Part shown: piece by piece, positions 1 to 64,000 of the stretch | Layout: each line of letters starts with the position of its first letter | Numbering within the stretch: the first letter of the stretch is position 1 | From: a bacterium HR28 | Lineage (GTDB): Bacteria > Chloroflexota > Chloroflexia > Thermomicrobiales > Thermomicrobiaceae | Reading direction: 5' to 3' | Assembly (NCBI GenBank): GCA_002898255.1 | Contig: BEIE01000001.1 | Location: 1,302,001 to 1,366,000, forward strand | Length of the DNA stretch: 64,000 nucleotides | Translations under genes and position numbers: made by a program | The notes under the pieces: model-generated | Told to the model about the DNA's origin: nothing | The model's database searches: none | Seen by the model: only the letters and a program-made list of their open reading frames with translations

Positions 1-1611
1 TCGATACCGGAGTGTCGAGAAGGGCACGATGCCCGCGTCGAGCCATGGGTTCCCAACGTCAGGGATGCGGCTTGCCACGGCTCCGCACCGTTCACAGCGG
101 ATCTTGACCGCATCGATCCATGGCCGGTGCGGTGTATGCCCTTCAAACTCTTCCCAACCGGCGATCGCTCGCTCGCGGAGCTCCTGCTCGCTTCCGATGA
201 CGTCAAACCAGCCGCACTCAGCGCACTGCCAGATTGGGAGCGCAAGGCCCCAGTAGCGCTTTTTCGAGATCATCCAGTCGTCCATGTTGCGGAGCCAATC
301 CAGCTCGCGCTCGAGCCCGAACTCTGGGATCCAGCGCACCTGGCGAGCTGCTTCCATGACCTTTTCCCGCCAGGGATCGACCGCGATGAACCACTCGTCG
401 ACCAACCGGAAGACGAGCTCTGTCCCGCAGCGCCAGCAGGTCGGGTAGCGGTGGGTGTATGGTTCGCGACGGTACAACAGCCCGCGCGTCTCCAAGTCGC
501 GTGCGATCGGCTCAGCGACGGTATGCACGTGTTGTCCGGTTAGCCAGTCGAACCCATCGACGTAATACCCGTCTTCGGTGAGCGGAGCGATGACGGCAAG
601 CGCGTGCTCTTTGCTCAACTGATAGTCCTCGCGCCCGCAGCCTGGCGCAATATGCACGATACCGGTTCCCTCACTCGGATCAACAGCTTCCCATGGGATC
701 ACCCGGTGCTCGACTTGGGCGTTGACCGGCAGGTGGTCGTAGGGTCCACGGTAACGGAGGCCAATGAGGTCACTCCCCTTGAGATATTGCAAGACCTCAT
801 ACGGGCCACGCAGTGCGTGGCGAGCGGCTTCTTCGGCCAGGATGAGCACCTCATCGTTCTGCCGGACTCGGACGTAGGTGAGATCGGGATGGACAGCGGC
901 TGCGACGTTTGCGGTGAGAGTCCAAGGCGTTGTCGTCCAGACGAGTAGTGATTCGCGGTCACGTCCCTCGAGTGGGAAACGGACGTAGACACTGAGGTGT
1001 GTGATTTCCTTATATCCCTCGCTGACCTCCATCTCGGAGAGACCCGTGGCGCAGCGTGGGCACCAGGGCATGACGTCGAAGCCGTGGTAGATCCAGCCGT
1101 TCTGGTGACATACCTTTAGAAAGTGCCAAATCGCGTAGTTATTCTCGTCAGAAAGCGTGTAGTAGGAGTTGTCCCAATCCATGAAGTAGCCGAGACGCTT
1201 GGACTGTTCAGTCTGAATTGCCGAGTAAGTAAAGACACGTTCCTTGCACTTCTCGACAAAACGATCGATGCCATAGGCCTCAATGTCCCGTTTGGATGTG
1301 AAGCCGAGTTCGCGTTCGACTTCCACCTCGACCCAGAGACCTTGGCAGTCGAAACCGTTCTGGTACCGCTGACGGTAGCCGAGCATGGTGTAGAAACGCT
1401 GGTAGAAATCTTTGTAGGTTCGTCCCCAGGCATGGTGCACGCCCATTGGATTGTTTGCGGTAATGGGACCGTCCATAAACGAGTAGCGTTTGTCGCTGTG
1501 TGCGTTCCGCGTGAGGTACTTCTGGACGATGCCATGGTCATACCACCAGCGGAGGACTGCACGCTCGAGCGCTGGGAAGTCAACGTCCTTGGTTGGCACT
1601 GGCTCGAACAT
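1..1611 (-). CDS. ileS: Isoleucyl-tRNA synthetase, 5' part (gene runs off the left edge)
   Basis: Charges tRNA-Ile with isoleucine in the cytoplasm and edits valine. About 537 N-terminal residues are present; the KMSKS loop and C-terminal domain lie outside the window. The class I HIGH signature appears as MGVHHAWGRT at about residues 56-65. A WMISKKRYWGLALP block (the usual WISRQRYWG position) and IPDVGNPWLDAG follow, inside and after the editing insertion. The HHAW form is typical of the clade 2, eukaryote-like IleRS enzymes, which are generally mupirocin-tolerant (family knowledge). The ATG at 1611 was chosen because GGAGGTG sits 7 nt upstream; an in-frame ATG at 1641 has no such site. A T-box leader precedes the gene. 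Identification is secure. Confidence 0.96.
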   Translation of the reverse strand, partial: MFEPVPTKDVDFPALERAVLRWWYDHGIVQKYLTRNAHSDKRYSFMDGPITANNPMGVHHAWGRTYKDFYQRFYTMLGYRQRYQNGFDCQGLWVEVEVERELGFTSKRDIEAYGIDRFVEKCKERVFTYSAIQTEQSKRLGYFMDWDNSYYTLSDENNYAIWHFLKVCHQNGWIYHGFDVMPWCPRCATGLSEMEVSEGYKEITHLSVYVRFPLEGRDRESLLVWTTTPWTLTANVAAAVHPDLTYVRVRQNDEVLILAEEAARHALRGPYEVLQYLKGSDLIGLRYRGPYDHLPVNAQVEHRVIPWEAVDPSEGTGIVHIAPGCGREDYQLSKEHALAVIAPLTEDGYYVDGFDWLTGQHVHTVAEPIARDLETRGLLYRREPYTHRYPTCWRCGTELVFRLVDEWFIAVDPWREKVMEAARQVRWIPEFGLERELDWLRNMDDWMISKKRYWGLALPIWQCAECGWFDVIGSEQELRERAIAGWEEFEGHTPHRPWIDAVKIRCERCGAVASRIPDVGNPWLDAGIVPFSTLRYR

Positions 1612-1945
1612 GTGGCGCACCTCCGAACAATTGCAACTCATCGTATTGGTTTCTTGAGGCTCGTCATCGAAAACCCCCGCCCTCAGGCCTGAGGACGGGG
1701 GTTCACCCGCGGTACCACCCCAGTTGGCACGGGACGTTGGCGTCCCGTGCCCACTTTCGGTCGCTGTAACGGGCGACTCCCGTCTGCGCCTACTCTGGTG
1801 TCACTCCGGTTCGGGCAGCGGCTCGGGAAGGATCTTCCGTCGCGAGAATCCCATCCGGCTCACACCGTCCCGGACTCGCTGAGGGTGACTCGCGACGTAC
1901 TCGTTTCCGTCTTCGCCCTTGCCGTGTTCATTTGTCATCGTTCAA
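1612..1945 (-). ncRNA. T-box leader (riboswitch) of ileS
   Basis: Read on the minus strand, the leader contains GGGTGGTACCGCG at 1708-1720, matching the T-box antiterminator consensus. It is followed directly by a GC-rich terminator hairpin. Upstream lies a long structured stem I region with an ATC triplet at 1831-1833 that could be the isoleucine specifier. The specifier is a guess from position and identity. T-box RNAs sense uncharged cognate tRNA and control synthetase expression, so induction of ileS under isoleucine starvation is expected. The 5' boundary is approximate. Confidence 0.9.
1667..1703 (-). terminator. Terminator hairpin of the ileS T-box
   Basis: On the minus strand AACCCCCGTCCTCAGG pairs with CCTGAGGGCGGGGGTT (one wobble) and is followed by TTTTCG. 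It lies 3' of the T-box sequence and competes with the antiterminator, as expected for a transcriptional T-box. The U-tract is short (four). Confidence 0.85.
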
Positions 1946-1946
1946 A

Positions 1947-1976
1947 ACGCTACCATGTCTCTCGGCTGGGCGACAA
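1947..1976 (-). promoter_or_regulatory. Weak candidate promoter of the ileS leader
   Basis: Minus strand TTGTCG (1971-1976), 18-bp spacer, TAGCGT (1947-1952). The -35 is reasonable and the -10 matches only three of six positions. It is placed correctly to give a leader of about 330 nt. Confidence 0.3.
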
Positions 1977-2334
1977 CTGGTTACCGCTCCCAGTGCCCGG
2001 AGAGGCGTTTGAGGCGGCACGTGTGGTGCCTCACCATCTATGCTGCACCCGGCAAGACGGAGCATGCTACAGGTACACAGCATCCGAACAAAAGCCCCAT
2101 TTCCAGAGTCGTGTCGTGGGCCAGCCATCGGATAGGAGTGTGCAGGACGAAGTACACGGAAATGAGGCCGAGTGTCGATGCTCACATGGTTGTATCTGAG
2201 CACAGTGATTTTGACGCGAAATTTCCGATGTACCGGCACGATTGAGCAGTCGGGTTGCGAACTGTGAGAGGCGGCTGGAATTTTCAGAAGGTGCGCGAAG
2301 GGGGTATCTCTACCAGCATCCGCTATCGGGTGAG
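1977..2334. other. Intergenic region between divergent ileS and MFS genes
   Basis: About 360 bp between the ileS leader promoter and the MFS promoter. Open frames here have no ribosome binding site and no recognisable protein character. I see no RNA motif or repeat. Confidence 0.6.
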
Positions 2335-2363
2335 TTGACAGGCACCGGGCGCTCCCATAGGGT
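2335..2363 (+). promoter_or_regulatory. Candidate promoter of the MFS gene
   Basis: Perfect -35 TTGACA at 2335-2340, 17-bp spacer, -10 TAGGGT at 2358-2363 (three of six matches). The implied start near 2370 fits translation from ATG 2405 and argues against the upstream in-frame TTG codons. Confidence 0.5.
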
Positions 2364-2404
2364 TGGGTGGGGTTGTGAGGAGATTGTGTGGGGAAGTTGC
2401 GAGC

Positions 2405-3637
2405 ATGCTGAGACAGTCAATTACGTTGCGTTGGCTCGCTTTGATCGGCGTAACCGCTATCATGGCGACGGCTGCAGGCGGGCGATTCCTCATCGGGTTG
2501 GTCTTCCCCGATATTCAGCACGACCTGCATACGAGTCACGCCCAGCTCGGCTCGATTGTTTCGCTGAGCGTGCTGGTTGTTGGACTCGCCCAACCAGTTG
2601 TCGGATGGCTTGTCGATCGCTACTCGGCCCGTGTGGTTGCACTTGGAGGGCTGTGTAGCCTCGGCTTGGGATTGATTGTCGGGGGTCGTGCGCACGATCG
2701 GCTCGCTCTGACGGTCGGGCTCGGGGTTCTTGCTGGTCTGGGCCTCGCGACAGTCTCGCCGACGCTTCTGACACCGGTAGTGGCGGCGTGGTTTGAGCGA
2801 GGGAGAACGACCGCCCTCTCCGTCGTCTCGACAGCGAATCCTGCTGGGCAAGCGTTGGTGGTCCGGATCTTGGCCGCGCTGGTGACGGAGCTCGGCTGGC
2901 GTGCAGCTTTCTCAGTGCTGGGGATTGGTTTACTTGTTCTCGCGCCAGTCGCAGCGCTGCTCCTGAGCTCTCGAGGCACGCGGTGGAGCGGAAAGGCTGA
3001 AGCGAGCGGGTGCAGCGTGACGGATGCTCTCCGTTCACCTGCCTGGTGGCAGTTCGCGTTCGGCTTTTTTGTCTGTGGTTTCACCATGGGCTGGGTCATG
3101 ACATATTTCGTCGACTACGCGACGCGCCTCGGCCTCAGTCACACTGTAGCGGCCACCGGTCTAGCGCTGACTGGGTGGGCGAGCATTGGTGGAGCCTTCG
3201 CGACTGGCTGGTGGTTGGATCGCACTGGGAGCACCCTCCCGTTAGCTGTTGTGTATGCGCTCCGTGGATTGGGCTTTGTCCTGTTGCTCTGGATTGGGGG
3301 GCACACCGTTGGACTCCTCTTTGCTGCGTTTGTCATCGGGTTTTCCTGGAGTGCGACGACGCCGCTCACGTCGTCGCTCTGTGCAACGCTTTTCGGGCGG
3401 CGTCGGCTGGGCACAATCTTCGGATTGCTCTTCGCTGTGATGCCAGTCGGTACAGCTGCAGGGTCTGCGCTGGCTGGCCTGTTGTTTGACTGGACAGGAA
3501 GCTACACGGTTTCGCTCCTGCTCTCGGCGGCGGCTGGACTTTCTGCAGCGGCCGTAGTGTTTCCGGTACGCGTGTCACCGCGCCCGTGCGTTCAGCGAGA
3601 CCTGCAGCTGCAGACCGTTCCTACGGCATCCCAGTAA
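2405..3637 (+). CDS. MFS transporter, 12 TM
   Basis: A 410-residue major facilitator superfamily protein in the cytoplasmic membrane. The GWLVDRYSARVVALGG segment between TM2 and TM3 is the MFS motif A region. Hydrophobic helices run through the whole chain with a central cytoplasmic loop rich in Arg and Ser near residues 192-210. The overall shape resembles monocarboxylate or oxalate/formate-type antiporters, but the substrate cannot be read from the sequence. ATG 2405 was chosen because a TTGACA promoter overlaps the upstream in-frame TTG at 2363 and GGGGA lies about 10 nt before the ATG. The next gene starts 19 bp downstream, so the two are probably co-transcribed. Confidence 0.85.
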   Translation: MLRQSITLRWLALIGVTAIMATAAGGRFLIGLVFPDIQHDLHTSHAQLGSIVSLSVLVVGLAQPVVGWLVDRYSARVVALGGLCSLGLGLIVGGRAHDRLALTVGLGVLAGLGLATVSPTLLTPVVAAWFERGRTTALSVVSTANPAGQALVVRILAALVTELGWRAAFSVLGIGLLVLAPVAALLLSSRGTRWSGKAEASGCSVTDALRSPAWWQFAFGFFVCGFTMGWVMTYFVDYATRLGLSHTVAATGLALTGWASIGGAFATGWWLDRTGSTLPLAVVYALRGLGFVLLLWIGGHTVGLLFAAFVIGFSWSATTPLTSSLCATLFGRRRLGTIFGLLFAVMPVGTAAGSALAGLLFDWTGSYTVSLLLSAAAGLSAAAVVFPVRVSPRPCVQRDLQLQTVPTASQ

Positions 3638-3656
3638 GCAGGGTGTGCAAGCTCCG

Positions 3657-4439
3657 ATGAGTGGGCACTCACTTCGTGTTGTACCGGTGACGGCGAAGCG
3701 GACGCGCTTCTGGGAAGTGGATCTGCTCCGCGGGTTCGCTTTCATCTTGATGGTGATCTACCACGGTGCGTTCGATCTTGCAGTGTTTGGTGGCTGGCCG
3801 ATTGCCGTGACTTCAGGGGCCTGGCGGATCTTCGCTGATTTCATCGCCAGCCTCTTTTTATTCGTCTCTGGCGTGTCGCTCGTCTTAGCACGGTCCCGTG
3901 CTGCTCACGATTCGCGCTCCTATTGGTGGCACGTGCTACGCCGATCATCCCGCCTCGCTGCCGCGGCAGCTCTGGTGACGGTCGTAACGTGGGTGATCAG
4001 TCCGCGCGATGTTGTCCTGTTCGGGATCTTGCATCTCATCCTGCTGTCAAGTCTGGTGGCACTACCACTCTTACGATTGGGACTCTGGAACCTTCCGCTT
4101 GCGGCAGTGGCTTGGCTGCTTGGATTACTGCTCGCTCGGCTACCGGGGAATCCCTGGCTGTTCTGGATGGGTCTGGTTCCGGCGGACTACCGCTCGTTTG
4201 ATTTCCGTCCCTTCTTGCCCTGGTTTGCACTTGTACTTCTCGGAGTGTCAGCTGGCAGCTGGCTCTATCCGCGCGGACGACGGCGGTGGACATTCCCTTC
4301 CTGGGAAGGAGTGCTTCCCTTCTCGATTCTCATCTGGCTCGGCCGGCATAGCCTCATGCTCTATCTGATCCATCAGCCGGTGCTGATTATGCTGTTCACC
4401 AGTCTTGGGTTGATTAACGGACGTCGTCTCCTTGGATGA
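3657..4439 (+). CDS. DUF1624 / HGSNAT-catalytic-like membrane protein
   Basis: About 260 residues, polytopic. The N-terminus WEVDLLRGFAFILMVIYHGAFDL and the C-terminal GRHSLMLYLIHQPVL block are the hallmarks of the DUF1624 family. This family is related to heparan-alpha-glucosaminide N-acetyltransferase, YeiB and acyltransferase-3 proteins. It is probably a membrane-embedded acyl transferase acting on an unknown envelope glycan or lipid. Start is either GTG 3645 or ATG 3657; neither has a strong ribosome binding site. The last 192 bp are overlapped by the opposite-strand GAF/HD-GYP gene. Because the conserved C-terminal motif lies in the overlap, this reading frame is certainly real there. 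Confidence 0.8.
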   Translation: MSGHSLRVVPVTAKRTRFWEVDLLRGFAFILMVIYHGAFDLAVFGGWPIAVTSGAWRIFADFIASLFLFVSGVSLVLARSRAAHDSRSYWWHVLRRSSRLAAAAALVTVVTWVISPRDVVLFGILHLILLSSLVALPLLRLGLWNLPLAAVAWLLGLLLARLPGNPWLFWMGLVPADYRSFDFRPFLPWFALVLLGVSAGSWLYPRGRRRWTFPSWEGVLPFSILIWLGRHSLMLYLIHQPVLIMLFTSLGLINGRRLLG

Positions 4440-7400
4440 GTCGAGTTCGCTGCGCTGCTCCAAAAAGGTTTGCAAGAGCGGTCCGAAGTGACGCCCAAGG
4501 GTGGCAAGGAGTTCAGCATCAGCTGTTGAGAAGGGGCGGGGATCAGTGCGTGAGACAGCGAGCGCCCCGAGTACCCGAGAACCGTCGACAAGGGGTGCGA
4601 CCAAGACGGCATAGAGATCACGCCTTCCCCACCTGAGAATCGTATTTGGCGGCGCTTCGGGGACGATCACTGCAATTGGAGCGTTGCTTTCGATCGCCTG
4701 CCATGCGATCCCCTGACCGCGTGGGATCCGGACTGCGGCGGCGAGGTCTCGGTCATGACGCGAGTACAGAATGCGCAAAGAAGTCTCCGATTCGTCGAGG
4801 AGGAAGATGACAATGTTGTCATTCGACAGTGTGCCCGAAATCGCGAGGTCAATCACCTCAACGAGCGCATCAACGCTCGGGATATGCGGAAGATGCTCAG
4901 CCACTCGGTGGATGGCATGAGCAGCAACCGATGTCGGCGCGACAACGGAGCGCTGCAGCAGCAGGATTGGTAAGCTGTTCGGGTCCCGGAGGGCCTCAAA
5001 GAAGGCGTCAACGACGGCAGGATGAAATTGCGTGCCCCGACCGTGACGAATCTCCTCGATCGCGTCAGCAAACCGGCGTGCCGGACGATAGGGGCGATCG
5101 GAGATCATGGTGTCGAACGCGTCGGCCAGTGCAATAATGGCCGCTCCGAGCGGAATCTCCTCCCCACGCAAGCCGTCTGGATAGCCACGACCGTCCCAGC
5201 GTTCGTGGTGGGCGCGGACGAGTGGAACAATGCGACTCAGTTGCGGATGATTTGCCAAGATACCGGCGCCCACAGAGGGATGGAGCCGGATAAGCGCCCA
5301 CTCCGATGGATCTAACTTTCCTGGCTTTCCTAGGACATGGTCTGGGATAGCGAGTTTGCCGATGTCGTGAAGGAGCGCGGCGAGTTCAATCTCTTCGATC
5401 GCCTCTCGTGAGAGATGCAAGTGTTCGGCAATCACGCGGGCGATACGTGCGACACGACGCGAGTGATCGTGAGTCGCTGGATCCTTGGCATCGACAGCCG
5501 CGGCCAACGCCTCAACCGAGGCACGATAGATTGCTCGTTCGCGGCCGTTCACACGAACAATGTGGAAAGCGAGAGCGGCGTGAGCGGCAAGTTTGGCAAG
5601 GCGCCGACGCTCGCTCTGGGAGAAGCGGTGGATTCCGAAGCGTCCAACGAGTAGGAGCCCCGACTCGTCGCCCTGGGTAACGAGCGGTGCGAAAACAAGT
5701 GACGACGGATGTGCAGCTGTCGCGAAGCGGAGGGCGTATCCGAGATCCTTAGTCGAGGTGCCCGGGATATAGCGGAGTGTCTCTTCCGAGGAAGGTGCAC
5801 CAAAGTCAGCGATCTCTGGCGCGAGCGTCCAGCCAGCGGGAAGGCCATCGAAGTGCGATGTCGTCGCCAGCGGGATGAGTCGGCCTCGTTCGCGGTCGAG
5901 ATCAAAGACAGCGGCAAAATCGAACCGCACGAGCGGAGAGAGTTTTTCCAGGAGCGCACGCGCAAACGCGTCGCTCGAACTCTTCGCCCCAAGATCGAGC
6001 GTCAGGCGTGTGACAGCGTCTTGCTCGAGTACCGCAATCCACCGCTCAGTCGCGTGCAGAATACGGTTTCGCACCTCCCAGAGCGTGACGGCGAGCTCTC
6101 CCCGTTCTGCGCGAAGCTGCTCTGGAATTGCGAGCAAGAGGAAGCCAGTTGGAGTCTCGTCAGGGTCAAGCGCTACGAGGAGAACAGTGCGAAATGTTGC
6201 AAGAATTTCTGAGAAGGGCGCACGGAATTCCGCCGGTGCGAACAAGGCATCACTGAGATCCAGAGCACGCTCAGAACTCATTGATGCCAGCCACTGATAG
6301 AACGTGTTTTGGCACAAAGGATCGAGGTCAGGAAGTCGGTGAGAGGACAGGGTATCCGCCGTTGCGACGACACGAGCCGGAAAGACCGGACACTCGAGGA
6401 CCAACGCCGCTGATCCACCCGCCCACTGGCTGAGCTGTTGGACCAGTGGAGGAGCGAACGATCGCGGATCGAAGTCGCGGAGGAGCAGCTGGCTGACGGT
6501 GGCAAGGAGGGCTTGATAGTGGGCTTGCCGTCGGAGAGCATTGCGCTGTTCGATCAGATGGATCGCTGTGGCGAGTTCGCTTGCGATCAGGCTTACGAGC
6601 TCGCGATCGTACTCTGAGAAAGGAATGACCCGCTCACGACCGAAACCCAGAACACCAACCGTCCGCTTCTCGTGTCGAACAGGGAACAGGAGGAGTGATC
6701 GCAAGGGGAAAGGTTGTCCCGGGCGATGGTACGTGCGCGGATCTTCCCAGGTATCGGTAATCAGGAGTTCGCGGCCGGTGCGGAAAACCCAACCGGCAAG
6801 ACTTCGATCGAGTGGAATACGATGTCCGACGCGGGATTCAGGGATGGTGCCGGAGCCCCAGGAAACGCGCAATGCGTATGGAGAATCTGGGTCGGGTTCG
6901 AGGAAGATCATGGCATCATAACGCAGTCGGTCACGAATGACGCGTTCAACTTCTTCCAGCAAATCAGCCACTGAGGGAGTGGAGACAACGCGCTGGGAGA
7001 CTTTCAAGAGGCTTCGTAGATCACTGATTGTTCTTTCCAGCTCAGCTCGAAAGGAGAGCCGCACAAGGGTAACAGCGATCTGCTCGAGGAGAACCGACGC
7101 GGCTTCGAGCATCTCACGACGTGTGTTCGACGGACGTCGGGCTGTTGAGTTAGTGTCCCAGCCGACGAGCAGTGCGACAACGTTCGCGTCGTAGCGAATG
7201 CTGCAGAGGATGATGTGGTCGACCGAATTCGGGAGTGCTTCCACCCACGGGCCTAACGTCTCGCGTGCTCTGTCACGAGCAACAACCTGCGGCCGACTGG
7301 TCAATTGCTCAAAATGCGACCAGGAGAACTCCCAGGTAGTGAGTGTTTCCCGAATGGTTTCCTCTGCGATGTTCTGCAAAAAGACTTTGTGATCCTCTCC

Positions 7401-8042
7401 GGACCGGAGCCACAACGCCAGAGATTCCACGCCGAGGAAGTCTGCGAGCGGACCGACCACAGCCCGACCCACGGCGTCGTGACTTGACGCGGTGGCCAGC
7501 GAGCGGTCGATCGCCAGCACGCGCGCCAGTGCCTGACGTGCTTGCGCCTCGCGTTCGTAGAGGCGGCTCGCGATAGCGACAATAGCGGCGAGCTGGCACC
7601 ACCGTTCAGCCTCACGGATCTCCCGGCGGAGAAACGGGCGTGGCTCGCGATGCCGCCAGAGATAGGCGACACCAACGAGTTCGTCTTGCGAGCGCAGTGG
7701 AATCACCAGAGCAACAAGCTTGCCACGCAACGCCAATTCCCGCAGGCCAGGATTGACCGGTGGGAAGCGTCGCCAGTCGCGGGGACGATAAAGGTGGAGC
7801 GAGCGCTGGTGTTCACGGATCCAGCGCTCGGCTGGTACCTGGCTCGGGGAAATCCGGGCCACGCCGACTGGAGCGAGCGATCCAGGCGGTTGTTCGCCTT
7901 CGATCGTCCCAAGGAGTACCTGGTCGAAGTCTTCATCGAAGACGAAGAAGCCCCCGAGGTCGGCATTGACGATCGGCAGGAGCGTCCGAAGGACGTGACG
8001 GAAAAGATCCTCTGGTGCTGGTTGCTCGGTGGGACTCGTCAT
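4248..8042 (-). CDS. Multi-GAF HD-GYP phosphodiesterase-like signalling protein
   Basis: About 1264 residues. Several GAF-like sensory blocks occupy roughly residues 10-830. An HD-GYP domain follows at about 840-1010 with HDHSRR, HDIGK (about 891) and HHERWDGRGYPDG (about 943), then one further GAF block near 1040-1180 and a hydrophilic tail. HD-GYP domains hydrolyse cyclic di-GMP; all canonical catalytic motifs look intact. No membrane segment is seen, so it is predicted cytosolic, responding to small ligands or redox through its GAF domains. ATG 8042 is preferred to an upstream TTG at 8135. The C-terminal 64 residues are read antisense to the conserved end of the DUF1624 gene and have low-complexity composition, so the natural stop might differ in relatives. 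Confidence 0.9.
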   Translation of the reverse strand: MTSPTEQPAPEDLFRHVLRTLLPIVNADLGGFFVFDEDFDQVLLGTIEGEQPPGSLAPVGVARISPSQVPAERWIREHQRSLHLYRPRDWRRFPPVNPGLRELALRGKLVALVIPLRSQDELVGVAYLWRHREPRPFLRREIREAERWCQLAAIVAIASRLYEREAQARQALARVLAIDRSLATASSHDAVGRAVVGPLADFLGVESLALWLRSGEDHKVFLQNIAEETIRETLTTWEFSWSHFEQLTSRPQVVARDRARETLGPWVEALPNSVDHIILCSIRYDANVVALLVGWDTNSTARRPSNTRREMLEAASVLLEQIAVTLVRLSFRAELERTISDLRSLLKVSQRVVSTPSVADLLEEVERVIRDRLRYDAMIFLEPDPDSPYALRVSWGSGTIPESRVGHRIPLDRSLAGWVFRTGRELLITDTWEDPRTYHRPGQPFPLRSLLLFPVRHEKRTVGVLGFGRERVIPFSEYDRELVSLIASELATAIHLIEQRNALRRQAHYQALLATVSQLLLRDFDPRSFAPPLVQQLSQWAGGSAALVLECPVFPARVVATADTLSSHRLPDLDPLCQNTFYQWLASMSSERALDLSDALFAPAEFRAPFSEILATFRTVLLVALDPDETPTGFLLLAIPEQLRAERGELAVTLWEVRNRILHATERWIAVLEQDAVTRLTLDLGAKSSSDAFARALLEKLSPLVRFDFAAVFDLDRERGRLIPLATTSHFDGLPAGWTLAPEIADFGAPSSEETLRYIPGTSTKDLGYALRFATAAHPSSLVFAPLVTQGDESGLLLVGRFGIHRFSQSERRRLAKLAAHAALAFHIVRVNGRERAIYRASVEALAAAVDAKDPATHDHSRRVARIARVIAEHLHLSREAIEEIELAALLHDIGKLAIPDHVLGKPGKLDPSEWALIRLHPSVGAGILANHPQLSRIVPLVRAHHERWDGRGYPDGLRGEEIPLGAAIIALADAFDTMISDRPYRPARRFADAIEEIRHGRGTQFHPAVVDAFFEALRDPNSLPILLLQRSVVAPTSVAAHAIHRVAEHLPHIPSVDALVEVIDLAISGTLSNDNIVIFLLDESETSLRILYSRHDRDLAAAVRIPRGQGIAWQAIESNAPIAVIVPEAPPNTILRWGRRDLYAVLVAPLVDGSRVLGALAVSRTDPRPFSTADAELLATLGRHFGPLLQTFLEQRSELDSSKETTSVNQPKTGEQHNQHRLMDQIEHEAMPAEPDENREGKHSFPGRECPPPSSARIEPAAS

Positions 8043-8221
8043 GTCTTCGTCCGCCCTCGGATCAACGACACTGAGTGTCACGCTGGAGTATATCGGTTGC
8101 GACTTCGGCAAAAGGCAGTGGCCGTATATGGGCAAATCGTCCTGAATTGCGTCTTCCCGCAGTGCGGGGAGTTCGTTATGCTCATGCGAGAAGGAAATGA
8201 CAGTATCGAGGGAGGTTATGA

Positions 8222-9271
8222 GTGATCGAGCGGCTGTCCGAGGTCACGAGCCGGATCGCCTCGTTCATTGACAGTGGCGAGCTCGATGGTGCCGGGCTGG
8301 CGGTTGTCCATGGTGGTCGTCGTGTGCTCGAATGGTATGGAGGGGAAGGCGCTCCTGGGCTGCCAGCTGGACCTACAGTTCTCTGGCCGTTGGCCTCGGT
8401 GAGCAAGCTCTACACGGCGGCGACCATCCTCGCACTGGTGGAGCGAGGCATCCTGACATTAGGGACGACAGTGGCATCGATCTTGCCCGAGTTTGACGAG
8501 GATGAGCGGCGCACGATCACTGTTCGACATCTCTTGACACACACCTCAGGCATTCCCTATGAGCCCGTCGACATGGAGCTGCTGTTGCAACAGCAGCTTC
8601 CGCTCGACGAGGTCATTGAGGCGGCCTTCACCGAGCCGCTGGACTTCGCTCCAGGAAGTCGCATCGGGTACAGCGACCTTGGATACGCGCTTCTCGGCGT
8701 GCTGGCTGAACGGGTGACGGGTCGACCCTTCCCTGAGCTCGTGCGGGAGTTCGTTCTCTTGCCAGCCGGTCTACATGAGACACACTTTCCACTGCGGGGT
8801 GATGAGAATGAGAGGCGCCTTGCTCGAGTCGTGGGCGGGCTCGGTGATGGGCTGCCTTGGGCAATGTATGGCGCGCGGTACGGTTTGCGCTTAGCTCACC
8901 CAGCGTGGGGAGTCGTGGCGACGCTCCCGGACGTGGTGCAGTTTCTTCTCCACTTTACGCCGCACGCGCCAGGGCGCTTACTTGCGCGGGCAACCGTCGC
9001 GGCGATGACGAGCCGGCAGACTCCGGATACGCTGGGGCTGCCGGGATGGGGCCTCGGGTTTGAGGTGGGCGGTGGATATTTTGGCGAGGTGGATCTTTTC
9101 TCGCCGAGTTGCTTTGGGCACACGGGCGCCACGGGTTGTGCTGCATGGTACGATCCGGCCTACGATCTGGCGGTTGTCTTCGTTTCGAACAGGCATTTGA
9201 ATCTCGGGCGGGAGCGCTTCTTACAGCGGATTGCCTCAGTACTAAACGGCGTTGTCGCTGCAGTGACGTGA
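8222..9271 (+). CDS. Serine hydrolase of the beta-lactamase class C / PBP-like family
   Basis: A 349-residue enzyme with the SxxK nucleophile motif SVSK (Ser59, Lys62), a YSD motif near residue 150 in the place of YxN, and HTG near residue 300 in the place of KTG. This triad defines the beta-lactamase-related superfamily, which includes esterases, D-aminopeptidases and EstB-like enzymes. There is no clear signal peptide, which favours a cytoplasmic esterase or peptidase over a resistance enzyme. GTG 8222 follows GAGGGAGG. It is transcribed divergently from the HD-GYP gene. The true substrate is unknown. Confidence 0.88.
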   Translation: MIERLSEVTSRIASFIDSGELDGAGLAVVHGGRRVLEWYGGEGAPGLPAGPTVLWPLASVSKLYTAATILALVERGILTLGTTVASILPEFDEDERRTITVRHLLTHTSGIPYEPVDMELLLQQQLPLDEVIEAAFTEPLDFAPGSRIGYSDLGYALLGVLAERVTGRPFPELVREFVLLPAGLHETHFPLRGDENERRLARVVGGLGDGLPWAMYGARYGLRLAHPAWGVVATLPDVVQFLLHFTPHAPGRLLARATVAAMTSRQTPDTLGLPGWGLGFEVGGGYFGEVDLFSPSCFGHTGATGCAAWYDPAYDLAVVFVSNRHLNLGRERFLQRIASVLNGVVAAVT

Positions 9272-9292
9272 ACACGTCCTGCGTGTTATACT
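9264..9292 (+). promoter_or_regulatory. Candidate promoter of the rpmH operon
   Basis: TGACGT (9264-9269), 17-bp spacer, TATACT (9287-9292). The -10 is good, the -35 modest. It lies at the end of the serine hydrolase gene and about 70 bp before rpmH. Confidence 0.5.
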
Positions 9293-9303
9293 GAATATGC
9301 CGT

Positions 9304-9331
9304 GGCGGCGCGCGCCGACGCGGACTTTTTT
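9304..9331 (+). terminator. Possible terminator or attenuator in the rpmH leader
   Basis: A short GC stem (CGGC/GCCG with flanking pairs) is followed by six T at 9326-9331. It could end the serine hydrolase transcript, but it lies downstream of the rpmH promoter candidate, so it could equally attenuate rpmH. The stem is short, hence low confidence. Confidence 0.4.
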
Positions 9332-9364
9332 GTGCGAGGCTAGTCCCGAGTGGGGAGCTGAGCA

Positions 9365-9535
9365 GTGCCGAAGCGAACGTACCAGCCGAATCGGTTAGGT
9401 CGGAAGCGCGTCCATGGATTCCTGGCTCGAATGAGCACTCGTGGTGGCCGAGCCGTCTTGAAGCGACGGCGCCTGAAGGGGCGCTGGAAGCTGACTGTCT
9501 CGGACGAGAAGAAGATCACCCCGAATAAGCGCTAG
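9365..9535 (+). CDS. rpmH: Ribosomal protein bL34
   Basis: A 56-residue basic protein beginning [18 protein letters not shown], followed by [19 protein letters not shown], which is the bL34 signature. It is a structural component of the 50S subunit. GTG 9365 is preceded by GGGGAG at 7 nt. The C-terminus carries a short extension ([13 protein letters not shown]) beyond the usual 44-46 residues. First gene of the conserved rpmH-rnpA-yidD-yidC-jag cluster. The usual dnaA/oriC neighbour is absent upstream. Confidence 0.97.
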
Positions 9536-9543
9536 GCATTCTC

Positions 9544-9912
9544 GTGATCGCGCGGCGGTTGCGTCTCCGCCGTTCCAGCGATTTCGAACAGGTGCGGCGC
9601 CGTGGTCGGACCGTGAGTAGCCGACTCGTCGTTTTGAGCGTCGCACCGAACGGGCTCGCGCATAACCGGTACGGATTCGCGGTCGGGCGGCGAGTCGGGA
9701 AGGCGGTGCGTCGCAACCGGGTGAAGCGCTGGCTCCGTGAAGCGGTACGGCGGATGCATCCGCATCTCCAACAGGGCTATGACCTCGTGTTTGTCGCACG
9801 GGGTACCCTGGCGGATGAGTCGGTGACGTATCATGAAGTTGCCGCCACAGTCGAGTCGCTGTTGAAACGGGCTGGATTGTGGGAGGAACGAGATCAAGAA
9901 GGAGGCTCGTAG
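9544..9912 (+). CDS. rnpA: Ribonuclease P protein component
   Basis: A 122-residue basic protein that assists the RNase P RNA in 5' maturation of tRNA precursors. The diagnostic RRNRVKRWLRE motif lies near residues 57-67, and the N-terminal LRRSSDFEQVRRRGRTV block is typical. It starts at GTG 9544, 8 bp after the rpmH stop, which is the common arrangement and suggests co-translation. Family length is 110-125 residues. Confidence 0.97.
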   Translation: MIARRLRLRRSSDFEQVRRRGRTVSSRLVVLSVAPNGLAHNRYGFAVGRRVGKAVRRNRVKRWLREAVRRMHPHLQQGYDLVFVARGTLADESVTYHEVAATVESLLKRAGLWEERDQEGGS

Positions 9913-9924
9913 GATTTTGGCGCT

Positions 9925-10134
9925 ATGAAAAGGCTTGCCCTGCTCTTGATTCGCTTCTACCAGCGTTTCATCTCGCCGGGACTGCCACCAGCCTGCCGCT
10001 TCTACCCAACGTGCTCAGAGTATGGGTACGAGGCGATCGAGCGTTACGGTATCATCAAGGGAGGCATCTTGACGCTGCGACGTCTCGCGCGCTGCCATCC
10101 ATTCCATCCTGGTGGTTACGATCCGGTGCCATGA
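9925..10134 (+). CDS. yidD: Membrane protein insertion efficiency factor YidD
   Basis: A 69-residue protein with the full family pattern: [33 protein letters not shown] and [14 protein letters not shown]. YidD is a small, membrane-associated factor that helps YidC-dependent insertion; its biochemical activity is still unclear. It sits 12 bp downstream of rnpA and just before yidC, as in most bacteria. Confidence 0.96.
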
Positions 10135-10182
10135 GCAGAGTCGCGTGCCAGCAATGAGTGACCGGCATTCAGGAGGAAGCCG

Positions 10183-11118
10183 TTGATCATCTGGGATCAG
10201 TTTGTCTATGCGATCGAATGGGGTTTGGCGCGCACCGCTGAGATCACGGGGAGCGCAGGTGTCGCGATTATTCTGTTCACGATCTTGATCAAGACGCTGC
10301 TCCTGCCGCTCACAATCAAGTCGGTGCGCTCCACCAAGGCGATGCAGGAACTCCAGCCCAAAATTCGGGAATTGCAGAAGAAGTATGGGCAGGACCGGCA
10401 ACGCCTCTCTGCTGAAATGATGAAACTGTACCAGGAGCATGGTATCAACCCAATGTCGGGTTGCCTCCCGATGCTCCTGCAGATTCCAGTGTTCTTCGGC
10501 TTGTACTTTGCGATCCGGAACCTGTCTATGAGTCAGGTCGGTGCGTGGGCACACGGGTTCCTGTGGGTACCCGATCTCGCGCAACCAGATCCCTTGCGGA
10601 TTCTGCCGATCTTGGCCGGTGTGTTTCAGTTCATCCAGACGCGGATGACCCGACCAGCGGGGATGCGGCGGTTCGAAGATCCGCAACAGCAGATGATGTA
10701 CTCGATGATGCTCTTTATGCCGGCAATGGTGGTCTTGTTTGGGTGGAATTTCGCGGCAGGACCCGTTCTCTACTGGGTCGTCTCTGCACTCTATAGCGTG
10801 GTGCAGCAGTGGTTGATCACCGGGTGGGGCGCGATGCGTGACTGGTTGCCGTTCCTGCCCGAGTTGCCGGAGCATCGACGGTTGGGGTACGTCGATCCGA
10901 AGAAGCGAGTGAACAACAAGGGGAATCGCGGCGGTCTCCTCAACCGACTCCTGCAACAGGCTCAGGCACAGGCCCAGCAGGGAGCGCCGGCTGCGGGAGA
11001 GCCGAACCGGTCCGACCGGACGTCTACTGGTGTTTCGGCTCCTGCTGAGCAGCCACCGCTCGACCCTGCCGCGCTGGTACCGAGACGCTCGCGTTCGCGT
11101 GGCAAGCGGCCATCCTGA
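10183..11118 (+). CDS. yidC: YidC/Oxa1-family membrane insertase
   Basis: A 311-residue membrane protein of the short, Gram-positive-like type without the large periplasmic domain. The first helix region ends in ILIKTLLLPLTIKS, followed by a charged cytoplasmic hairpin (QPKIRELQKKYG) and NPMSGCLPMLLQIPVFFGLY, which are the conserved Oxa1 motifs. A C-terminal basic, Gln- and Ala-rich tail may contact ribosomes. TTG 10183 is the start, with AGGAGGAAG directly upstream. It works with YidD and SecYEG to insert membrane proteins. Confidence 0.96.
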   Translation: MIIWDQFVYAIEWGLARTAEITGSAGVAIILFTILIKTLLLPLTIKSVRSTKAMQELQPKIRELQKKYGQDRQRLSAEMMKLYQEHGINPMSGCLPMLLQIPVFFGLYFAIRNLSMSQVGAWAHGFLWVPDLAQPDPLRILPILAGVFQFIQTRMTRPAGMRRFEDPQQQMMYSMMLFMPAMVVLFGWNFAAGPVLYWVVSALYSVVQQWLITGWGAMRDWLPFLPELPEHRRLGYVDPKKRVNNKGNRGGLLNRLLQQAQAQAQQGAPAAGEPNRSDRTSTGVSAPAEQPPLDPAALVPRRSRSRGKRPS

Positions 11119-11169
11119 GCGGTCACGCAGCGCGTCCCGACCGGGGCACGGGGGGACAGAGGCGCGGTG

Positions 11170-11853
11170 ATGGCGGAAAAGAGAGCTGTTGAGATTCAGG
11201 CTCGATCGGTCGATGAGGCAGTAAAGCTCGCGCTGGAACAGTTGGGATTGCCTCGCGAGCGCGTTCATGTGGAAGTGCTCGTCGACAATGTCCCCTATGG
11301 TGGGGAAGCACTCGTTCGGGTGACCCCGCTCGGTAGTGGTGAGGTGTCGCGGGGACCGATCAAGCGACCAGATCCCCAGACCGAGGCGATTGTGAAGCAG
11401 GTGGTGCGAGAACTCCTGCAGGCGATGGGCTTCTCCTGTACAGTCTTAGCGGTAGACAATCCGTCAATTATCGAACTCGGACCGGAGGATCCACCGACTG
11501 TCTTCATCGACATTCACGGTCCACATGCGGGTATGCTGATTGGGCGGCGCGGCGAGCACCTGGCGCAGCTCCAGTACTTGGTGAACGTGCTTGTCAATCG
11601 GCGCCTGTCGTCGTGGACACGTGTGATCATCGACGTTGAGGGGTACCGGAGCCGTCGTGAGGAGTCGCTGATTGCACTGGCGCATCGCGTGGCGCGCCAA
11701 GTGGCACGCACCAAGCAACCAGTTACGCTTGAGCCGATGCCCGCGAACGAGCGCCGGGTCATCCATGTGGCACTGCGTGATAACCCAGACGTGGAGACGC
11801 GCAGTAGCGGTGAGGGGGATCAACGACGAGTCACTGTCTACCCGCGCCGCTGA
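11170..11853 (+). CDS. jag: Jag/KhpB RNA-binding protein
   Basis: About 227 residues with an N-terminal Jag_N segment (KRAVEIQARSVDEAVKLALE), a KH-like domain including GMLIGRRGEHLAQLQYLVN, and a C-terminal R3H domain (residues 160-215; the RxxxH position is in ANERRVIHVAL). Family members bind RNA and, in Firmicutes, influence cell division and envelope synthesis with KhpA. It is the standard last gene of the rpmH-yidC cluster. Start may be GTG 11167 or ATG 11170. Confidence 0.94.
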   Translation: MAEKRAVEIQARSVDEAVKLALEQLGLPRERVHVEVLVDNVPYGGEALVRVTPLGSGEVSRGPIKRPDPQTEAIVKQVVRELLQAMGFSCTVLAVDNPSIIELGPEDPPTVFIDIHGPHAGMLIGRRGEHLAQLQYLVNVLVNRRLSSWTRVIIDVEGYRSRREESLIALAHRVARQVARTKQPVTLEPMPANERRVIHVALRDNPDVETRSSGEGDQRRVTVYPRR

Positions 11854-11892
11854 TGTCGCCAGGGATGCCAGCGGCCGGAAAGGGATTCCCCG

Positions 11893-12774
11893 GTGAGTTC
11901 ACAGCGTGCTCCACAATATGTCGCGATCGGCCATGTAACGGTCGATCTCGATCCGACGACGGGGACACCTCGGCTCGGCGGCACCGCGCTCTATGCGGCG
12001 CTGACAGCAGCGCGGTTCGGGTTGGATGCTGCCATTCTTACCCGCGGGAAGTTTGACACCTACGGCGCAGCAATTAGCGAAGAGCTCGCACGGTTCTCCC
12101 ATGAAGTCGCAATGATCGTGCAGGAGGCTGCTGCGCCGACTGTTTTCACGAATCGTACGGTCGCAGGACGCCGTGAGCAAACTGTCCACTCGTGGGCCGG
12201 GCCGATCGATCTCAGCGGGCTGCCGCCAACCTGGCGCTCGGCACGGATTATTCATTTGGCCCCTGTCGCCCAGGAGATTGATCCACGGCAGGCTGGTCGT
12301 CTCAGCCCTGAGTTCCTCGGCGCGACCCCGCAAGGGTGGATGCGGCAGTGGCCACGCTCCGGTGGGCGCGTTCGGCTTGTTCCCCTGCGCCTGCCGCATG
12401 AGCTTGTGACCCGGCTCGACGGGTTCGTCCTCAGCACATTAGAGCACACACTCGCGAGGGATGAGATTGAGGCGATCGCGCAGCGCGGCGTTGTGGCCAT
12501 CACCAGAGGCCCTGACGGAGGGACAGTGATCGACCGTGGCCGGACCTATGACGTCCCGGCCTATCCGGTGACTGTGCGCGATGATGTCGGAGCGGGGGAC
12601 GTCTTCGCGGCAGTGCTCTTTTTGCTCCGTGCCCAGCACGAACCGACGCTGTGGGCGGCAAAGATGGCGGCCGCTGCTGCCGCTTTAAGGATCCAAGGAC
12701 TTGGTCCTGATGCCGTGCCCACGCGCGAAGCGGTTGAGGCCTTTCTGGAACGAAGGGGCGAGCGACGGCGCTAA
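11893..12774 (+). CDS. PfkB-family carbohydrate/nucleoside kinase
   Basis: A 293-residue ribokinase-superfamily protein. The N-terminal GHVTVDL and LGGTALYAALTAARFG motifs and the C-terminal DDVGAGDVFAA motif, with catalytic Asp near residue 236, are intact. It phosphorylates a sugar, nucleoside or related alcohol with ATP; the substrate is not evident. GTG 11893 follows AAAGGGA. It lies 40 bp after jag and may be the distal gene of that operon. It ends 9 bp from the convergent ybaK-like gene. Confidence 0.85.
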   Translation: MSSQRAPQYVAIGHVTVDLDPTTGTPRLGGTALYAALTAARFGLDAAILTRGKFDTYGAAISEELARFSHEVAMIVQEAAAPTVFTNRTVAGRREQTVHSWAGPIDLSGLPPTWRSARIIHLAPVAQEIDPRQAGRLSPEFLGATPQGWMRQWPRSGGRVRLVPLRLPHELVTRLDGFVLSTLEHTLARDEIEAIAQRGVVAITRGPDGGTVIDRGRTYDVPAYPVTVRDDVGAGDVFAAVLFLLRAQHEPTLWAAKMAAAAAALRIQGLGPDAVPTREAVEAFLERRGERRR

Positions 12775-12783
12775 GCCTCGCGT

Positions 12784-13263
12784 TCAGGTGGACTGTGCGA
12801 TCCGTACGACCCGGGCTCCCGAGACGCGAACGATGTCCTCGGGACGGATTTCCAGCATCGTGTGATCGTCACCACCGCCACCGTAGACGACTGGCTCCTC
12901 CAGAACGGCCGGATCGACGATGACTGGGACAGGCGTGGCGTGCCCGACCGGCGGAGTTGCACCAGCCGGGTAGCCAGTAACGGTCACGACGTGCTCGGCG
13001 GGGGCAAGTGTCAGCTGGTCACAGCCAATCGCAGCTGCGAGCAGTACACGATCCACTCGCTGGTCACCGCGGACGACAGCGAGCACGCAGGTGCCATCCG
13101 CATTCCAGAAGAGGAGGGATTTCACGATGCAGCGCGGTGAAACACCGAGCGCCTGTGCCGCTTCGGCAACAGTCCGCGTGGGTTGCTCCAGGCGCAGCAA
13201 TCGGGCCTGCACCCCCTGACGCATGAGAAACGCTTCTAAAACCGTTGTGTCCCGTCGTGACAC
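12784..13263 (-). CDS. YbaK/EbsC-family aminoacyl-tRNA deacylase
   Basis: A 159-residue protein with the YbaK fold pattern: VAEAAQALGVSPRCIVKSLLF carries the conserved lysine, and GYPAGATPPVGH is the glycine-rich loop. Such proteins hydrolyse mis-charged aminoacyl-tRNAs, for example Cys-tRNA-Pro. The start GTG 13263 is chosen because GGAG precedes it by 6 nt and longer starts would lie inside greA. It follows greA by about 20 bp on the same strand, so a greA-ybaK operon is likely. It could also be a ProX-type trans-editing factor. Confidence 0.88.
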   Translation of the reverse strand: MSRRDTTVLEAFLMRQGVQARLLRLEQPTRTVAEAAQALGVSPRCIVKSLLFWNADGTCVLAVVRGDQRVDRVLLAAAIGCDQLTLAPAEHVVTVTGYPAGATPPVGHATPVPVIVDPAVLEEPVVYGGGGDDHTMLEIRPEDIVRVSGARVVRIAQST

Positions 13264-13282
13264 GGTGCACTCCGAGAGCAAG

Positions 13283-13753
13283 TCACGTAACCTCAAGGAT
13301 ACGTGCCGTAATCTGGCCGTTCGGTGTCTCGATCGTAACCGTGTCGCCGGCTCGACGACCGAGCAATGCCTTGCCGACCGGTGACTGGTTCGAGATGCGG
13401 CCAGCCGACGGCTTGGCCTCGATCGCACCGACGATCGTATACGTCTCGATCTCTCCATCAATTTCGATAGTGACGGTTGAGCCGACTCGGACAACCGAAC
13501 GGTCACCATCGGTCGGCTCTTCGATAAGCTCGACACGCTTCAGCAGTTCCTCAATTTCCCGGATACGCCCCTCGATGAATGCTTGATCATGCTTGGCGGC
13601 ATCGTAGGCGGCGTTTTCCCGGATGTCTCCATGCTCACGCGCCTCTTGGATGACGCGTGCGATCTCGGGTCGGCGATGCTTGACAAGATACTCATATTCC
13701 CGGCGCAGCGCCTCCAGTCCTTCCCGCGTGATTGGAATTCGCTCACGAGTCAT
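13283..13753 (-). CDS. greA: Transcription elongation factor GreA
   Basis: A 156-residue protein. The N-terminal coiled coil contains GLEALRREYEYL and the DIRENAAYDAAK tip with acidic residues, and the C-terminal FKBP-like domain includes SPVGKALLGRRAGDTV. GreA rescues backtracked RNA polymerase by stimulating transcript cleavage. ATG 13753 has AGGAGGTC 9 nt upstream. Upstream in-frame codons are ignored because they lack a binding site. Confidence 0.97.
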   Translation of the reverse strand: MTRERIPITREGLEALRREYEYLVKHRRPEIARVIQEAREHGDIRENAAYDAAKHDQAFIEGRIREIEELLKRVELIEEPTDGDRSVVRVGSTVTIEIDGEIETYTIVGAIEAKPSAGRISNQSPVGKALLGRRAGDTVTIETPNGQITARILEVT

Positions 13754-13828
13754 CGTCGTTTGACCTCCTGCACGACAGATTTCGAGTTCTTCTTCGCTCG
13801 CGCGTTCCCTTCTCGGACGCGAATGGTA

Positions 13829-13857
13829 ATGATAGCGTGTGTGTTTCCAAGTGACCA
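13829..13857 (-). promoter_or_regulatory. Candidate promoter of greA
   Basis: Minus strand TGGTCA (13852-13857), 17-bp spacer, TATCAT (13829-13834), about 75 bp before the greA start. Four of six -35 and five of six -10 positions match. Confidence 0.45.
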
Positions 13858-13974
13858 CGGCGGCCAGAACTGGGGCTGCGTGCTACTCTGCGGTCATGCG
13901 AATCGCAGTGGACGTGACGCGCTCCTCTCGGGAACAATCGTGTGGGTCCGAATGCAGGCGAGGAGGGCAGTACA

Positions 13975-15330
13975 ATGCAAGTTGAGACCTGGAATGCGGC
14001 GGAGTTGGTGCAGAAGGACATTGCGCACCATCTGCATCCATTGACGAACCTGCACCAGCTCCGCCGTGAGGGACCACTGGTTCTCGTCCGAGGGGAAGGG
14101 GTATGGGTCTGGGACGCCGAGGGGCGTCGATACCTCGACGGATTCGCAGGGTTATGGAACGTGAACGTGGGCCATGGCCGTCGAGAGCTGGCCGAGGCTG
14201 CACGGGCACAGATGGAGCGGGTCGCGTTCGTCCCGACCTTCTTTGGATTGGCGAGTCCGCCGACGATCGAGCTTGCAGCCCGTCTGGCTGACCTCTTCCC
14301 CGAGCCGCTGAACCACTTCCAGTTCACCTCTGGTGGCGCAGAATCGAACGAGACAGCGATCAAGATCGCGCGCTATTACTGGTGGCTGAAAGGACAACCC
14401 GATCGCATCAAGATTCTTTCGCGCCGGATGGCTTATCACGGGATCGCAATGGGGGCCTTGTCCGCGACCGGTGTGCCGTCGTATTGGGAAGGGTTCGGGC
14501 CACGGCCACCCGGATTTATCCATTTAACGGCTCCATACAAGTATCGCTTCGGGGAAGGGCTCTCTGACGAGGAGTTTGTGGCACGTCTCGTGCAAGAACT
14601 CGAGGAGACGATTCAGCGTGAGGGGCCGGAGACGATCGCTGCGTTCATCGGGGAGCCGGTCCAGGGTGCGGGCGGAGTAGTGGTTCCACCCGACGGGTAC
14701 TGGCCAGCGATCGCGAGTGTTCTGCGGCGGTACGGTATCTTGCTCATACTTGACGAGGTGATCACTGGTTTTGGACGTACGGGAACGCTCTTTGGGATGC
14801 AGCAGTATGGGATCGTGCCGGATATCGTGACCTTCGCCAAGGGCATCACGTCCGGATATCTACCACTGGGCGGGGTAGGAGTAAGCGACGAAATTGCGGA
14901 CACGTTAGCGAGTGCTGATCGCGTCTTTATGCATGGCTTCACCTATTCGGGGCATCCGGTGTCTTGTGCCGTCGCGCTCCGTAACCTCGATATCTTGCTC
15001 GCGGAGCGGCTGTGGGAGAACGCCGCGGAGGCCGGGGCTTATCTCCTGGGAGCGTTGCGCCAACTCGAGGAACGTCCGTACGTCGGTGAGGTGCGTGGTA
15101 AGGGACTAATGCTCCTCATTGAGGTCGTCCAGGACAAGGCCACAAAGGAGAAGTACCCACCAGAGTTTAAGCTTGGTGCCAAGCTAGAGGCCGCAACACG
15201 ACGCCGCGGGGTCATCGTCCGCTGCACGCCAGATGGAATCATCATGGCACCGCCGCTCACCATTTCTCGCGAAGAGTGTGACGTCCTCATCGAGGCCGTG
15301 GCAGGGGCGTTGGCCGACGTCCTTGAGTAA
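13975..15330 (+). CDS. Class III PLP-dependent aminotransferase (omega-transaminase type)
   Basis: A 451-residue aminotransferase. Recognisable elements are YLDGFAGLWNVNVGHGR near the N-terminus, TSGGAESNETAIKIAR for phosphate binding, ILDEVITGFGRTG with the PLP-pyridine Asp near residue 258, and FAKGITSGYLPLGG with the Schiff-base Lys near residue 289. Class III members use beta-alanine, putrescine, GABA or similar amino donors; its beta-alanine:pyruvate-like signature is only suggestive. ATG 13975 follows GAGGAGGGC. It is monocistronic, divergent from greA, with a strong terminator downstream. Confidence 0.93.
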   Translation: MQVETWNAAELVQKDIAHHLHPLTNLHQLRREGPLVLVRGEGVWVWDAEGRRYLDGFAGLWNVNVGHGRRELAEAARAQMERVAFVPTFFGLASPPTIELAARLADLFPEPLNHFQFTSGGAESNETAIKIARYYWWLKGQPDRIKILSRRMAYHGIAMGALSATGVPSYWEGFGPRPPGFIHLTAPYKYRFGEGLSDEEFVARLVQELEETIQREGPETIAAFIGEPVQGAGGVVVPPDGYWPAIASVLRRYGILLILDEVITGFGRTGTLFGMQQYGIVPDIVTFAKGITSGYLPLGGVGVSDEIADTLASADRVFMHGFTYSGHPVSCAVALRNLDILLAERLWENAAEAGAYLLGALRQLEERPYVGEVRGKGLMLLIEVVQDKATKEKYPPEFKLGAKLEAATRRRGVIVRCTPDGIIMAPPLTISREECDVLIEAVAGALADVLE

Positions 15331-15378
15331 GGCGCGCCCGGCAATCGTGCTGGTTCGCGGGAAAGATGAGACACTCAG

Positions 15379-15411
15379 GGGGAGCGAGCAGAAACTCGCT
15401 CCCCTCATTTT
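15379..15411 (+). terminator. Intrinsic terminator of the aminotransferase gene
   Basis: Perfect 10-bp stem GGGGAGCGAG/CTCGCTCCCC with a 6-nt loop, followed by TCATTTTTT. Confidence 0.9.
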
Positions 15412-15416
15412 TTCCC

Positions 15417-15602
15417 CTGGCTAACGCCAGCAAGCTCTAAAAGAGATCGTGATTCAAGCCGCTGCTGATTGTCTTTCCACGAAAGAGGCTAGTGGAGATA
15501 CCAATCGGTAGCAGCGTAGTCAGCCAGTTTCCAGGAGAGGTATTGACACAGGTGAACAGGTGGTCCGTGCGCCTGGGACAGGATCTCTTTGCACTCGTTG
15601 CA
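15417..15602. other. Intergenic region, no gene seen
   Basis: Lies between the aminotransferase terminator and the consensus promoter of the next gene. A lone TTGACA at about 15543 has no matching -10 element. No coding or RNA signature was recognised. Confidence 0.5.
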
Positions 15603-15631
15603 TTGACACCCTAGCCAGATCTGAGTATAAT
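15603..15631 (+). promoter_or_regulatory. Perfect consensus sigma-70 promoter
   Basis: TTGACA (15603-15608), exactly 17 bp, TATAAT (15626-15631). It is the only promoter in the window with two perfect hexamers. Transcription should begin near 15638, leaving an approximately 100-nt leader before the orphan gene at 15739. Confidence 0.85.
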
Positions 15632-15738
15632 CAGCGTTTGCGTCTCATCCGGTGTGCACACCAACGAGCATGGCACGTGAGCTTCCGGAAGCGGCTGCGT
15701 GTTTCTGTGGCAGTGGTGTGAAGTGCCGAGGAGGTGGT

Positions 15739-16083
15739 ATGCGAGCTGTTCTGGGGCGAGTCCCGATTGAACTCGGGATTGTGGCGGCCGAGCGGGCGTT
15801 CCGGATGGCTCTCGGGCGGGAGGTTCGGTTCGTCACCGCGAATCGGCGAGAGGCTGCTGACCGTATTCTCCAAGCCACCTGGGAGGTCTATAGCAAGTAC
15901 ATCCAAGACTACGAGTGGAGCAATGGGCGACACCCGAGCCGGACACGCGAGGAACGGGAACGCCTGATCCACGCCGTCACCGCGTTTTTCCTTGGTGTCG
16001 CCGTGTTGGAGTCGCTCTACGAAATGGACGTCCTTGCTCGCTGGCTCGTTGGAGAGTTGGGCTTCGAGGAACTAAGCGCCTAA
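15739..16083 (+). CDS. Hypothetical protein, 114 aa, strongly expressed single gene
   Basis: I do not recognise this family. The protein starts [20 protein letters not shown] and appears mostly helical, with a charged middle ([12 protein letters not shown]) and a C-terminal hydrophobic stretch ([17 protein letters not shown]) too short and polar for a confident TM helix. No signal peptide or metal-binding motif was seen. ATG 15739 overlaps GGAGGTGGT immediately upstream. An in-frame upstream ATG at 15670 would add a Cys-containing segment but lacks a ribosome binding site. It is an independent unit with a perfect consensus promoter and its own terminator, implying constitutive, high-level transcription. 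Confidence 0.75.
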
Positions 16084-16098
16084 TCAGACGGAGGCTAG

Positions 16099-16132
16099 GA
16101 GCGTGGCGGGAGTCTCCCGCCACGCTCTTTTC
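16099..16132 (+). terminator. Intrinsic terminator after the 114-aa gene
   Basis: 13-bp perfect stem GAGCGTGGCGGGA/TCCCGCCACGCTC with a 3-nt loop, followed by TTTTCG. Confidence 0.9.
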
Positions 16133-16183
16133 GTGCCATGTTACGCTCGATATGGGAACCACTGGTCCGTGAAGGAGCCGACG

Positions 16184-16663
16184 ATGACGGAACTAACTCA
16201 CTTTGACGAGCGCGGTCAGGCGCGCATGGTGGATGTTGGTGCGAAGCCAGAAACGCAGCGCGTTGCAGTCGCGCGGGGCCGAGTGCAGGTTCACCCGGAG
16301 ACGCTCCGAATCGTTCGCGAAGGGCGCGCGGCAAAGGGTGACGTCCTTGGTGTCGCCCGCGTCGCCGGTATCATGGCTGCGAAGCGGACGGCTGACTTGA
16401 TCCCCCTTTGCCATCCGATCCCCTTGACCAAAGTCGAACTCGATCTGGAACCAAACGAGGCCGAGTCGTGTATCGAGATTGAGGCGCGAGTCGAGACGGT
16501 TGGTCGGACTGGGGTGGAAATGGAAGCACTGACGGCTGTCACCGTTGCGGCGCTGACGGTCTACGACATGCTCAAGGCAGTTGACCGAGGGATGACGATC
16601 GACGCGATTGGGCTGGTGCTCAAAGCGGGAGGCCGGAGCGGCGAGTGGCGCCGCTCCGGCTAA
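16184..16663 (+). CDS. moaC: Cyclic pyranopterin monophosphate synthase MoaC
   Basis: A 159-residue enzyme that converts the MoaA product to cPMP in molybdenum cofactor synthesis. Characteristic motifs are [36 protein letters not shown] with the active-site His, [19 protein letters not shown] and the C-terminal [10 protein letters not shown] with the catalytic Lys. ATG 16184 has AAGGAG 6 nt upstream. Extending the frame upstream would run through the preceding terminator, so it is rejected. It converges with mnmA with 7 bp between stops. moaB and moaA lie about 40 kb away. Confidence 0.97.
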
Positions 16664-16670
16664 CTTGGCC

Positions 16671-17762
16671 TCAGTCGGCGGCGGAGACTGCCACCACGGG
16701 CTCGTCGGCACTCACTCGTTCGATCTGACCAGCGATTCCGCCGCCGACGACGCGATCTTCGACATACAGCACAACGGACTGACCCGGAGCGAGCGGCGGC
16801 GCTGGCTCGTCGAAGATGACCCAGTCACCTTCTACGCGTGCTGGAATCCGCGGTCCCTGATAACGCAACCGAGCCTCGCCTGCAGTCACAGACTCATGCC
16901 AGATCGGATCGACCAAGTGTACAGCCCGGGTGAGGATCCGCTCGCGCGGTGCGACACGCACCACAGCTCCTTCTGGCTCAATCGCTGCGATGTAACGGCG
17001 CTGCGGAGTTGGATGCGTCCACTTAAGACCACGGCGCTGGCCGATCGTGACGAACGCAATGCCCGGATGAGATCCGACCACTTGGCCGTGCTCGTCGACA
17101 AGCGGGCCGGGACGCGCGGTCTCAGGACGGCGCTGTGCGACCAGCTGACCAATACCGCCGTATGTCTTCGCGAAGCAGAGATCGACGGACGAGGGCTTCT
17201 GGGCCACAAACAAGCCCGCCTCGCGAGCGATCGCGCGAACCGTTGGCTTGTCGTACTCGCCGAGCAGGAAGACCAAGCGCTCGAGCTGCTCGGGTGTCAG
17301 CCGGTACAGGACGTACGACTGGTCGCGCTGACGATCTCGCGCCTCGGCGATACGCCAGCCTGTGGGAGTCCAAACCTTACGTACATAATGTCCAGTCGCG
17401 ACGTACCGAATACCGAGTGCGTCGGCGAGTTCGAGCAAGGCCGGGATGCGAACCCGGTGGTTGCAGAAGATGCACGGATTCGGCGTTTCGGCTCGTGCGT
17501 AGTGCTCGACAGTCGGCTCAACGACGTGGCGCTCAAACTCGGGACGCAAGTCGCGCACGTAGAACGGAATGCCGAGTTGGGCGGCGACAGCTCGCGCGTC
17601 CGCAGCAGCGGCATCGCCGCAGCAAACACCGTCCAAACCGGGAGCAGCGTCGAAGAGACGCAAATGAATCCCTACCGGCTCCCAACCGGCTCGCTTCAAC
17701 AGATACGCTGTTACGGCGCTATCCACGCCGCCGGACAATGCCACCAGGATCCGCTCAGCCAT
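16671..17762 (-). CDS. mnmA: tRNA-specific 2-thiouridylase MnmA
   Basis: A 363-residue ATP-dependent enzyme that thiolates U34 of tRNA Lys, Glu and Gln. It has the PP-loop ALSGGVDSAV near residues 8-17, TPNPCIFCNHRVR with the first catalytic Cys, ATGHY, SYVLYRLTPEQL and the second Cys region SSVDLCFAKTYGGI. GQRRGL and the C-terminal beta-barrel are present. ATG 17762 starts 72 bp after the DUF6391 gene on the same strand, so the two may be co-transcribed. Confidence 0.95.
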   Translation of the reverse strand: MAERILVALSGGVDSAVTAYLLKRAGWEPVGIHLRLFDAAPGLDGVCCGDAAAADARAVAAQLGIPFYVRDLRPEFERHVVEPTVEHYARAETPNPCIFCNHRVRIPALLELADALGIRYVATGHYVRKVWTPTGWRIAEARDRQRDQSYVLYRLTPEQLERLVFLLGEYDKPTVRAIAREAGLFVAQKPSSVDLCFAKTYGGIGQLVAQRRPETARPGPLVDEHGQVVGSHPGIAFVTIGQRRGLKWTHPTPQRRYIAAIEPEGAVVRVAPRERILTRAVHLVDPIWHESVTAGEARLRYQGPRIPARVEGDWVIFDEPAPPLAPGQSVVLYVEDRVVGGGIAGQIERVSADEPVVAVSAAD

Positions 17763-17834
17763 CGTTCCTCACCACCGGTGTGCAATACACGGTAACCGAC
17801 AAATTGTAGCACAGCGACGTATCATCGTTCCAGC

Positions 17835-18548
17835 TCAATCGATCTGGTACCGACCGACCTGATAGCTCCGTGCATCAGGAGTAAGAACCGTGACCGAACC
17901 ACCAAGTGACGCCTGCTCCACGGTGCCAGTGCGGACCAGCAGCGCGCCCGGGACAGGGACGAGGACATTCGTCCACGGAAGTTGAAGCGGAACGAGTTGT
18001 GGCTGGAGCCCCTGAATAGCGAGGCCATCGACTTGAGAATCGGTAGTAATCCAGCGTTGCAAGAGAGGGCTAATGCGTGGGCCGAGGAGGAGCGCTGCGG
18101 CCAGGCCCACCAGGAAGGGTAAGAGCGATAGCTGACGCAAGAGCAGCAACGTTGCAAGGAAGGCGAGGGCGAGAACAAGTTGGCTGGCCACGAGTGTGGT
18201 GCCGCAGCGCGGGTGGATTGCGAGCTGCCGCTCACCCCGCTGTAGGCGGCGTAGGCCTTCCTCAGCGGCTTCAAGGACAAGCGCTGGGGCCACGGGGCCA
18301 AAGATAAGGAAGCCATCCTGGCGTGCGAGGCCAGCAAGTCTGGTCGGTCCGAATCGTTCTTCGATCACGTTGATGGTCGCGTGCTCGAGCGCATGATTGC
18401 GCCGCAACTGTCGGTCCCGGAGAAGCCGCACGAGTTGGCCAGGCGCCGTGATCAAGGTCACGAGCGACGTGACGGTCAAACCGACCAGAACGGTCAGGGC
18501 GAGCAGGCCAATCACGAGAAGCATGGTGACGAGCAGTAGAACGAGCAC
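17835..18548 (-). CDS. DUF6391-like membrane protein with His/Cys motifs
   Basis: About 237 residues. An N-terminal hydrophobic helix (VLVLLLVTMLLVIGLLALTV) is followed by a conserved-looking NHALEHATINVIEERFG segment near residues 50-66. Then come an Ala-rich stretch, AIHPRCGTTLVASQL, two further TM helices, and a soluble C-terminal part rich in beta strands. The NHALEHATI and HPRCG signatures match what I remember of DUF6391 proteins of cyanobacteria and Chloroflexota. The clustered His, Glu and Cys could bind a metal, but no function is established. GTG 18548 is chosen because GGAGGTC precedes it; longer versions overlap the divergent marR promoter. Confidence 0.7.
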   Translation of the reverse strand: MLVLLLVTMLLVIGLLALTVLVGLTVTSLVTLITAPGQLVRLLRDRQLRRNHALEHATINVIEERFGPTRLAGLARQDGFLIFGPVAPALVLEAAEEGLRRLQRGERQLAIHPRCGTTLVASQLVLALAFLATLLLLRQLSLLPFLVGLAAALLLGPRISPLLQRWITTDSQVDGLAIQGLQPQLVPLQLPWTNVLVPVPGALLVRTGTVEQASLGGSVTVLTPDARSYQVGRYQID

Positions 18549-18594
18549 GGGACCTCCGGCGTCTGCGGCACTGTCTGGTGCCAGTATGCCACAT

Positions 18595-18624
18595 TTGACT
18601 CCGTTCTTGTTTGATGAGTAAAAT
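18595..18624 (+). promoter_or_regulatory. Candidate promoter of the marR-ABC operon
   Basis: TTGACT (18595-18600), 18-bp spacer, TAAAAT (18619-18624). It predicts a transcript start near 18631 and supports translation from ATG 18650. Confidence 0.6.
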
Positions 18625-18649
18625 GCTAAGTGATCGAAAGGATGAGGCC

Positions 18650-19120
18650 ATGCAGGAAGCGAGCGCACTTCGTGGGGAAGTGGCCGAACTCCTCCTCGAA
18701 CTCGCACGATCTCTGCGGCGGCGTACGCACCCAGTGCGGCAGGGCGAGCTGACCCCAGAGCAGTTCTGGCTTCTCAAGCGCCTGTGGCTACGGGGGCCAT
18801 TGCGGATCGGCGAGCTCGCTGCCGAGCTCGGTGTCACCCCGGGATCGGTGACGGTGGCATGCAAGCGCTTGGAGCGGGCTGGGCTACTCCAACGCGAGCG
18901 CGGGGCGTCTGGTGACGAACGAGTCGTCATCGTTTCGCTGACCCCAGAAGGGCAGGAACGGTTGCGTCAATGGCAGGAACTGCGGCGCGCCTATTTGGTC
19001 GAGCTCCTCGCTGTCTTGAGCGCGGAGGAGCTCGCGACCTTGCGACCGCTCTTGGTGCGACTGGTCGCTGCGGCAGAACAAGCAGAACAAGAGGATGGGG
19101 TCCGCGATGCCGCTCGTTGA
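18650..19120 (+). CDS. MarR-family transcriptional regulator
   Basis: A 156-residue winged-helix regulator. The DNA-binding core reads LRIGELAAELGVTPGSVTV followed by CKRLERAGLLQRERGASGDERVVIVSLT, with the wing Asp-Glu-Arg. It heads an operon with an ABC exporter and overlaps the ATPase gene by 14 bp, so it probably represses that exporter and responds to its substrate. ATG 18650 has GGATGAGG upstream. Upstream in-frame starts overlap the -10 box and are unlikely. Confidence 0.9.
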   Translation: MQEASALRGEVAELLLELARSLRRRTHPVRQGELTPEQFWLLKRLWLRGPLRIGELAAELGVTPGSVTVACKRLERAGLLQRERGASGDERVVIVSLTPEGQERLRQWQELRRAYLVELLAVLSAEELATLRPLLVRLVAAAEQAEQEDGVRDAAR

Positions 19121-19901
19121 AGTGACGGAGCTCGTGCGGCGCTTTGGAGATGTCCTCGCGGTCGATCATGTTAGTTTCTCAATTGAAGCCGGAGAAGTAT
19201 TCGCGCTGCTCGGGCCGAACGGAGCCGGGAAGACCACGACGATCCGCATGCTGGTCACGCTCCTGCGTCCGACCAGTGGCACGGTATGCATTGCCGGGGT
19301 CGATGCCATTCGCTATCCCGACCGGGTGCGCCGTGTGCTTGGGTACGTGCCACAGACACTGTCAGCTGACGGCTCCTTGACTGGCTACGAGAATCTCCTG
19401 ATGGTTGCCAAGTTGCTCCGCATTCCCCGGCGGGATCGTGAGCGGGCCATTGCTGAGGTCTTGGAGCTCGCACGGCTTGAGGAGGCAGCGGATCGCCTTG
19501 TGCGGACCTACTCGGGAGGGATGGTCCGACGACTGGAAATTGCCCAAGCAATCCTTCACCGGCCAGTGCTCCTGGTGCTCGACGAGCCGACAGTTGGACT
19601 TGATCCAACGGCTCGTCGTACGGTCTGGGAGGCGCTTCAAGAACTCCGGCGGCGCGAGGGGACAACCCTGCTCGTCACTACTCACTACATGGAGGAAGCC
19701 GAGCTTCACTGCGAGCGCATCGGAATTATGAACCATGGCCGCTTGGTCGCTCTTGGAACCCCGGACGAATTGAAGGCGAGCATCGGCGGAGCGAGTTCGC
19801 TCGATGACGTGTTCACGGCGTTGACAGGCGATACGTTGGAGTCGGGAGGGTCATTCAGTGAAGTCAGACAGCTCCGTCGGCGGCTCCGGCGTTTCGGTTG
19901 A
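19107..19901 (+). CDS. ABC transporter ATP-binding protein (DrrA-like)
   Basis: A 264-residue ATPase subunit with Walker A GPNGAGKTT near residue 38, Q-loop YVPQ, signature YSGGMVRRL, Walker B LLVLDEP and H-loop TTHYMEEAE. The PTVGLDPTARRTVW sequence and the short C-terminal extension resemble daunorubicin-resistance or NodI-type exporter ATPases. It pairs with the permease immediately downstream, whose start lies inside this gene. The substrate is unknown; drug, lipid or polysaccharide export are all possible. Confidence 0.92.
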   Translation: MPLVEVTELVRRFGDVLAVDHVSFSIEAGEVFALLGPNGAGKTTTIRMLVTLLRPTSGTVCIAGVDAIRYPDRVRRVLGYVPQTLSADGSLTGYENLLMVAKLLRIPRRDRERAIAEVLELARLEEAADRLVRTYSGGMVRRLEIAQAILHRPVLLVLDEPTVGLDPTARRTVWEALQELRRREGTTLLVTTHYMEEAELHCERIGIMNHGRLVALGTPDELKASIGGASSLDDVFTALTGDTLESGGSFSEVRQLRRRLRRFG

Positions 19902-20715
19902 CCTGGCTACACGACTTGCGGAGGCAGTCCATCCACTCTCGCTGGGAGAGCGAGTGGCGAGCTTCGTCGCGGCATCGCTCGTGGTAGCAGAAGTAGAAGC
20001 ACGTCGGTTACGGCATGATCCATGGGAGGTGGTCACGCGCGCAATCCAGCCGCTCCTGTGGCTGACCATTTTTGGGCAGGCGGTTGCGCGAGCCCGCCTC
20101 TTTGCAGGGCAGGGAGATTATCTCTCGTTTATCGCCCCGGGGATTCTGGCGCAATCGGTCATGTTTACCTCGATCTTCTATGGCCTGGCCATCATCTGGG
20201 AGCGGGACGCGGGGATTCTCCAGAAGATCCTCGTCTTGCCAGTTCCGCGGGCAAGTTTCGTCGCTGGGAAGGGACTCGGGGCTGGACTGCGCGCGCTCAT
20301 ACAGGGCGCTGTCATCATCCTCGTTGCCGCTGCGATGGGTATCCATCTTGAGTTCGCTCCGCTGTCACTCTTGACCTGCGCAGTTGCGATTGTCTTGGGC
20401 GCAGGCGTCTTCGCAACCCTCTCGATGCTGCTGGCGACGCTCTTAAAGACGCGCGAACGTTTCATGGGCATCGGCCAAGTACTCACGATGCCGCTCTTCT
20501 TCGCGAGCAACGCCATTTATCCGCTCGACATCATGCCGAGCTGGCTGCGCATCCTGGCACATATCAACCCACTGAGTTATCTGGTCGAACTCCTGCGCCA
20601 AGCACTTGTGGCAGGAAACACGCTCGGCGCACCGCGTGATTGGCTCGTGTTGCTCGCCTGGCTCGTGGTTTTACAGGTGATCGTGAGTCGCCGTTACGAC
20701 CGTGTGATGTTGTAA
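19858..20715 (+). CDS. ABC-2 type transporter permease
   Basis: A 285-residue membrane protein with six predicted helices and the ABC-2 pattern FIAPGILAQSVMF, IWERDAGILQKILVLPVPR and FFASNAIYPLDIMPSWL followed by HINPLSYLVELLRQ. It forms the membrane channel of the exporter with the preceding ATPase. GTG 19858 follows GGGAGGG and overlaps the ATPase gene by 44 bp, indicating translational coupling. Confidence 0.92.
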   Translation: MKSDSSVGGSGVSVDLATRLAEAVHPLSLGERVASFVAASLVVAEVEARRLRHDPWEVVTRAIQPLLWLTIFGQAVARARLFAGQGDYLSFIAPGILAQSVMFTSIFYGLAIIWERDAGILQKILVLPVPRASFVAGKGLGAGLRALIQGAVIILVAAAMGIHLEFAPLSLLTCAVAIVLGAGVFATLSMLLATLLKTRERFMGIGQVLTMPLFFASNAIYPLDIMPSWLRILAHINPLSYLVELLRQALVAGNTLGAPRDWLVLLAWLVVLQVIVSRRYDRVML

Positions 20716-20826
20716 GCGTTTGTAACACACGGCTCGGAACTCCGGATCAGGCGGAGCATTACGACGGGAACCCGAGCCCTACCCATTGCGTCTTCTCAAC
20801 GAGGATGTCAGAGGCGGGAGGATGAC

Positions 20827-21672
20827 ATGGGAAGGGCTCTCCTCTTGGTGTGTCTGACTCTGATCGCGACACTCGGTTGTTCGCAATCGAATGAATTGCT
20901 TCCCAGAGGGACATCCGAACCGGTGACACAAGGAGCACCTGGTACGGAACCCGCGTCGCCGAGCAATCGGCTTCCCTCGATAGGCCGCCTCGTCGTACGG
21001 GAAGCCGAGCTCCTTGTCTGGTGTGACGATTACCTTGGGGTAGCGAGAGAAATCCAGGAGGTCGTCACGAAGTTTGGTGGGTATGTGGTGGAGTCAGACG
21101 TGGTCGATCTACGAGACGGGAGTGGGCCGCGTCAAGCATCACTGACCGTGATGGTTCCAGCGGATGAGCTAGAGCATTTCCTGACCGCGGTCGCGGAACA
21201 GCCGAGTGTCTCACGTGTCGCGAGTGAGCGCGTGCGAAGCAGCGACGTCACTGAGGAAACGCTAGATCTCGCTGCGCGCCGGCGAACATTGGAGCGCACT
21301 GAAGCGCGACTCCAGGCGCTGCTAGAGCGGGCCCAGACGATCGACGAGATCCTGCGTCTTGAGCAAGAGCTTACCCGCGTGCGAACGGAGATCGAACAGA
21401 TTGTTGAGCGTCAGCGCTTCCTCGAGCGACGAATCCAGTATGCGGAGGTTCGTCTGCTGCTCGTCCCCACTCCGCGCCTGGGGGAGCCCGGTTTCCTCGA
21501 GACATTCCAGGAGGCGTGGTCGGCTTCACTCTTCTTCCTTCGGGTGGTGATCCGGGGCACGTTATGGGCAATTGTGCTGACGTGGTGGATCTGGGGTACG
21601 CTGCTGGTGATGGCTGCCCTCTTGTTGCTTTGGTGGCGACGAAGACCCTCGCGGAGGTCGCTGCCAGCCTGA
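20827..21672 (+). CDS. DUF4349 lipoprotein
   Basis: A 281-residue secreted, membrane-anchored protein. The N-terminus MGRALLLVCLTLIATLGC is a lipoprotein signal peptide with the lipobox Cys at residue 18. Then come a Pro/Ser linker, a DUF4349 domain (VVREAELLVWCDD, FGGYVVESDV, LTVMVPADELEHFLTAV), a long coiled coil (ARLQALLERAQTIDEILRLE) and a C-terminal TM helix with a basic end. The function of DUF4349 is unknown; an envelope scaffold or sensor is plausible. The gap to the ABC permease is 111 bp, with GGGAGGATG before the start, so it may belong to the same operon. Confidence 0.85.
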   Translation: MGRALLLVCLTLIATLGCSQSNELLPRGTSEPVTQGAPGTEPASPSNRLPSIGRLVVREAELLVWCDDYLGVAREIQEVVTKFGGYVVESDVVDLRDGSGPRQASLTVMVPADELEHFLTAVAEQPSVSRVASERVRSSDVTEETLDLAARRRTLERTEARLQALLERAQTIDEILRLEQELTRVRTEIEQIVERQRFLERRIQYAEVRLLLVPTPRLGEPGFLETFQEAWSASLFFLRVVIRGTLWAIVLTWWIWGTLLVMAALLLLWWRRRPSRRSLPA

Positions 21673-22006
21673 AGGAACAGTGAGACCATACTGTCGAGAC
21701 CACGGCTCGAACCGATCGCGGAGGAGATCGTCGAACTGCTGCGGCACCGCAGCACTGCGATGGCCTGGACACAGTTGTATTGGCGCGGCTACTGAAATCA
21801 GTTCATGCGGGGAACTGCGATTGCTGCGTCCCGCTACGTTCCTCGTTGGAATTCTTCTCTTGGCGTCGCTCGTGTGGAGGCGACTTGTAATCGTGCCGTG
21901 GTAGACAGTGGAGTGCCCCGCTACGTGTAGCCAGTGCCGAGACGATCGAGCACTGCCTGTTGCTCGCTGTGAACCACTTCCGGTAAAGGTGGCCTCGCGA
22001 AGTGGC
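21673..22006. other. Intergenic region with a possible 34-residue reading frame
   Basis: About 330 bp between convergent genes. A short protein-like frame at 21691-21795 (see findings) lacks a standard start codon. No terminator with a T-run and no RNA motif was recognised. Confidence 0.5.
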
Positions 22007-23221
22007 TTAGCGTTGTCCCAAAACCACAAGCCCTGCCAACGCATACGCGCGGGCGCACTGGAGGAGTTCGTCCACGCTCACCCACTCGTCTGGCTGGTGA
22101 GCGACCGTTGGGTCGCCTGGACCATAGATGACGGTGGGATACCCACGTGCGGCGAAAAAGCGACCGTCCGTGCCCATACTGAAGCCGGTAAGCGAGCTGT
22201 CCAATCCGAGATAGTCATTGACTGCAACCATTGTCCGAACGAGCGGTGTGTCTTCTGGCTGGAGAATGGCCGGACGGCCAGGCCACTCAGCAGCGGGCTC
22301 GACACTCACGCGGAGTCCCGGTACCGTTTGGATGGCGCGTTCGGCTACCTCGCGGACCTCGTCGACCGCAGTATCGGGGTTCTCTCCCGGAATTAAGCGC
22401 CGGTCGATGTAGATCGAGCAGCGATCCGGGACAACATTTGTCTTTACTCCGCCTTCGATCAAGCTGATCGTCGCGGAGGCTGGTGCGAAGTAGGGATGCC
22501 GACGCGCGGCCAAGCGAGGCCACAACTCTTCCCGAAGAGCGTTGATAACTTGTGCCATGCCCTCGATCGCATTGACACCTTCCCAGGGAAGAGCTCCGTG
22601 GGCGGTTCGGCCATATACTGTGACGCGAATGCCGACACCACCGCGCTCCCCGATACAGATCCGATTGTTCGTGGGCTCAGCGACGAGCACGGCATCGGGA
22701 CGGAGATCGGTGCGCTCGGCTATACGCTTTGCGCCTAACAGCCCGCCGACTTCCTCATCAGCGACTTCGGTCACAACAAGCGTCCCCTGCAAGGGGACGC
22801 CGCTCCGCGCAAGTGCAGCAGCGGCCACGAGCTGTGCTGCGACCCCACCTTTCACATCACAGCTACCGCGCCCATACAACTTCCCATTGCGCACCACACC
22901 ACCGAAGGGGGGCACCGTCCAAGCAGATTCCTCGCCCACCGGAACAACATCTAGGTGCGAATTCCAGAGAAAGAGGGGGCCTGGCTCGCCACCATAGCGA
23001 GCGATCACGTTCGGTTTGGTCGGCTCGGCTGCGTCGAGTTCGATGGTGAAGCCTGCTGCACGGAGGAAATCGGCGCACACAGCTGCTGCCTCGCGTACAT
23101 CCCCCGGTGGATTCACTGTTGGGAGCCGGACAAGTTGTTGAGCGAGTTCCAGCACGTCTTCAAGGCGAATGAGTGCGAGGACTTGTTCGACAAGGGTCTG
23201 GTCGATCGGTGGTCTCGGCAT
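22007..23221 (-). CDS. M20 peptidase, ArgE/DapE family
   Basis: A 404-residue zinc amidohydrolase. Metal ligands and catalytic residues are visible in NSHLDVVPVG, GRGSCDVKGG, VADEEVGG (catalytic Glu pair) and the C-terminal GDPTVAHQPDEWV. The dimerisation lid domain includes GRTAHGALPWEGVNAIE. Members remove acyl groups from amino acids or cleave small peptides; which one is not decidable here. ATG 23221 follows GAGGGAGAAC. It is transcribed divergently from the HAD phosphatase. Confidence 0.92.
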   Translation of the reverse strand: MPRPPIDQTLVEQVLALIRLEDVLELAQQLVRLPTVNPPGDVREAAAVCADFLRAAGFTIELDAAEPTKPNVIARYGGEPGPLFLWNSHLDVVPVGEESAWTVPPFGGVVRNGKLYGRGSCDVKGGVAAQLVAAAALARSGVPLQGTLVVTEVADEEVGGLLGAKRIAERTDLRPDAVLVAEPTNNRICIGERGGVGIRVTVYGRTAHGALPWEGVNAIEGMAQVINALREELWPRLAARRHPYFAPASATISLIEGGVKTNVVPDRCSIYIDRRLIPGENPDTAVDEVREVAERAIQTVPGLRVSVEPAAEWPGRPAILQPEDTPLVRTMVAVNDYLGLDSSLTGFSMGTDGRFFAARGYPTVIYGPGDPTVAHQPDEWVSVDELLQCARAYALAGLVVLGQR

Positions 23222-23317
23222 TGTTCTCCCTCATTCGCAAGAATGACCGTGGGCCTGCAGAGCCGTTCGGACGCTGTGCTATGCTGGGCCAGGGACGGAG
23301 AGTTGTCAAGGAACGAA

Positions 23318-24154
23318 GTGGCGAAAGCGATGAGTGCAAGCGTAACCGAGATCGAAATGCTACTGGCACAGGTGCGTGGCGTGGCTTTCGATATGGACGG
23401 GGTTCTCTACCGGGGTGAGCAGCCACTGCCTGCGGCCGCCGAACTGGTAAAAGAACTTGCACGATGCGGTCTTGGCTACGTCATGGTGACAAACAACTCG
23501 ACAAAGACGCCGGAACAGTACGCGGCGAAGCTTGCCCGCATGGGCATGGCAGTGCCGGCCGGGCGGATCGTGACCTCTGGGATCGCGACGCGCGACTGGA
23601 TGCGGCTCCGTTATCCGGCCGGGACTCGTGTCTATGTGCTCGGCATGCCGGCGCTCCAAGAAGCGATCTTGGGCGACGGTCGCTTTGTCGCAGCTGGGCG
23701 AGATGCAGATGTCGTTGTGAGCGGTGCCGATTTCACACTCACGTACGAGAAACTCAAGATTGCTACTTTGGCGATCCGGGATGGAGCAGACTGGATTGCG
23801 ACGAACGCTGACCGGACATTCCCCTCCGAAGAGGGGCTGATACCGGGGTCGGGCGCGATTGTCGCGGCACTCGCCGCAGCAACTGACCGTACACCGCTTG
23901 TTATTGGGAAACCGGAGCCCGCCATGGTATTGCGGGCGGCGGATATTCTCGGTCTTTCTCCGAGCGAAGTTCTTGTGATCGGCGATCGACTCGACACTGA
24001 TGTTTTGGCAGGGAAGCGAGCTGGGGCCCGTACGGCTCTTGTTCTTACTGGTGTGAGTTCGAGGGCGGATCTGGCGCAAACGGAGATCATGCCCGATCTC
24101 GTACTCGATGATCTCCGTGTCCTCTTGCATGTCGTAAGGGAACGCCGCTCGTGA
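23318..24154 (+). CDS. HAD superfamily IIA (NagD-like) sugar phosphatase
   Basis: About 278 residues. Motif I FDMDGVLYRGEQPL holds the nucleophile and acid Asp, motif II is VTNNSTKT, the C2 cap includes GADFTLTYEKL, motif III lies near IGKPEP and motif IV is GDRLDTDVLAGKRAG. NagD-type enzymes dephosphorylate nucleotides, glycerol phosphate or p-nitrophenyl phosphate. GTG 23318 is preferred because AAGGA lies 5 nt upstream; ATG 23330 is an alternative. The stop overlaps the start of the methyltransferase gene (GTGA). Confidence 0.9.
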   Translation: MAKAMSASVTEIEMLLAQVRGVAFDMDGVLYRGEQPLPAAAELVKELARCGLGYVMVTNNSTKTPEQYAAKLARMGMAVPAGRIVTSGIATRDWMRLRYPAGTRVYVLGMPALQEAILGDGRFVAAGRDADVVVSGADFTLTYEKLKIATLAIRDGADWIATNADRTFPSEEGLIPGSGAIVAALAAATDRTPLVIGKPEPAMVLRAADILGLSPSEVLVIGDRLDTDVLAGKRAGARTALVLTGVSSRADLAQTEIMPDLVLDDLRVLLHVVRERRS

Positions 24155-25014
24155 GGCAAGTTGGTCGCTACTGTGTAGAGGACCCTCGGACGATACAAGG
24201 GCGGGACGATGTCTCACCTCGAGGGTGGAACCTCGGCGCATTACGCGTGCGGTACGCCCTGGAGGCCCTCGAGGGAGTTCGTGGGAGGGTTCTAGTACCG
24301 GGTTGTGGCGCTGGGCGGTACGTGCGGGCACTACGGCGCGAGCGGCCAGATCTCTGGATCGTCGGTGGAGATTTGAGCCGGACAGCGATCCGTGAGGCAC
24401 ACCGACGAGATCCGGAGGGACGGTACGCGGTCCTGGATGCTTGTCGGCTCCCGTTCGGGTCGAACGAGTTCGATGCAGTTGTGTTTCTCGATGTGTTAGA
24501 GCATGTGCCGCAGCCTGCAGCGATGATCGATGAGTGCGCGCGTGTTCTACGACCGGGAGGCGTCCTCCACGCATTCGTACCTTTGGAAGCACAACCCGGG
24601 ACGCTCTATTGGTTACTGCGCACAAGTGAACGGTGGCCGATTCACCGATGGAAGCGCGATCACGTAGGACACATCCAACGGTTTTCCGACCTAGACATCC
24701 TGCGCCTCTTGGCACGGGCGGGTTTCGAGGTACAGACGCTGCAATATAGTTTTCACTTGGTGGGGCAAATTCATGACGTTCTTGACTATTGGCAGCGAGA
24801 ACGCGTCGCTGGAGCGGCAGGGATTCTTCCGGTTTGGGCTGTCCGACTGCTGACGCGCCTTGCGTTTTTGGTCACCTGGCGATTGGCAGCGATTGAAGAC
24901 CGCGTGAACCGGAGTCGTGCACTCGGAGCGGGCTTGCACGTGACAGCCTATAAACCAACGCACACGGAACAGCGAGCGGTCAGGGTCACGTTGTCGGCAT
25001 GGGATGGCCAGTGA
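24151..25014 (+). CDS. Class I SAM-dependent methyltransferase
   Basis: A 287-residue protein. Motif I VLVPGCGAGRYVRAL binds SAM, DLSRTAIREA is the acidic loop, FDAVVFLDVLEHVPQP is motif II and CARVLRPGGVLHAFVPLE is motif III. The C-terminus has a hydrophobic segment and long aromatic-rich helices. The acceptor is unknown; the family often acts on lipids, sugars or quinones. It overlaps the HAD gene by 4 bp and the dipeptidase start lies close after it, so this is a three-gene operon. Confidence 0.85.
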   Translation: MRQVGRYCVEDPRTIQGRDDVSPRGWNLGALRVRYALEALEGVRGRVLVPGCGAGRYVRALRRERPDLWIVGGDLSRTAIREAHRRDPEGRYAVLDACRLPFGSNEFDAVVFLDVLEHVPQPAAMIDECARVLRPGGVLHAFVPLEAQPGTLYWLLRTSERWPIHRWKRDHVGHIQRFSDLDILRLLARAGFEVQTLQYSFHLVGQIHDVLDYWQRERVAGAAGILPVWAVRLLTRLAFLVTWRLAAIEDRVNRSRALGAGLHVTAYKPTHTEQRAVRVTLSAWDGQ

Positions 25015-25027
25015 GGGGGAGTTTACT

Positions 25028-25990
25028 GTGTGGGAACCGATCATTGATGGGCATACCGACTACGTTTTGTCGCTGTTAGAAACAGGCCGTAATTTCTTTA
25101 GTGAGAGTGATTGTGGCCATGTTGATCTCCCGCGAGCGAAGCGTGGCGGCATCGGCGCGATGCTCACGGCGATTTTCGTCCGGGACGAATATCTCCCACA
25201 CCAAGCACTGGCGCGAACACTGCGTGCTGTCGACTTTTTGTTCCGCACCATCGAGGCGTCAGGTGGAGCGATGGAGCTGATCACGAGCGCGTCGCAACTG
25301 GAAGCGTGTCTGGATCGCGGAACGTTCGGGGTGATCCTGCACTATGAAGGTGCCGAGGCGATCGATCCGGAGTTTGCTGTGCTCCGGCTCAGTTACCAAC
25401 TTGGGCTGCGTTCCTTGGGGCTGACTTGGAGCCGGCCCAATATCTTCGCGGAAGGTGTTGGTCCGCAGGATCGGGGGCGCGGTCTGACTAGTCTGGGACG
25501 TGCGCTCGTTAGGGCGTGCAACGAACTGGGGATTCTCATTGATGTCTCCCATTTGAATGATGCTGGCTTCTGGGATGTGCTCGAGTACTCGACGAAGCCG
25601 GTTGTGGCGAGCCATAGCAATTGCCGCGCGCTGTGTCCAGTTGCACGGAATCTGAGCGACGAGCAAATCCTTGCGCTTGCCAAGAAAGGTGGGCTCATAG
25701 GAATTAACTTCCATGTCGGCTTTCTTCGCGCGGGTGCGGAGCGACCAGAGGACGTACGACTCGATGACGTGATCGCGCACATCGATCATATTGTGGAGCT
25801 GGCCGGGGTGGACCACGTGGGCTTCGGTTCTGATTTCGACGGGGCAACGATGCCTGCAGACCTGGCCGATGCCGCTCACCTACCGCGCCTACTCGAGACA
25901 TTGGCACGGCGTGGCTATGATGAGACAGCGTTGCGTAAGATCTGCCGCGAAAACTGGCTCCGTGTCATCCGTGCAGCTTGGCGTGAGTAA
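25028..25990 (+). CDS. Membrane dipeptidase (peptidase M19)
   Basis: A 320-residue amidohydrolase-fold enzyme. IIDGHTDYVLSLL carries the first His/Asp zinc ligands, VILHYEGAEAIDP the bridging Glu region, SHLNDAGFWDVLE and ASHSNCRAL later His ligands, and HVGFGSDFDG the C-terminal Asp. M19 dipeptidases hydrolyse dipeptides, including D-amino-acid and beta-lactam substrates. GTG 25028 follows GAGGGGGAG; an ATG at 25004 inside the previous gene is less likely. A terminator follows. Confidence 0.92.
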   Translation: MWEPIIDGHTDYVLSLLETGRNFFSESDCGHVDLPRAKRGGIGAMLTAIFVRDEYLPHQALARTLRAVDFLFRTIEASGGAMELITSASQLEACLDRGTFGVILHYEGAEAIDPEFAVLRLSYQLGLRSLGLTWSRPNIFAEGVGPQDRGRGLTSLGRALVRACNELGILIDVSHLNDAGFWDVLEYSTKPVVASHSNCRALCPVARNLSDEQILALAKKGGLIGINFHVGFLRAGAERPEDVRLDDVIAHIDHIVELAGVDHVGFGSDFDGATMPADLADAAHLPRLLETLARRGYDETALRKICRENWLRVIRAAWRE

Positions 25991-26020
25991 CAGACGGAGA
26001 CGCTCGATGCTGTGATCAAC

Positions 26021-26055
26021 GCGGCCGGTGCACTCTGCACCGGCCGCTCTCTTGT
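26021..26055 (+). terminator. Terminator after the dipeptidase gene
   Basis: Perfect 12-bp stem GCGGCCGGTGCA/TGCACCGGCCGC with a 3-nt loop and TCTCTTGTT tail. It lies between convergent genes and may serve both strands, but the T-rich side favours the plus strand. Confidence 0.75.
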
Positions 26056-26087
26056 TGGCGCGTGATGCGGCGAATGCTCACCGTTGG

Positions 26088-27878
26088 TCAGACATCGGTG
26101 ACCAGTTCGAGCGATTTGTCCGCCACAATGCGGCGGACCATAGCCTCGAATCGCTCGATCGGCATCGAGCCAAGGTTCTCGTTTGTGCGCAATCGTACAG
26201 CGACACTTTCCTCAGCCACTTCCCGGTCGCCAACAACCAACATATATGGGATCTTCTGCAGCTGAGCATTGCGGATCTTGGCCTGCATCCGTTCATCGCC
26301 ATCGTCTACTTCGACGCGGAGGCCAGCCTCGTACAGCCGATCGCGGATGCGATAGGCGTAGGGAAGGTGACGATCTGCGATCGGGATGATGACAGCCTGG
26401 ACTGGAGCGAGCCAGACAGGGAACGCACCGGCAAAGTGCTCGATCAAGATGCCGATGAAACGTTCGAGTGACCCGTAGATGACACGATGGATCACGACCG
26501 GTGTCTTTTCCGTGCCGTCGCGGTCTGTGTATGTGCATCCGAATCGGCGTGGGAGCTGAAAGTCGAGCTGGATGGTACCGGTTTGCCACTGACGGCCAAG
26601 CGCGTCTTCCATCAAAATGTCGATCTTGGGGCCGTAGAAGGCTCCCTCGCCCTCGCCGATCAGATAGTTTCCTGGGCCGGCGTGGCGATCGAGGATGCGC
26701 TGGAGAGCAGCTTCAGCTTTGTCCCAGGTCTCGGGATCGCCCATGAAGTCATCGGGACGAGTCCCAAGTCGAAGCGTGTAGCGCAGCCCAAAGATGCCGT
26801 AGAAAAGCTGGGCGATGTCCAGGATGCGTGCGAACTCCTCTTCGATTTGGTCTTCAGTCACGAAGATGTGGGCATCGTCTTGCTGGAACTTGCGGACACG
26901 TAGGAGACCATGGAGGGTGCCGGAGCGCTCGTAGCGGTGCAGAATGTCACAGTCAGAAAGCCGCAAGGGAAGGTCGCGGTAGCTGCGCTTCTTGAGGTTG
27001 TACACCACCATCGCGTTGGGGCAGTTCATCGGCTTCACGCCGTAAACAAGGTGTTCGTCAAGTTGAATGAGGAACATATTCTCGCGATAGTGTTCCCAGT
27101 GACCTGAGGTCTCCCAGAGACTCTTGTCGTTGATCAGCGGCGCGGCAATCTCCTGGTACCCGCGCTTTTCGTGCTCGCGTCGCCAGAAGTCGAGTAGGAG
27201 ATTAAGGATTTTGAGCCCCTTTGGAAGCCAGTAAGGCATGCCGGGTGCGGTGGGGTCAAAGTGGAAAAGTTCAAGTTCGCGCCCGAGACGACGATGATCG
27301 CGCCGCTCGGCCTCTTCGAGGCGATGAAGGTACGCCTCAAGTTGCTCGCGAGTTGGCCAGGACGTGCCGTAGATGCGTTGTAGCTGTGGGCGCCGCTCGT
27401 CACCACGCCAATAGGCACCGGAGATGCGGAGGAGCTTGAAGAACCCGATTTGCGACGTATCGCGGACGTGGGGTCCGCGGCAGAGGTCGGTAAACCCGTC
27501 ATGCGTGTACGTTGTGATTACCTCGTCAGGTGGGAACTCTTCGATGAGTTCGAGTTTATACGGCTGATCTCGAAAGAGTTCTCGCGCCTCTTCACGGCTG
27601 ATAACCCGGCGAATGAAGGGGTAGGCGGCAGCCTTAATCTCTTCCATGCGACGTTCGATCCGCTCGAGGTCTTCCGGTGTGAGCGGTCTGGGCAAGTCGA
27701 AGTCGTAGTAGAAGCCATCGGCGATCGCCGGCCCGATACCCAACTTGGCTCCCGGAAACAGTTCGAGGACAGCCTGTGCCATCACATGGGCGCAGGAATG
27801 CCGCATGCGTGCGAGGTCAAGTTCCTGCTCGCTTTCTGCTGCGACAGCAAGATCCATTTCTTTTGTAAGGTCACTCAT
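26088..27878 (-). CDS. thrS: Threonyl-tRNA synthetase without TGS domain
   Basis: A 596-residue class II synthetase. The N2 editing domain starts almost at once with MRHSCAHVMAQAV (HxxxH at residues 27/31) and includes the CRGPH motif. The catalytic core has NDKSLWETSGHW, GVKPMNCPNAM with the zinc Cys, motif 2 RYERSGTLHGLLRVRKF-, GAFYGPKIDI and motif 3 GSLERFIGILIEH. The C-terminal anticodon domain is complete. Typical bacterial ThrRS is about 640 residues with an N-terminal TGS domain, which is missing here. ATG 27876-27878 follows GAGGAGGTGG. Controlled by a T-box leader. Confidence 0.97.
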   Translation of the reverse strand: MSDLTKEMDLAVAAESEQELDLARMRHSCAHVMAQAVLELFPGAKLGIGPAIADGFYYDFDLPRPLTPEDLERIERRMEEIKAAAYPFIRRVISREEARELFRDQPYKLELIEEFPPDEVITTYTHDGFTDLCRGPHVRDTSQIGFFKLLRISGAYWRGDERRPQLQRIYGTSWPTREQLEAYLHRLEEAERRDHRRLGRELELFHFDPTAPGMPYWLPKGLKILNLLLDFWRREHEKRGYQEIAAPLINDKSLWETSGHWEHYRENMFLIQLDEHLVYGVKPMNCPNAMVVYNLKKRSYRDLPLRLSDCDILHRYERSGTLHGLLRVRKFQQDDAHIFVTEDQIEEEFARILDIAQLFYGIFGLRYTLRLGTRPDDFMGDPETWDKAEAALQRILDRHAGPGNYLIGEGEGAFYGPKIDILMEDALGRQWQTGTIQLDFQLPRRFGCTYTDRDGTEKTPVVIHRVIYGSLERFIGILIEHFAGAFPVWLAPVQAVIIPIADRHLPYAYRIRDRLYEAGLRVEVDDGDERMQAKIRNAQLQKIPYMLVVGDREVAEESVAVRLRTNENLGSMPIERFEAMVRRIVADKSLELVTDV

Positions 27879-28171
27879 CTCGATCCACCTCCTCGGTGCT
27901 GTGCTGTCTCAACTGAACGGCCTGCCGCCCCGTCGGGACGGCAGGCCGAGCCTGACGCGGTTCCACCCAACTTTCCGCCGGTCTTGAAACACCAGCGGCA
28001 CTCATCGGGATGCCCGATAACGGGGGCAACCGGATCCGGCTACTCGCGTTCGCCGGACCAGCTCGCGGGCGGTACGAACGGCCACCGGAACCTAGTCGAG
28101 CTTCCAGCCTGCGACTCGACCTCTCTGGAGGTCGGCGACCGTCGCATGACCCGGTCGTCGCCATTTCCTCA
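27879..28171 (-). ncRNA. T-box leader (riboswitch) of thrS
   Basis: Minus-strand GGGTGGAACCGCG at 27956-27968 matches the T-box consensus, followed by a strong GC hairpin and then thrS. Upstream is an approximately 200-nt structured stem I region containing AGAGAGGTCGAGTC. An ACC triplet at 28071-28073 is a possible threonine specifier, but only tentatively. The 5' end is set by the promoter candidate at 28178-28207. It should couple thrS expression to the charging state of tRNA-Thr. Confidence 0.9.
27918..27948 (-). terminator. Hairpin in the thrS T-box (no U-tract)
   Basis: Minus-strand CGGCCTGCCG pairs with CGGCAGGCCG around a CG-rich loop. It sits where the T-box terminator belongs, but the following bases are TTCAGTTGAG, not a run of U. 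Confidence 0.7.
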
Positions 28172-28177
28172 TTGCGA

Positions 28178-28207
28178 ATGGTAGCCCTGTGCGAACAGTA
28201 CCGTCAA
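28178..28207 (-). promoter_or_regulatory. Candidate promoter of the thrS leader
   Basis: Minus strand TTGACG (28202-28207), 18-bp spacer, TACCAT (28178-28183). It lies directly after the tRNA-Val terminator and at the expected distance from the T-box. Confidence 0.55.
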
Positions 28208-28235
28208 CGGCTCATTCTGTTGGAAAGCGGTCTGC

Positions 28236-28266
28236 TGGAAAAAAGAAACCTCGCCAGGCGGCGAGG
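28236..28266 (-). terminator. Terminator of tRNA-Val
   Basis: Minus strand CCTCGCC/GGCGAGG stem with a 4-nt loop followed by TTTCTTTTTT. Located 8 bp after the tRNA. Confidence 0.9.
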
Positions 28267-28273
28267 CCTGCGG

Positions 28274-28347
28274 TGGGCGGTAGTAGACTCGAACTACTGA
28301 CCTCCACGATGTCAACGTGGCGCTCTAACCAGCTGAGCTAACCGCCC
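28274..28347 (-). tRNA. tRNA-Val (anticodon GAC)
   Basis: The minus strand folds as a complete cloverleaf. The acceptor stem is GGGCGGT/ACCGCCC, the D arm GCTCAGCTGGTTAGAGC, and the anticodon stem CCACG/CGTGG encloses the loop TTGACAT with anticodon GAC. The T arm contains GTTCGAGTC and the discriminator base is A. The 3' CCA is not encoded (next bases CCG), so it must be added after transcription. It reads GUC and GUU valine codons. Own promoter and terminator. Confidence 0.96.
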
Positions 28348-28359
28348 ACGCCGCTAAGG

Positions 28360-28388
28360 AGTATAGCGGAATGCACCGCCCACTGCAA
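28360..28388 (-). promoter_or_regulatory. Promoter of tRNA-Val
   Basis: Minus strand TTGCAG (28383-28388), 17-bp spacer, TATACT (28360-28365), placing the start just before the tRNA. Confidence 0.7.
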
Positions 28389-28801
28389 GGGAGTGTTACG
28401 GGTATGCATCCGGCGTGCGCATACGCTTGTCCTCATCCATCCCGCGTGTTGATTGTTCCGCTTGTCGAAGACCTGCTGCGTGCGGGCTCCGTTTCTAGAC
28501 CGGAGTCTCGTGCTTCACCTGCGGACTTGGTCAGGCGGTACCGCGCGCGTAGTGTACCCAGCTGACGAGCCAGGTTGGACAAACAGCAGGTTTTGGCTGC
28601 ATGAAGCGCCACACCAGGATCGTGAACAGCTAGGGAGTGAGCTGTACATAACCGACCGATGGGTTGGGGTGGAGGAAGGGTCTGGAGGTTGAAAAGGGTG
28701 ACGAGGGGTGTGGAGAGCCCTTGATTCCCATGCGGACGAATGCACACGTGTCGGTGATACCGGTGGTTGTGACTCTGGAAGCACCGATGTTGGCTCCGAG
28801 C
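28389..28801. other. Intergenic region, about 410 bp, no gene recognised
   Basis: Lies between the RNase H gene and the tRNA-Val promoter. Open frames here lack ribosome binding sites and protein character. A plus-strand GGCGGTACCGCG at 28535-28546 resembles a T-box core but has no synthetase downstream. Confidence 0.5.
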
Positions 28802-29224
28802 TCAATGGCCGAAGTACTGATAGATCACCTCACGTGGTTGCCAGTGCACTTCCCAGTGGTCGAAGCGGGCGAGAAGAGCACGGACACGATCGTAGAGCGG
28901 CTGGAGTTTGGGGTTCCTCACCTTGTAGACGCCGCTAAGTTGTCGGGCCACGAGTTCGGAATCGGTCTGGATCTCGAGGATCGTGCCATGTGTCGGTGTT
29001 CCCCGTTGCTCCAGGAGCTCAACGAGCGTCTCCAGGGCCGCAAGAAGCGTACGGTACTCGGCCTGGTTATTCGTGAGTGGCTCCTCGAACTCAATGGACC
29101 GGTCCATGGGTGGAAGGTCAGGTAGCTCAAGACGATAACTTCCATAGGCTGGTCCAGGGTTGCCCCGCGAGCCGCCGTCAAAGATCAGAACAATACGCTT
29201 CGGTGGAGTGATATCCTCGACCAC
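28802..29224 (-). CDS. RNase HI-family protein (RVT_3 type)
   Basis: A 140-residue RNase H-fold protein. The first Asp lies in IFDGGSRGNPGPAYG, the Glu in NNQAEYRTLLAAL and the second Asp in IQTDSELVARQLSG. Such proteins cleave the RNA of RNA:DNA hybrids. The C-terminus ends HWQPREVIYQYFGH, without the N..AD motif that normally supplies the last carboxylate, so activity may be altered. A frameshift was considered but no alternative frame restores the motif convincingly. It follows the EF-G-like gene on the same strand with a hairpin between them. A second RNase H (rnhB) is at 52 kb. Confidence 0.85.
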   Translation of the reverse strand: MVEDITPPKRIVLIFDGGSRGNPGPAYGSYRLELPDLPPMDRSIEFEEPLTNNQAEYRTLLAALETLVELLEQRGTPTHGTILEIQTDSELVARQLSGVYKVRNPKLQPLYDRVRALLARFDHWEVHWQPREVIYQYFGH

Positions 29225-29243
29225 GTTTCTGCTCCTTCACGAT

Positions 29244-29282
29244 GCTGTGAGGAGCCGGAAGTTTGATCCGGCCCCTCACAGC
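29244..29282 (-). terminator. Strong intercistronic hairpin between fusA2-like and RNase H genes
   Basis: Sixteen-position stem GCTGTGAGGGGCCGGA/TCCGGCTCCTCACAGC (one wobble) with a 7-nt loop. No T-run follows (ATCGTG), so it may be a processing or stability element rather than a full terminator. It ends about 20 bp before the RNase H start. Confidence 0.55.
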
Positions 29283-29305
29283 TACAGAATCGGCATCGGG
29301 CGACA

Positions 29306-31384
29306 TTAGCTGGCCACTGCGGCTTGGCGCGCCCGCGACTGTTGGATGATACTCTCGGCAAGATGTTGCGGGACAGGCTGGTAGTGAGAGAACTCGGTAC
29401 GGAAGGTTCCACGCCCCTGCGTCAACGAGCGGAGCTCTGTGGCATAGCGTTGGAGTTCGGCAAGCGGCACCAACGCCTCGATGGTCGTGCGGCCATTTTC
29501 CCCTGGCGTCATGCCGAGGACTTGCGCCCGTTTGCCGTTTAGGTCACTCATCACATCACCGGTGTATGTGTCTGGAACGGTAACCCAGAGTCGCATGATC
29601 GGTTCGAGGAGAATCGGCTTGGCGGCGGCTTGTCCTTTGCGGAATGCTTGAGCTGCTGCGATCTTGAACGAGAGTTCCGACGAGTCGACAGAGTGGTAGG
29701 ATCCGTCGACCAGCGTAACTTTCACGTTTACAACGGGGTAGCCAGCGAGGACTCCCTCTTCCATTGCCTCCCGGACACCCTTCTCGACTGCCGGGATGAA
29801 CTGCTTCGGGACAACGCCACCCACGATCGTTTCATGGAACTCGAAGTCGGCATCTGGAAGTGGTTCGAGGTCGAGGAAGACGTGACCGTACTGCCCGTGG
29901 CCGCCGGTCTGCTTCTTGTGCTTGTACTCGACTCGGCGAACTGGAACCGAGATCGTTTCCCGATAGGGAATGCGGGGCAGGCTCCAGTCGACCTGAACGC
30001 CGAACTTCCGAGCCATGCGGTCGAGCGCGATCTGTATGTGGCTCTCGCCCAGGCCGGATAAGAGTGTTTCTCCAGTTTGGTTCTCTCGGCCGACACGCAA
30101 CGTCGGGTCCTCTTCGAGGAGTCGTTGCAAAGCGGTCCCCATTTTGTCCAGGTCGGTCTTGGTCCGTGGGAATACAGCGACTGTGAACACAGGCTCGGGA
30201 AACTTGATGCCTGCGAGTGTGATCGGCCGGCCCGGATCGGTCAAAGTATCGCCAGTTCGTGCAACCTGGAGTTTCGCAACTGCACCGATGTCGCCTGGCC
30301 CGATCTGTCCCACCGGTATCTGTTCTTTGCCCCGTACGACGAAGAGCTGGCCAATGCGTTCCGTCTCGCCGCGCTGCGGAACTGCGGCGTGAGAATCGGT
30401 CCGGAGTGTTCCGGAGTAGACGCGGAAGTAGGAAAGCTTGCCGACGAAGGGGTCGGCGAACGTCTTGAAGACAATCGCGGCGAGCGGGCCGCTCGGATCA
30501 GGCGCAAGTTCGATTCGCTGACCGTCTGCTCGCGTAGCGCTAGTCGGGCCGGGTGCCGGGAAGAAGTCGATGATCGCGTCGAGAAGGGGAAGCACACCCT
30601 TAAGAGCGGTGGCCGCGCTCACGAACACTGGCACAACTGCACCGCTGGCGATCGCTACACGCAAGCCAGCGCGCAATTCGTCCGTGCTGATCTCGTCACC
30701 TTCAAGGTAGCGGAGCGTTAATTCTTCGTCGCTCTCGCAGGCTGCCTCGATCAGCTGGGTGCGGAACTCATCCAGTGAACTGACTAGCTCGTCCGGAACA
30801 GCAGTACTCTCAAGCGCTCCATTCTCCGTGTAGCGATAAGCCTGACCGGAGAGGACATCCACAAAGCCCTGGAAGGATTTCTCTTGACCGATTGGCAGAT
30901 GCATCGGCACGACGCGGTTGCCGAACGCTGTCCGTGCACTGGCTAAGGCCTTGGTGAAGTTCGCGTGTTCGCGGTCCATTTTGTTGATCACCAAGGCACG
31001 TGGCAGTCGATGCGCTTCGGCGAGTTCCCACATGTGCTCGGTGCCGACCTCGACGCCGACCGTCGCATCCATCAGGATCAGCGCGGCATCGACGATGCGC
31101 ATCGCACTGTGGACCTCACCGACAAAATCGAAGTATCCCGGCGTATCGATGAGATTCACTTTGTGTTCGCGCCATTCGAGAGGGACGATGCTAAGGGAGA
31201 TCGAAATACGTCGCTTGTGCTCGTCAGGGTCCCAGTCGGAGACCGTCGTCCCCTCTTCGACACGACCCATCCGAGAGATCGTACGGGTCGCGTAGAGGAG
31301 CGCTTCGGTCAACGAGGTTTTCCCTGTGCCGCCGTGAGAGAAAAGGCCGATATTACGGATCCGTTCAGGGGGATACTGCTTCAC
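29306..31384 (-). CDS. Elongation factor G-like GTPase (EF-G-2 type)
   Basis: A 692-residue translational GTPase. The P-loop is SHGGTGKTSLTEALL rather than AHIDAGKTT of canonical EF-G. G3 is DTPGYFDFVGEV, G4 NKMD, and domains II, III, IV and V follow, with QTGGHGQYGHV, LVDGSYHSVDSSELSFK and PGENGRTTIEALVP. The domain IV tip is present. These features match the EF-G-like paralogue of T. thermophilus and mycobacteria, whose role is uncertain and which lacks normal translocation activity in some species. Not linked to tuf or rps genes. GTG 31384 follows GAGGAGGG; longer starts lack a site. Confidence 0.9.
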   Translation of the reverse strand: MKQYPPERIRNIGLFSHGGTGKTSLTEALLYATRTISRMGRVEEGTTVSDWDPDEHKRRISISLSIVPLEWREHKVNLIDTPGYFDFVGEVHSAMRIVDAALILMDATVGVEVGTEHMWELAEAHRLPRALVINKMDREHANFTKALASARTAFGNRVVPMHLPIGQEKSFQGFVDVLSGQAYRYTENGALESTAVPDELVSSLDEFRTQLIEAACESDEELTLRYLEGDEISTDELRAGLRVAIASGAVVPVFVSAATALKGVLPLLDAIIDFFPAPGPTSATRADGQRIELAPDPSGPLAAIVFKTFADPFVGKLSYFRVYSGTLRTDSHAAVPQRGETERIGQLFVVRGKEQIPVGQIGPGDIGAVAKLQVARTGDTLTDPGRPITLAGIKFPEPVFTVAVFPRTKTDLDKMGTALQRLLEEDPTLRVGRENQTGETLLSGLGESHIQIALDRMARKFGVQVDWSLPRIPYRETISVPVRRVEYKHKKQTGGHGQYGHVFLDLEPLPDADFEFHETIVGGVVPKQFIPAVEKGVREAMEEGVLAGYPVVNVKVTLVDGSYHSVDSSELSFKIAAAQAFRKGQAAAKPILLEPIMRLWVTVPDTYTGDVMSDLNGKRAQVLGMTPGENGRTTIEALVPLAELQRYATELRSLTQGRGTFRTEFSHYQPVPQHLAESIIQQSRARQAAVAS

Positions 31385-31559
31385 TGTACCCTCCTCACTA
31401 GCCGAACCGGCGACCGGTACCGCAAGCGGTACGGTGACGCCTAGATCGGATTTGCGCGAGATCGCCACATGGCGCACCTCGGCTTTCGGGACTGGCACCT
31501 GCTAGTATAACGCGCCAGCGACGTGATACGGGTAAGAGATGAGTCGAGAGGATCGGCAG

Positions 31560-32687
31560 ATGACTACAGGAGCTGGACAGCAGTGCTCCGATGAGAAGGA
31601 GCATCTTGTCGCACTGATCCAGGAACTGGCTGCCCTCGATGGAGTTTCTGGGCATGAGCAAGCAGTTGTAGCTCGACTCGTCGAGCTGTTCCGTCCCTTT
31701 GCCGCAACGGTTGAGGTCGATTCGTTTGGCAACCTCGCTGCGTGGCTACCGTCACCGGTCGAGAGGCCGGTCCTGATGGTTTCCGCTCACTCCGATGAGA
31801 TCGGTCTTGTGGTGAAAGGGATTGAGCCGAACGGATTTCTGCGTGTGGAAAAGATCGGCGGTGTCATCGACAGTCTCCTACCTGGGCGGCACGTTCGTGT
31901 GCGCGGGTATCGCGGGGTGATCGGCGTGCGTCCTGGACATCTCCAGAGTCCGGACGAGCAACGCTCAGTTCCTCCACTGCGCGAACTCTACGTCGATCTC
32001 GGCTTTGACTCAGCAGAGGAAGTGAGAGCACTTGGCATCCGTATTGGCGATCCGATCGCGTATGAGGAGCCGGTCGAGCGGTTGGCCAATCCCGATCGCA
32101 TCAGTGGGAAAGCGTTAGACAACCGGGTGTCGTGCGCAGTGCTTCTCCTACTGGCGGAGCGATTACGTGGTGCATCGCTGCGCTGCCGTCCAGTGTTCGT
32201 TGTGACGGTCCAGGAAGAGGTCGGCCTGCGTGGTGCGCAGATGGTCGCATTTCGTCTCTCTCCGGATGCAGCGATCGTGGTCGACACCGTTCCTGCTGGT
32301 GGGACGCCGGACACCGATTTGGTACGAGATCTTGGAATTCGGATCGGCGGAGGGCCCGTGCTCGCCCTGGCGAGTGGGATGGGTGGAGTACGGGGGCATC
32401 TGGCACATCCTGGCATGCGCGACTTTCTCTTGCGGATTGCGGAGGAGCGTGGTATTGGGGTTCAACTTGCCCTCTTTCCACGCAGCACATCGGATCTTGC
32501 GGCCGTGCATCTCGAACGGGGCGGAATCCCGTCGATGGTGGTGAATATTGCGCGGCGGTATTCACACAGCCCGGTCGAGACGCTTGACCTCAACGACGTT
32601 CTGGCAACGATCGACCTTCTCGAGGCGGCTGTTCAAGCGTTCGATGCAACGGTGTCTTTCGATTTCCTGGCTGGTCATGGCAGTTAA
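31560..32687 (+). CDS. M42-family metallopeptidase
   Basis: About 375 residues. Zinc ligands and catalytic residues are visible in SAHSDEIGLVV, GKALDNRVSCAVLL, VTVQEEVGLRGAQ, VVDTVPAGGTPDTD and NIARRYSHSPVETLDLND. M42 enzymes are cobalt- or zinc-dependent aminopeptidases forming dodecamers, such as TET peptidases, sometimes annotated as endoglucanase or FrvX. Start is ATG 31560 (GAGAGG upstream) or ATG 31539. Its stop overlaps the convergent coaX stop by 4 bp. Confidence 0.9.
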   Translation: MTTGAGQQCSDEKEHLVALIQELAALDGVSGHEQAVVARLVELFRPFAATVEVDSFGNLAAWLPSPVERPVLMVSAHSDEIGLVVKGIEPNGFLRVEKIGGVIDSLLPGRHVRVRGYRGVIGVRPGHLQSPDEQRSVPPLRELYVDLGFDSAEEVRALGIRIGDPIAYEEPVERLANPDRISGKALDNRVSCAVLLLLAERLRGASLRCRPVFVVTVQEEVGLRGAQMVAFRLSPDAAIVVDTVPAGGTPDTDLVRDLGIRIGGGPVLALASGMGGVRGHLAHPGMRDFLLRIAEERGIGVQLALFPRSTSDLAAVHLERGGIPSMVVNIARRYSHSPVETLDLNDVLATIDLLEAAVQAFDATVSFDFLAGHGS

Positions 32688-33472
32688 CCTGGCGGCGTCG
32701 TGCTGTGCTGTCGGACTCGCTCATAGGCAAGACGTAACCCATACAGGGTGAGGTCCGGCTCAACAGCCAGGAACTCCGGGACAAGTGGTGCAACGAGTGG
32801 GGCAAGACCACCCGTGGCAACGACCGGGGCTTCCTGACCGAGTTCCTCACGAATACGTCGGATAAGACCACGCACAAGTTCGGCGTATCCAAGGACCGTC
32901 CCGGCCTGGAGGCCCTCCCGGGTGCTCCGGCCGATGGCTCGGGACGGAGGTTCCAGGGCAACTGTGAACAAGCGAGCCGCTCGCTGTGTCAGTGCTTCAA
33001 ATGCGATTGTGATGCCCGGTGCGATAGCGCCACCGATGTACGCGCCCGTTGAATCAACGACATCGAAGGTGGTGCCCGTGCCGAAGTCAACGACGATCAC
33101 TGGAGCACCGTAGCGTTCGATCGCCCCGAGCGCGTTGCAGATCCGGTCAGCTCCAACCTCGGAAGGATTGTCAACTCGTAGTGGCAACCCGAGTTCCTGA
33201 TTGCCATTGACAACAAGTGGTTCGATCGCGAGATGTCGCCGCGCGAGCTCCAGAAAAACACTCGTCAAAGGTGGGACAACACTTGCGAGCGCGACCGCCT
33301 CAATGTCCTGAATGTGAAAGCCTTGGGTCTGGCTGAGAACGACAAGTTGAACCCACCATTCGTCAGGCATACGGTCGCGGGCTGTGGCAAGACGCCAGCG
33401 CGCGCGGAGCTCAGTGCCTGCAAAGACTCCGATCACAACGTTCGTGTTTCCGACGTCGACTGCCAGAAGCAC
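32684..33472 (-). CDS. coaX: Type III pantothenate kinase
   Basis: A 262-residue ASKHA-fold kinase that makes 4'-phosphopantothenate, the first step of coenzyme A synthesis. Motifs are LLAVDVGNTNVVIGVF, NPSEVGADRICNALGA, VIVVDFGTGTTFDVVD and GGAIAPGI. It requires a monovalent cation and escapes CoA feedback (family knowledge). GTG 33472 follows AGGAAAGGG. It is divergent from ppc. Confidence 0.95.
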   Translation of the reverse strand: MLLAVDVGNTNVVIGVFAGTELRARWRLATARDRMPDEWWVQLVVLSQTQGFHIQDIEAVALASVVPPLTSVFLELARRHLAIEPLVVNGNQELGLPLRVDNPSEVGADRICNALGAIERYGAPVIVVDFGTGTTFDVVDSTGAYIGGAIAPGITIAFEALTQRAARLFTVALEPPSRAIGRSTREGLQAGTVLGYAELVRGLIRRIREELGQEAPVVATGGLAPLVAPLVPEFLAVEPDLTLYGLRLAYERVRQHSTTPPG

Positions 33473-33603
33473 GGCGCGTACCCTTTCCTACGAGCTGAGG
33501 ACGCGGACGACCGCTCGTTCGCTGGTCCTGAGCGTACTGCAGGGCGAGTTCTCCTGCACTGTGCGCGCGATGGAGCGCGCGTGCTCGACGAGGAGCGGGA
33601 ACG

Positions 33604-36387
33604 ATGGAGGAACAACGACGATTGTCCCGAAGCGGCCAAGTCGAGCGGCTTCGGGCAGAACCAATCGAGGGTCTGCGCAATGAAGTCAATCTCCTGGGGA
33701 CGTTGCTCGGAGACGTGCTTCGTGAGCAGGGCGGACCAAGACTCTACGAGATTGTTGAACGAGCGCGGCAAGAAACGATCATTGCTCGTACCACTGGGAA
33801 CGTTGCAGATCGTCTCCGAGCGCTTCTGGTGTGGATGGAGACTTTGTCTGACGAAGATATCTTTGGTCTCGTCCGCGCCTTCGGGATCTATTTCCACCTG
33901 ATTAACCTTGCAGAGCAGCATCATCGGGTGCGGACGCTACGGCAACGAGAGCGAAGTGAGCCGCCGCTGCATGAGTCGTTGGAAGCAGCGCTGTTGACGT
34001 TGCGAGAACGGCGCATTGAGCCTGAACGCGTCGCGCAGATTCTGGGTGAACTTTTGGTCTTTCCTGTCTTTACGGCACACCCGTCTGAGCCGCGTCGGCG
34101 AACCGTGTTACAGCGGCTCGCGGCACTCGCGCCACTGATCCAGCAGCTGGACGATGTACGTCTCGCGCCGCGCGAGCGTGAGTGGTTGCTGGACCGTATC
34201 CGGGAGGAGATCACGCTGCTCTGGCAGACGGCTGAGACCCGAGTGGCGCGGCCGACGCCGCTTGACGAGGTTCGGAGCAACATTGCAATCCTCACTGGCC
34301 CGGTCTACGAGGTAGTTCCGATTCTGCGTCGTGCCTTGCGACGCGCATTGGCGCGCTCGTACCCCGAGCTGCTGGAGCGTCGCTGGCCTTTGCCAATACG
34401 ACTCGGCACCTGGGTCGGCGGCGATCGTGACGGCAATCCGGCAGTCACTGCAGCGGTGACTGAAGCAACGGCGCGTCTGATGCGCGAGGCGATTCTGCGC
34501 CGGTATCGTGAGGAAGTGGTCGAACTCCGTCGGGCGCTGAGTATTTCGGCTAGGCTGCGATCGATCACACCGGAACTCACCGCACTCATTGAGCGCGAGC
34601 GAGAAGCACTCGGGTTGACCCCGGTGCGAGCCTGGGCTGACGAGCCGTACCGGCGAATCTTTGGCCTCATCGAGGAACGCTTGCGTCGAACAGAAGTGGG
34701 AGAGGAGGGAGGATATACCTCGCCGGAGGAGCTTCTGGAACACCTGCAAATTGTCGCGGATTCCTTGCGCCGCAACGGTGGAAAGCGGATCGCGGACGGA
34801 CGAGTGGAGGATCTGCTCGCTCGCGTCGAATTGTTTGGTTTCCATCTAGCCGAGTTGGAGATCCGACAAGATGCAGCACGGCATCGGGAAGCGCTCGCCG
34901 AGCTGTTTGGGCTTTCTGGGCAGGCGGGTTTCAGCGAGCGAAGTGCGGAGGAACGTCTCGCGCTGGTGCTGGCTCGACTCCGTGCCGAGCCGTTTGGTTT
35001 TCCACGCGGCGCGCTTTCCCCGGAGACACGTGAAGTGCTTGACACGTTCGATGCGGTAGCGCGGATCCAACGCTTCAATGGCGAATGTGCCTGTCATACG
35101 GTCATCGTGTCAATGACGGCCGAGCCGGCCGACGTTCTGGGGACGTTTGTGCTCGCGCGGGAGGCTGGGCTCTGTGGGGTGGACACTGACGGATGGCAGG
35201 CATGGTCACGGATTGATGTCGTGCCCCTCTTTGAGCAGATCGCGGAACTTGATCGCTGCCACAAGATTCTGGCACAGCTGCTCGACATTCCGGAGTATCG
35301 GGCGCTGGTTGCGTCCAGAGGTTCTGTCCAAGAAGTCATGGTCGGATATTCCGACAGCAACAAGGATGGTGGCTACGTTTCCTCGAACTGGCGAATCTAT
35401 CAAGCACAACAGCGCCTCGCAGAAGTTGCGGCGACATATAAGGTGCGCCTGCGAATTTTCCACGGGCGGGGCGGTGCGATTGGACGCGGTGGCGGCCCGA
35501 TGGGACGGGCGATCTGGGCGCGACCGGCGGCGGCGCGCACACCGCTCCTGAAGGTCACGGAGCAAGGCGAGGTGATCTTCGGACGGTATAACGATCCGGC
35601 GATTGCTCTCCGCCACTGGGAACAAATGATGCATGCACTTTTGGTCTCGAGTTCCGCCGAACACGAGCCCAATATTCCGCCAGAGTGGATCGAGTTGATG
35701 AACGCCTTGGCGGAGTGGTCGCAGCAGGCGTATGAGGAGCTCGTAAAAGTCAGTAACGTGTTTGTGTCATATTTTACGATGGCGACACCCTTTCCCGAAC
35801 TGGCCAGTCTCAACTTGGCGTCCCGCCCGGTTGCTCGGCGAACGGGGGCGCATGGGGTGATACAGTTCGCTGACCTTCGTGCTATCCCCTGGGTTTTCAG
35901 TTGGACCCAGACGCGTGTCAACCTTCCTGGTTGGTATGGCCTGGGAACAGCGCTCGAACGAGCGTTCGCGTGCGGGGCGCAGCAAACCCTACAAGCGATG
36001 TATCGGCGGTGGCCGTTCTTCGAGATGCTGGTTGATAACGCGCAAATCAGTTTGGCGACGGCTGAAATGGCAATCGCTGAGCTGTATGCGTCGCTGGCAA
36101 ATAACAACGCTGATGTCTTCACACGCATCCGGGACGAGCACAGCCGTACAGTGCGAATGGTGCTGGCGGTCACCGGTCAGCACGATCTCCTGGAGCGGTC
36201 GCCGATCCTCGCCCGGCTGGTCAAACTGCGCAACCCTTATGTTGACGTGCTCCATCTCTGCCAGATCGTGCTGCTGCGGCGCTACCGAAGGACAGAGCAG
36301 GAGTCTCCTGAACGGCGGGCTCGCCTGTTGGATGCGATCCATCACAGTATCAACGCGATTGCGGCAGGACTGCAGACGACCGGTTGA
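33604..36387 (+). CDS. ppc: Phosphoenolpyruvate carboxylase
   Basis: A 927-residue anaplerotic enzyme forming oxaloacetate from PEP and bicarbonate. Catalytic motifs: FTAHPSEPRRRT near residue 155, GTWVGGDRDGNP, VMVGYSDSNKDGGYVSSNW near 580, FHGRGGAIGRGGGP near 618 and IPWVFSWTQTR. Two small departures from consensus are visible: FTAHPSE instead of FTAHPTE, and the C-terminus reads LQTTG instead of the usual QNTG. ATG 33604 follows GAGGAGCGGG. It is divergent from coaX and its 3' end overlaps queG by 38 bp. Confidence 0.96.
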   Translation: MEEQRRLSRSGQVERLRAEPIEGLRNEVNLLGTLLGDVLREQGGPRLYEIVERARQETIIARTTGNVADRLRALLVWMETLSDEDIFGLVRAFGIYFHLINLAEQHHRVRTLRQRERSEPPLHESLEAALLTLRERRIEPERVAQILGELLVFPVFTAHPSEPRRRTVLQRLAALAPLIQQLDDVRLAPREREWLLDRIREEITLLWQTAETRVARPTPLDEVRSNIAILTGPVYEVVPILRRALRRALARSYPELLERRWPLPIRLGTWVGGDRDGNPAVTAAVTEATARLMREAILRRYREEVVELRRALSISARLRSITPELTALIEREREALGLTPVRAWADEPYRRIFGLIEERLRRTEVGEEGGYTSPEELLEHLQIVADSLRRNGGKRIADGRVEDLLARVELFGFHLAELEIRQDAARHREALAELFGLSGQAGFSERSAEERLALVLARLRAEPFGFPRGALSPETREVLDTFDAVARIQRFNGECACHTVIVSMTAEPADVLGTFVLAREAGLCGVDTDGWQAWSRIDVVPLFEQIAELDRCHKILAQLLDIPEYRALVASRGSVQEVMVGYSDSNKDGGYVSSNWRIYQAQQRLAEVAATYKVRLRIFHGRGGAIGRGGGPMGRAIWARPAAARTPLLKVTEQGEVIFGRYNDPAIALRHWEQMMHALLVSSSAEHEPNIPPEWIELMNALAEWSQQAYEELVKVSNVFVSYFTMATPFPELASLNLASRPVARRTGAHGVIQFADLRAIPWVFSWTQTRVNLPGWYGLGTALERAFACGAQQTLQAMYRRWPFFEMLVDNAQISLATAEMAIAELYASLANNNADVFTRIRDEHSRTVRMVLAVTGQHDLLERSPILARLVKLRNPYVDVLHLCQIVLLRRYRRTEQESPERRARLLDAIHHSINAIAAGLQTTG

Positions 36388-37528
36388 GTGGCTCCGGCGG
36401 CGAGATGAGTAGTCGCTCCAGCTCTTCGCGCGCCAGTGGATCTGTCTCGCGGTCACGAGCTCGCCGGAGCACTGGTTCGCTGAGGGCGAAGTCGATTCGT
36501 GCCATGGCCCAGGCGGCGTGGCTGCGCACGAGCGGTTGGTCATGACCGAGGAGAGCCTCTTCGAGAGTCTCCAAGTGGCGAGCGTCGCCGACGTTGCCGA
36601 GGGCCACGGTAGCATTCCGTGCGAGCCCCGCGCGTTTTGCCCGTAGAACCGGGCGTCCACGATAGATGCTCCGGAACTCCTCTTCGGTCATCCGGAGCAG
36701 CCATTCGAGTGATGGGTAGCAGTGCTCAAGCCGCTCAGGGCGGACGACGTCGTCGTCCGTGGGTTGCGCCGCAGCAGTGTACGGGCAGACTTCCTGGCAA
36801 ATATCGCACCCAAATACCCAATTGCCCATGAGCGGTCGTAGTTCCCAGGGAATCGGGCCCCGGTGTTCAATCGTCAAGTACGAGATGCAGCGAGGCGCAT
36901 AGAGCGCGTAAGGACCGACAAGTGCACCGGTGGGACAGGCGTCCAGACATCGGCGACACCGACCGCAGCGGGGGCGAAGTGGCTCATCGGGCTCTAGATC
37001 GATGTCGACCACAAGCTCAGCAAGCAGGACCCACGAGCCGTGATGTGGGACGATGACCAAGGTGTTCTTCCCCTGCCAGCCAAGTCCAGCGCGTACGGCG
37101 ACCTCGCGGTCGACGATCCGTGCGGTGTCCACGAGATAGCGGGCTTCGATCCGCCGCCCCAGTCGTGCTTCCAGGAGCTGATGGAGTCGTTGCAGCCGAT
37201 GACGAAGGACACGATGATAGTCGAGCCCCCATGCATATCGCGCGATGCGACCGCGTACGATGCCATCGTCGGGTGGCTGGATGTCAGGAAGCCAATAGGG
37301 AAGCCCAACACTGATAATGCTCCGTGCAGTGGGGTGGAGATTGCGCGGATCTGCGGCAACTTCGGCACGCTGCTCGTTGAACCACTCCATTCCCTGGAGA
37401 AATCCAGCGCGGATCCGTGCACGCAGCAGTTCGGCAAGGCCGGGAAACGGCTCAGCCGTGGTCACCGCGACCAGCGTGAGACCTGCCTCACGGGCAAGGG
37501 CACGAAGTTCGTCGCGTGTCAGGCGCAT
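36350..37528 (-). CDS. queG: Epoxyqueuosine reductase QueG
   Basis: A 392-residue cobalamin- and iron-sulfur-dependent enzyme for the last step of queuosine formation in tRNA. The N-terminal corrinoid domain contains GFLQGMEWFNEQR and RYAWGLDYHRVLR. Two [4Fe-4S] motifs are CGRCRRCLDACPTGAL and CDICQEVCPY. The C-terminus has HEAT-like repeats (ARNATVALGNVGD, VRSHAAWAMARID). It overlaps the upstream PfkB gene by 10 bp, indicating translational coupling, and overlaps the ppc 3' end. Confidence 0.95.
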   Translation of the reverse strand: MRLTRDELRALAREAGLTLVAVTTAEPFPGLAELLRARIRAGFLQGMEWFNEQRAEVAADPRNLHPTARSIISVGLPYWLPDIQPPDDGIVRGRIARYAWGLDYHRVLRHRLQRLHQLLEARLGRRIEARYLVDTARIVDREVAVRAGLGWQGKNTLVIVPHHGSWVLLAELVVDIDLEPDEPLRPRCGRCRRCLDACPTGALVGPYALYAPRCISYLTIEHRGPIPWELRPLMGNWVFGCDICQEVCPYTAAAQPTDDDVVRPERLEHCYPSLEWLLRMTEEEFRSIYRGRPVLRAKRAGLARNATVALGNVGDARHLETLEEALLGHDQPLVRSHAAWAMARIDFALSEPVLRRARDRETDPLAREELERLLISPPEPLNRSSAVLPQSR

Positions 37529-38478
37529 GATCGGGCCTCGCGTAAGAAGGCGGTGATTTCGTCACGAGTGGGGAGGGCGGCACGCGCTCCGACTGCGCGA
37601 GTGGCAAGCGCTCCCATAGCGTTGGCGAAGCGCCCGATCTCGGGGAGCGGCATCCGGAGGAGCAAACCGTAAACCACGCCAGCGGCGAACGCGTCTCCGG
37701 CCCCGGTTGAATCAACCGCAGCGACCTCGAAGGCCGGCACCCGCACGATCTCCCGTGTCGTCACAAGCACGGAGCCATGACGGCCGCGGCTTATTGCTGC
37801 GAGTCGTGTTGCGCCGAGTGGCATAGTCTCTTGAAGCCGCTCGAGCGTGGTATCGAGCTCGTCGAGGCCAAGAATTGCCCGGAGTTCGGCCTCGTTCCCG
37901 ACTAGGACATCGTGTTGCAGCGCAAGTCGCAGGCTGCGCTCGGGTGGAAGCTCGGCCAGGTGGGTCAGCGTACCAATAAGCCGCACACGGGGAGCGATGT
38001 GTGCCGGGAGATCGACGAGAAACTGACGGAGCTCGGCGTCATCGACATCGATGACCACGAGCGGTGCGCCGAAGATGCGGTCAAGCGGGAGAGGGTTGCC
38101 CATCCGCAGGCGCGCGCCGGGGAACTCAAGAATTGTTCGTTCAGGGCCCGGTGTCACCAGAATTGTGCAACGATCGGTCATGGCTCCTGCTGAGGGTGGT
38201 ACCAGGTGCACATCAAGACCCTCGTGCTGGAGCTCGCTCAAGAGCTGCCGTCCGAGAGCATCGTCTCCCACTGTTGTGACAAAGAGCGTTGGGACACCGA
38301 GACGGGCAAGCGCAACAGCGATGTTCGCTGCGGTGCCACCGCCAGCTTCAAACCGTGCGGTGACGGTTGCTCCAATACCTTCCTGGAGATGTCGGTCGAG
38401 CACAAGGAACTGGTCCCACGACGTGGGACCGAGGACGGCGACAGCAGGTTGCGGGCGGTTCGCCGTCCCGTTGCGCAC
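37519..38478 (-). CDS. PfkB-family carbohydrate kinase
   Basis: A 319-residue ribokinase-like enzyme. The substrate-binding region FEAGGGTAANIAVALARLG and the catalytic VDSTGAGDAFAAGVVYGL motif are complete; NEAELRAILG is the typical NxxE region. The sugar is unknown. GTG 38478 follows GAGGGG at 8 nt. It is between ispG and queG on the same strand with 18 bp to ispG, so an ispG-pfkB-queG operon is likely. Confidence 0.88.
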   Translation of the reverse strand: MRNGTANRPQPAVAVLGPTSWDQFLVLDRHLQEGIGATVTARFEAGGGTAANIAVALARLGVPTLFVTTVGDDALGRQLLSELQHEGLDVHLVPPSAGAMTDRCTILVTPGPERTILEFPGARLRMGNPLPLDRIFGAPLVVIDVDDAELRQFLVDLPAHIAPRVRLIGTLTHLAELPPERSLRLALQHDVLVGNEAELRAILGLDELDTTLERLQETMPLGATRLAAISRGRHGSVLVTTREIVRVPAFEVAAVDSTGAGDAFAAGVVYGLLLRMPLPEIGRFANAMGALATRAVGARAALPTRDEITAFLREARSCA

Positions 38479-38496
38479 TAGGAACCCCTCGTGATC

Positions 38497-39651
38497 TCAG
38501 TCCCCAACAATCGGGATACTGATTTGGCGTCGAGTATGCTGCTCCGCGCCGGATCGCCGCTCGGCGAGGATCTGCTCGATCTCCTCTTTCAATGCAGGGA
38601 CGATCTCGTGTTCCTCGACGCGGCGGACGATCTTCCCTTTACGGAAGATAACTCCTTTGCCACGTCCGGCTGCGACACCGACATCCGAATCCCGTGCCTC
38701 ACCTGGTCCGTTGACGACGCAGCCCATGACAGCGACCTTGATGGGTTCCTTAATCGTCCGCAGGTACTCGTCGATCTCGTTGGCCAACCGGAAGAGATCA
38801 ACTTCCACACGCCCACACGTTGGGCATGCGACGAGCGTCGCGCCGCGCTCGCGAAGCCCCAGGCTCTTCAAGATCTCATAGGCCACCCAAACTTCCTCGA
38901 CTGGATCGGTCGTCAGTGATACGCGGATGGTGTCGCCAATACCCTCTTGAAGCAGCGTGCCGATCCCTATCGCTGAGCGGATAGCACCAGCCTTGGGAGT
39001 GCCCGCCTCGGTCACACCGAGGTGCAGCGGATAGTCGTTCAGTTTCGCCATCCGTCGGTAGGCCTCGATCATAACAGGCACTTCAAATGCCTTAAGGGAA
39101 ATCACAATGTCTCCGAAGTCGAGGTCCTCCAGAATCTTCACATGGCTGAGTGCCGTGCGCACCATATGCTCGGCGATCAGCTCGGTCTGGGTTGCTCCCT
39201 GTGCTGCCATCTCATCAACGAACTCGCGGGTCATCGGCGGGAGCGAGCCGAAATTGACGCCGATGCGGATTGGGACACCCCTCTCCTTTGCCTTCTGGAC
39301 AACCTCACGGACTTCTTCCGGCTTGCGAATGTTGCCGGGATTCAGGCGCAGCTTATGCACGCCGGCCTCGAGTGCCTTGAGAGCGAGCGTGTGCTCGAAA
39401 TGGATATCCGCAACAACCGGGATCGGGGAGCGCGGGACAATCTCGGCCAGGGCAGCTGCTGCGACGCGATCCGGCACGGCAACGCGCACGATCTCACAGC
39501 CCGCATCCGCGAGCTCGTGAATCTGTCGGAGCGTAGCCTGCGGATCACGGGTATCGGTTGTAGTCATCGATTGGACGACGATCGGGGCATCGCCACCGAT
39601 CTGGACATCACCGACCCAGACTGGTCGAGTCTTGCGGCGCTGATAGGCCAT
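38497..39651 (-). CDS. ispG: 4-hydroxy-3-methylbut-2-enyl diphosphate synthase
   Basis: A 384-residue [4Fe-4S] enzyme of the MEP isoprenoid pathway. The TIM barrel starts with IVVQSMTTTDTRD and includes KLRLNPGNIRKPEEV and GVTEAGTPKAGAIRS. Cluster cysteines are in LVACPTCGRVEVD (about 276/279) and VMGCVVNGPGEARDSDVG (about 310), followed by the conserved Glu. ATG 39651 follows AGGAGGAG. It lies 93 bp downstream of rseP; that pairing (with dxr) is typical of bacterial isoprenoid clusters, although dxr itself is not here. Confidence 0.97.
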   Translation of the reverse strand: MAYQRRKTRPVWVGDVQIGGDAPIVVQSMTTTDTRDPQATLRQIHELADAGCEIVRVAVPDRVAAAALAEIVPRSPIPVVADIHFEHTLALKALEAGVHKLRLNPGNIRKPEEVREVVQKAKERGVPIRIGVNFGSLPPMTREFVDEMAAQGATQTELIAEHMVRTALSHVKILEDLDFGDIVISLKAFEVPVMIEAYRRMAKLNDYPLHLGVTEAGTPKAGAIRSAIGIGTLLQEGIGDTIRVSLTTDPVEEVWVAYEILKSLGLRERGATLVACPTCGRVEVDLFRLANEIDEYLRTIKEPIKVAVMGCVVNGPGEARDSDVGVAAGRGKGVIFRKGKIVRRVEEHEIVPALKEEIEQILAERRSGAEQHTRRQISIPIVGD

Positions 39652-39744
39652 CGTACTCAGTCTCCTCCTGACCTGGCGCTTGGAGCGCCCTGAGTCCTCT
39701 CGTATCAAGTGTGCACGATCCGCTTGTCGGGTGTCGATTGCGCC

Positions 39745-41061
39745 TCACCGGAGAAGCGACTCGCCACTGAGCAACCGGCCAATATCGACGAAGGCGACGA
39801 TGAACATGAGGGTCAACAAGATTGCGAAGCCGATGAGGTGAATCAGGCCTTCCTTCTCGGGTGGAATGCGGCGGCCACGAATCGCTTCAACCAGGACGAA
39901 GAACAAGCGCCCGCCGTCCAACGCGGGGAAGGGAACCAGGTTCAGGATTGCGAGGTTCACGGACAACAGTGCTGTGAGATGCCCCAGCGTCACCCAGGCT
40001 GGTTCGGGGCTTAGCTGGAGAATTTCCGATGTTAACTGGCCCATACCGATAGGGCCGGCGATGTCGGTGAGCGAGGCTTCGCCGCGGATGAGCATGAGAA
40101 GTCCCTGCACCATCTGCGCGACAAGCACAACAGTCTGGACAGCGCCATCAAGCGGAACACGCCACAGTGGAACGCGTGCCGTGACGAGTGTCGGGCGAAT
40201 CGTCATGCCAAGGTTGGGTGATTCCCCAGCTGAGGATGGAGGGACAGCGAGTTGGAGCGTCGTCATTTGCCCTTCTCGTTCGATGGTCAGTTCGATGGTT
40301 TTTCCGGCGTTTTGCTCCAGGAGAAGGAAGTAGATTGCTGCGTCTTCGATGGGATACGTGCCGATACGGACAAGGCGGTCTCCCGGCCGAATGCCCGCCA
40401 TCTCCGCGGGCGAGCCGGTTTGAACGGACTCGACCGTGAGCTCTGCTGCCGGCTCCATAAGAACGCGGATTCCCATGCGTCCTTGCCCGGGAGGGGGATT
40501 GTCACGTGGCACAACGGTTGTTTCGATTCGCTCTGTGCCGCGCAGGAGCGTCACGCGGAGCGGACGTCCAGCAGCCTGTTCCGTCCGTTCGACGAGTTGG
40601 TTCGCATCACGCACTGGCTGACCGTCGAGCGCAATAATGCGGTCTCCCGGTTGCCATCCGACTGCAGCGGCAGGGGAATCGGCAACAACCTCCGCGACGT
40701 ACAGATGGAACTGTGGCTGGCCACGGAAGCCGACAAGGAGCATCATGACGAGGAAGGCGAGAAGAAGGTTCATCAATGCACCGGCGCCAAAGAAGATGGC
40801 ACGTTGCCAGCGTGGTTTGTTTTGGAGGCTGTCTGGTTCATCGGCTCGGCTGTCTTCGCCGACGACACGGACGAATCCGCCAAGCGGGATAGCGTTGAAG
40901 GAATAGAGCACCCCACCTCGGCGAATACCGAAGAGACGTGGCGGGAGACCGATGCCGAACTCGAGGACACGAATTCCAAAGAGTCGGGCGGCGAGGAAGT
41001 GGCCGAGTTCATGAACCAGGATGAGAACGGCGAGGATAGGGACAATGTACAGCGCTTGCAT
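39745..41061 (-). CDS. rseP: Site-2 protease RseP/MmpA (peptidase M50)
   Basis: A 438-residue intramembrane zinc metalloprotease. HELGHF at residues 17-22 supplies zinc ligands and the catalytic Glu, and NLVPFPALDGGRLFF near the C-terminus supplies the third ligand. Two PDZ domains lie between the second and third TM segments (VVADSPAAAVGWQPGDRI and QTGSPAEMAGIRPGDRLV). Such proteases cleave anti-sigma factors or signal-peptide remnants in the membrane. ATG 41061 is the conserved start. An ECF/anti-sigma pair lies 6 kb away but is not necessarily its substrate. Confidence 0.95.
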   Translation of the reverse strand: MQALYIVPILAVLILVHELGHFLAARLFGIRVLEFGIGLPPRLFGIRRGGVLYSFNAIPLGGFVRVVGEDSRADEPDSLQNKPRWQRAIFFGAGALMNLLLAFLVMMLLVGFRGQPQFHLYVAEVVADSPAAAVGWQPGDRIIALDGQPVRDANQLVERTEQAAGRPLRVTLLRGTERIETTVVPRDNPPPGQGRMGIRVLMEPAAELTVESVQTGSPAEMAGIRPGDRLVRIGTYPIEDAAIYFLLLEQNAGKTIELTIEREGQMTTLQLAVPPSSAGESPNLGMTIRPTLVTARVPLWRVPLDGAVQTVVLVAQMVQGLLMLIRGEASLTDIAGPIGMGQLTSEILQLSPEPAWVTLGHLTALLSVNLAILNLVPFPALDGGRLFFVLVEAIRGRRIPPEKEGLIHLIGFAILLTLMFIVAFVDIGRLLSGESLLR

Positions 41062-41496
41062 CGTTGCTCGCTTTCTCGAGCCGGGAATCCCGGCCTGACC
41101 GACTAACTGTAACGAGCCACCGTGTCCCTCGTCAAACTGAAACGTATCGATCACTCGGCTCTGTAGACATGAACGGTCGAACGCGGGGTAGGCATGGTTG
41201 CGGCGTGTCGTTCAGTTCGCTGAACACTCGCCGCCAGAGAGTGGCCTAGCGTTCCTACCGCGGAAATGCCGGTTGTGCATTGACCAGATGGAGACGTGGC
41301 GGCCAGGGGTGGCGTCTCGCCTGATCGCTGCGAAAGAGCCGGTATCGGGCGCGGTGTGGTTCGTGATCTGATCACCTGTGCAGCTCGTCTTGTGGACGAG
41401 AAGGGTCTTCGGCGACAATAAGCGCCGTCCTGCCGGAAGGTGCGGCATGGGACGGCAGGGCGGCGTGAACGGCATGGATGGATGGGAGGTTTCACT
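41062..41496. other. Divergent leader region between rseP and ald with a strong hairpin
   Basis: About 435 bp. A 12-bp stem CGCCGTCCTGCC/GGCAGGGCGGCG (41423-41465 region, one wobble) lies about 30 nt before the ald start. It has no T-run and does not match a riboswitch class that I recognise. No gene was seen. Confidence 0.5.
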
Positions 41497-42609
41497 TTGA
41501 TCATCGGAATTCCCCGCGAGATCAAGCCGCGTGAGTACCGAGTTGCCCAACCCCCGCATGGTGTGCGCGAGCTCGTCCGACATGGGCACACTGTGCTCGT
41601 CGAACGCGGTGCTGGTGTTGGGAGCGGTTTCGACGACGCAGCCTATGTCGCTGCAGGAGCGACGCTGGTAGACGATGCGGCAACGGTGTGGTCGGAGTCG
41701 GAGCTTGTTGTCAAGGTGAAAGAGCCGATTGAGGCCGAATATCCTTTCCTCCGCCCAGGCCTCATACTCTTCACGTTTCTGCATCTTGCCGCCAACGAAG
41801 CGTTGACGCGAGTTCTTATAGAACGAGAAGTAACGGCAATCGCTTATGAGACGGTACAGTTACCTGATGGATCGCTGCCCTTGCTGGCACCGATGAGCGA
41901 GGTCGCGGGGCGTTTGGCCGTCCAGGTTGGAGCCTATTATTTGATGGAGCCCTATGGAGGCTCTGGAGTACTCTTAGGCGGTGTTGCAGGCGTCGCGCCA
42001 GGACGAGTGGTCATTCTGGGTGGGGGAACCGTTGGGACGAATGCGGCGCAAGTGGCTCTTGGGCTCGGCGCGGATGTCGTTCTGTTCGACATCAACATCG
42101 AGCGTTTACGGTATCTGGAGCAGATCCTGCACGGTCGTTTTCAGACACGCATGTCGAGTGAACAAGTGATCGCCGAGACGGTCCGCGGAGCGGATCTCGT
42201 GATTGGGGCCGTCTTGATTCCAGGAGCGCGAGCGCCCAAACTGATCACCCGTGAGATGGTGGCGGCGATGCGCCGTGGAAGCGTCATCGTGGATGTGTCG
42301 ATCGACCAAGGTGGTTGTGTGGAGACAGCGCGACCGACGACACATGACGCACCTGTCTACGAGGTTGACGGGATACTGCACTACATGGTGACCAACATGC
42401 CCGGGGCTGTGCCGCGGACAAGTACGCTCGCGCTCAGTAATGTGACCTTGCGCTACTTGCTGAAGCTGGCAGATCTTGGGTTCACTGCTGCCGTCAAGCG
42501 CGACCCAGCGTTGGCGAAAGGCGTTAATGTGTTTAGAGGAAGGATCACGCATCCTTCCGTGGCTGAGGCGTTGGGCTTACCGTTCGTGCCGCTCGAACAG
42601 TTGCTCTAG
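41497..42609 (+). CDS. ald: Alanine dehydrogenase
   Basis: A 370-residue NAD-dependent enzyme interconverting L-alanine and pyruvate/ammonia. The N-terminus IIGIPREIKPREYRVA, the substrate residues in KVKEPIEAEYPFLRPG, the YETVQ stretch, the Rossmann motif VVILGGGTVGTNAA near residue 170 and SIDQGGCVETARPTTH are diagnostic. TTG 41497 follows GGGAGGT and matches the family start; longer starts lack a site. Pyridine nucleotide transhydrogenase alpha was considered, but length and motifs favour Ald. Confidence 0.95.
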   Translation: MIIGIPREIKPREYRVAQPPHGVRELVRHGHTVLVERGAGVGSGFDDAAYVAAGATLVDDAATVWSESELVVKVKEPIEAEYPFLRPGLILFTFLHLAANEALTRVLIEREVTAIAYETVQLPDGSLPLLAPMSEVAGRLAVQVGAYYLMEPYGGSGVLLGGVAGVAPGRVVILGGGTVGTNAAQVALGLGADVVLFDINIERLRYLEQILHGRFQTRMSSEQVIAETVRGADLVIGAVLIPGARAPKLITREMVAAMRRGSVIVDVSIDQGGCVETARPTTHDAPVYEVDGILHYMVTNMPGAVPRTSTLALSNVTLRYLLKLADLGFTAAVKRDPALAKGVNVFRGRITHPSVAEALGLPFVPLEQLL

Positions 42610-42672
42610 GTGGCACGAAGGTAAGGTATCGTGTTTTTCGGTCGTGCATGCGGGAGAGTGGAGGCAGGACTG

Positions 42673-43617
42673 ATGCAGACCGCGATTGAACAGTTCCTCG
42701 CTGGATTGGTGCGTGAGCGAGGACTCTCGCCGAATACCGTGGCAGCTTATCGCAACGACCTGGAGCAGTTCGCTACCTTTCTCCAGGAGCGAGAAGGCAT
42801 CCGAGAGTGGAGCGCGTTGAGAAGCGAGCACTTGAGCGCATTTCTGAACTATCTGAGAGAACGCCAGTACGCGGATACAACGGCAGCGCGGAAGCTTGCA
42901 GCGATCAAGTCGTTCTGTCAGTATCTCGTGCGGAGCAGCTCTCTCCACGAGAATCCGGCTGACGGCTTACCGGCACCGCGGGCCGGTCGCTTCACGCCTC
43001 ATGCGATTAGTCCCCATGAGATCCAGCAGTTGATCCAAGCGGCTTCAGCTGATCGTTCCCCCGAAGGTTTGCGGGACCGGGCGATGCTCGTCACCCTGGC
43101 GACGACTGGTCTGCGCGTGAGTGAACTGACCGCGTTGGACTTGTCGGATGTCGACTTGAACCATGGAGAGCTCGTTGTCCGCCGGCCGAACGGTCGCGAG
43201 CGGCGCGTTCCGCTGGTGCGCGATGCGATTGACGCGCTCCGTGATTACCTCGAGTATGGCCGCCCAGTCTTTGGACCACCCAAAACAGAACAGGCCCTCT
43301 TTCTCAATCATCGTGGCACACGCTTGACGCGACAGGGCTTCTGGTTGATCTTGAAAGGCTACGCCGATGCCGTGGGTTTGCCAGAGGTGACCCCACACAC
43401 CTTACGGCATTCCTTTGCTGTCCAGGCGCTCGCGAACGGTTGGGAGCTCCGCGACGTGCAGCGGATTCTTGGGCATGTGAGCCCGGCCACGACTCTGGTC
43501 TATCGCCGGCTTGTCGAACGAGTACTGCAGAGCGATGGGCGGGTTCCGGCAGGGCCGGAGTGCTACCATCAAGAGGTGAAGATGGGGGCAGCTATGAGCC
43601 CTGTCGGTGACGCCTGA
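42673..43617 (+). CDS. Tyrosine recombinase, XerC/XerD type
   Basis: A 314-residue site-specific recombinase. The SAM-like N-terminal domain includes [17 protein letters not shown]. Catalytic residues are Arg in [14 protein letters not shown], His/Arg in [14 protein letters not shown], His in [10 protein letters not shown] and the nucleophile Tyr in TLVYRRL near residue 277. It is probably the chromosome-dimer resolution enzyme acting at dif, since it sits in a core region with no mobile element, but XerC and XerD cannot be distinguished. ATG 42673 follows GGAGGCAGG. Confidence 0.9.
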
Positions 43618-43638
43618 GACGGCACGTCCGAGCCAGGG

Positions 43639-43665
43639 CAGCCCCTCGTCGCGGACGAGGGGCTG
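43639..43665 (+). terminator. GC-rich hairpin between xer and glyS
   Basis: Perfect 12-bp stem CAGCCCCTCGTC/GACGAGGGGCTG with a 3-nt loop. No T-run follows, so it is either a weak terminator or a leader element located about 30 nt before the glyS start. Confidence 0.5.
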
Positions 43666-43693
43666 TGCGTGTCTGCGAGAGAGGATCGACGCG

Positions 43694-45100
43694 ATGGAAG
43701 CCGGTCGGACATCGACGGTTCGTCTGGAGACGATCGTCTCATTGGCGAAGCGGCGTGGCTTTGTCTATCCCGGGAGCGAGATCTATGGTGGTCTCGCCAA
43801 CACTTGGGATTTCGGACCGCTTGGTGCGGAACTCAAGCGCAATATTAAGAATGCTTGGTGGGAGTTCTTTATCCAGCGTCGTGAGGACATGCTCGGCTTG
43901 GATGGTGGTATTCTTTTGCATCCGCGTGTCTGGGAGGCTTCTGGACATGTAGAAGAGTTCAACGATCCGCTTGTCGACTGCCGCCGCTGCAAAAGCCGGT
44001 TCCGCGCTGACACGCTCATCGAAGAAAAGCTGGAGCGCTCCACCGAAGGATTGTCCATCGAGGACATGACCCGCATCATTCAGGAATCGAATCTTGCTTG
44101 TCCGGTATGCGGAGCACGCGACTGGACACCAGTGCGTAAGTTCAACTTGATGTTCCGGACGTTCATTGGGCCGGTGGAGGAGCAATCGACGCTGGTGTAC
44201 TTGCGCCCGGAAACTGCGCAGGCGATCTTTATCAACTTCAAACAAGTCGTCCAGACCAGCCGCGTGAAGATTCCGTTCGGGATCGGGCAGGTCGGGAAGG
44301 CCTTCCGGAACGAGATCACGCCGGGGAACTTCATCTTCCGGTTGCTCGAGTTCGAGCAGATGGAAATCGAGTACTTCATCCGACCAGAGACCTGGGAGGA
44401 GTACTTCGATCACTGGTTGAACGAGATGGCCCGTTTCTTGCGTTGGATCGGCTTCAAACCGGACCGTCTCCGAACGCGCGAACATGGGCCCCAGGAGCTG
44501 TCACACTACTCGAAGAAAACGATCGATTTCGAGTACCTCTTCCCCTTCGGTTGGAAGGAGTTGTGTGGTCTCGCTTATCGGACGGATTACGACCTCCGCC
44601 GACATCAGGAGTACAGTGGTGAGGATCTGACGTATTTCGATCAGGAACGGAATGAGCGGTTCATCCCGCACGTGATCGAGCCAACAATGGGCGTCGAGCG
44701 GTTGCTGCTGGCGCTCCTCTGTGACGCCTATGACGAAGAGCCAGCCGTCGATGTGAACGGAAACCCCTACACACGAGTCGTTCTGCGTTTCAACCCACGG
44801 ATCGCACCCTACAAGGCGGCAGTCTTGCCGCTGATGCGTAAGCCGGAACTTGTGGAGGTGGCTCGCGAGGTGGCACGGGAGCTTCGCCAGCACTTCCGCA
44901 TTGAGTACGACGAGACTCAGAGTATCGGGCGAAGATATCGTCGCCAGGACGAGATCGGAACGCCCTACTGCATCACCATCGACTATCAGACCCTGGACGA
45001 CCGGACAGTCACGATCCGTGATCGAGATACCATGCAGCAAGTCCGGGTGCCGATCGATCGATTAATCGAGGAACTCGAGGAGCGTTTGCAGTCCGCGTGA
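43694..45100 (+). CDS. glyS: Glycyl-tRNA synthetase, dimeric (eukaryote/archaea-like) type
   Basis: A 468-residue class II synthetase of the alpha-2 type. Motif 1 region [17 protein letters not shown], a zinc-ribbon-like insertion with CRRCKS and [24 protein letters not shown], motif 2 [16 protein letters not shown], motif 3 [12 protein letters not shown] and the anticodon domain [15 protein letters not shown] are complete. ATG 43694 has GAGAGGAT upstream. No T-box precedes it, unlike ileS and thrS; only a GC hairpin does. Confidence 0.96.
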
Positions 45101-45976
45101 CTAGCCAAGTAGTTCATCGTCGGACTGGCCGAGCAATTCGTCGAGGAGACGCTGGAGTTCTTCCAGGGTGGAGTAATGGATGATCAAGCGTCCGCCGCGC
45201 GCGCCCGTGCGGAGTTCGACCTTGGTCCGCAGACGGCGCTGCAGTTCCTCAGTTGCCCGTTCGAACTCGAGCGGCACGTGGGGAGTAGAGGGACGACGCA
45301 GTCGTGGGCGTGTCGACCAGCGGCGGACGAGATCCTCGGTCTGGCGAACCGTAAGCCCCCGGTCACGGATCAAGCGCAGCGCCTCGAGCTGAGTGGAGAC
45401 ATCTGGCAAAGACAGGAGTGCTCGGGCGTGTCCCTCGCTGATTTCTCCGGCAGCCAAGGCGCGCTGAAGTGGCTCCGGGGCATCGAGCAGGCGGAGCGTG
45501 TTGGCAACAGCAGAGCGGCTCTTCCCAACACGCTCGGCGACTTCGCTTTGGGTGAGACCAAACTCCTCGATCAAGGTACGGTAGGCAAGTGCGGTCTCAA
45601 GCGGCGAAAGGTCAGCACGCTGAAGGTTTTCAACCAGAGCGATCTCGACGGCTTCCCGTGGGGACAGCTCGCGGATGATCGCTGGGATGACGGTGAGTCC
45701 TGCCAGTCGTGCGGCGCGCCAGCGTCGCTCCCCAGCGACGATCTGGTAGGGCGGTGTGCTGCCAGTGCGCGCGACGATGATCGGCTGGACGACGCCGTGC
45801 TGGCGGATCGACTCAGCGAGCTCCTGCAGGTCTTCTTCTCCGAACCATTGTCTGGGCTGCCGCGGGTTCGGCGTGATCTCCTCGATCGCGATTTCCTGGA
45901 TCACTTCGGTGCTAATGGAGGTGGTTCGAGGGATCAGCGCATCCAGCCCGCGTCCAAGACCGCTCCGTCGTGCCAT
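45101..45976 (-). CDS. parB: Chromosome-partitioning protein ParB
   Basis: A 291-residue ParB/Spo0J protein. N-terminal ARRSGLGRGLDALIP is the typical ParA-interacting tail. The CTP-binding motifs are IVAGERRWRAARLAGL and ALVENLQRADLSPLE. The helix-turn-helix LTQSEVAERVGKSRSAVAN binds parS, and the C-terminal dimer domain is short and Leu-rich. ATG 45976 follows GGAG. No parA gene is adjacent and no parS-like palindrome was noticed nearby, both unusual. Confidence 0.95.
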   Translation of the reverse strand: MARRSGLGRGLDALIPRTTSISTEVIQEIAIEEITPNPRQPRQWFGEEDLQELAESIRQHGVVQPIIVARTGSTPPYQIVAGERRWRAARLAGLTVIPAIIRELSPREAVEIALVENLQRADLSPLETALAYRTLIEEFGLTQSEVAERVGKSRSAVANTLRLLDAPEPLQRALAAGEISEGHARALLSLPDVSTQLEALRLIRDRGLTVRQTEDLVRRWSTRPRLRRPSTPHVPLEFERATEELQRRLRTKVELRTGARGGRLIIHYSTLEELQRLLDELLGQSDDELLG

Positions 45977-46051
45977 GTGCTCCGACCATCCACTGTACTG
46001 GACCGAGTCTAGCACGGCGGTGAGTGGATACCGATCTAGGGGGTATGGAAC

Positions 46052-46966
46052 GTGTGGATGATCGAGCTTATTGCGATTGTCCTGCTCGGTGCTACCGCCC
46101 GCGCGATGGCCGAGGCTGGGGTTCGTTTGGCGTGGGCCCGCTGGGTGATCCATGGTGCGGTCCTCGGTGTCGGATCGCTGTCTCTTGGTCTTGGTGTGCT
46201 GGCATTCCTGACTGGCGAACCACGGTTGGCTGCGAGAGCCAGCGGGGCGGCCATCGGGCTCCTCCTTGCCTGGTGGCCGCCGTATCGTCGTCTCTGGGCG
46301 CGGTGGATAGCGATCAATCCGACATCGCTGCTGGACGCATTGGGACTGGCTGCCATACAAGGGACGATTGGCTTATTCGTCGGGGCCCTACTTCAGCCGG
46401 GCACAATTCCGAGCCTTGAGGTCAGCAAGGAGCAACTGCTTGGGCAGGCGTTGGCCGAGGTGGCGCTGGCATTCGTCCTGATCGGCTTTCCGTTTTCACG
46501 GCATTGGCAAAGCGCGGTCGATCGATTGGGCTTGCGCTGGCCGTCTCGTCGCGCCCTTCTCGGAGCGGTGCTCTTCACCGCGGGGATGTTCGGCCTTTCG
46601 TTGCTGACGGGGCTCCTTGCTGGGTTGCTTCAGCCGGGTGTCGTTGCACGGATCGAAGAGCGCATGTTACCGGTGACCACCGAGTTTGGCTCACCAGCCT
46701 GGGCACTCGCACTGGGAATCTTGGCCGGTGTCGGTGAGGAGCTCCTTTTCCGGGGCGCGGTGCAACCCCGCTATGGGCTGCTGCTCACGGCTCTCTTGTT
46801 CACGGTAGTGCACGTGCAATACGAGCTTTCCATCGTCACGCTCGGCGTCTTTGGCTTGGCGATCCTCCTCGGGATCGAGCGGCGCCGGTTGGGAACAAGC
46901 GCGTGTATCGTGACCCACGCGCTCTATGATGCCATTGCTGTGCTTCTCCAAAATGCGCTTCGGTAA
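46052..46966 (+). CDS. CPBP-family intramembrane metalloprotease
   Basis: A polytopic protein of about 302-304 residues with some eight helices. Family motifs are GEELLFRGAVQPR (EExxxR), HVQYE in the next helix, and THALYDAIAV near the C-terminus (HxxxD/N). CPBP (Abi) proteins include CAAX prenyl proteases and bacteriocin self-immunity proteins; here the role is unknown. Start is GTG 46052 or ATG 46058 behind a G-rich sequence. It is divergent from parB. Confidence 0.9.
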   Translation: MWMIELIAIVLLGATARAMAEAGVRLAWARWVIHGAVLGVGSLSLGLGVLAFLTGEPRLAARASGAAIGLLLAWWPPYRRLWARWIAINPTSLLDALGLAAIQGTIGLFVGALLQPGTIPSLEVSKEQLLGQALAEVALAFVLIGFPFSRHWQSAVDRLGLRWPSRRALLGAVLFTAGMFGLSLLTGLLAGLLQPGVVARIEERMLPVTTEFGSPAWALALGILAGVGEELLFRGAVQPRYGLLLTALLFTVVHVQYELSIVTLGVFGLAILLGIERRRLGTSACIVTHALYDAIAVLLQNALR

Positions 46967-46971
46967 GGGGT

Positions 46972-48438
46972 TCAGCTGGTGACGGGGAACTGTGACCAGG
47001 TGCCGTCGTCAAAGAGGACGTAGACAAAACCGCGGTCGCTTTGGATCATGGTTCCATGCTCGAAGTTCTGGATACGCGCTCCAGTTGCCATGACGTGAAT
47101 CTCGGACTCAGTTGCGTATCCGAGAGAGTTAGCCAAAGTAAGCGCTTCCCATACCTGGCCAAACGTTCCACCGGGGAGCCAGAGGTTCGGCTCGACCGAG
47201 CGGAACTCGAGCGGTGGGTCGACTGGGGCTGGCTCAGGCACACTCTTCCACGTGCCGGTGGCTTCAAGGACGTACACAGTTAGCGTATCAAAGCGCTCGA
47301 CCATCAATCCCCGCTGGAAAGCGAGCTCCGCGGCATTGACGACGAATGCTGGAGAGACTGGTGCCCCAAGCTTTTGCTGCACTGCTTGATCAGCCCAGTA
47401 GATCCGGCCGAACGCTCCTGTGACTGGAATCGGTTCGGGAGTCGCCGGAGTGGGCGAGGGAGCTGGCGTCGGAGTTGGCTCCGGAGCAGGAGTCGGTGGT
47501 ACTGGCGTTGGTGTTGGAAGCGGTGTCGGAGTTGGACTCGCCACCGGTACCACTGTTGGTGCCGGTTGCGGGGCCGGAGGCGGAGAAACTGACGGTTGCG
47601 ACGAATTCGAAGATGGGGCAGGGGTGGGTGACGACTCGGACGGCACGGGGGTGCTGGCCGTTTGCGGGGTGGGGCTGGACTCGGCGACCGCAGGAGCAAT
47701 GGGCGTTGGAGACGGCCCCGGTTCTGGAGCAACAGGGGTTAGGCCAGGCGTCTCAGTCGTATGCACAATGGCGCTGGAGGTGTGGAAGGTCAATGTGTAG
47801 GTCAGGCCGAGCCGATGTCCCCAACGATCCTCGGCATCAGGGAGAATGGCAATCTGATAGACAGTGTCCGGGAGGAGTGCCACTCGACGTTCGCTATCGG
47901 CTCCAATAATCAGCTTTGTTCCTTCCCAGCTGATGGGCAAGCGCTCACGCTCACCGGGCGGAGAGATGCGGAGGTTCTGCAGCACCGATTCCTCGTTCAT
48001 TGGCTTGGAAAAGACGATCTCGATTGGCTGATAGATTGGCCATAGTTGAGTGGTTCCGGCTGCAGGGCGCGACTCAAGGATGCGCGGAGGCTGAGAACGC
48101 TGCAGTCCAATGCTTGCGGAAAGTACGAGGGCGAGGACAATCACGACACTCAACGCCGTCGCTGTCACAGCCATACGAAAGCGGTGGCTGCGCCGCTGTT
48201 CGCGTTCTGTCTCTGCCAGCCGTTGCCAGAGTTCGCGCTGGAGCTGTCGCGGGGGTGGCGGGGTCGGTGGAAGACGACGCAAACGTTCGCGGAGACTCTG
48301 GTACTCTTGGAGGCGGCGCTGACAATCCACGCAGATGGCCAAATGTGCAAACAACCGCTGTCGTTCCTCGTCCGACAGTTCGCCGTCGAGGTAGGCGGAG
48401 AGTAGGGGCCGGTAGAAACGACAGCTCCGCGAGCCCAT
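46972..48438 (-). CDS. Zinc-finger anti-sigma factor with large extracytoplasmic sensor region
   Basis: A 488-residue single-pass membrane protein. The N-terminal zinc anti-sigma (ZAS) domain contains HLAICVDC (His32, Cys36, Cys39). A TM helix (about 88-111) follows, then an Ig-like domain of the SbsA/Big_5 type (ESRPAAGTT, PIEIVFSKPM, LTYTLTFHTSS), a Pro/Thr/Ser-rich spacer of about 110 residues, and a C-terminal region with two similar blocks beginning FGRIYWADQAVQQKLG and FGQVWEALTLANSLGY that resemble LGFP-type repeats. It holds the ECF sigma factor inactive. Its start overlaps the sigma stop (TAATG), a coupling typical for such pairs. Confidence is high for the ZAS part, lower for the repeats. 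Confidence 0.88.
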   Translation of the reverse strand: MGSRSCRFYRPLLSAYLDGELSDEERQRLFAHLAICVDCQRRLQEYQSLRERLRRLPPTPPPPRQLQRELWQRLAETEREQRRSHRFRMAVTATALSVVIVLALVLSASIGLQRSQPPRILESRPAAGTTQLWPIYQPIEIVFSKPMNEESVLQNLRISPPGERERLPISWEGTKLIIGADSERRVALLPDTVYQIAILPDAEDRWGHRLGLTYTLTFHTSSAIVHTTETPGLTPVAPEPGPSPTPIAPAVAESSPTPQTASTPVPSESSPTPAPSSNSSQPSVSPPPAPQPAPTVVPVASPTPTPLPTPTPVPPTPAPEPTPTPAPSPTPATPEPIPVTGAFGRIYWADQAVQQKLGAPVSPAFVVNAAELAFQRGLMVERFDTLTVYVLEATGTWKSVPEPAPVDPPLEFRSVEPNLWLPGGTFGQVWEALTLANSLGYATESEIHVMATGARIQNFEHGTMIQSDRGFVYVLFDDGTWSQFPVTS

Positions 48439-49028
48439 TAGGTCGACGATGCCTCCATCTCGTGGTAGAGGCGGCGAAATTCCTCACGAGCCCGAAACAG
48501 CAGCGACTTGGCGGCAGATCGCGAAATCCCAAGCAACTCCGCAATCTCGTCACTCGAATAGCCTTCATACTCGCGGAGGATGAGTGCAGCTCGATAGCGT
48601 GGTTGCAGTTGCTGTAAAACGCGCGTGACGACATCTTGAGTTTCGGTCTGCATCAACGCTCGTTCCGGATCGGTGCCGTTTGCACGGAGTGAGGCTCCTT
48701 GCCAGGGGGCGAGCTGATCCAGGCGCAACCAGCGCAGTCGGTTGCGTCGGCGGAGCGTATCTAAGCAAACGTTGGCAGCAATGCGACGTAACCAGGCACC
48801 CAGGTTTAAGTCGTCGCTCGTCTGGGGAAGCGCTTTGTATGCTCGAATAAAACACTCCTGAGTCAGGTCATTGGCATCCTCCGCATTCCCAACCATGCGG
48901 TAGATAAATTGATAGATCGTGCGCTCGTATTTCTGATAGAGCAGGGTAAATGCTTCTTCGTCGCCCGCCTTGGCACGGGCGACACACCGTAACTCGTCTG
49001 CCGCGGACAGCGCAAAGGTGCCCGACAT
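48438..49028 (-). CDS. ECF sigma-70 family RNA polymerase sigma factor
   Basis: A 196-residue ECF sigma factor. Region 2 includes FTLLYQKYERTIYQFIYRMV and AEDANDLTQECFIRAYKALP; region 4 includes LQPRYRAALILREYEGYSSD and EIAELLGISRSAAKSLLFRA. It directs transcription of an envelope-stress or similar regulon and is probably controlled by the anti-sigma encoded next to it. ATG 49028 follows GGGAGGAC and is preferred over longer starts. The regulon promoter motif cannot be derived from this window. Confidence 0.93.
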   Translation of the reverse strand: MSGTFALSAADELRCVARAKAGDEEAFTLLYQKYERTIYQFIYRMVGNAEDANDLTQECFIRAYKALPQTSDDLNLGAWLRRIAANVCLDTLRRRNRLRWLRLDQLAPWQGASLRANGTDPERALMQTETQDVVTRVLQQLQPRYRAALILREYEGYSSDEIAELLGISRSAAKSLLFRAREEFRRLYHEMEASST

Positions 49029-49786
49029 TCCCTGTCCTCCCATGTCTATAACGAGCGACGGCTCGTCTGGATGCGGTGTACTCACGGCAGCGCTCCTGAC
49101 GTGCCGATCGTACATGGTGCACCGTCGGTTGTCAATTCGGTGTGTGCTTGTCAGCGCCTGGCTTGCCACCCATGACCTGGCGACCTCGCTGGCCCGCAGT
49201 GTGCATCGGCCTCACACGTGCTGGCGTACGCCTCTTGGCAGGAAGATGGAGCAGTGTCCGCACATACTAGCCGGTCGGGACGGTCGTTGCCCGTTGCTGC
49301 GATCGCACGAAGCTGCCGGGGGATCAGTGCTGTCCAACCGCAATGTCTCACGCCAACGTGGCGTGTAGCCCTGTCTGCGCACCTGGAGCCGCGGAAGTCG
49401 ACCAGGCGTTTCGAGACGGCTTTCCGATGCACGGGAGTTCCGCTTGACTCGATGGCAGAATGCCGGTGTTGAAGGAGAGACTGGAGCGGCAAACGAGCGC
49501 AGTGCGTCCATATTGCCAAGGGAAGGATCGCCGATCCGGTTATCTGCTAGGGCGCGTGCTACGGTATGACAAATGTTCGCTTGTCTGCGGTTCAGAGGAT
49601 CCCGCTGCACGAACTCACGCTGTTCCTGAGCATGCGAGAGCACTACGCAGCTGCCTTTCACCCGTATTTCCGTGGGAGAGCGGATGTACCACTGCAAATG
49701 ATTTGTGGTGTCACAGCACAGCTTAGAAGGCGAACGAGTACACTCACTCGTCAGGCGGTTGTTGGGGCACGGAGCGAACGGGACTG
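49029..49786. other. Long upstream region of the methionine gene; no recognised gene
   Basis: About 760 bp between the divergent sigma-factor gene and the methionine gene. I looked for SAM, SAH, cobalamin and T-box motifs and recognised none. A 74-residue open frame at 49566-49790 ends in a GTGA overlap with the next gene (see findings) but lacks a clear ribosome binding site. The remainder shows no coding signal. Confidence 0.5.
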
Positions 49787-49792
49787 GTGACG

Positions 49793-51673
49793 ATGGCGCA
49801 TCCGTTTCTCGAGCGATTGCAGCGAGGGCCGTTGCTTGCTGATGGGGCAATGGGGACACAGCTGTACGAACGAGGGGTGCGGCTTGAGCAGTGCTTTGAG
49901 GCAGTGAATCTGCGCGAGCCGGACTTAGTTGTGGCGATCCACCGCGACTACATTTTGGCAGGAGCGGAGTTGATCGAAACAAACACCTTTGGGGCGAATC
50001 GGATGAAGCTCGAGTCGCACGGGCTGGGCGAACGTGTACGGGACGTGAACCGACGGGCCGTCCGTCTCGCTCGCGAGGCAAGAGAGATTACAGGTATTCC
50101 CGTTCTCATCGCTGGAGCGGTCGGACCGAGTGGGCGGATCCTCGCCCCGATCGGTACCGTCGCACCGGAGACGATTCGTGACGTGTTTCGTGAGCAGATC
50201 GAGGCGTTGCTCGAAGGTGGCGTTGATCTCCTGATCTTCGAGACGTTCAGTCAGCTAGAAGAGCTGCGGCAAGCGATCCTCGCTGCCCGTGAGGTCAGTG
50301 ATCTCCCGCTCGTCGCGCAGATGACCTTCGCCGCCGATGGGCGGACGATGGCGGGCCACACGCCGGACGTGGTTGTGCAATCGCTTACCGAACTCGGGGT
50401 AGATGCCATCGGGGTGAACTGCAGTGTCGGCCCACGGCCGATGCTTGCTGTTCTCCGGGACATGGTAGCGGCAAACACGGGGAATATTCCGTTGTCCGCG
50501 ATGCCGAATGCTGGGTGGCCGACTGTTCTCGGTGATCGCGTGATCTTTGGCTCCTCGCCGGACTATTTTGCAGAGTTCGCTCAAGAAGCACTCGAGCTGG
50601 GCGTTCGGATCCTGGGAGGCTGCTGTGGCACAACGCCAAATCACATCGCCGCCATGCGGCGAGTCCTTGACGAGCAGAGGGGCACGAGTGTTTCCAGCGG
50701 TGCGGCGATCCGCCTTGAAGAGCGTGTTCGGCCGGTGACTGTCCTGGCTCCGGAGGGGCCGACGCGACTCAAGCAGAAGCTGGGACGGGAATTCATTATT
50801 AGTGTCGAGATTGATCCTCCGAAGGGACTGAATCCTCAGAAGGCGATTGATGGTGCCCGGATTTTGCGTCAGTCTGGGGTCGAGTTCATCAACGTCGCGG
50901 ATAGCCCAATGGCGCGCGTACGCCTGAGCGCCTTGGGGCTTTGCTACCTTTTGCAACATGAGGTCGGCATCGAGACGATTTTGCACCTGACGACACGCGA
51001 CCGGAATCTGATGGGACTCCAATCGGATTTGCTTGGTGCCCACGCGCTCGGGGTGCGCAACATTTTGGCTCTTACAGGTGATCCTCCGACCTTGGGTGAC
51101 TATCCTCATGCCACTCCAGTCTACGACGTGGACTCAATAGGACTAGTGCGGATCTTAACGAATTTCAATAATGGTATGGACGCCGGTGGGGCCTCGATCG
51201 GCCAGCAGGCGAGCTTCACCATCGGGGTGGCTTGCGATCCGACACGCTCTGACCTTGACCGGGAGTTGGAGCGGCTCCATGCCAAGCTCGCTGCGGGGGC
51301 GCACTTTATCATGACGCAACCTGTCTTTGATCTGGACACGTGGTTGACCTTTGTGCGGAAGTACGAGGAGCGCTACGGGCCGCTTGGGGTGCCAGTCTTG
51401 CTCGGTATCCTTCCACTACAGAGCTACCGACATGCAGTGTTCCTGCACAATGAAGTGCCCGGTATCACGTTGACGGAAGAAGCGCTAGAGCGGATGCGGC
51501 GGGCAGGTGCCAACGGGCGTGCCGAAGGGGTCGCAATGGCGCGCGACCTTGTCGCCAGGGCCTACGAGGTGGTGGAGGGGATTTACATCATGCCATCCTT
51601 CGGTCGCTACGAGGTGGCGGTCGAAGTGGTGGAGAGCTTACCGCAGAACCGAGTTCGCCGAGTGACCTCGTGA
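49793..51673 (+). CDS. Bifunctional homocysteine S-methyltransferase / methylenetetrahydrofolate reductase
   Basis: About 626 residues. The N-terminal half is a zinc-dependent homocysteine methyltransferase: [38 protein letters not shown] with one zinc Cys near 210, and [14 protein letters not shown] with the Cys pair near 275. The C-terminal half is an [42 protein letters not shown] and [13 protein letters not shown]. It resembles B. subtilis YitJ and lacks a cobalamin-binding domain. It makes methionine and 5-methyl-THF. Start may be GTG 49787 or ATG 49793. Confidence 0.94.
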
Positions 51674-51711
51674 GGCGCAACAGTTTGCTATACTGCCGAA
51701 TGGCTGTCTTT

Positions 51712-51736
51712 CTGCGGCCGTTCTCGCGGTCCGCAG
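51712..51736 (+). promoter_or_regulatory. Hairpin in the rplS leader
   Basis: CTGCGG CCG pairs with CGG and CCGCAG around a 6-nt loop with one bulged T. It lies about 30 nt before rplS and 18 nt after a TATACT box (51689-51694). Known L19 leaders act in autoregulation; whether this one does is a guess. Confidence 0.35.
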
Positions 51737-51767
51737 CGCGGGAGAGTGCGGGATAAGGACTGAAGCG

Positions 51768-52139
51768 ATGCAGGATCTCATCCGCAGTGTCCAAGAGCAG
51801 TACCTGAGGACAGATTTGCCTCCTTTCAGCCCGGGTGACACGGTGCGCGTGCACTACCGTGTTGTCGAGGGTGGGAATGTGCGCGTGCAGCCGTTCGAAG
51901 GTGTTGTCATCCGCAAGCGGGGTGGCGGGACGGATGCGACCTTCACGGTGCGCCGGATCGCCTCGCACGGCATCGGAGTCGAGCGGACGTTCCCGTTGCA
52001 CAGTCCGCTCATTGAGAAGATTGAGGTGTTGCGCCACGGGAAGGTGCGTCGCGCACGCTTGTACTACCTGCGTGAGCGTGCTGGAAAGGCGGCTCGTCTG
52101 AAGGAGCGACGGCGCCCTGAAGGCAGCTACCTGCGCTGA
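51768..52139 (+). CDS. rplS: Ribosomal protein bL19
   Basis: A 123-residue protein of the 50S subunit at the 30S interface. [35 protein letters not shown] and [19 protein letters not shown] are classic bL19 sequence. The C-terminal basic tail is slightly longer than average. It starts at ATG 51768 and is followed by rnhB 11 bp downstream, a common order. Confidence 0.97.
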
Positions 52140-52150
52140 GGGGTGTGGCG

Positions 52151-52813
52151 ATGTCAGCGCCGCTCGTCTCGTCCAGCAAGCGCCAGCCTGGCCGGGACGA
52201 GCGGCCGACTTTCAACCTTGAGCAGGAATTGTGGCAAGCCGGAAAGGTCCGGGTCGCCGGGCTCGATGAGGTGGGCCGGGGGGCGCTCGCGGGACCTGTT
52301 GTTGCTGCGGCTTGCGTTTTCGCCCCTGGCACAGACATCCCTGATCTTCTCTCTGACTCCAAGCGGCTCACCCCGCGCCAGCGAGCGCGTATCGCCGAGT
52401 GGATTCGCCTTCACGCCACAGCGTGGGCACTCGGCGCTGCGTCGCATCGTGAAATCGACCGGTTCGGCATTGTTCGCGCGACCGCGCTGGCGATGCACCG
52501 CGCCTTAGCGCGTTTGGGACCGGTCGATCATGTCCTCTATGACGGTCTCGTGCTTCCGGGCTTTGACTCGATGATCTCAACCGCGATCGTCGGAGGTGAT
52601 TGCCTCTGTGCGAGCATCGCTGCAGCCTCGATTCTGGCCAAGGTCACGCGCGATCGCCTGATGGAGCGGCTTGCTCGGTTCTTCCCCGGGTACGGGTGGG
52701 AAGACAATGCAGGATATGGGACGCCTGCCCATCGGCAGGCGATAGCCCGTCTTGGCCTGACGCCTCTCCACCGTCGCTCGTTCCGGATCGGATTAAGCGT
52801 TCAGGAGGATTAA
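52151..52813 (+). CDS. rnhB: Ribonuclease HII
   Basis: A 220-residue enzyme that removes ribonucleotides from DNA. The metal-binding acidic residues lie in GLDEVGRGALAGPVVAA, DSKRLTPRQR, HVLYDGL and ASILAKVTRDRLM; the C-terminal GYGTPAHRQAIARLG is a family hallmark. The first 30 residues are an extra hydrophilic lead. GAGGGG precedes ATG 52151; a GTG at 52145 is also possible. Operon with rplS and yraN. Confidence 0.96.
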   Translation: MSAPLVSSSKRQPGRDERPTFNLEQELWQAGKVRVAGLDEVGRGALAGPVVAAACVFAPGTDIPDLLSDSKRLTPRQRARIAEWIRLHATAWALGAASHREIDRFGIVRATALAMHRALARLGPVDHVLYDGLVLPGFDSMISTAIVGGDCLCASIAAASILAKVTRDRLMERLARFFPGYGWEDNAGYGTPAHRQAIARLGLTPLHRRSFRIGLSVQED

Positions 52814-52816
52814 CCG

Positions 52817-53200
52817 GTGAGACGCTCCGAACTAGGAGAGGCGGGGGAAGCGGCAGTCGCCCGCTGGCTTGCCGACAGAGGATGGGTTGTCATCGCACGT
52901 AACTGGCGTTGCCGCAGCGGTGAGCTTGATATCGTTGCCCTTGACGACGATGTTCTTGTTGCGGTCGAGGTGAAAGTGCGGCGAGTGGATGTCGCCGAGC
53001 CGGCCGAGTGGGCCGTAACCACTGCTAAGCGACGCCGGCTGCTGGCGACGCTGGAAGAGTTCCTTGCGGCACACCCGGAGCATGGTCAGCGACTCTGTCG
53101 TATCGACCTTGTAGCCGTGACAGTGGATCGGGCTGGCCGTGTCGTTCGGTGGAGGCATTTCCCAGGCAGCGTCAGTGAAGGGGAGGATGGTTGGCGGTGA
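52817..53200 (+). CDS. YraN/UPF0102 family endonuclease-like protein
   Basis: A 127-residue protein of the restriction-endonuclease fold. The core is GEAGEAAVARWLADRGWVV, CRSGELDIVALDDDVLVAV and EVKVRR, giving the E..D..ExK pattern. Family function is still uncertain (DNA repair or recombination has been suggested). GTG 52817 starts 3 bp after the rnhB stop and the gene overlaps the following peptidase by 10 bp. rnhB-yraN adjacency is common in bacteria. Confidence 0.92.
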   Translation: MRRSELGEAGEAAVARWLADRGWVVIARNWRCRSGELDIVALDDDVLVAVEVKVRRVDVAEPAEWAVTTAKRRRLLATLEEFLAAHPEHGQRLCRIDLVAVTVDRAGRVVRWRHFPGSVSEGEDGWR

Positions 53201-54411
53201 TTGACGCTGCGTTGGTCACGCGTTTGTGGCAGGCGGGACGGGAGCGGCGGAATGAGCTCGTCTCTTTTGCGCAGGAACTTATCCGGACGAGAAGCCTTCC
53301 CGGCGAGGAACGCGCAATTGCGGAGCTTGTCGCAGGACATCTTCAGAAGCTCGGATACGACGAGGTGGATTTCGACCGAGCTGGCAATGTTGTTGGCCTC
53401 ATTCGCGGCACCGGTAGTGGACTGTCCGTCCAGTTCAATGCACATCTCGATCACGTCCATGAGGGGGATCCAGAGGCGTGGCGTTATCCGCCGTACGCTG
53501 GGGTTGTCGCTGATGGTGTCCTGTACGGTCGCGGTGCCTGCGACGTGAAAGGGGCGCTGGCCAGTCAAGTGTATGGTCTAGTCCTGCTCCGTGATCTTGG
53601 CGTGCGCCCGCCCGGTGACTGTTATGTCACAGCGGTCGTTCAGGAGGAGGTCGGTGGGCTTGGGGCCGCGGTACTCTGCGAATGGCTGCGGACCGATGCC
53701 GTTGTGCTCGGTGAGGCGACAAACCTAGAGTTGCGGCGTGGCCATCGCGGTCGAGTCGCTATCGAGGTGCGATTTGTTGGTCGCTCGGCCCACGCGAGTG
53801 CCCCGGAACGTGGGGCCAATCCGCTTTTTGCGCTTGGTCGCTTCCTCTCACGCTTGAACGAACTGGAACATCGAGAGCATCCTGAACTAGGCAGGAGCAC
53901 TGTTGCCCCGACGCTACTGCGCACGGATCAAGAAAGCCCGAACGTGATTCCCCGGTCGGTGCGGCTGGTGTTGGACTGGCGGACTGTGCCAGGAGAAGAC
54001 CCGGAAGAGTTACGAAGCATGGTTGCTGCATTGGCGGCTGACTGTCTCGTGGAGGGCGTTCTCGCGGACGTCACGGTTCCCGTCCGTGCTGCTTGCAGCT
54101 ATCGAGGGGTGACGATGGAGCTCCCCCCGACGAGAGGTTATGTTCTTCCCGCTGATCACCGAGCGATTCGGACCGCAAGGCGGACACTCGAGACGGTGTT
54201 TGGCCGACCAGTATCGGACGGATTCTGGCGGTTTGCGACGGATGGCGGGCACTTTATAGCCCACGGGATGGCGACGATCGGGTTTGCGCCTGGCGATGAA
54301 TCGCTTGCGCACACGGTGAACGATAGCGTGCGGATCGATGATCTGGAGGCAGCAATGGTCGGGTACGCGGCGCTCGCGTTAGCCTTGACCAGCGTGGAGG
54401 GAGAGCCGTGA
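53191..54411 (+). CDS. M20-family metallopeptidase/hydrolase (YgeY-like)
   Basis: A 406-residue zinc hydrolase. FNAHLDHVHEGD, YGRGACDVKGALASQ, VQEEVGGLGAAV and the C-terminal DESLAHTVNDSVRI hold the ligands. HVHEGD, EEVGG and FATDGGHF resemble the YgeY selenium-linked hydrolases, but no selenium genes are nearby. It begins at TTG 53191 inside yraN. Its stop overlaps the moaB start (GTGA). It is a different branch from the M20 gene at 22 kb. Confidence 0.88.
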   Translation: MAVIDAALVTRLWQAGRERRNELVSFAQELIRTRSLPGEERAIAELVAGHLQKLGYDEVDFDRAGNVVGLIRGTGSGLSVQFNAHLDHVHEGDPEAWRYPPYAGVVADGVLYGRGACDVKGALASQVYGLVLLRDLGVRPPGDCYVTAVVQEEVGGLGAAVLCEWLRTDAVVLGEATNLELRRGHRGRVAIEVRFVGRSAHASAPERGANPLFALGRFLSRLNELEHREHPELGRSTVAPTLLRTDQESPNVIPRSVRLVLDWRTVPGEDPEELRSMVAALAADCLVEGVLADVTVPVRAACSYRGVTMELPPTRGYVLPADHRAIRTARRTLETVFGRPVSDGFWRFATDGGHFIAHGMATIGFAPGDESLAHTVNDSVRIDDLEAAMVGYAALALALTSVEGEP

Positions 54412-54917
54412 GCACGAGCATCGAACAGCATCGGGCAGCCGCACCCCGATCGGTCCGCTGTGCGGTAATAACGGTCAGCGATACCCGGACGGCAGAAACT
54501 GATACAAGCGGGGCCCTGATTCGGGAGCGTTTAGAGCGTTGGGGTCATCAGGTTATCGCCTACGCTATCGTTCCGGACGAAGCAGATCAGATTGGCCAGT
54601 TGCTTGACGAGTTTCTGGAGCGGCCGGACTGTGACGCGGTGCTGTTGAACGGAGGCACTGGCATCGCACGACGGGACGTCACTTATGAGGCAGTCGCCGC
54701 GCGACTCGAAAAGCGGTTAGACGGGTTCGGTGAACTTTTCCGATGGTTGAGTTACCGTGAGATTGGAACGGCAGCGATGCTCTCGCGCGCCATCGCTGGT
54801 GTCGCACGCGGCAAGGTCGTCATTGCAATGCCCGGCTCGACCGGTGCGGTGCGATTGGCGATGGATGAGCTTGTGCTGCCCGAGCTCGCACATCTCGTAT
54901 TTGAGGCGCGCAAGTGA
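54408..54917 (+). CDS. Molybdopterin adenylyltransferase / MoaB-Mog family
   Basis: A 169-residue MogA/MoaB protein acting in molybdenum cofactor synthesis by adenylating molybdopterin. CAVITVSDTRTAETDTSG, LLNGGTGIARRDVTYEAV and FGELFRWLSYREIG and the C-terminal VVIAMPGSTGAVRLAMDE are complete. It overlaps the M20 gene by 4 bp and lies 19 bp before hisS. Its partner genes moaA (57 kb) and moaC (16 kb) are separate. Confidence 0.93.
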   Translation: MSTSIEQHRAAAPRSVRCAVITVSDTRTAETDTSGALIRERLERWGHQVIAYAIVPDEADQIGQLLDEFLERPDCDAVLLNGGTGIARRDVTYEAVAARLEKRLDGFGELFRWLSYREIGTAAMLSRAIAGVARGKVVIAMPGSTGAVRLAMDELVLPELAHLVFEARK

Positions 54918-54936
54918 GCGGAGAAGGGTCGACGAC

Positions 54937-56313
54937 ATGAGTGACGGGGCGCAGACACGGCGGCCACCGCAAGTGCTCCGCGGGATGCGTGACTTTACCC
55001 CGCGGCAGATGCTCTTGCGCCAGCGGGTGATCGACATACTCCGGCGTGTCTTCGAGCGCTATGGGTTTGATCCGATCGACACGCCGCTCCTGGAATACTA
55101 TGAGGTGCTCTCGGGAAAGTACGGCGAAGAAGGGGAAAAGCTGCTCTACCGGTTCGTGGATCATGGTGGACGTGAGGTTGGTCTTCGCTACGATCTCACG
55201 GTGCCGCTCGCGCGCTACGTCGCGGTACATCGTTCCGAACTGACTTTACCCTTCAAACGGTACCATATCGGTCCGGTCTTCCGAGCCGAACGGCCGCAGC
55301 GTGGCCGGTATCGCCAGTTCTGGCAATGCGATGTTGACGTCGTTGGCACGCGCTCGATGCTGGCGGATGCCGAGGTGCTTTCGGTCTGGATTGATGCCCT
55401 CTCGGCGCTACGCGTGCCGAATGCCGTAATTCACGTCAACCACCGCCAGCTTTTGGAAGCGCTTGCCCGCGCGGCAGGCGTGGAGCCAGCGCTTGCTCTG
55501 TCGGTCTATCGGGCGATCGATAAGTTGGCGAAGATAGGCGAGGACGGGGTTCGCGAGGAGTTGATTCGAGCGGGGGTGGAGCCAAAGGCAGCCGAGCGTG
55601 TGCTAGAGCTCATTCGTGTGCAGGGGCATCCAGAGACGGTATTCGATACGGTTCGGCACTTGCTTGCCGAGGATGCCGAAGCACAGCGGGCGCTGGACGA
55701 GCTTGCGGAACTGTTTGGGTATCTGGCTGCGTACGGAGCTCCCGAAGGGAGCTACATCCTCGATCTCTCCCTGGCACGGGGACTTGACTACTACACTGGG
55801 CCGGTTGCCGAGGTCATTGTGCGGGAACCGGCGATTGGATCGCTCGGTGGTGCTGGTCGCTACGACCGGCTCATCGGCATGTTCCTTGGAGAAGAAATAC
55901 CGGCGACTGGGGCTTCGCTTGGACTGGAGCGGTTAGTCGAGGTAGTCGACGAATATGGGCTGCTGCCAACTCCTGAGACGGTCAGCGAAGTTCTCGTCGT
56001 TGCTGTGGAGGAGCAGCAGCGCAGCGAGATTCTGCGTGTGGCGCAGGAACTCCGGGCGAATGGGATAGACGCTGAGGTCTATCTCGGTGAGCGGGTCGAT
56101 CTCCGGCGGCAACTCCAGTATGCGAACCGGAAGGGTATCCCGTTCGCCATCATTGTTGGTCCGGACGAGCTCGCCGCGGGGGTTGTGACGCTGCGTAACC
56201 TGGTTACCGGTGAACAGGAAAGGGTCGCAAGACACGAGATAGTGGCCACGGCGCTACAACGGTTGGTGACAACTGGACGAAGGCCTGCGCGGGAGAGGAC
56301 AGGACAAGAATGA
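54937..56313 (+). CDS. hisS: Histidyl-tRNA synthetase
   Basis: A 458-residue class II synthetase. Motif 1 PIDTPLLEYYEVLSGKYGEE, motif 2 FRAERPQRGRYRQFWQCDVD, HisA motifs LARGLDYYTGPVAEV and GGAGRYDRLIG, motif 3 ATGASLGLERLVEV and the anticodon domain are present. ATG 54937 follows GAAGGG; upstream frame extension overlaps moaB. Its stop overlaps the next start by 4 bp (ATGA). No T-box precedes it. Confidence 0.96.
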   Translation: MSDGAQTRRPPQVLRGMRDFTPRQMLLRQRVIDILRRVFERYGFDPIDTPLLEYYEVLSGKYGEEGEKLLYRFVDHGGREVGLRYDLTVPLARYVAVHRSELTLPFKRYHIGPVFRAERPQRGRYRQFWQCDVDVVGTRSMLADAEVLSVWIDALSALRVPNAVIHVNHRQLLEALARAAGVEPALALSVYRAIDKLAKIGEDGVREELIRAGVEPKAAERVLELIRVQGHPETVFDTVRHLLAEDAEAQRALDELAELFGYLAAYGAPEGSYILDLSLARGLDYYTGPVAEVIVREPAIGSLGGAGRYDRLIGMFLGEEIPATGASLGLERLVEVVDEYGLLPTPETVSEVLVVAVEEQQRSEILRVAQELRANGIDAEVYLGERVDLRRQLQYANRKGIPFAIIVGPDELAAGVVTLRNLVTGEQERVARHEIVATALQRLVTTGRRPARERTGQE

Positions 56314-57008
56314 CAACACTGACGCCGTACCAGCGCGTGATGGTCGTCGTTGCACACCCGGACGACATGGAGTTTGGGGCTGGGGGCACGGTGGCGCGAC
56401 TGGTACGCGAGGGGAAGGAGGTTGTCCTCGTCCAGTGCACCTCTGGTGACAAGGGGACGAACCGGCGTGATCTCTCACCAGAGCAATTGGCCCGGCAGCG
56501 GGAGGAGGAGGAACAGGAAGCGTGTCGCCGACTTGGCGTACAGCAGGTTGTCTTTTTACGCTTACCGGATGGTGAACTTGTGCCGGATTTGGCGTTCCGT
56601 GAACGGATTGTACGGCAGATCCGTACCTACCGTCCTGACATTGTGATCACACACGACCCGTTTCGCCCGTATGCATTGCACCCAGATCACCGAGCGGTAG
56701 GGATTACCACAATAGACGCGGTCTATCCCACGGCACGTGATCCTCTGTATTTTCCGCAGCACCTCGCAGAGGGACTCGAGCCGCATAAGGTGGCGGAGCT
56801 TTGGTTGTTTGGTGCCCAATATCCTGATCTCTATGTCGATATCGAAGAGACGATGGACCTGAAGCTTGCAGCCCTCACGGCGCACCGCAGCCAGATCAGC
56901 GATCCGGTGGAGTTGGCACAGCGTGTACGGGAACGGGCAGCGGAGGTCGGTGCAGAGCGCGGATTGCGATACGCAGAGGCATTCAAGGTGATCGTGCTGC
57001 GCCGGTAG
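56310..57008 (+). CDS. PIG-L/LmbE family deacetylase
   Basis: A 232-residue zinc deacetylase. VVVAHPDDMEFGAGGT carries the His/Asp-Asp zinc and base residues, and HPDHRAVGITTIDAVYP the second His ligand. Members deacetylate N-acetylglucosaminyl substrates such as GlcNAc-malate (bacillithiol) or GlcNAc-inositol (mycothiol). Which one applies here is open. It overlaps the hisS stop by 4 bp, so translation is coupled. A terminator follows. Confidence 0.92.
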   Translation: MTTLTPYQRVMVVVAHPDDMEFGAGGTVARLVREGKEVVLVQCTSGDKGTNRRDLSPEQLARQREEEEQEACRRLGVQQVVFLRLPDGELVPDLAFRERIVRQIRTYRPDIVITHDPFRPYALHPDHRAVGITTIDAVYPTARDPLYFPQHLAEGLEPHKVAELWLFGAQYPDLYVDIEETMDLKLAALTAHRSQISDPVELAQRVRERAAEVGAERGLRYAEAFKVIVLRR

Positions 57009-57019
57009 TATTGGTGAAT

Positions 57020-57044
57020 ACGCAACGAACACGTTGCGTTTCTC
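57020..57044 (+). terminator. Terminator after the PIG-L gene
   Basis: Perfect 8-bp stem ACGCAACG/CGTTGCGT, 4-nt loop, followed by TTTCTCC. Its right arm overlaps the -35 box of the moaA promoter candidate. Confidence 0.65.
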
Positions 57045-57062
57045 CAAGCAGTCTGCTATCCT
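57034..57062 (+). promoter_or_regulatory. Candidate promoter of moaA
   Basis: TTGCGT (57034-57039), 17-bp spacer, TATCCT (57057-57062), about 70 bp before moaA. Four of six -35 and five of six -10 matches. Confidence 0.5.
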
Positions 57063-57133
57063 GGTGATAGTTGATCAGCGTTGCCGTATGATGGTGGGGC
57101 GCGGTCCGGCGCCGCCGAAGGGAGTACAACAGG

Positions 57134-58180
57134 ATGGGTATCCCCATCGTGCAGCGGATCATGACGGATGAGCGCGCCGTGCCCCGGGCCGGTGAGCGCA
57201 TCACACGCGATGCGTACGGGCGCCCTATTACCTATCTCCGTATTTCGCTAACGGACCGCTGTAACCTCCGCTGCGTGTACTGTATGCCTGCTCATGGAAT
57301 GAAGTTCGCGCCACGGGACGAGCTCCTGACCGACGAGGAACTCTTGACGATCGTCCGCGCGGCTGCACGCATTGGTTTCAGTCGCCTTCGCCTCACGGGC
57401 GGTGAGCCAACGGTTCGGCCCAATCTTGTGGAGCTTGTCCGGGCGATGGCGGCGATCCCCGGTGTCGAGGATATCTCGATGACGACGAACGGTTTGCTGT
57501 TGGAGCGACTTGCGCACGACCTTGCCGCGGCCGGGCTGCGGCGCATCAATATCAGTTTGGACACGCTGGATCCCGAGCGATACCGCATCATGACGCGTGG
57601 TGGTCGTATTGAGAAGGTCTTTGCAGGTATCGCAGCTGCTGAGGCGGCCGGACTCTCGCCAATTAAGCTGAACGCGGTGGTCGTTCGTGGTCTCAACGAC
57701 CACGAGGTGCCGGCACTCGCCGGGTTAACCCTCGAACGGCCGTGGCAAGTACGTTTCATCGAAGTGATGCCGCTCGAGGGTGTAGTCGAGGTGCACGATA
57801 CAGGGCTTGTCACCAGTGCCGAGACCCGCGCACGGATTGAGGCGGTGTATGGCCCGCTCGAGGAGTTAGAGGCGCCGCTGAGCGATCCAGCAAGGGTCTA
57901 TCGGATCCGGGGAGCTCGCGGGACGATCGGTTTTATCAGCCCGGTCAGTGAACCGTTCTGTGCGTTTTGCAATCGGATCCGTCTCACAGCTGACGGCAAG
58001 TTGCGGCTGTGCCTGTTGCGGAGTGACGAAGTTGACGTGCGAGAGCTCGTCCGGCGTGGGGCAAGCGAAGAGGAATTGATCGAGCGGATTCGTGCTGCTG
58101 TCTGGCGGAAACCGTGGGGACACGGTCTCCGCGAAGGTGATCGCCGTACAGGTCGTGGCATGAGTCAAATTGGTGGGTGA
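57134..58180 (+). CDS. moaA: GTP 3',8-cyclase MoaA
   Basis: A 348-residue radical SAM enzyme that starts molybdenum cofactor synthesis. The N-terminal cluster is CNLRCVYC (Cys43, 47, 50), followed by RLTGGEPTVRPNL, TTNGLLLERLA and SLDTLDPERY. The C-terminal second cluster is PFCAFCNRIRLTADGKLRLC. The protein ends GG, as required for MoaA. ATG 57134 has AAGGGAG upstream. Single-gene unit with its own promoter candidate and terminator. Confidence 0.96.
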   Translation: MGIPIVQRIMTDERAVPRAGERITRDAYGRPITYLRISLTDRCNLRCVYCMPAHGMKFAPRDELLTDEELLTIVRAAARIGFSRLRLTGGEPTVRPNLVELVRAMAAIPGVEDISMTTNGLLLERLAHDLAAAGLRRINISLDTLDPERYRIMTRGGRIEKVFAGIAAAEAAGLSPIKLNAVVVRGLNDHEVPALAGLTLERPWQVRFIEVMPLEGVVEVHDTGLVTSAETRARIEAVYGPLEELEAPLSDPARVYRIRGARGTIGFISPVSEPFCAFCNRIRLTADGKLRLCLLRSDEVDVRELVRRGASEEELIERIRAAVWRKPWGHGLREGDRRTGRGMSQIGG

Positions 58181-58213
58181 GGCGAAACTGTTTTGAAGAT
58201 TGAAGAGATGTGT

Positions 58214-58252
58214 CGCGGGGGACGCGGATCGCGTCCCCCGCGAGGGTTTTTC
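58214..58252 (+). terminator. Intrinsic terminator of moaA
   Basis: Perfect 12-bp stem CGCGGGGGACGC/GCGTCCCCCGCG with a 5-nt loop, followed by AGGGTTTTTC. It lies between moaA and the convergent chemoreceptor gene. Confidence 0.9.
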
Positions 58253-58264
58253 ACCGGGATGCTC

Positions 58265-60286
58265 TCATTCGTGAGAGCGCCCATTCGCGCGTAGAGCGCC
58301 GACGAGGCCACCCTTCGAGAGTGGATGACTTTCCTGCCGAGAGCGACCGTTGCTGCCCGCGTGAACCGGCTCGGTGACCGCAGGGTTGCCAGCCAGGCGG
58401 CCGTCTGCTTGACTCCCCTCGATCGTGTACTGCGGCTGTTTTCCGAGGGTGAAGTTCGCGATGAGGGAGCGGAGGCGCGCTGCGTACCGCCCGACGATCT
58501 GCGCTTGTGTGCTGACTGCCTCAATTGCTTGCGCGGCGGCGTCGACTTGCGCGGTGGCGAGTTCTGCGCTGCGTTGCTGGTTGCCGACCACACGGTCGAT
58601 CGCTTTCACCGCATCGGTGACCTGAGCGGCTTGTGCGGCCATCTCTTCTGCAGCTGTCGCGTTCTGCTCGATGACCGCACTGATGTCGCGCAGAGCTGCC
58701 ACGACTCGTTCGCTTGCCTGTGCCATTTGTCGCGCGGCAGCAGAGATTGCACTGACCTTCTCGCTTGTGCGCTCCACTGCGTCGAGAATTGCTTGCAGGG
58801 CTTGTCCGGCCTGGTCGGCGCGGTCGGTACCGCTGGTAACCCGTTCGGCGCCGGTGCGCATTGCGGCAACCGCTTGCTCGGTGGCCGTGCGCACCTGATC
58901 GATGAGTGCGGCAATATCCTGCGTTTCTCGCCGGCTGCGTTCTGCGAGTTTCCGCACCTCGTCGGCGACGACGGCGAAGCCTCGCCCGTGTTCCCCTGCT
59001 CGTGCCGCCTCGATCGCCGCGTTCAATGCGAGGAGGTTCGTCTGCTCAGCAAGGTTGTCAATCGTCTCGACGACGGCGCTGATCTGTTGCCCAAGTTCAC
59101 CAAGTTTCGCGACCCGTTCCGCCGCGGCGAGCACGACGTTCCGAATCTCGAGCATGGCATTGACAGTGTGTCGCACGGCATCAGCACCTGCATCAGCTGA
59201 CTGCCGGGTGTTCATCGTTGCTTCTTCGACCGCGCTCGTGTCAGCAAGGACGCGCTGGACATGGGCAACGAGCTCGTTTGCGGCGGCATTGATCCGCTCA
59301 AGGCTGCGTGCTTGTGCGCTGGCCCCCGCCGCGACGGACTGAACGACTTGCTGGAGCTGTTCCATTGAGTTTCTGGCTGTCGTCGCGGCGCGTGTGACTT
59401 CGGCCGTTCCTTGGCCCACATCTGCCATGCTCGTGCTTACTTCACGCATTGCGTCGGCAGACTCGGTCGCAGCCCTGTCCATTTGCTCCATCGCACCAGT
59501 AAGACCGTCGGCGGCTTGCTGGATATCAGCGACCATCGTTCGCAGTTGGTTGACCATGGCATCGAGTTCGTGGGCGGCACTCCCGAGCTGGTGTTGGACG
59601 GCATTGAACGATTCCACCATGCAGCCGATTTCGTCCTGCCAGCTGACGCGAACGTCGTCGCTCGAGAACTGCACCGACTGCGTCAGGTCGCCTGCGGCAA
59701 TGCGCCGCAGTGCGCTAGCGAAAGCCGGAACTTGCTCGGCAGCCAGACGACGCGCTGCGTGTGCCACCGCCAGAGCACTGGAGCGGATGCGCTGCGCAAT
59801 CAGGATACCGACGGCTGTTTGCAAGACGACAAAAAACGCATGGATGAACGTGATCGTCCAAGATGGGCCATCCTTGTACACACTGTAGGGAAAGAAGATG
59901 TTGAACAAAACGTGGTGAATAGCAATTAGACCTGCCGCAAGTACGATCGGGAACCAATCATAGTAGATGATGAGGAAAGCTAAGGCCACGAAAATCTGGA
60001 AGTGCATTTCGATCAAGCCTCCGGAGAGGTGAATTAAGAGTGCCGCGTAGGCCATGAGAAGAGCTGCAACAAGGAGACGGTAGTACCGAGAGCCAGCGAG
60101 CAGCGGATAGGCCGCGGTCGCGATGGCACTCAGGATTGTTGCTCCAGCGAGAGCTTGCCATAACGGGTGTTTGGCGAAGAGCAGGGTGACCGCAAGAGCG
60201 GCAACAGCGTGACCCCACAGCACCCAGAGACTGATCCGGTCACGCGACCGGTCTGCGACCTGCAGCGATACGCCTGCGTTGCTCAC
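58265..60286 (-). CDS. Methyl-accepting chemotaxis protein with polytopic His-containing sensor
   Basis: A 673-residue chemoreceptor. The N-terminal ~200 residues hold about six TM helices, including [20 protein letters not shown] and [25 protein letters not shown]-like segment (about 185-240) and a long coiled-coil signalling domain follow. The hairpin tip is [20 protein letters not shown], the CheA/CheW contact. The C-terminus is a polar tail. GTG 60286 is chosen because GAGGGGG lies 5 nt upstream. No che genes are nearby, so it is an orphan receptor. Confidence 0.92.
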
Positions 60287-60507
60287 CTGATCCCCCCTCG
60301 TCACAACGGCTCCGACATCCCCTGGGTGGAGATATCGGCAGCGTCAGTGCGATTCTGAAGCCAGGGAAAGACAGGGGGTGCGCGACGTGTGTCTTGGCGT
60401 CGCTCCTGGAGAAAAGGCAAGGAAGATCGAAGAGAAATCCCGCGCAATCCTGTACAGGCTCGACGCCTTACAAGGGCGCCCGGTAGGGGGAACTCCCTCG
60501 AGACAAT

Positions 60508-60828
60508 TTAGGCTTGACTAAGCCAAGTCCTCCCATAGTCCCGCATCGCGCGAATGAGTGGCAACAGTGCGCGACCACGCGGGGTCAGTGCATAGCGTGT
60601 CCGAACGCCGTTGTTTTCCAGACGTTGGATAAGTCCAGCTGCCTCCAGTTGCTTGAGACGAGTCGAGAGGGTCTTGGGGCTAATCCCTTGAATGGAGCGC
60701 TCAAGTTCGCTGAACCGCGAAAGGCCGCGAGCGAGATCACGGACAATCAACGGCGTCCAGCGGTCGCAGAGGATCGCAGCGGTCTGTGCCAACGGGCAAC
60801 GCTCTGGTGGTAGGGGAACCGACTGCAT
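60508..60828 (-). CDS. HxlR-family transcriptional regulator
   Basis: A 106-residue winged-helix protein. The N-terminal CPLAQTAAILCDRWTPLIVR is the HxlR signature with a conserved Cys (residue 11) that in relatives senses thiol or aldehyde stress. GLSRFSELERSIQGISPKTL and STRLKQLEAAGLIQRL form the helix-turn-helix. ATG 60828 follows GGAGGTGAG. Its target is unknown; neighbours are a chemoreceptor and an O-antigen-ligase-like gene on opposite strands. Confidence 0.93.
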   Translation of the reverse strand: MQSVPLPPERCPLAQTAAILCDRWTPLIVRDLARGLSRFSELERSIQGISPKTLSTRLKQLEAAGLIQRLENNGVRTRYALTPRGRALLPLIRAMRDYGRTWLSQA

Positions 60829-61051
60829 GGGGACTCACCTCCATCCTGCCACGCGGTATGCTCGACTGGGCCTTACGGCAGTTGGTCGTCCGCCTGCGGT
60901 TGCGAGGGTAGCATCGGAAGATCGGTGGAACAAGTGGGACGATTGGGTGCCTGAACAGGAATCGTTTTGTGGCAGGACTGGCAGGATGGCGACAAGTGAG
61001 GATGCCCGATCGATCGTGGCCAGATATTTTCCCGTCGTGGAGTAACGACCA

Positions 61052-62536
61052 ATGAGGGACTCGGCGGGCGAGCACCGGTTGCCAGTCTGGCCGCATGCGA
61101 CAATCTATGGCCTGCCGCCCGGCCTAACGAGCGCAGCAGGCGTGGCTGTTGCACTTCTCGGTGCGGTGACTCTGGCGACGATCACCGTACGGTTCGGTCC
61201 AATCCCAGCAACGGCGGCACTTGGCGCCTTAGTGGTCGCGGCAGCGATAGCCTTTGACGTCCGGGCCGGACTCTGGGTCGTGCTCGCTGTTGCTGCGTTG
61301 CTCCCGTACGCCGTCATTCCGGTGAAAGTTGTCATTACTCCTCCGATTCTGGAGCTCGCCGGGCTCGGTGTGCTTGGCGTTTGGCTTCTCCAGCTTTTCT
61401 TGCGCCGGGACGTTGTTATCCCGCCACATCCCGTCTTGCTTGGTCTGATTGTCTTCCTCGCAGTCACGCTGTTCGCATTCGTGCTTGGTATCGGACGCGG
61501 CTACACAACCCAAACGTATCATGACTACACCAAGTTCCTTGTCAGCTCGAGTCTTTTCTTCGTTGCGTGGTCGTCGCTTAGAACCCTTCACGATTTTCGT
61601 TGGATGACGGTCATATTCCTCGGGGTGACGAGCACTGCCGCACTCCTTGGGCTCGCACTCTATGCGGGCGGGCCAGCTTTCACACTGGCCGTGCTGGCAC
61701 GACTCGTGCCTTACGGTTATCCGGCCTCGCGCATAGTGCGCTTCATCGAGGATGATCCGACGAAGCCGATGCGACTCACCAGCACAAGTGTTGACCCGAA
61801 CTCGTTCGCGGGACTGCTTGCACTCGCGTTCGTGGTCGGCGTCGCGCAATTCGTGGCGCGTCGACCAGTGGTGCCGCGTTGGTTGGCGGCGGGGGCGAGT
61901 GTAGTGTCTGGGTTGGCCTTGCTCCTGACCTATTCTCGAGCGGGGTGGTTGGGTGCGGCATTCGGAGTAGGAGTCGTCGCGATTGTCCGTTATCGATGGC
62001 TACTTCTCCCCGGGGGAATGGGTTTGGTGGGGGCGATCGCCTTCGGGATTGGCGAGGGCTTCTTCCAAAGACTCTGGCAAGGCTTCACGCTACAAGATCG
62101 GGCGACACAGATGCGTTTGGAGGAGTACCGGACTGCGCTGGCGATCCTGCGCGAGTATCCAGCGTTTGGTGTCGGATTTGGGCAGGCACCGACGGTAGAA
62201 CTTTGGACAGGCGTTTCGAGCATCTACCTCCTTGTGGCTGAGCGGATGGGATTACTCGGCCTTGGCACTTTTCTGCTGGTCGTCATCGGAATACTGGGCA
62301 TCGGGTGGCGAGCGCTGCGGCAGGCGGGATGGGACGAGCGGAGTGACCTCCTCTTGGCCTGGCTCGGCGCACAGGGAGCGGCGTTGCTTATTGGGCTCTT
62401 CGATCACTATTACGTGAACATCAGTTTTCCCCATATGGTTGCGATCTTCTGGTTCACGCACGTGATGGTCTTGGGGCTCGCCGTGCGAGCCCCGGGAAGC
62501 GTTCGGGAGGGTAAAAGTGGCACAGGAGAGGGCTGA
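61052..62536 (+). CDS. O-antigen ligase-like (Wzy_C) membrane protein
   Basis: A 494-residue membrane protein with 10-12 helices. The family signature is in the last large loop and helix: STSVDPNSFAGLLALAF, LLTYSRAGWLGAAFG and FGVGFGQAPTVELW, with the conserved Arg of TYSRAGWL. WaaL/Wzy-type proteins join or polymerise glycans at the outer membrane face, or form exopolysaccharide. No glycosyltransferases are adjacent, so the pathway is unclear. The gene start is ATG 61052; it overlaps the following aminotransferase by 20 bp. Confidence 0.85.
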   Translation: MRDSAGEHRLPVWPHATIYGLPPGLTSAAGVAVALLGAVTLATITVRFGPIPATAALGALVVAAAIAFDVRAGLWVVLAVAALLPYAVIPVKVVITPPILELAGLGVLGVWLLQLFLRRDVVIPPHPVLLGLIVFLAVTLFAFVLGIGRGYTTQTYHDYTKFLVSSSLFFVAWSSLRTLHDFRWMTVIFLGVTSTAALLGLALYAGGPAFTLAVLARLVPYGYPASRIVRFIEDDPTKPMRLTSTSVDPNSFAGLLALAFVVGVAQFVARRPVVPRWLAAGASVVSGLALLLTYSRAGWLGAAFGVGVVAIVRYRWLLLPGGMGLVGAIAFGIGEGFFQRLWQGFTLQDRATQMRLEEYRTALAILREYPAFGVGFGQAPTVELWTGVSSIYLLVAERMGLLGLGTFLLVVIGILGIGWRALRQAGWDERSDLLLAWLGAQGAALLIGLFDHYYVNISFPHMVAIFWFTHVMVLGLAVRAPGSVREGKSGTGEG

Positions 62537-63644
62537 TCGCGAGCTGACGATACGGAATCTGCGGATCGCAGGGCCGACCCCACTACCACCAGAGGTGGTC
62601 GCTGCGATGCAGCGACCCATGGTTCCGCATCGTGGCGTGTGGTTCCGAGGTTTCGTGAAAGCACTCCTGGGGCGCCTCCGTGTCTTGCATCGGACAGATG
62701 GAGAAGTCTTTGTCCTGCCTGGTACGGGGTCGGCAGGCTGGGAAATCGCCATCGTCAACCTATTAGTGCCCGGAGATCGCGTTCTCCTCTTGGTCAACGG
62801 CGATTTTGGTGAGCGTTGGTGGCGGGTCGCGGAACGATATGGGGTAGAACTGATTGTTCGCCAGATTCCGTATGGGCGGGCGTTCAGAGCTGAGCAGGTG
62901 GCGCGCTGGTTGGAGGAGTGCCCTGGAGTACGCGCGGTATTTGTCGTTTATAATGAGACATCGACCGGGGTAACAAATCCTCTGCCGGAAATCTCAGCTG
63001 TGGTGCGCAGTGCCGGAGCACTGCTCGCTGTTGATGGTGTGAGTGCGGTGGGCGGACTGCCGCTGGAGATGGATGCCTGGGGGATCGATCTCATCTTCAG
63101 TGGGTCACAGAAAGCATGGATGTGCCCACCGGGGCTCGTGATTGTGGGTGTTGGGTCGCGGGCCTGGGAGGCTGTTGAACGGGCCGGCTATCCGCGGGCG
63201 TTTTGGGACCTTCGAGAGTACCGGGCGGCGGCACGCAGCGGCGACCTCCCGTCGACGGCACCGATCAGCCTCCTTTACGCGCTCGATGCGGCAGTTGGGT
63301 TGATCGAGGCAGAGGGGCTCGAGAACGTATGGAAGCGGCACCAGGAACTGGCGGCTTGGTTCCGTACAGCAACGCAGGAGCTTGGTCTCCGCTGCTTTGC
63401 CGAACCAGGCTACGAGAGCGCGACAGTCACAGCGCTCGAACCGCCGCCAGGAATTCCTGCCGATGAGCTGGTGGCCCGGTTAGAGGAGCAGCACGGAATC
63501 GCGGTGAACGGGGGACAGGGACGCCTGAAAGGGAAGATCCTCCGCGTGGGGCATATGGGTTGGGTGCAGCGCAGTGATCTCGAGGACGTTGTCCAGGCAC
63601 TGGCTCGAGAACTCCAGGGAAGTGTGTCGTGGAAGGGTGTCTGA
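62517..63644 (+). CDS. Class V aminotransferase (alanine-glyoxylate / serine-pyruvate type)
   Basis: A 375-residue PLP enzyme. GPTPLPPEVVAAM near the N-terminus, GTGSAGWEIAIVNLL for PLP phosphate, VYNETSTGVTNPL, VDGVSAVGGLPLEMD with the pyridine Asp, and SGSQKAWMCPPG with the Schiff-base Lys near residue 198. Members are alanine-glyoxylate, serine-glyoxylate or phosphoserine-like aminotransferases. It may also be a soluble hydrogenase-type small subunit annotation in some databases. GTG 62517 follows GGGAGGG and overlaps the preceding gene by 20 bp. Confidence 0.92.
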   Translation: MAQERADRELTIRNLRIAGPTPLPPEVVAAMQRPMVPHRGVWFRGFVKALLGRLRVLHRTDGEVFVLPGTGSAGWEIAIVNLLVPGDRVLLLVNGDFGERWWRVAERYGVELIVRQIPYGRAFRAEQVARWLEECPGVRAVFVVYNETSTGVTNPLPEISAVVRSAGALLAVDGVSAVGGLPLEMDAWGIDLIFSGSQKAWMCPPGLVIVGVGSRAWEAVERAGYPRAFWDLREYRAAARSGDLPSTAPISLLYALDAAVGLIEAEGLENVWKRHQELAAWFRTATQELGLRCFAEPGYESATVTALEPPPGIPADELVARLEEQHGIAVNGGQGRLKGKILRVGHMGWVQRSDLEDVVQALARELQGSVSWKGV

Positions 63645-63747
63645 GGCGATCGTGCTGGTTGGAGTGCTCGGATTCGCATCAGAGGAATGTGGCCGTGGGA
63701 CTGCGGGGCTTTTGGAGAGGGCAGTGACAGTCGATGCCCGTCGGTGC

Positions 63748-63776
63748 TTGTCGGAGAGTGAAGGACTGGCTATACT
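63748..63776 (+). promoter_or_regulatory. Candidate promoter of the rpsA-like gene
   Basis: TTGTCG (63748-63753), 17-bp spacer, TATACT (63771-63776). The -10 is the same TATACT seen before rpmH and tRNA-Val, and the start would be about 70 bp before the ATG. Confidence 0.6.
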
Positions 63777-63852
63777 AACGGCGGTGTCTCGCTAACCGAC
63801 GGCTCGAACGAGACCGGAGGGTTGGCAAAACTACGACACTCGAGGAAGGTTC

Positions 63853-64000
63853 ATGGTGGGGCAGCAGATCGACGAGGCGCATTTCGGTCGGCAGGGGCTC
63901 GGGAGCGTCCCGGTGATGGATGATGCCGAGTTGTTCCGGCGACTTTTAGATGACCCGAGCCACGATTACCGACTGTTCCGGTACGGTGACGTGGTCGAGG
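63853..64000 (+). CDS. Probable ribosomal protein S1 (S1-domain protein), 5' end only
   Basis: The first 49 codons of a frame that runs off the right edge. It starts MVGQQIDEAHFGRQG and continues with MDDAELFRRLLDDPSHDYR and FRYGDVVE. The GDVVE motif at that distance from the N-terminus is how the first S1 repeat of bacterial RpsA-like proteins begins. ATG 63853 follows GAGGAAGG. The identification rests on a short match only. Confidence 0.5.
   Translation, partial: MVGQQIDEAHFGRQGLGSVPVMDDAELFRRLLDDPSHDYRLFRYGDVVE

Follow-up and report, generated by a model that had tools for sequence, protein, structure and literature searches.

Here we report that a short gene of 114 codons (15739..16083, plus strand, with the stop codon TAA at 16081-16083), situated in a Thermomicrobium genome within the 64,000-nucleotide stretch of DNA that was analysed as a whole (C1:1302001-1366000, hereafter the window), belongs, on the evidence of sequence comparison, to a family of protein genes that occurs only in Thermomicrobium among the genomes searched, and that it is preceded by the only promoter in the window that agrees with the housekeeping consensus at every position. 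The account that we tentatively prefer, and to which we attach clearly less than even confidence, is that the gene encodes a constitutively produced, stoichiometric, helical accessory protein specific to the genus.

Judged by its substitution pattern, this orphan gene is a real protein gene under purifying selection, because dN/dS (NG86) is 0.22 between the window and its closest relative, genome G003, and 0.13 between genomes G006 and G001; four wider pairs gave values of 0.26-0.34, at a dS above 1. An in-frame N-terminal extension with the string CFCGSG, which we take to be SEC-C-like, was rejected, as it lies in the leader, shows no Shine-Dalgarno sequence by eye and is not kept in G003. 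A search with the single sequence found the gene in six of 61 genomes, all among the seven Thermomicrobium genomes and broken in one of them; the seventh, G004, in which no orphan gene was found, is 54% complete and did not yield moaC either. The profile search of the class gave matches in 7 of 158 genomes at E 0.1, of which six, all from Thermomicrobium, were kept, and the remaining one (G111; E 0.038, 28 residues, an internal stop) was taken as chance and dropped. In a sample of the phylum, which overlaps with that of the class and for which at most 11 candidates per genome were scored, the profile matched 4 of 400 genomes at E 0.01, again all Thermomicrobium. Coding, under selection and present in one lineage, the gene is by these sequence searches a taxonomically restricted gene within the sampled genomes.

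It is also, to go by protein identities, a gene that evolves much faster than its neighbours. The orphan protein is 84% identical between the window and G003, versus 97% for the aminotransferase encoded upstream and 95% for MoaC encoded downstream, and 50% identical between the window and G001, versus 91% and 85%, respectively. The gene is split across two contig ends in genome G002. Genome G005 has a copy of 41-42% identity from which the start codon is gone and in which three single-base length differences and one stop are found; its flanking aminotransferase and MoaC share 97% and 94% identity with those of the window. At least the lineage of G005 can therefore do without the function. Moreover, the promoter of the broken copy is no longer recognisable when read by eye, so that gene and promoter seem to have decayed together.

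The promoter consists of the -35 hexamer TTGACA (15603-15608, plus strand), as read in the sequence, and the -10 hexamer TATAAT (15626-15631, plus strand), which lies 17 nt beyond it. This is a 12/12 match to the sigma-70/sigma-A pattern, that is, TTGACA and TATAAT spaced 16-18 nt apart ahead of a gene. The earlier note had called it the only fully consensus promoter in the window, and the scan bears this out: it is the sole 12/12 site on both strands at spacings of 15-19, and 60 first-order Markov sequences generated as a control contained no perfect promoter. Per window, the mean number of sites in these sequences was 0.15 with one mismatch and 3.6 with two, compared with 0 and 3 in the actual window. 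The rarity extends to the whole genome (3.12 Mb, 8 contigs), in which TTGACA-N16..18-TATAAT occurs twice and a reversed control pattern never; when one mismatch was tolerated at a 17-nt spacer, 19 sites including that of the orphan gene were found, versus one for the control. Across the seven Thermomicrobium genomes there are four perfect promoters (two in the source genome G000, one in G003 and one in G005), two of which, namely one of the pair in G000 and the only one in G003, precede the orphan gene. The perfect promoter of G005 precedes an ORF that reads by eye like a molybdopterin oxidoreductase. The second one of the source genome (C4:46939, 18-nt spacer; locus L013, about 1501-2160) lies ahead of an ORF. 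Two near-consensus promoters stand back to back at G000:C2:564062-564197, and one of them faces an ORF that by eye is zinc alcohol dehydrogenase-like. A literature search on promoters and transcription start sites in Thermomicrobium found no paper.

When the window is aligned with G003, the hexamers are identical at 12 of 12 positions and the spacer at 6 of 17; identity amounts to 182 of 256 aligned bases in the intergenic DNA upstream and to 297 of 342 in the coding region. Among the five intact orthologues, the promoter matches the consensus at 12 positions of 12 in the window and G003, 11 in G006, 9 in G001 and 8 in G002, the last three with 17-nt spacers (strings counted by eye). A promoter is thus kept at this site, with its perfection confined to the closest pair. 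A perfect promoter could alternatively be a repressed or conditional one whose operator lies inside the spacer or close to it, and the protein would then be made in certain conditions only. Among the matches listed, several near-consensus promoters of relatives do carry a GAAC-N4-GTTC box in the spacer, presumably LexA-like, and the spacers of the orphan gene contain palindromes in the window (CAGATCTG) and in G003 (CTCAT-N5-ATGAG). However, these two palindromes are unlike in sequence, the arms in the other three orthologues are just 2-3, random 17-mers reach an arm of 4 or more in 17% of cases and of 5 or more in 3.4%, and no LexA-like box is seen by eye in the spacer of the orphan gene. We consider such conditional control unlikely. 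With regard to other promoters, the position of GAAC-N4-GTTC between the -35 and -10 elements (G000:C3:284417 and relatives, among the matches listed) suggests SOS-type control of consensus promoters.

The orphan gene looks monocistronic, since the class-III aminotransferase gene upstream, which ends at 15330, has its own terminator (15378..15413, plus strand; an 11-bp stem at 15378-15405, then T6). Downstream lie moaC and, on the minus strand, a tRNA thiouridylase gene that we take to be mnmA. Behind the orphan gene itself is an intrinsic-terminator-like hairpin (16099..16131, plus strand) with a 13-bp GC-rich stem, a 3-nt loop and TTTT. In G003, G006 and G001 the gene likewise has a hairpin behind it, of partly different sequence, and the 3' hairpin of the decayed G005 copy still folds. 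Of the strong terminator that had been ascribed to the gene, the stable, strongly folding hairpin is present; the T tract has only four residues, so that a stricter terminator scan did not list it.

Transcription probably starts near 15638, and the leader, counted from the -10 hexamer to the start codon, is 107 nt long (15632..15738, plus strand). It contains a Shine-Dalgarno sequence, GAGGAGG (15728..15734, plus strand), 4 nt before the ATG at 15739, and a GA-rich element stands ahead of the start codon in all five aligned rows. The leader had been described as 100 nt and longer than needed. The leaders of the five intact orthologues are 103-120 nt long, that of G003 being the same as in the window; length by itself is no evidence of regulation, and the leader showed neither a supported conserved structure nor an Rfam match. 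That it nevertheless has a function of its own and controls the gene as a riboswitch, thermometer or attenuator would fit the lengths kept among the orthologues and a structure predicted with RNAalifold, whose pair counts exceed those of shuffled and slid versions, although this score says little because the structure had itself been predicted from these five sequences. Its consensus energy is just -1.8 kcal/mol and its covariation term is unfavourable, the accessibility of the Shine-Dalgarno sequence falls inside the range of 100 shuffles at both 37 and 65 C in all five orthologues, the only two matches in Rfam at E 5 or below (0.58 and 2.6) are both at the 3' end of the gene, and the 5' 60 nt of the leader are identical to G003 at 29 of 60 positions without gaps. 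A regulatory leader is, in our judgement, very unlikely here. A T-box leader was found elsewhere in the window (1688-1922, minus strand; Rfam RF00230, 106 bits).

The chromosomal position of the gene can be followed beyond the genus, as moaC was found in 18 of 21 genomes of the family, 12 of these outside Thermomicrobium. Directly upstream of moaC there is an ORF with a transporter signature in 11 of the 12 non-Thermomicrobium loci (L046-L057), and the twelfth (L052) is on a contig that starts within what reads as the same transporter gene; two of these ORFs were scanned and both were EamA. One gene further upstream there is a close homologue of the aminotransferase in the six non-genus genomes in which it and moaC were located close together on a single contig. 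In these six the gap between the aminotransferase gene and moaC measures 1040-1185 nt, compared with 820-867 nt in four Thermomicrobium genomes. Within Thermomicrobium as a whole, the listed relatives of EamA (none in the incomplete G004) do not exceed 34% identity, so that the EamA orthologue of this slot appears to have been lost in the genus.

A gene between the aminotransferase gene and moaC, the place of EamA in sister genera, might be a remnant or a re-framed piece of the ancestral transporter gene. However, an EamA profile made from 11 sister-genus proteins found nothing when six Thermomicrobium loci were searched in all six frames (best E 2.1), and the best single tblastn match among those listed (E 0.018, 22% identical) is on the opposite strand, in G003. 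These comparisons disfavour descent from the transporter, which we regard as extremely improbable. The orphan may have been newly born in the genus or may have come from an unsampled source. It has also to be considered that it was a mobile or defence gene, such as a phage gene, an antitoxin or an anti-defence protein, that has since been fixed. This would account for a gene that is small, fast-evolving, lineage-specific and dispensable, but no relative was found in viral contigs and phages and nothing better than E 0.2 on plasmids, the best match in PHROGs was at E 0.037 (one member of six), PADLOC gave none, and wherever the flanks could be seen the neighbours are constantly the aminotransferase gene and moaC, with no toxin. 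We hold such an origin to be decidedly unlikely.

The description of the product as an orphan protein of unknown family holds, no family, RNA or fold match being significant, and the homology searches that the earlier note had named as a check found no known structural family that would explain it. There was no match to the orphan family in Pfam, NCBIfam, PHROGs or PADLOC at cut-off or at E 0.001, and the best match by sequence in the PDB was a cullin at E 1.3. Among the candidates set aside, CaMBD was the best family match (E 0.0055, 17.1 bits versus a cut-off of 25, one member of six), and the profile matches to Adipogenin, Rrn6, VbhA, TetR_C_33, FCD and Csx11 were each confined to one member of six. 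The GntR FCD effector domain was likewise rejected (best profile E 0.056 in one of six members; a GntR-annotated plasmid protein at E 0.7).

Two AlphaFold models, one with the window protein first and the other with the G001 orthologue first, both built from the same six sequences, have pLDDT values of 79.7 and 80.1. Both place helices at residues 10-25 and 36-55 and begin a third at 67 or 70; their C-terminal parts do not agree. The predicted product is thus a small, helical protein whose core is made of three helices. Fold matches reach Z 7.0 at most, which is the background level for helical bundles; those to 2rld, 1yo7 and PadR recur with both models. The matches to polyprenyl synthase, dCTPase/MazG-like and CorA folds were discarded (Foldseek E 0.5 or worse), as were 2a3q and CorA chains, which are in both fold lists but at a query TM-score of at most 0.44 and an rmsd of at least 7 A, and viral structures, with a best E of 0.25. 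Another rejected match, 3kav (PA2107), came second with one model (Z 6.5, 72 aligned, 2.1 A) and was absent from the best 50 of the other; the literature search on PA2107 gave nothing related by title. The regulator PadR recurs weakly (Z 4.9 and 5.4), so that a ligand-binding role is conceivable. The conserved parts of the protein are an N-terminal GRVP.ELG, a 13-residue stretch in helix 3 and a final EELSA, with which all five rows that reach the C-terminus end. Several charged residues are invariant in four sequences, and the protein may therefore have a catalytic or ligand site.

At least with regard to codon usage, the orphan gene is only moderately adapted: its codon adaptation of 0.701, versus a window mean of 0.667, ranks sixth of 43 against the 42 window ORFs, is similar to that of its two neighbours (0.712 and 0.717) and is lower than that of the gene for ribosomal protein L34 (0.758). 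The suggestion of the earlier note that the gene is likely among the most strongly transcribed ones of the window may hold, high expression being plausible. T5 N25 is a near-consensus promoter, and strong promoters can be escape-limited or repressed. T5 N25 is reported to be limited by its escape rate (PMC12464699). An RNA-seq table for T. roseum has been published (Table S1 of PMC6776052).

In the account that we prefer, the housekeeping sigma-A polymerase would read the orphan gene from its near-ideal promoter and would stop at the hairpin of the gene itself, which would make it a separate transcription unit from which the protein is produced constitutively and in quantity. The product would act stoichiometrically and would most likely be no enzyme but a helical oligomer or adaptor, which would bind a partner protein through the conserved third helix and the invariant C-terminal tail EELSA. 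An accessory role is suggested by the fast evolution of the gene, its loss in one species and its position in the slot of a lost EamA gene, and action as an oligomer or adaptor is a guess made from the helical model and the expected abundance. Against this account stand the facts that the perfection of the promoter is not genus-wide, that codon adaptation is moderate, that the fold matches are at background, that several charged residues are invariant and that the G005 copy keeps a 3' hairpin that folds. A further-reaching proposal, which we think rather unlikely, is that the gene was born within Thermomicrobium, filled the slot of the lost transporter and gained the best housekeeping promoter of the genome, and that it founded a new, abundant helical family with a cell-wide stoichiometric role, for instance in protection against heat or stress. 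If the protein is abundant, it would be a clear example of a young gene, confined to one lineage, under the best housekeeping promoter of its genome, and with the arrangement in sister genera, the intact orthologues and the decayed copy all at hand, one could ask of what benefit such a restricted gene is to a thermophile. Otherwise, it would be a warning that a perfect consensus fails to predict expression in the phylum Chloroflexota.

Among known systems, the orphan gene resembles the EamA/DMT transporter gene of sister genera in occupying the same slot, from aminotransferase to moaC; that gene, however, encodes a membrane transporter of more than 300 residues without significant sequence similarity to the orphan. 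The four-helix-bundle proteins of the S23/Avd type are similarly small and helical, and 2rld was matched with one model at Z 5.5 (82 aligned, 3.6 A) and with the other at Z 6.3 (82 aligned, 3.3 A); chain 8ub7_E of a DGR reverse-transcriptase complex, which we take to be Avd, was matched with a single model (Z 6.7, 80 aligned, 3.7 A). The orphan differs from them in that its Z-scores are at background (5.5-6.7), its calculated pI is 4.6-6.7 and its neighbours are the aminotransferase gene and moaC; no match to the S23/Avd family profile, presumably PF05635/TIGR02436, was listed up to E 10 in the Pfam and NCBIfam searches. The orphan gene is also like the bacterial ORFans, being single-copy, short, fast-evolving, under purifying selection, decayed in one relative and, among the genomes searched, without homologues beyond the genus. 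Unlike them, it has an unusually good housekeeping-type promoter and sits in what appears to be the slot of a lost ancestral gene.
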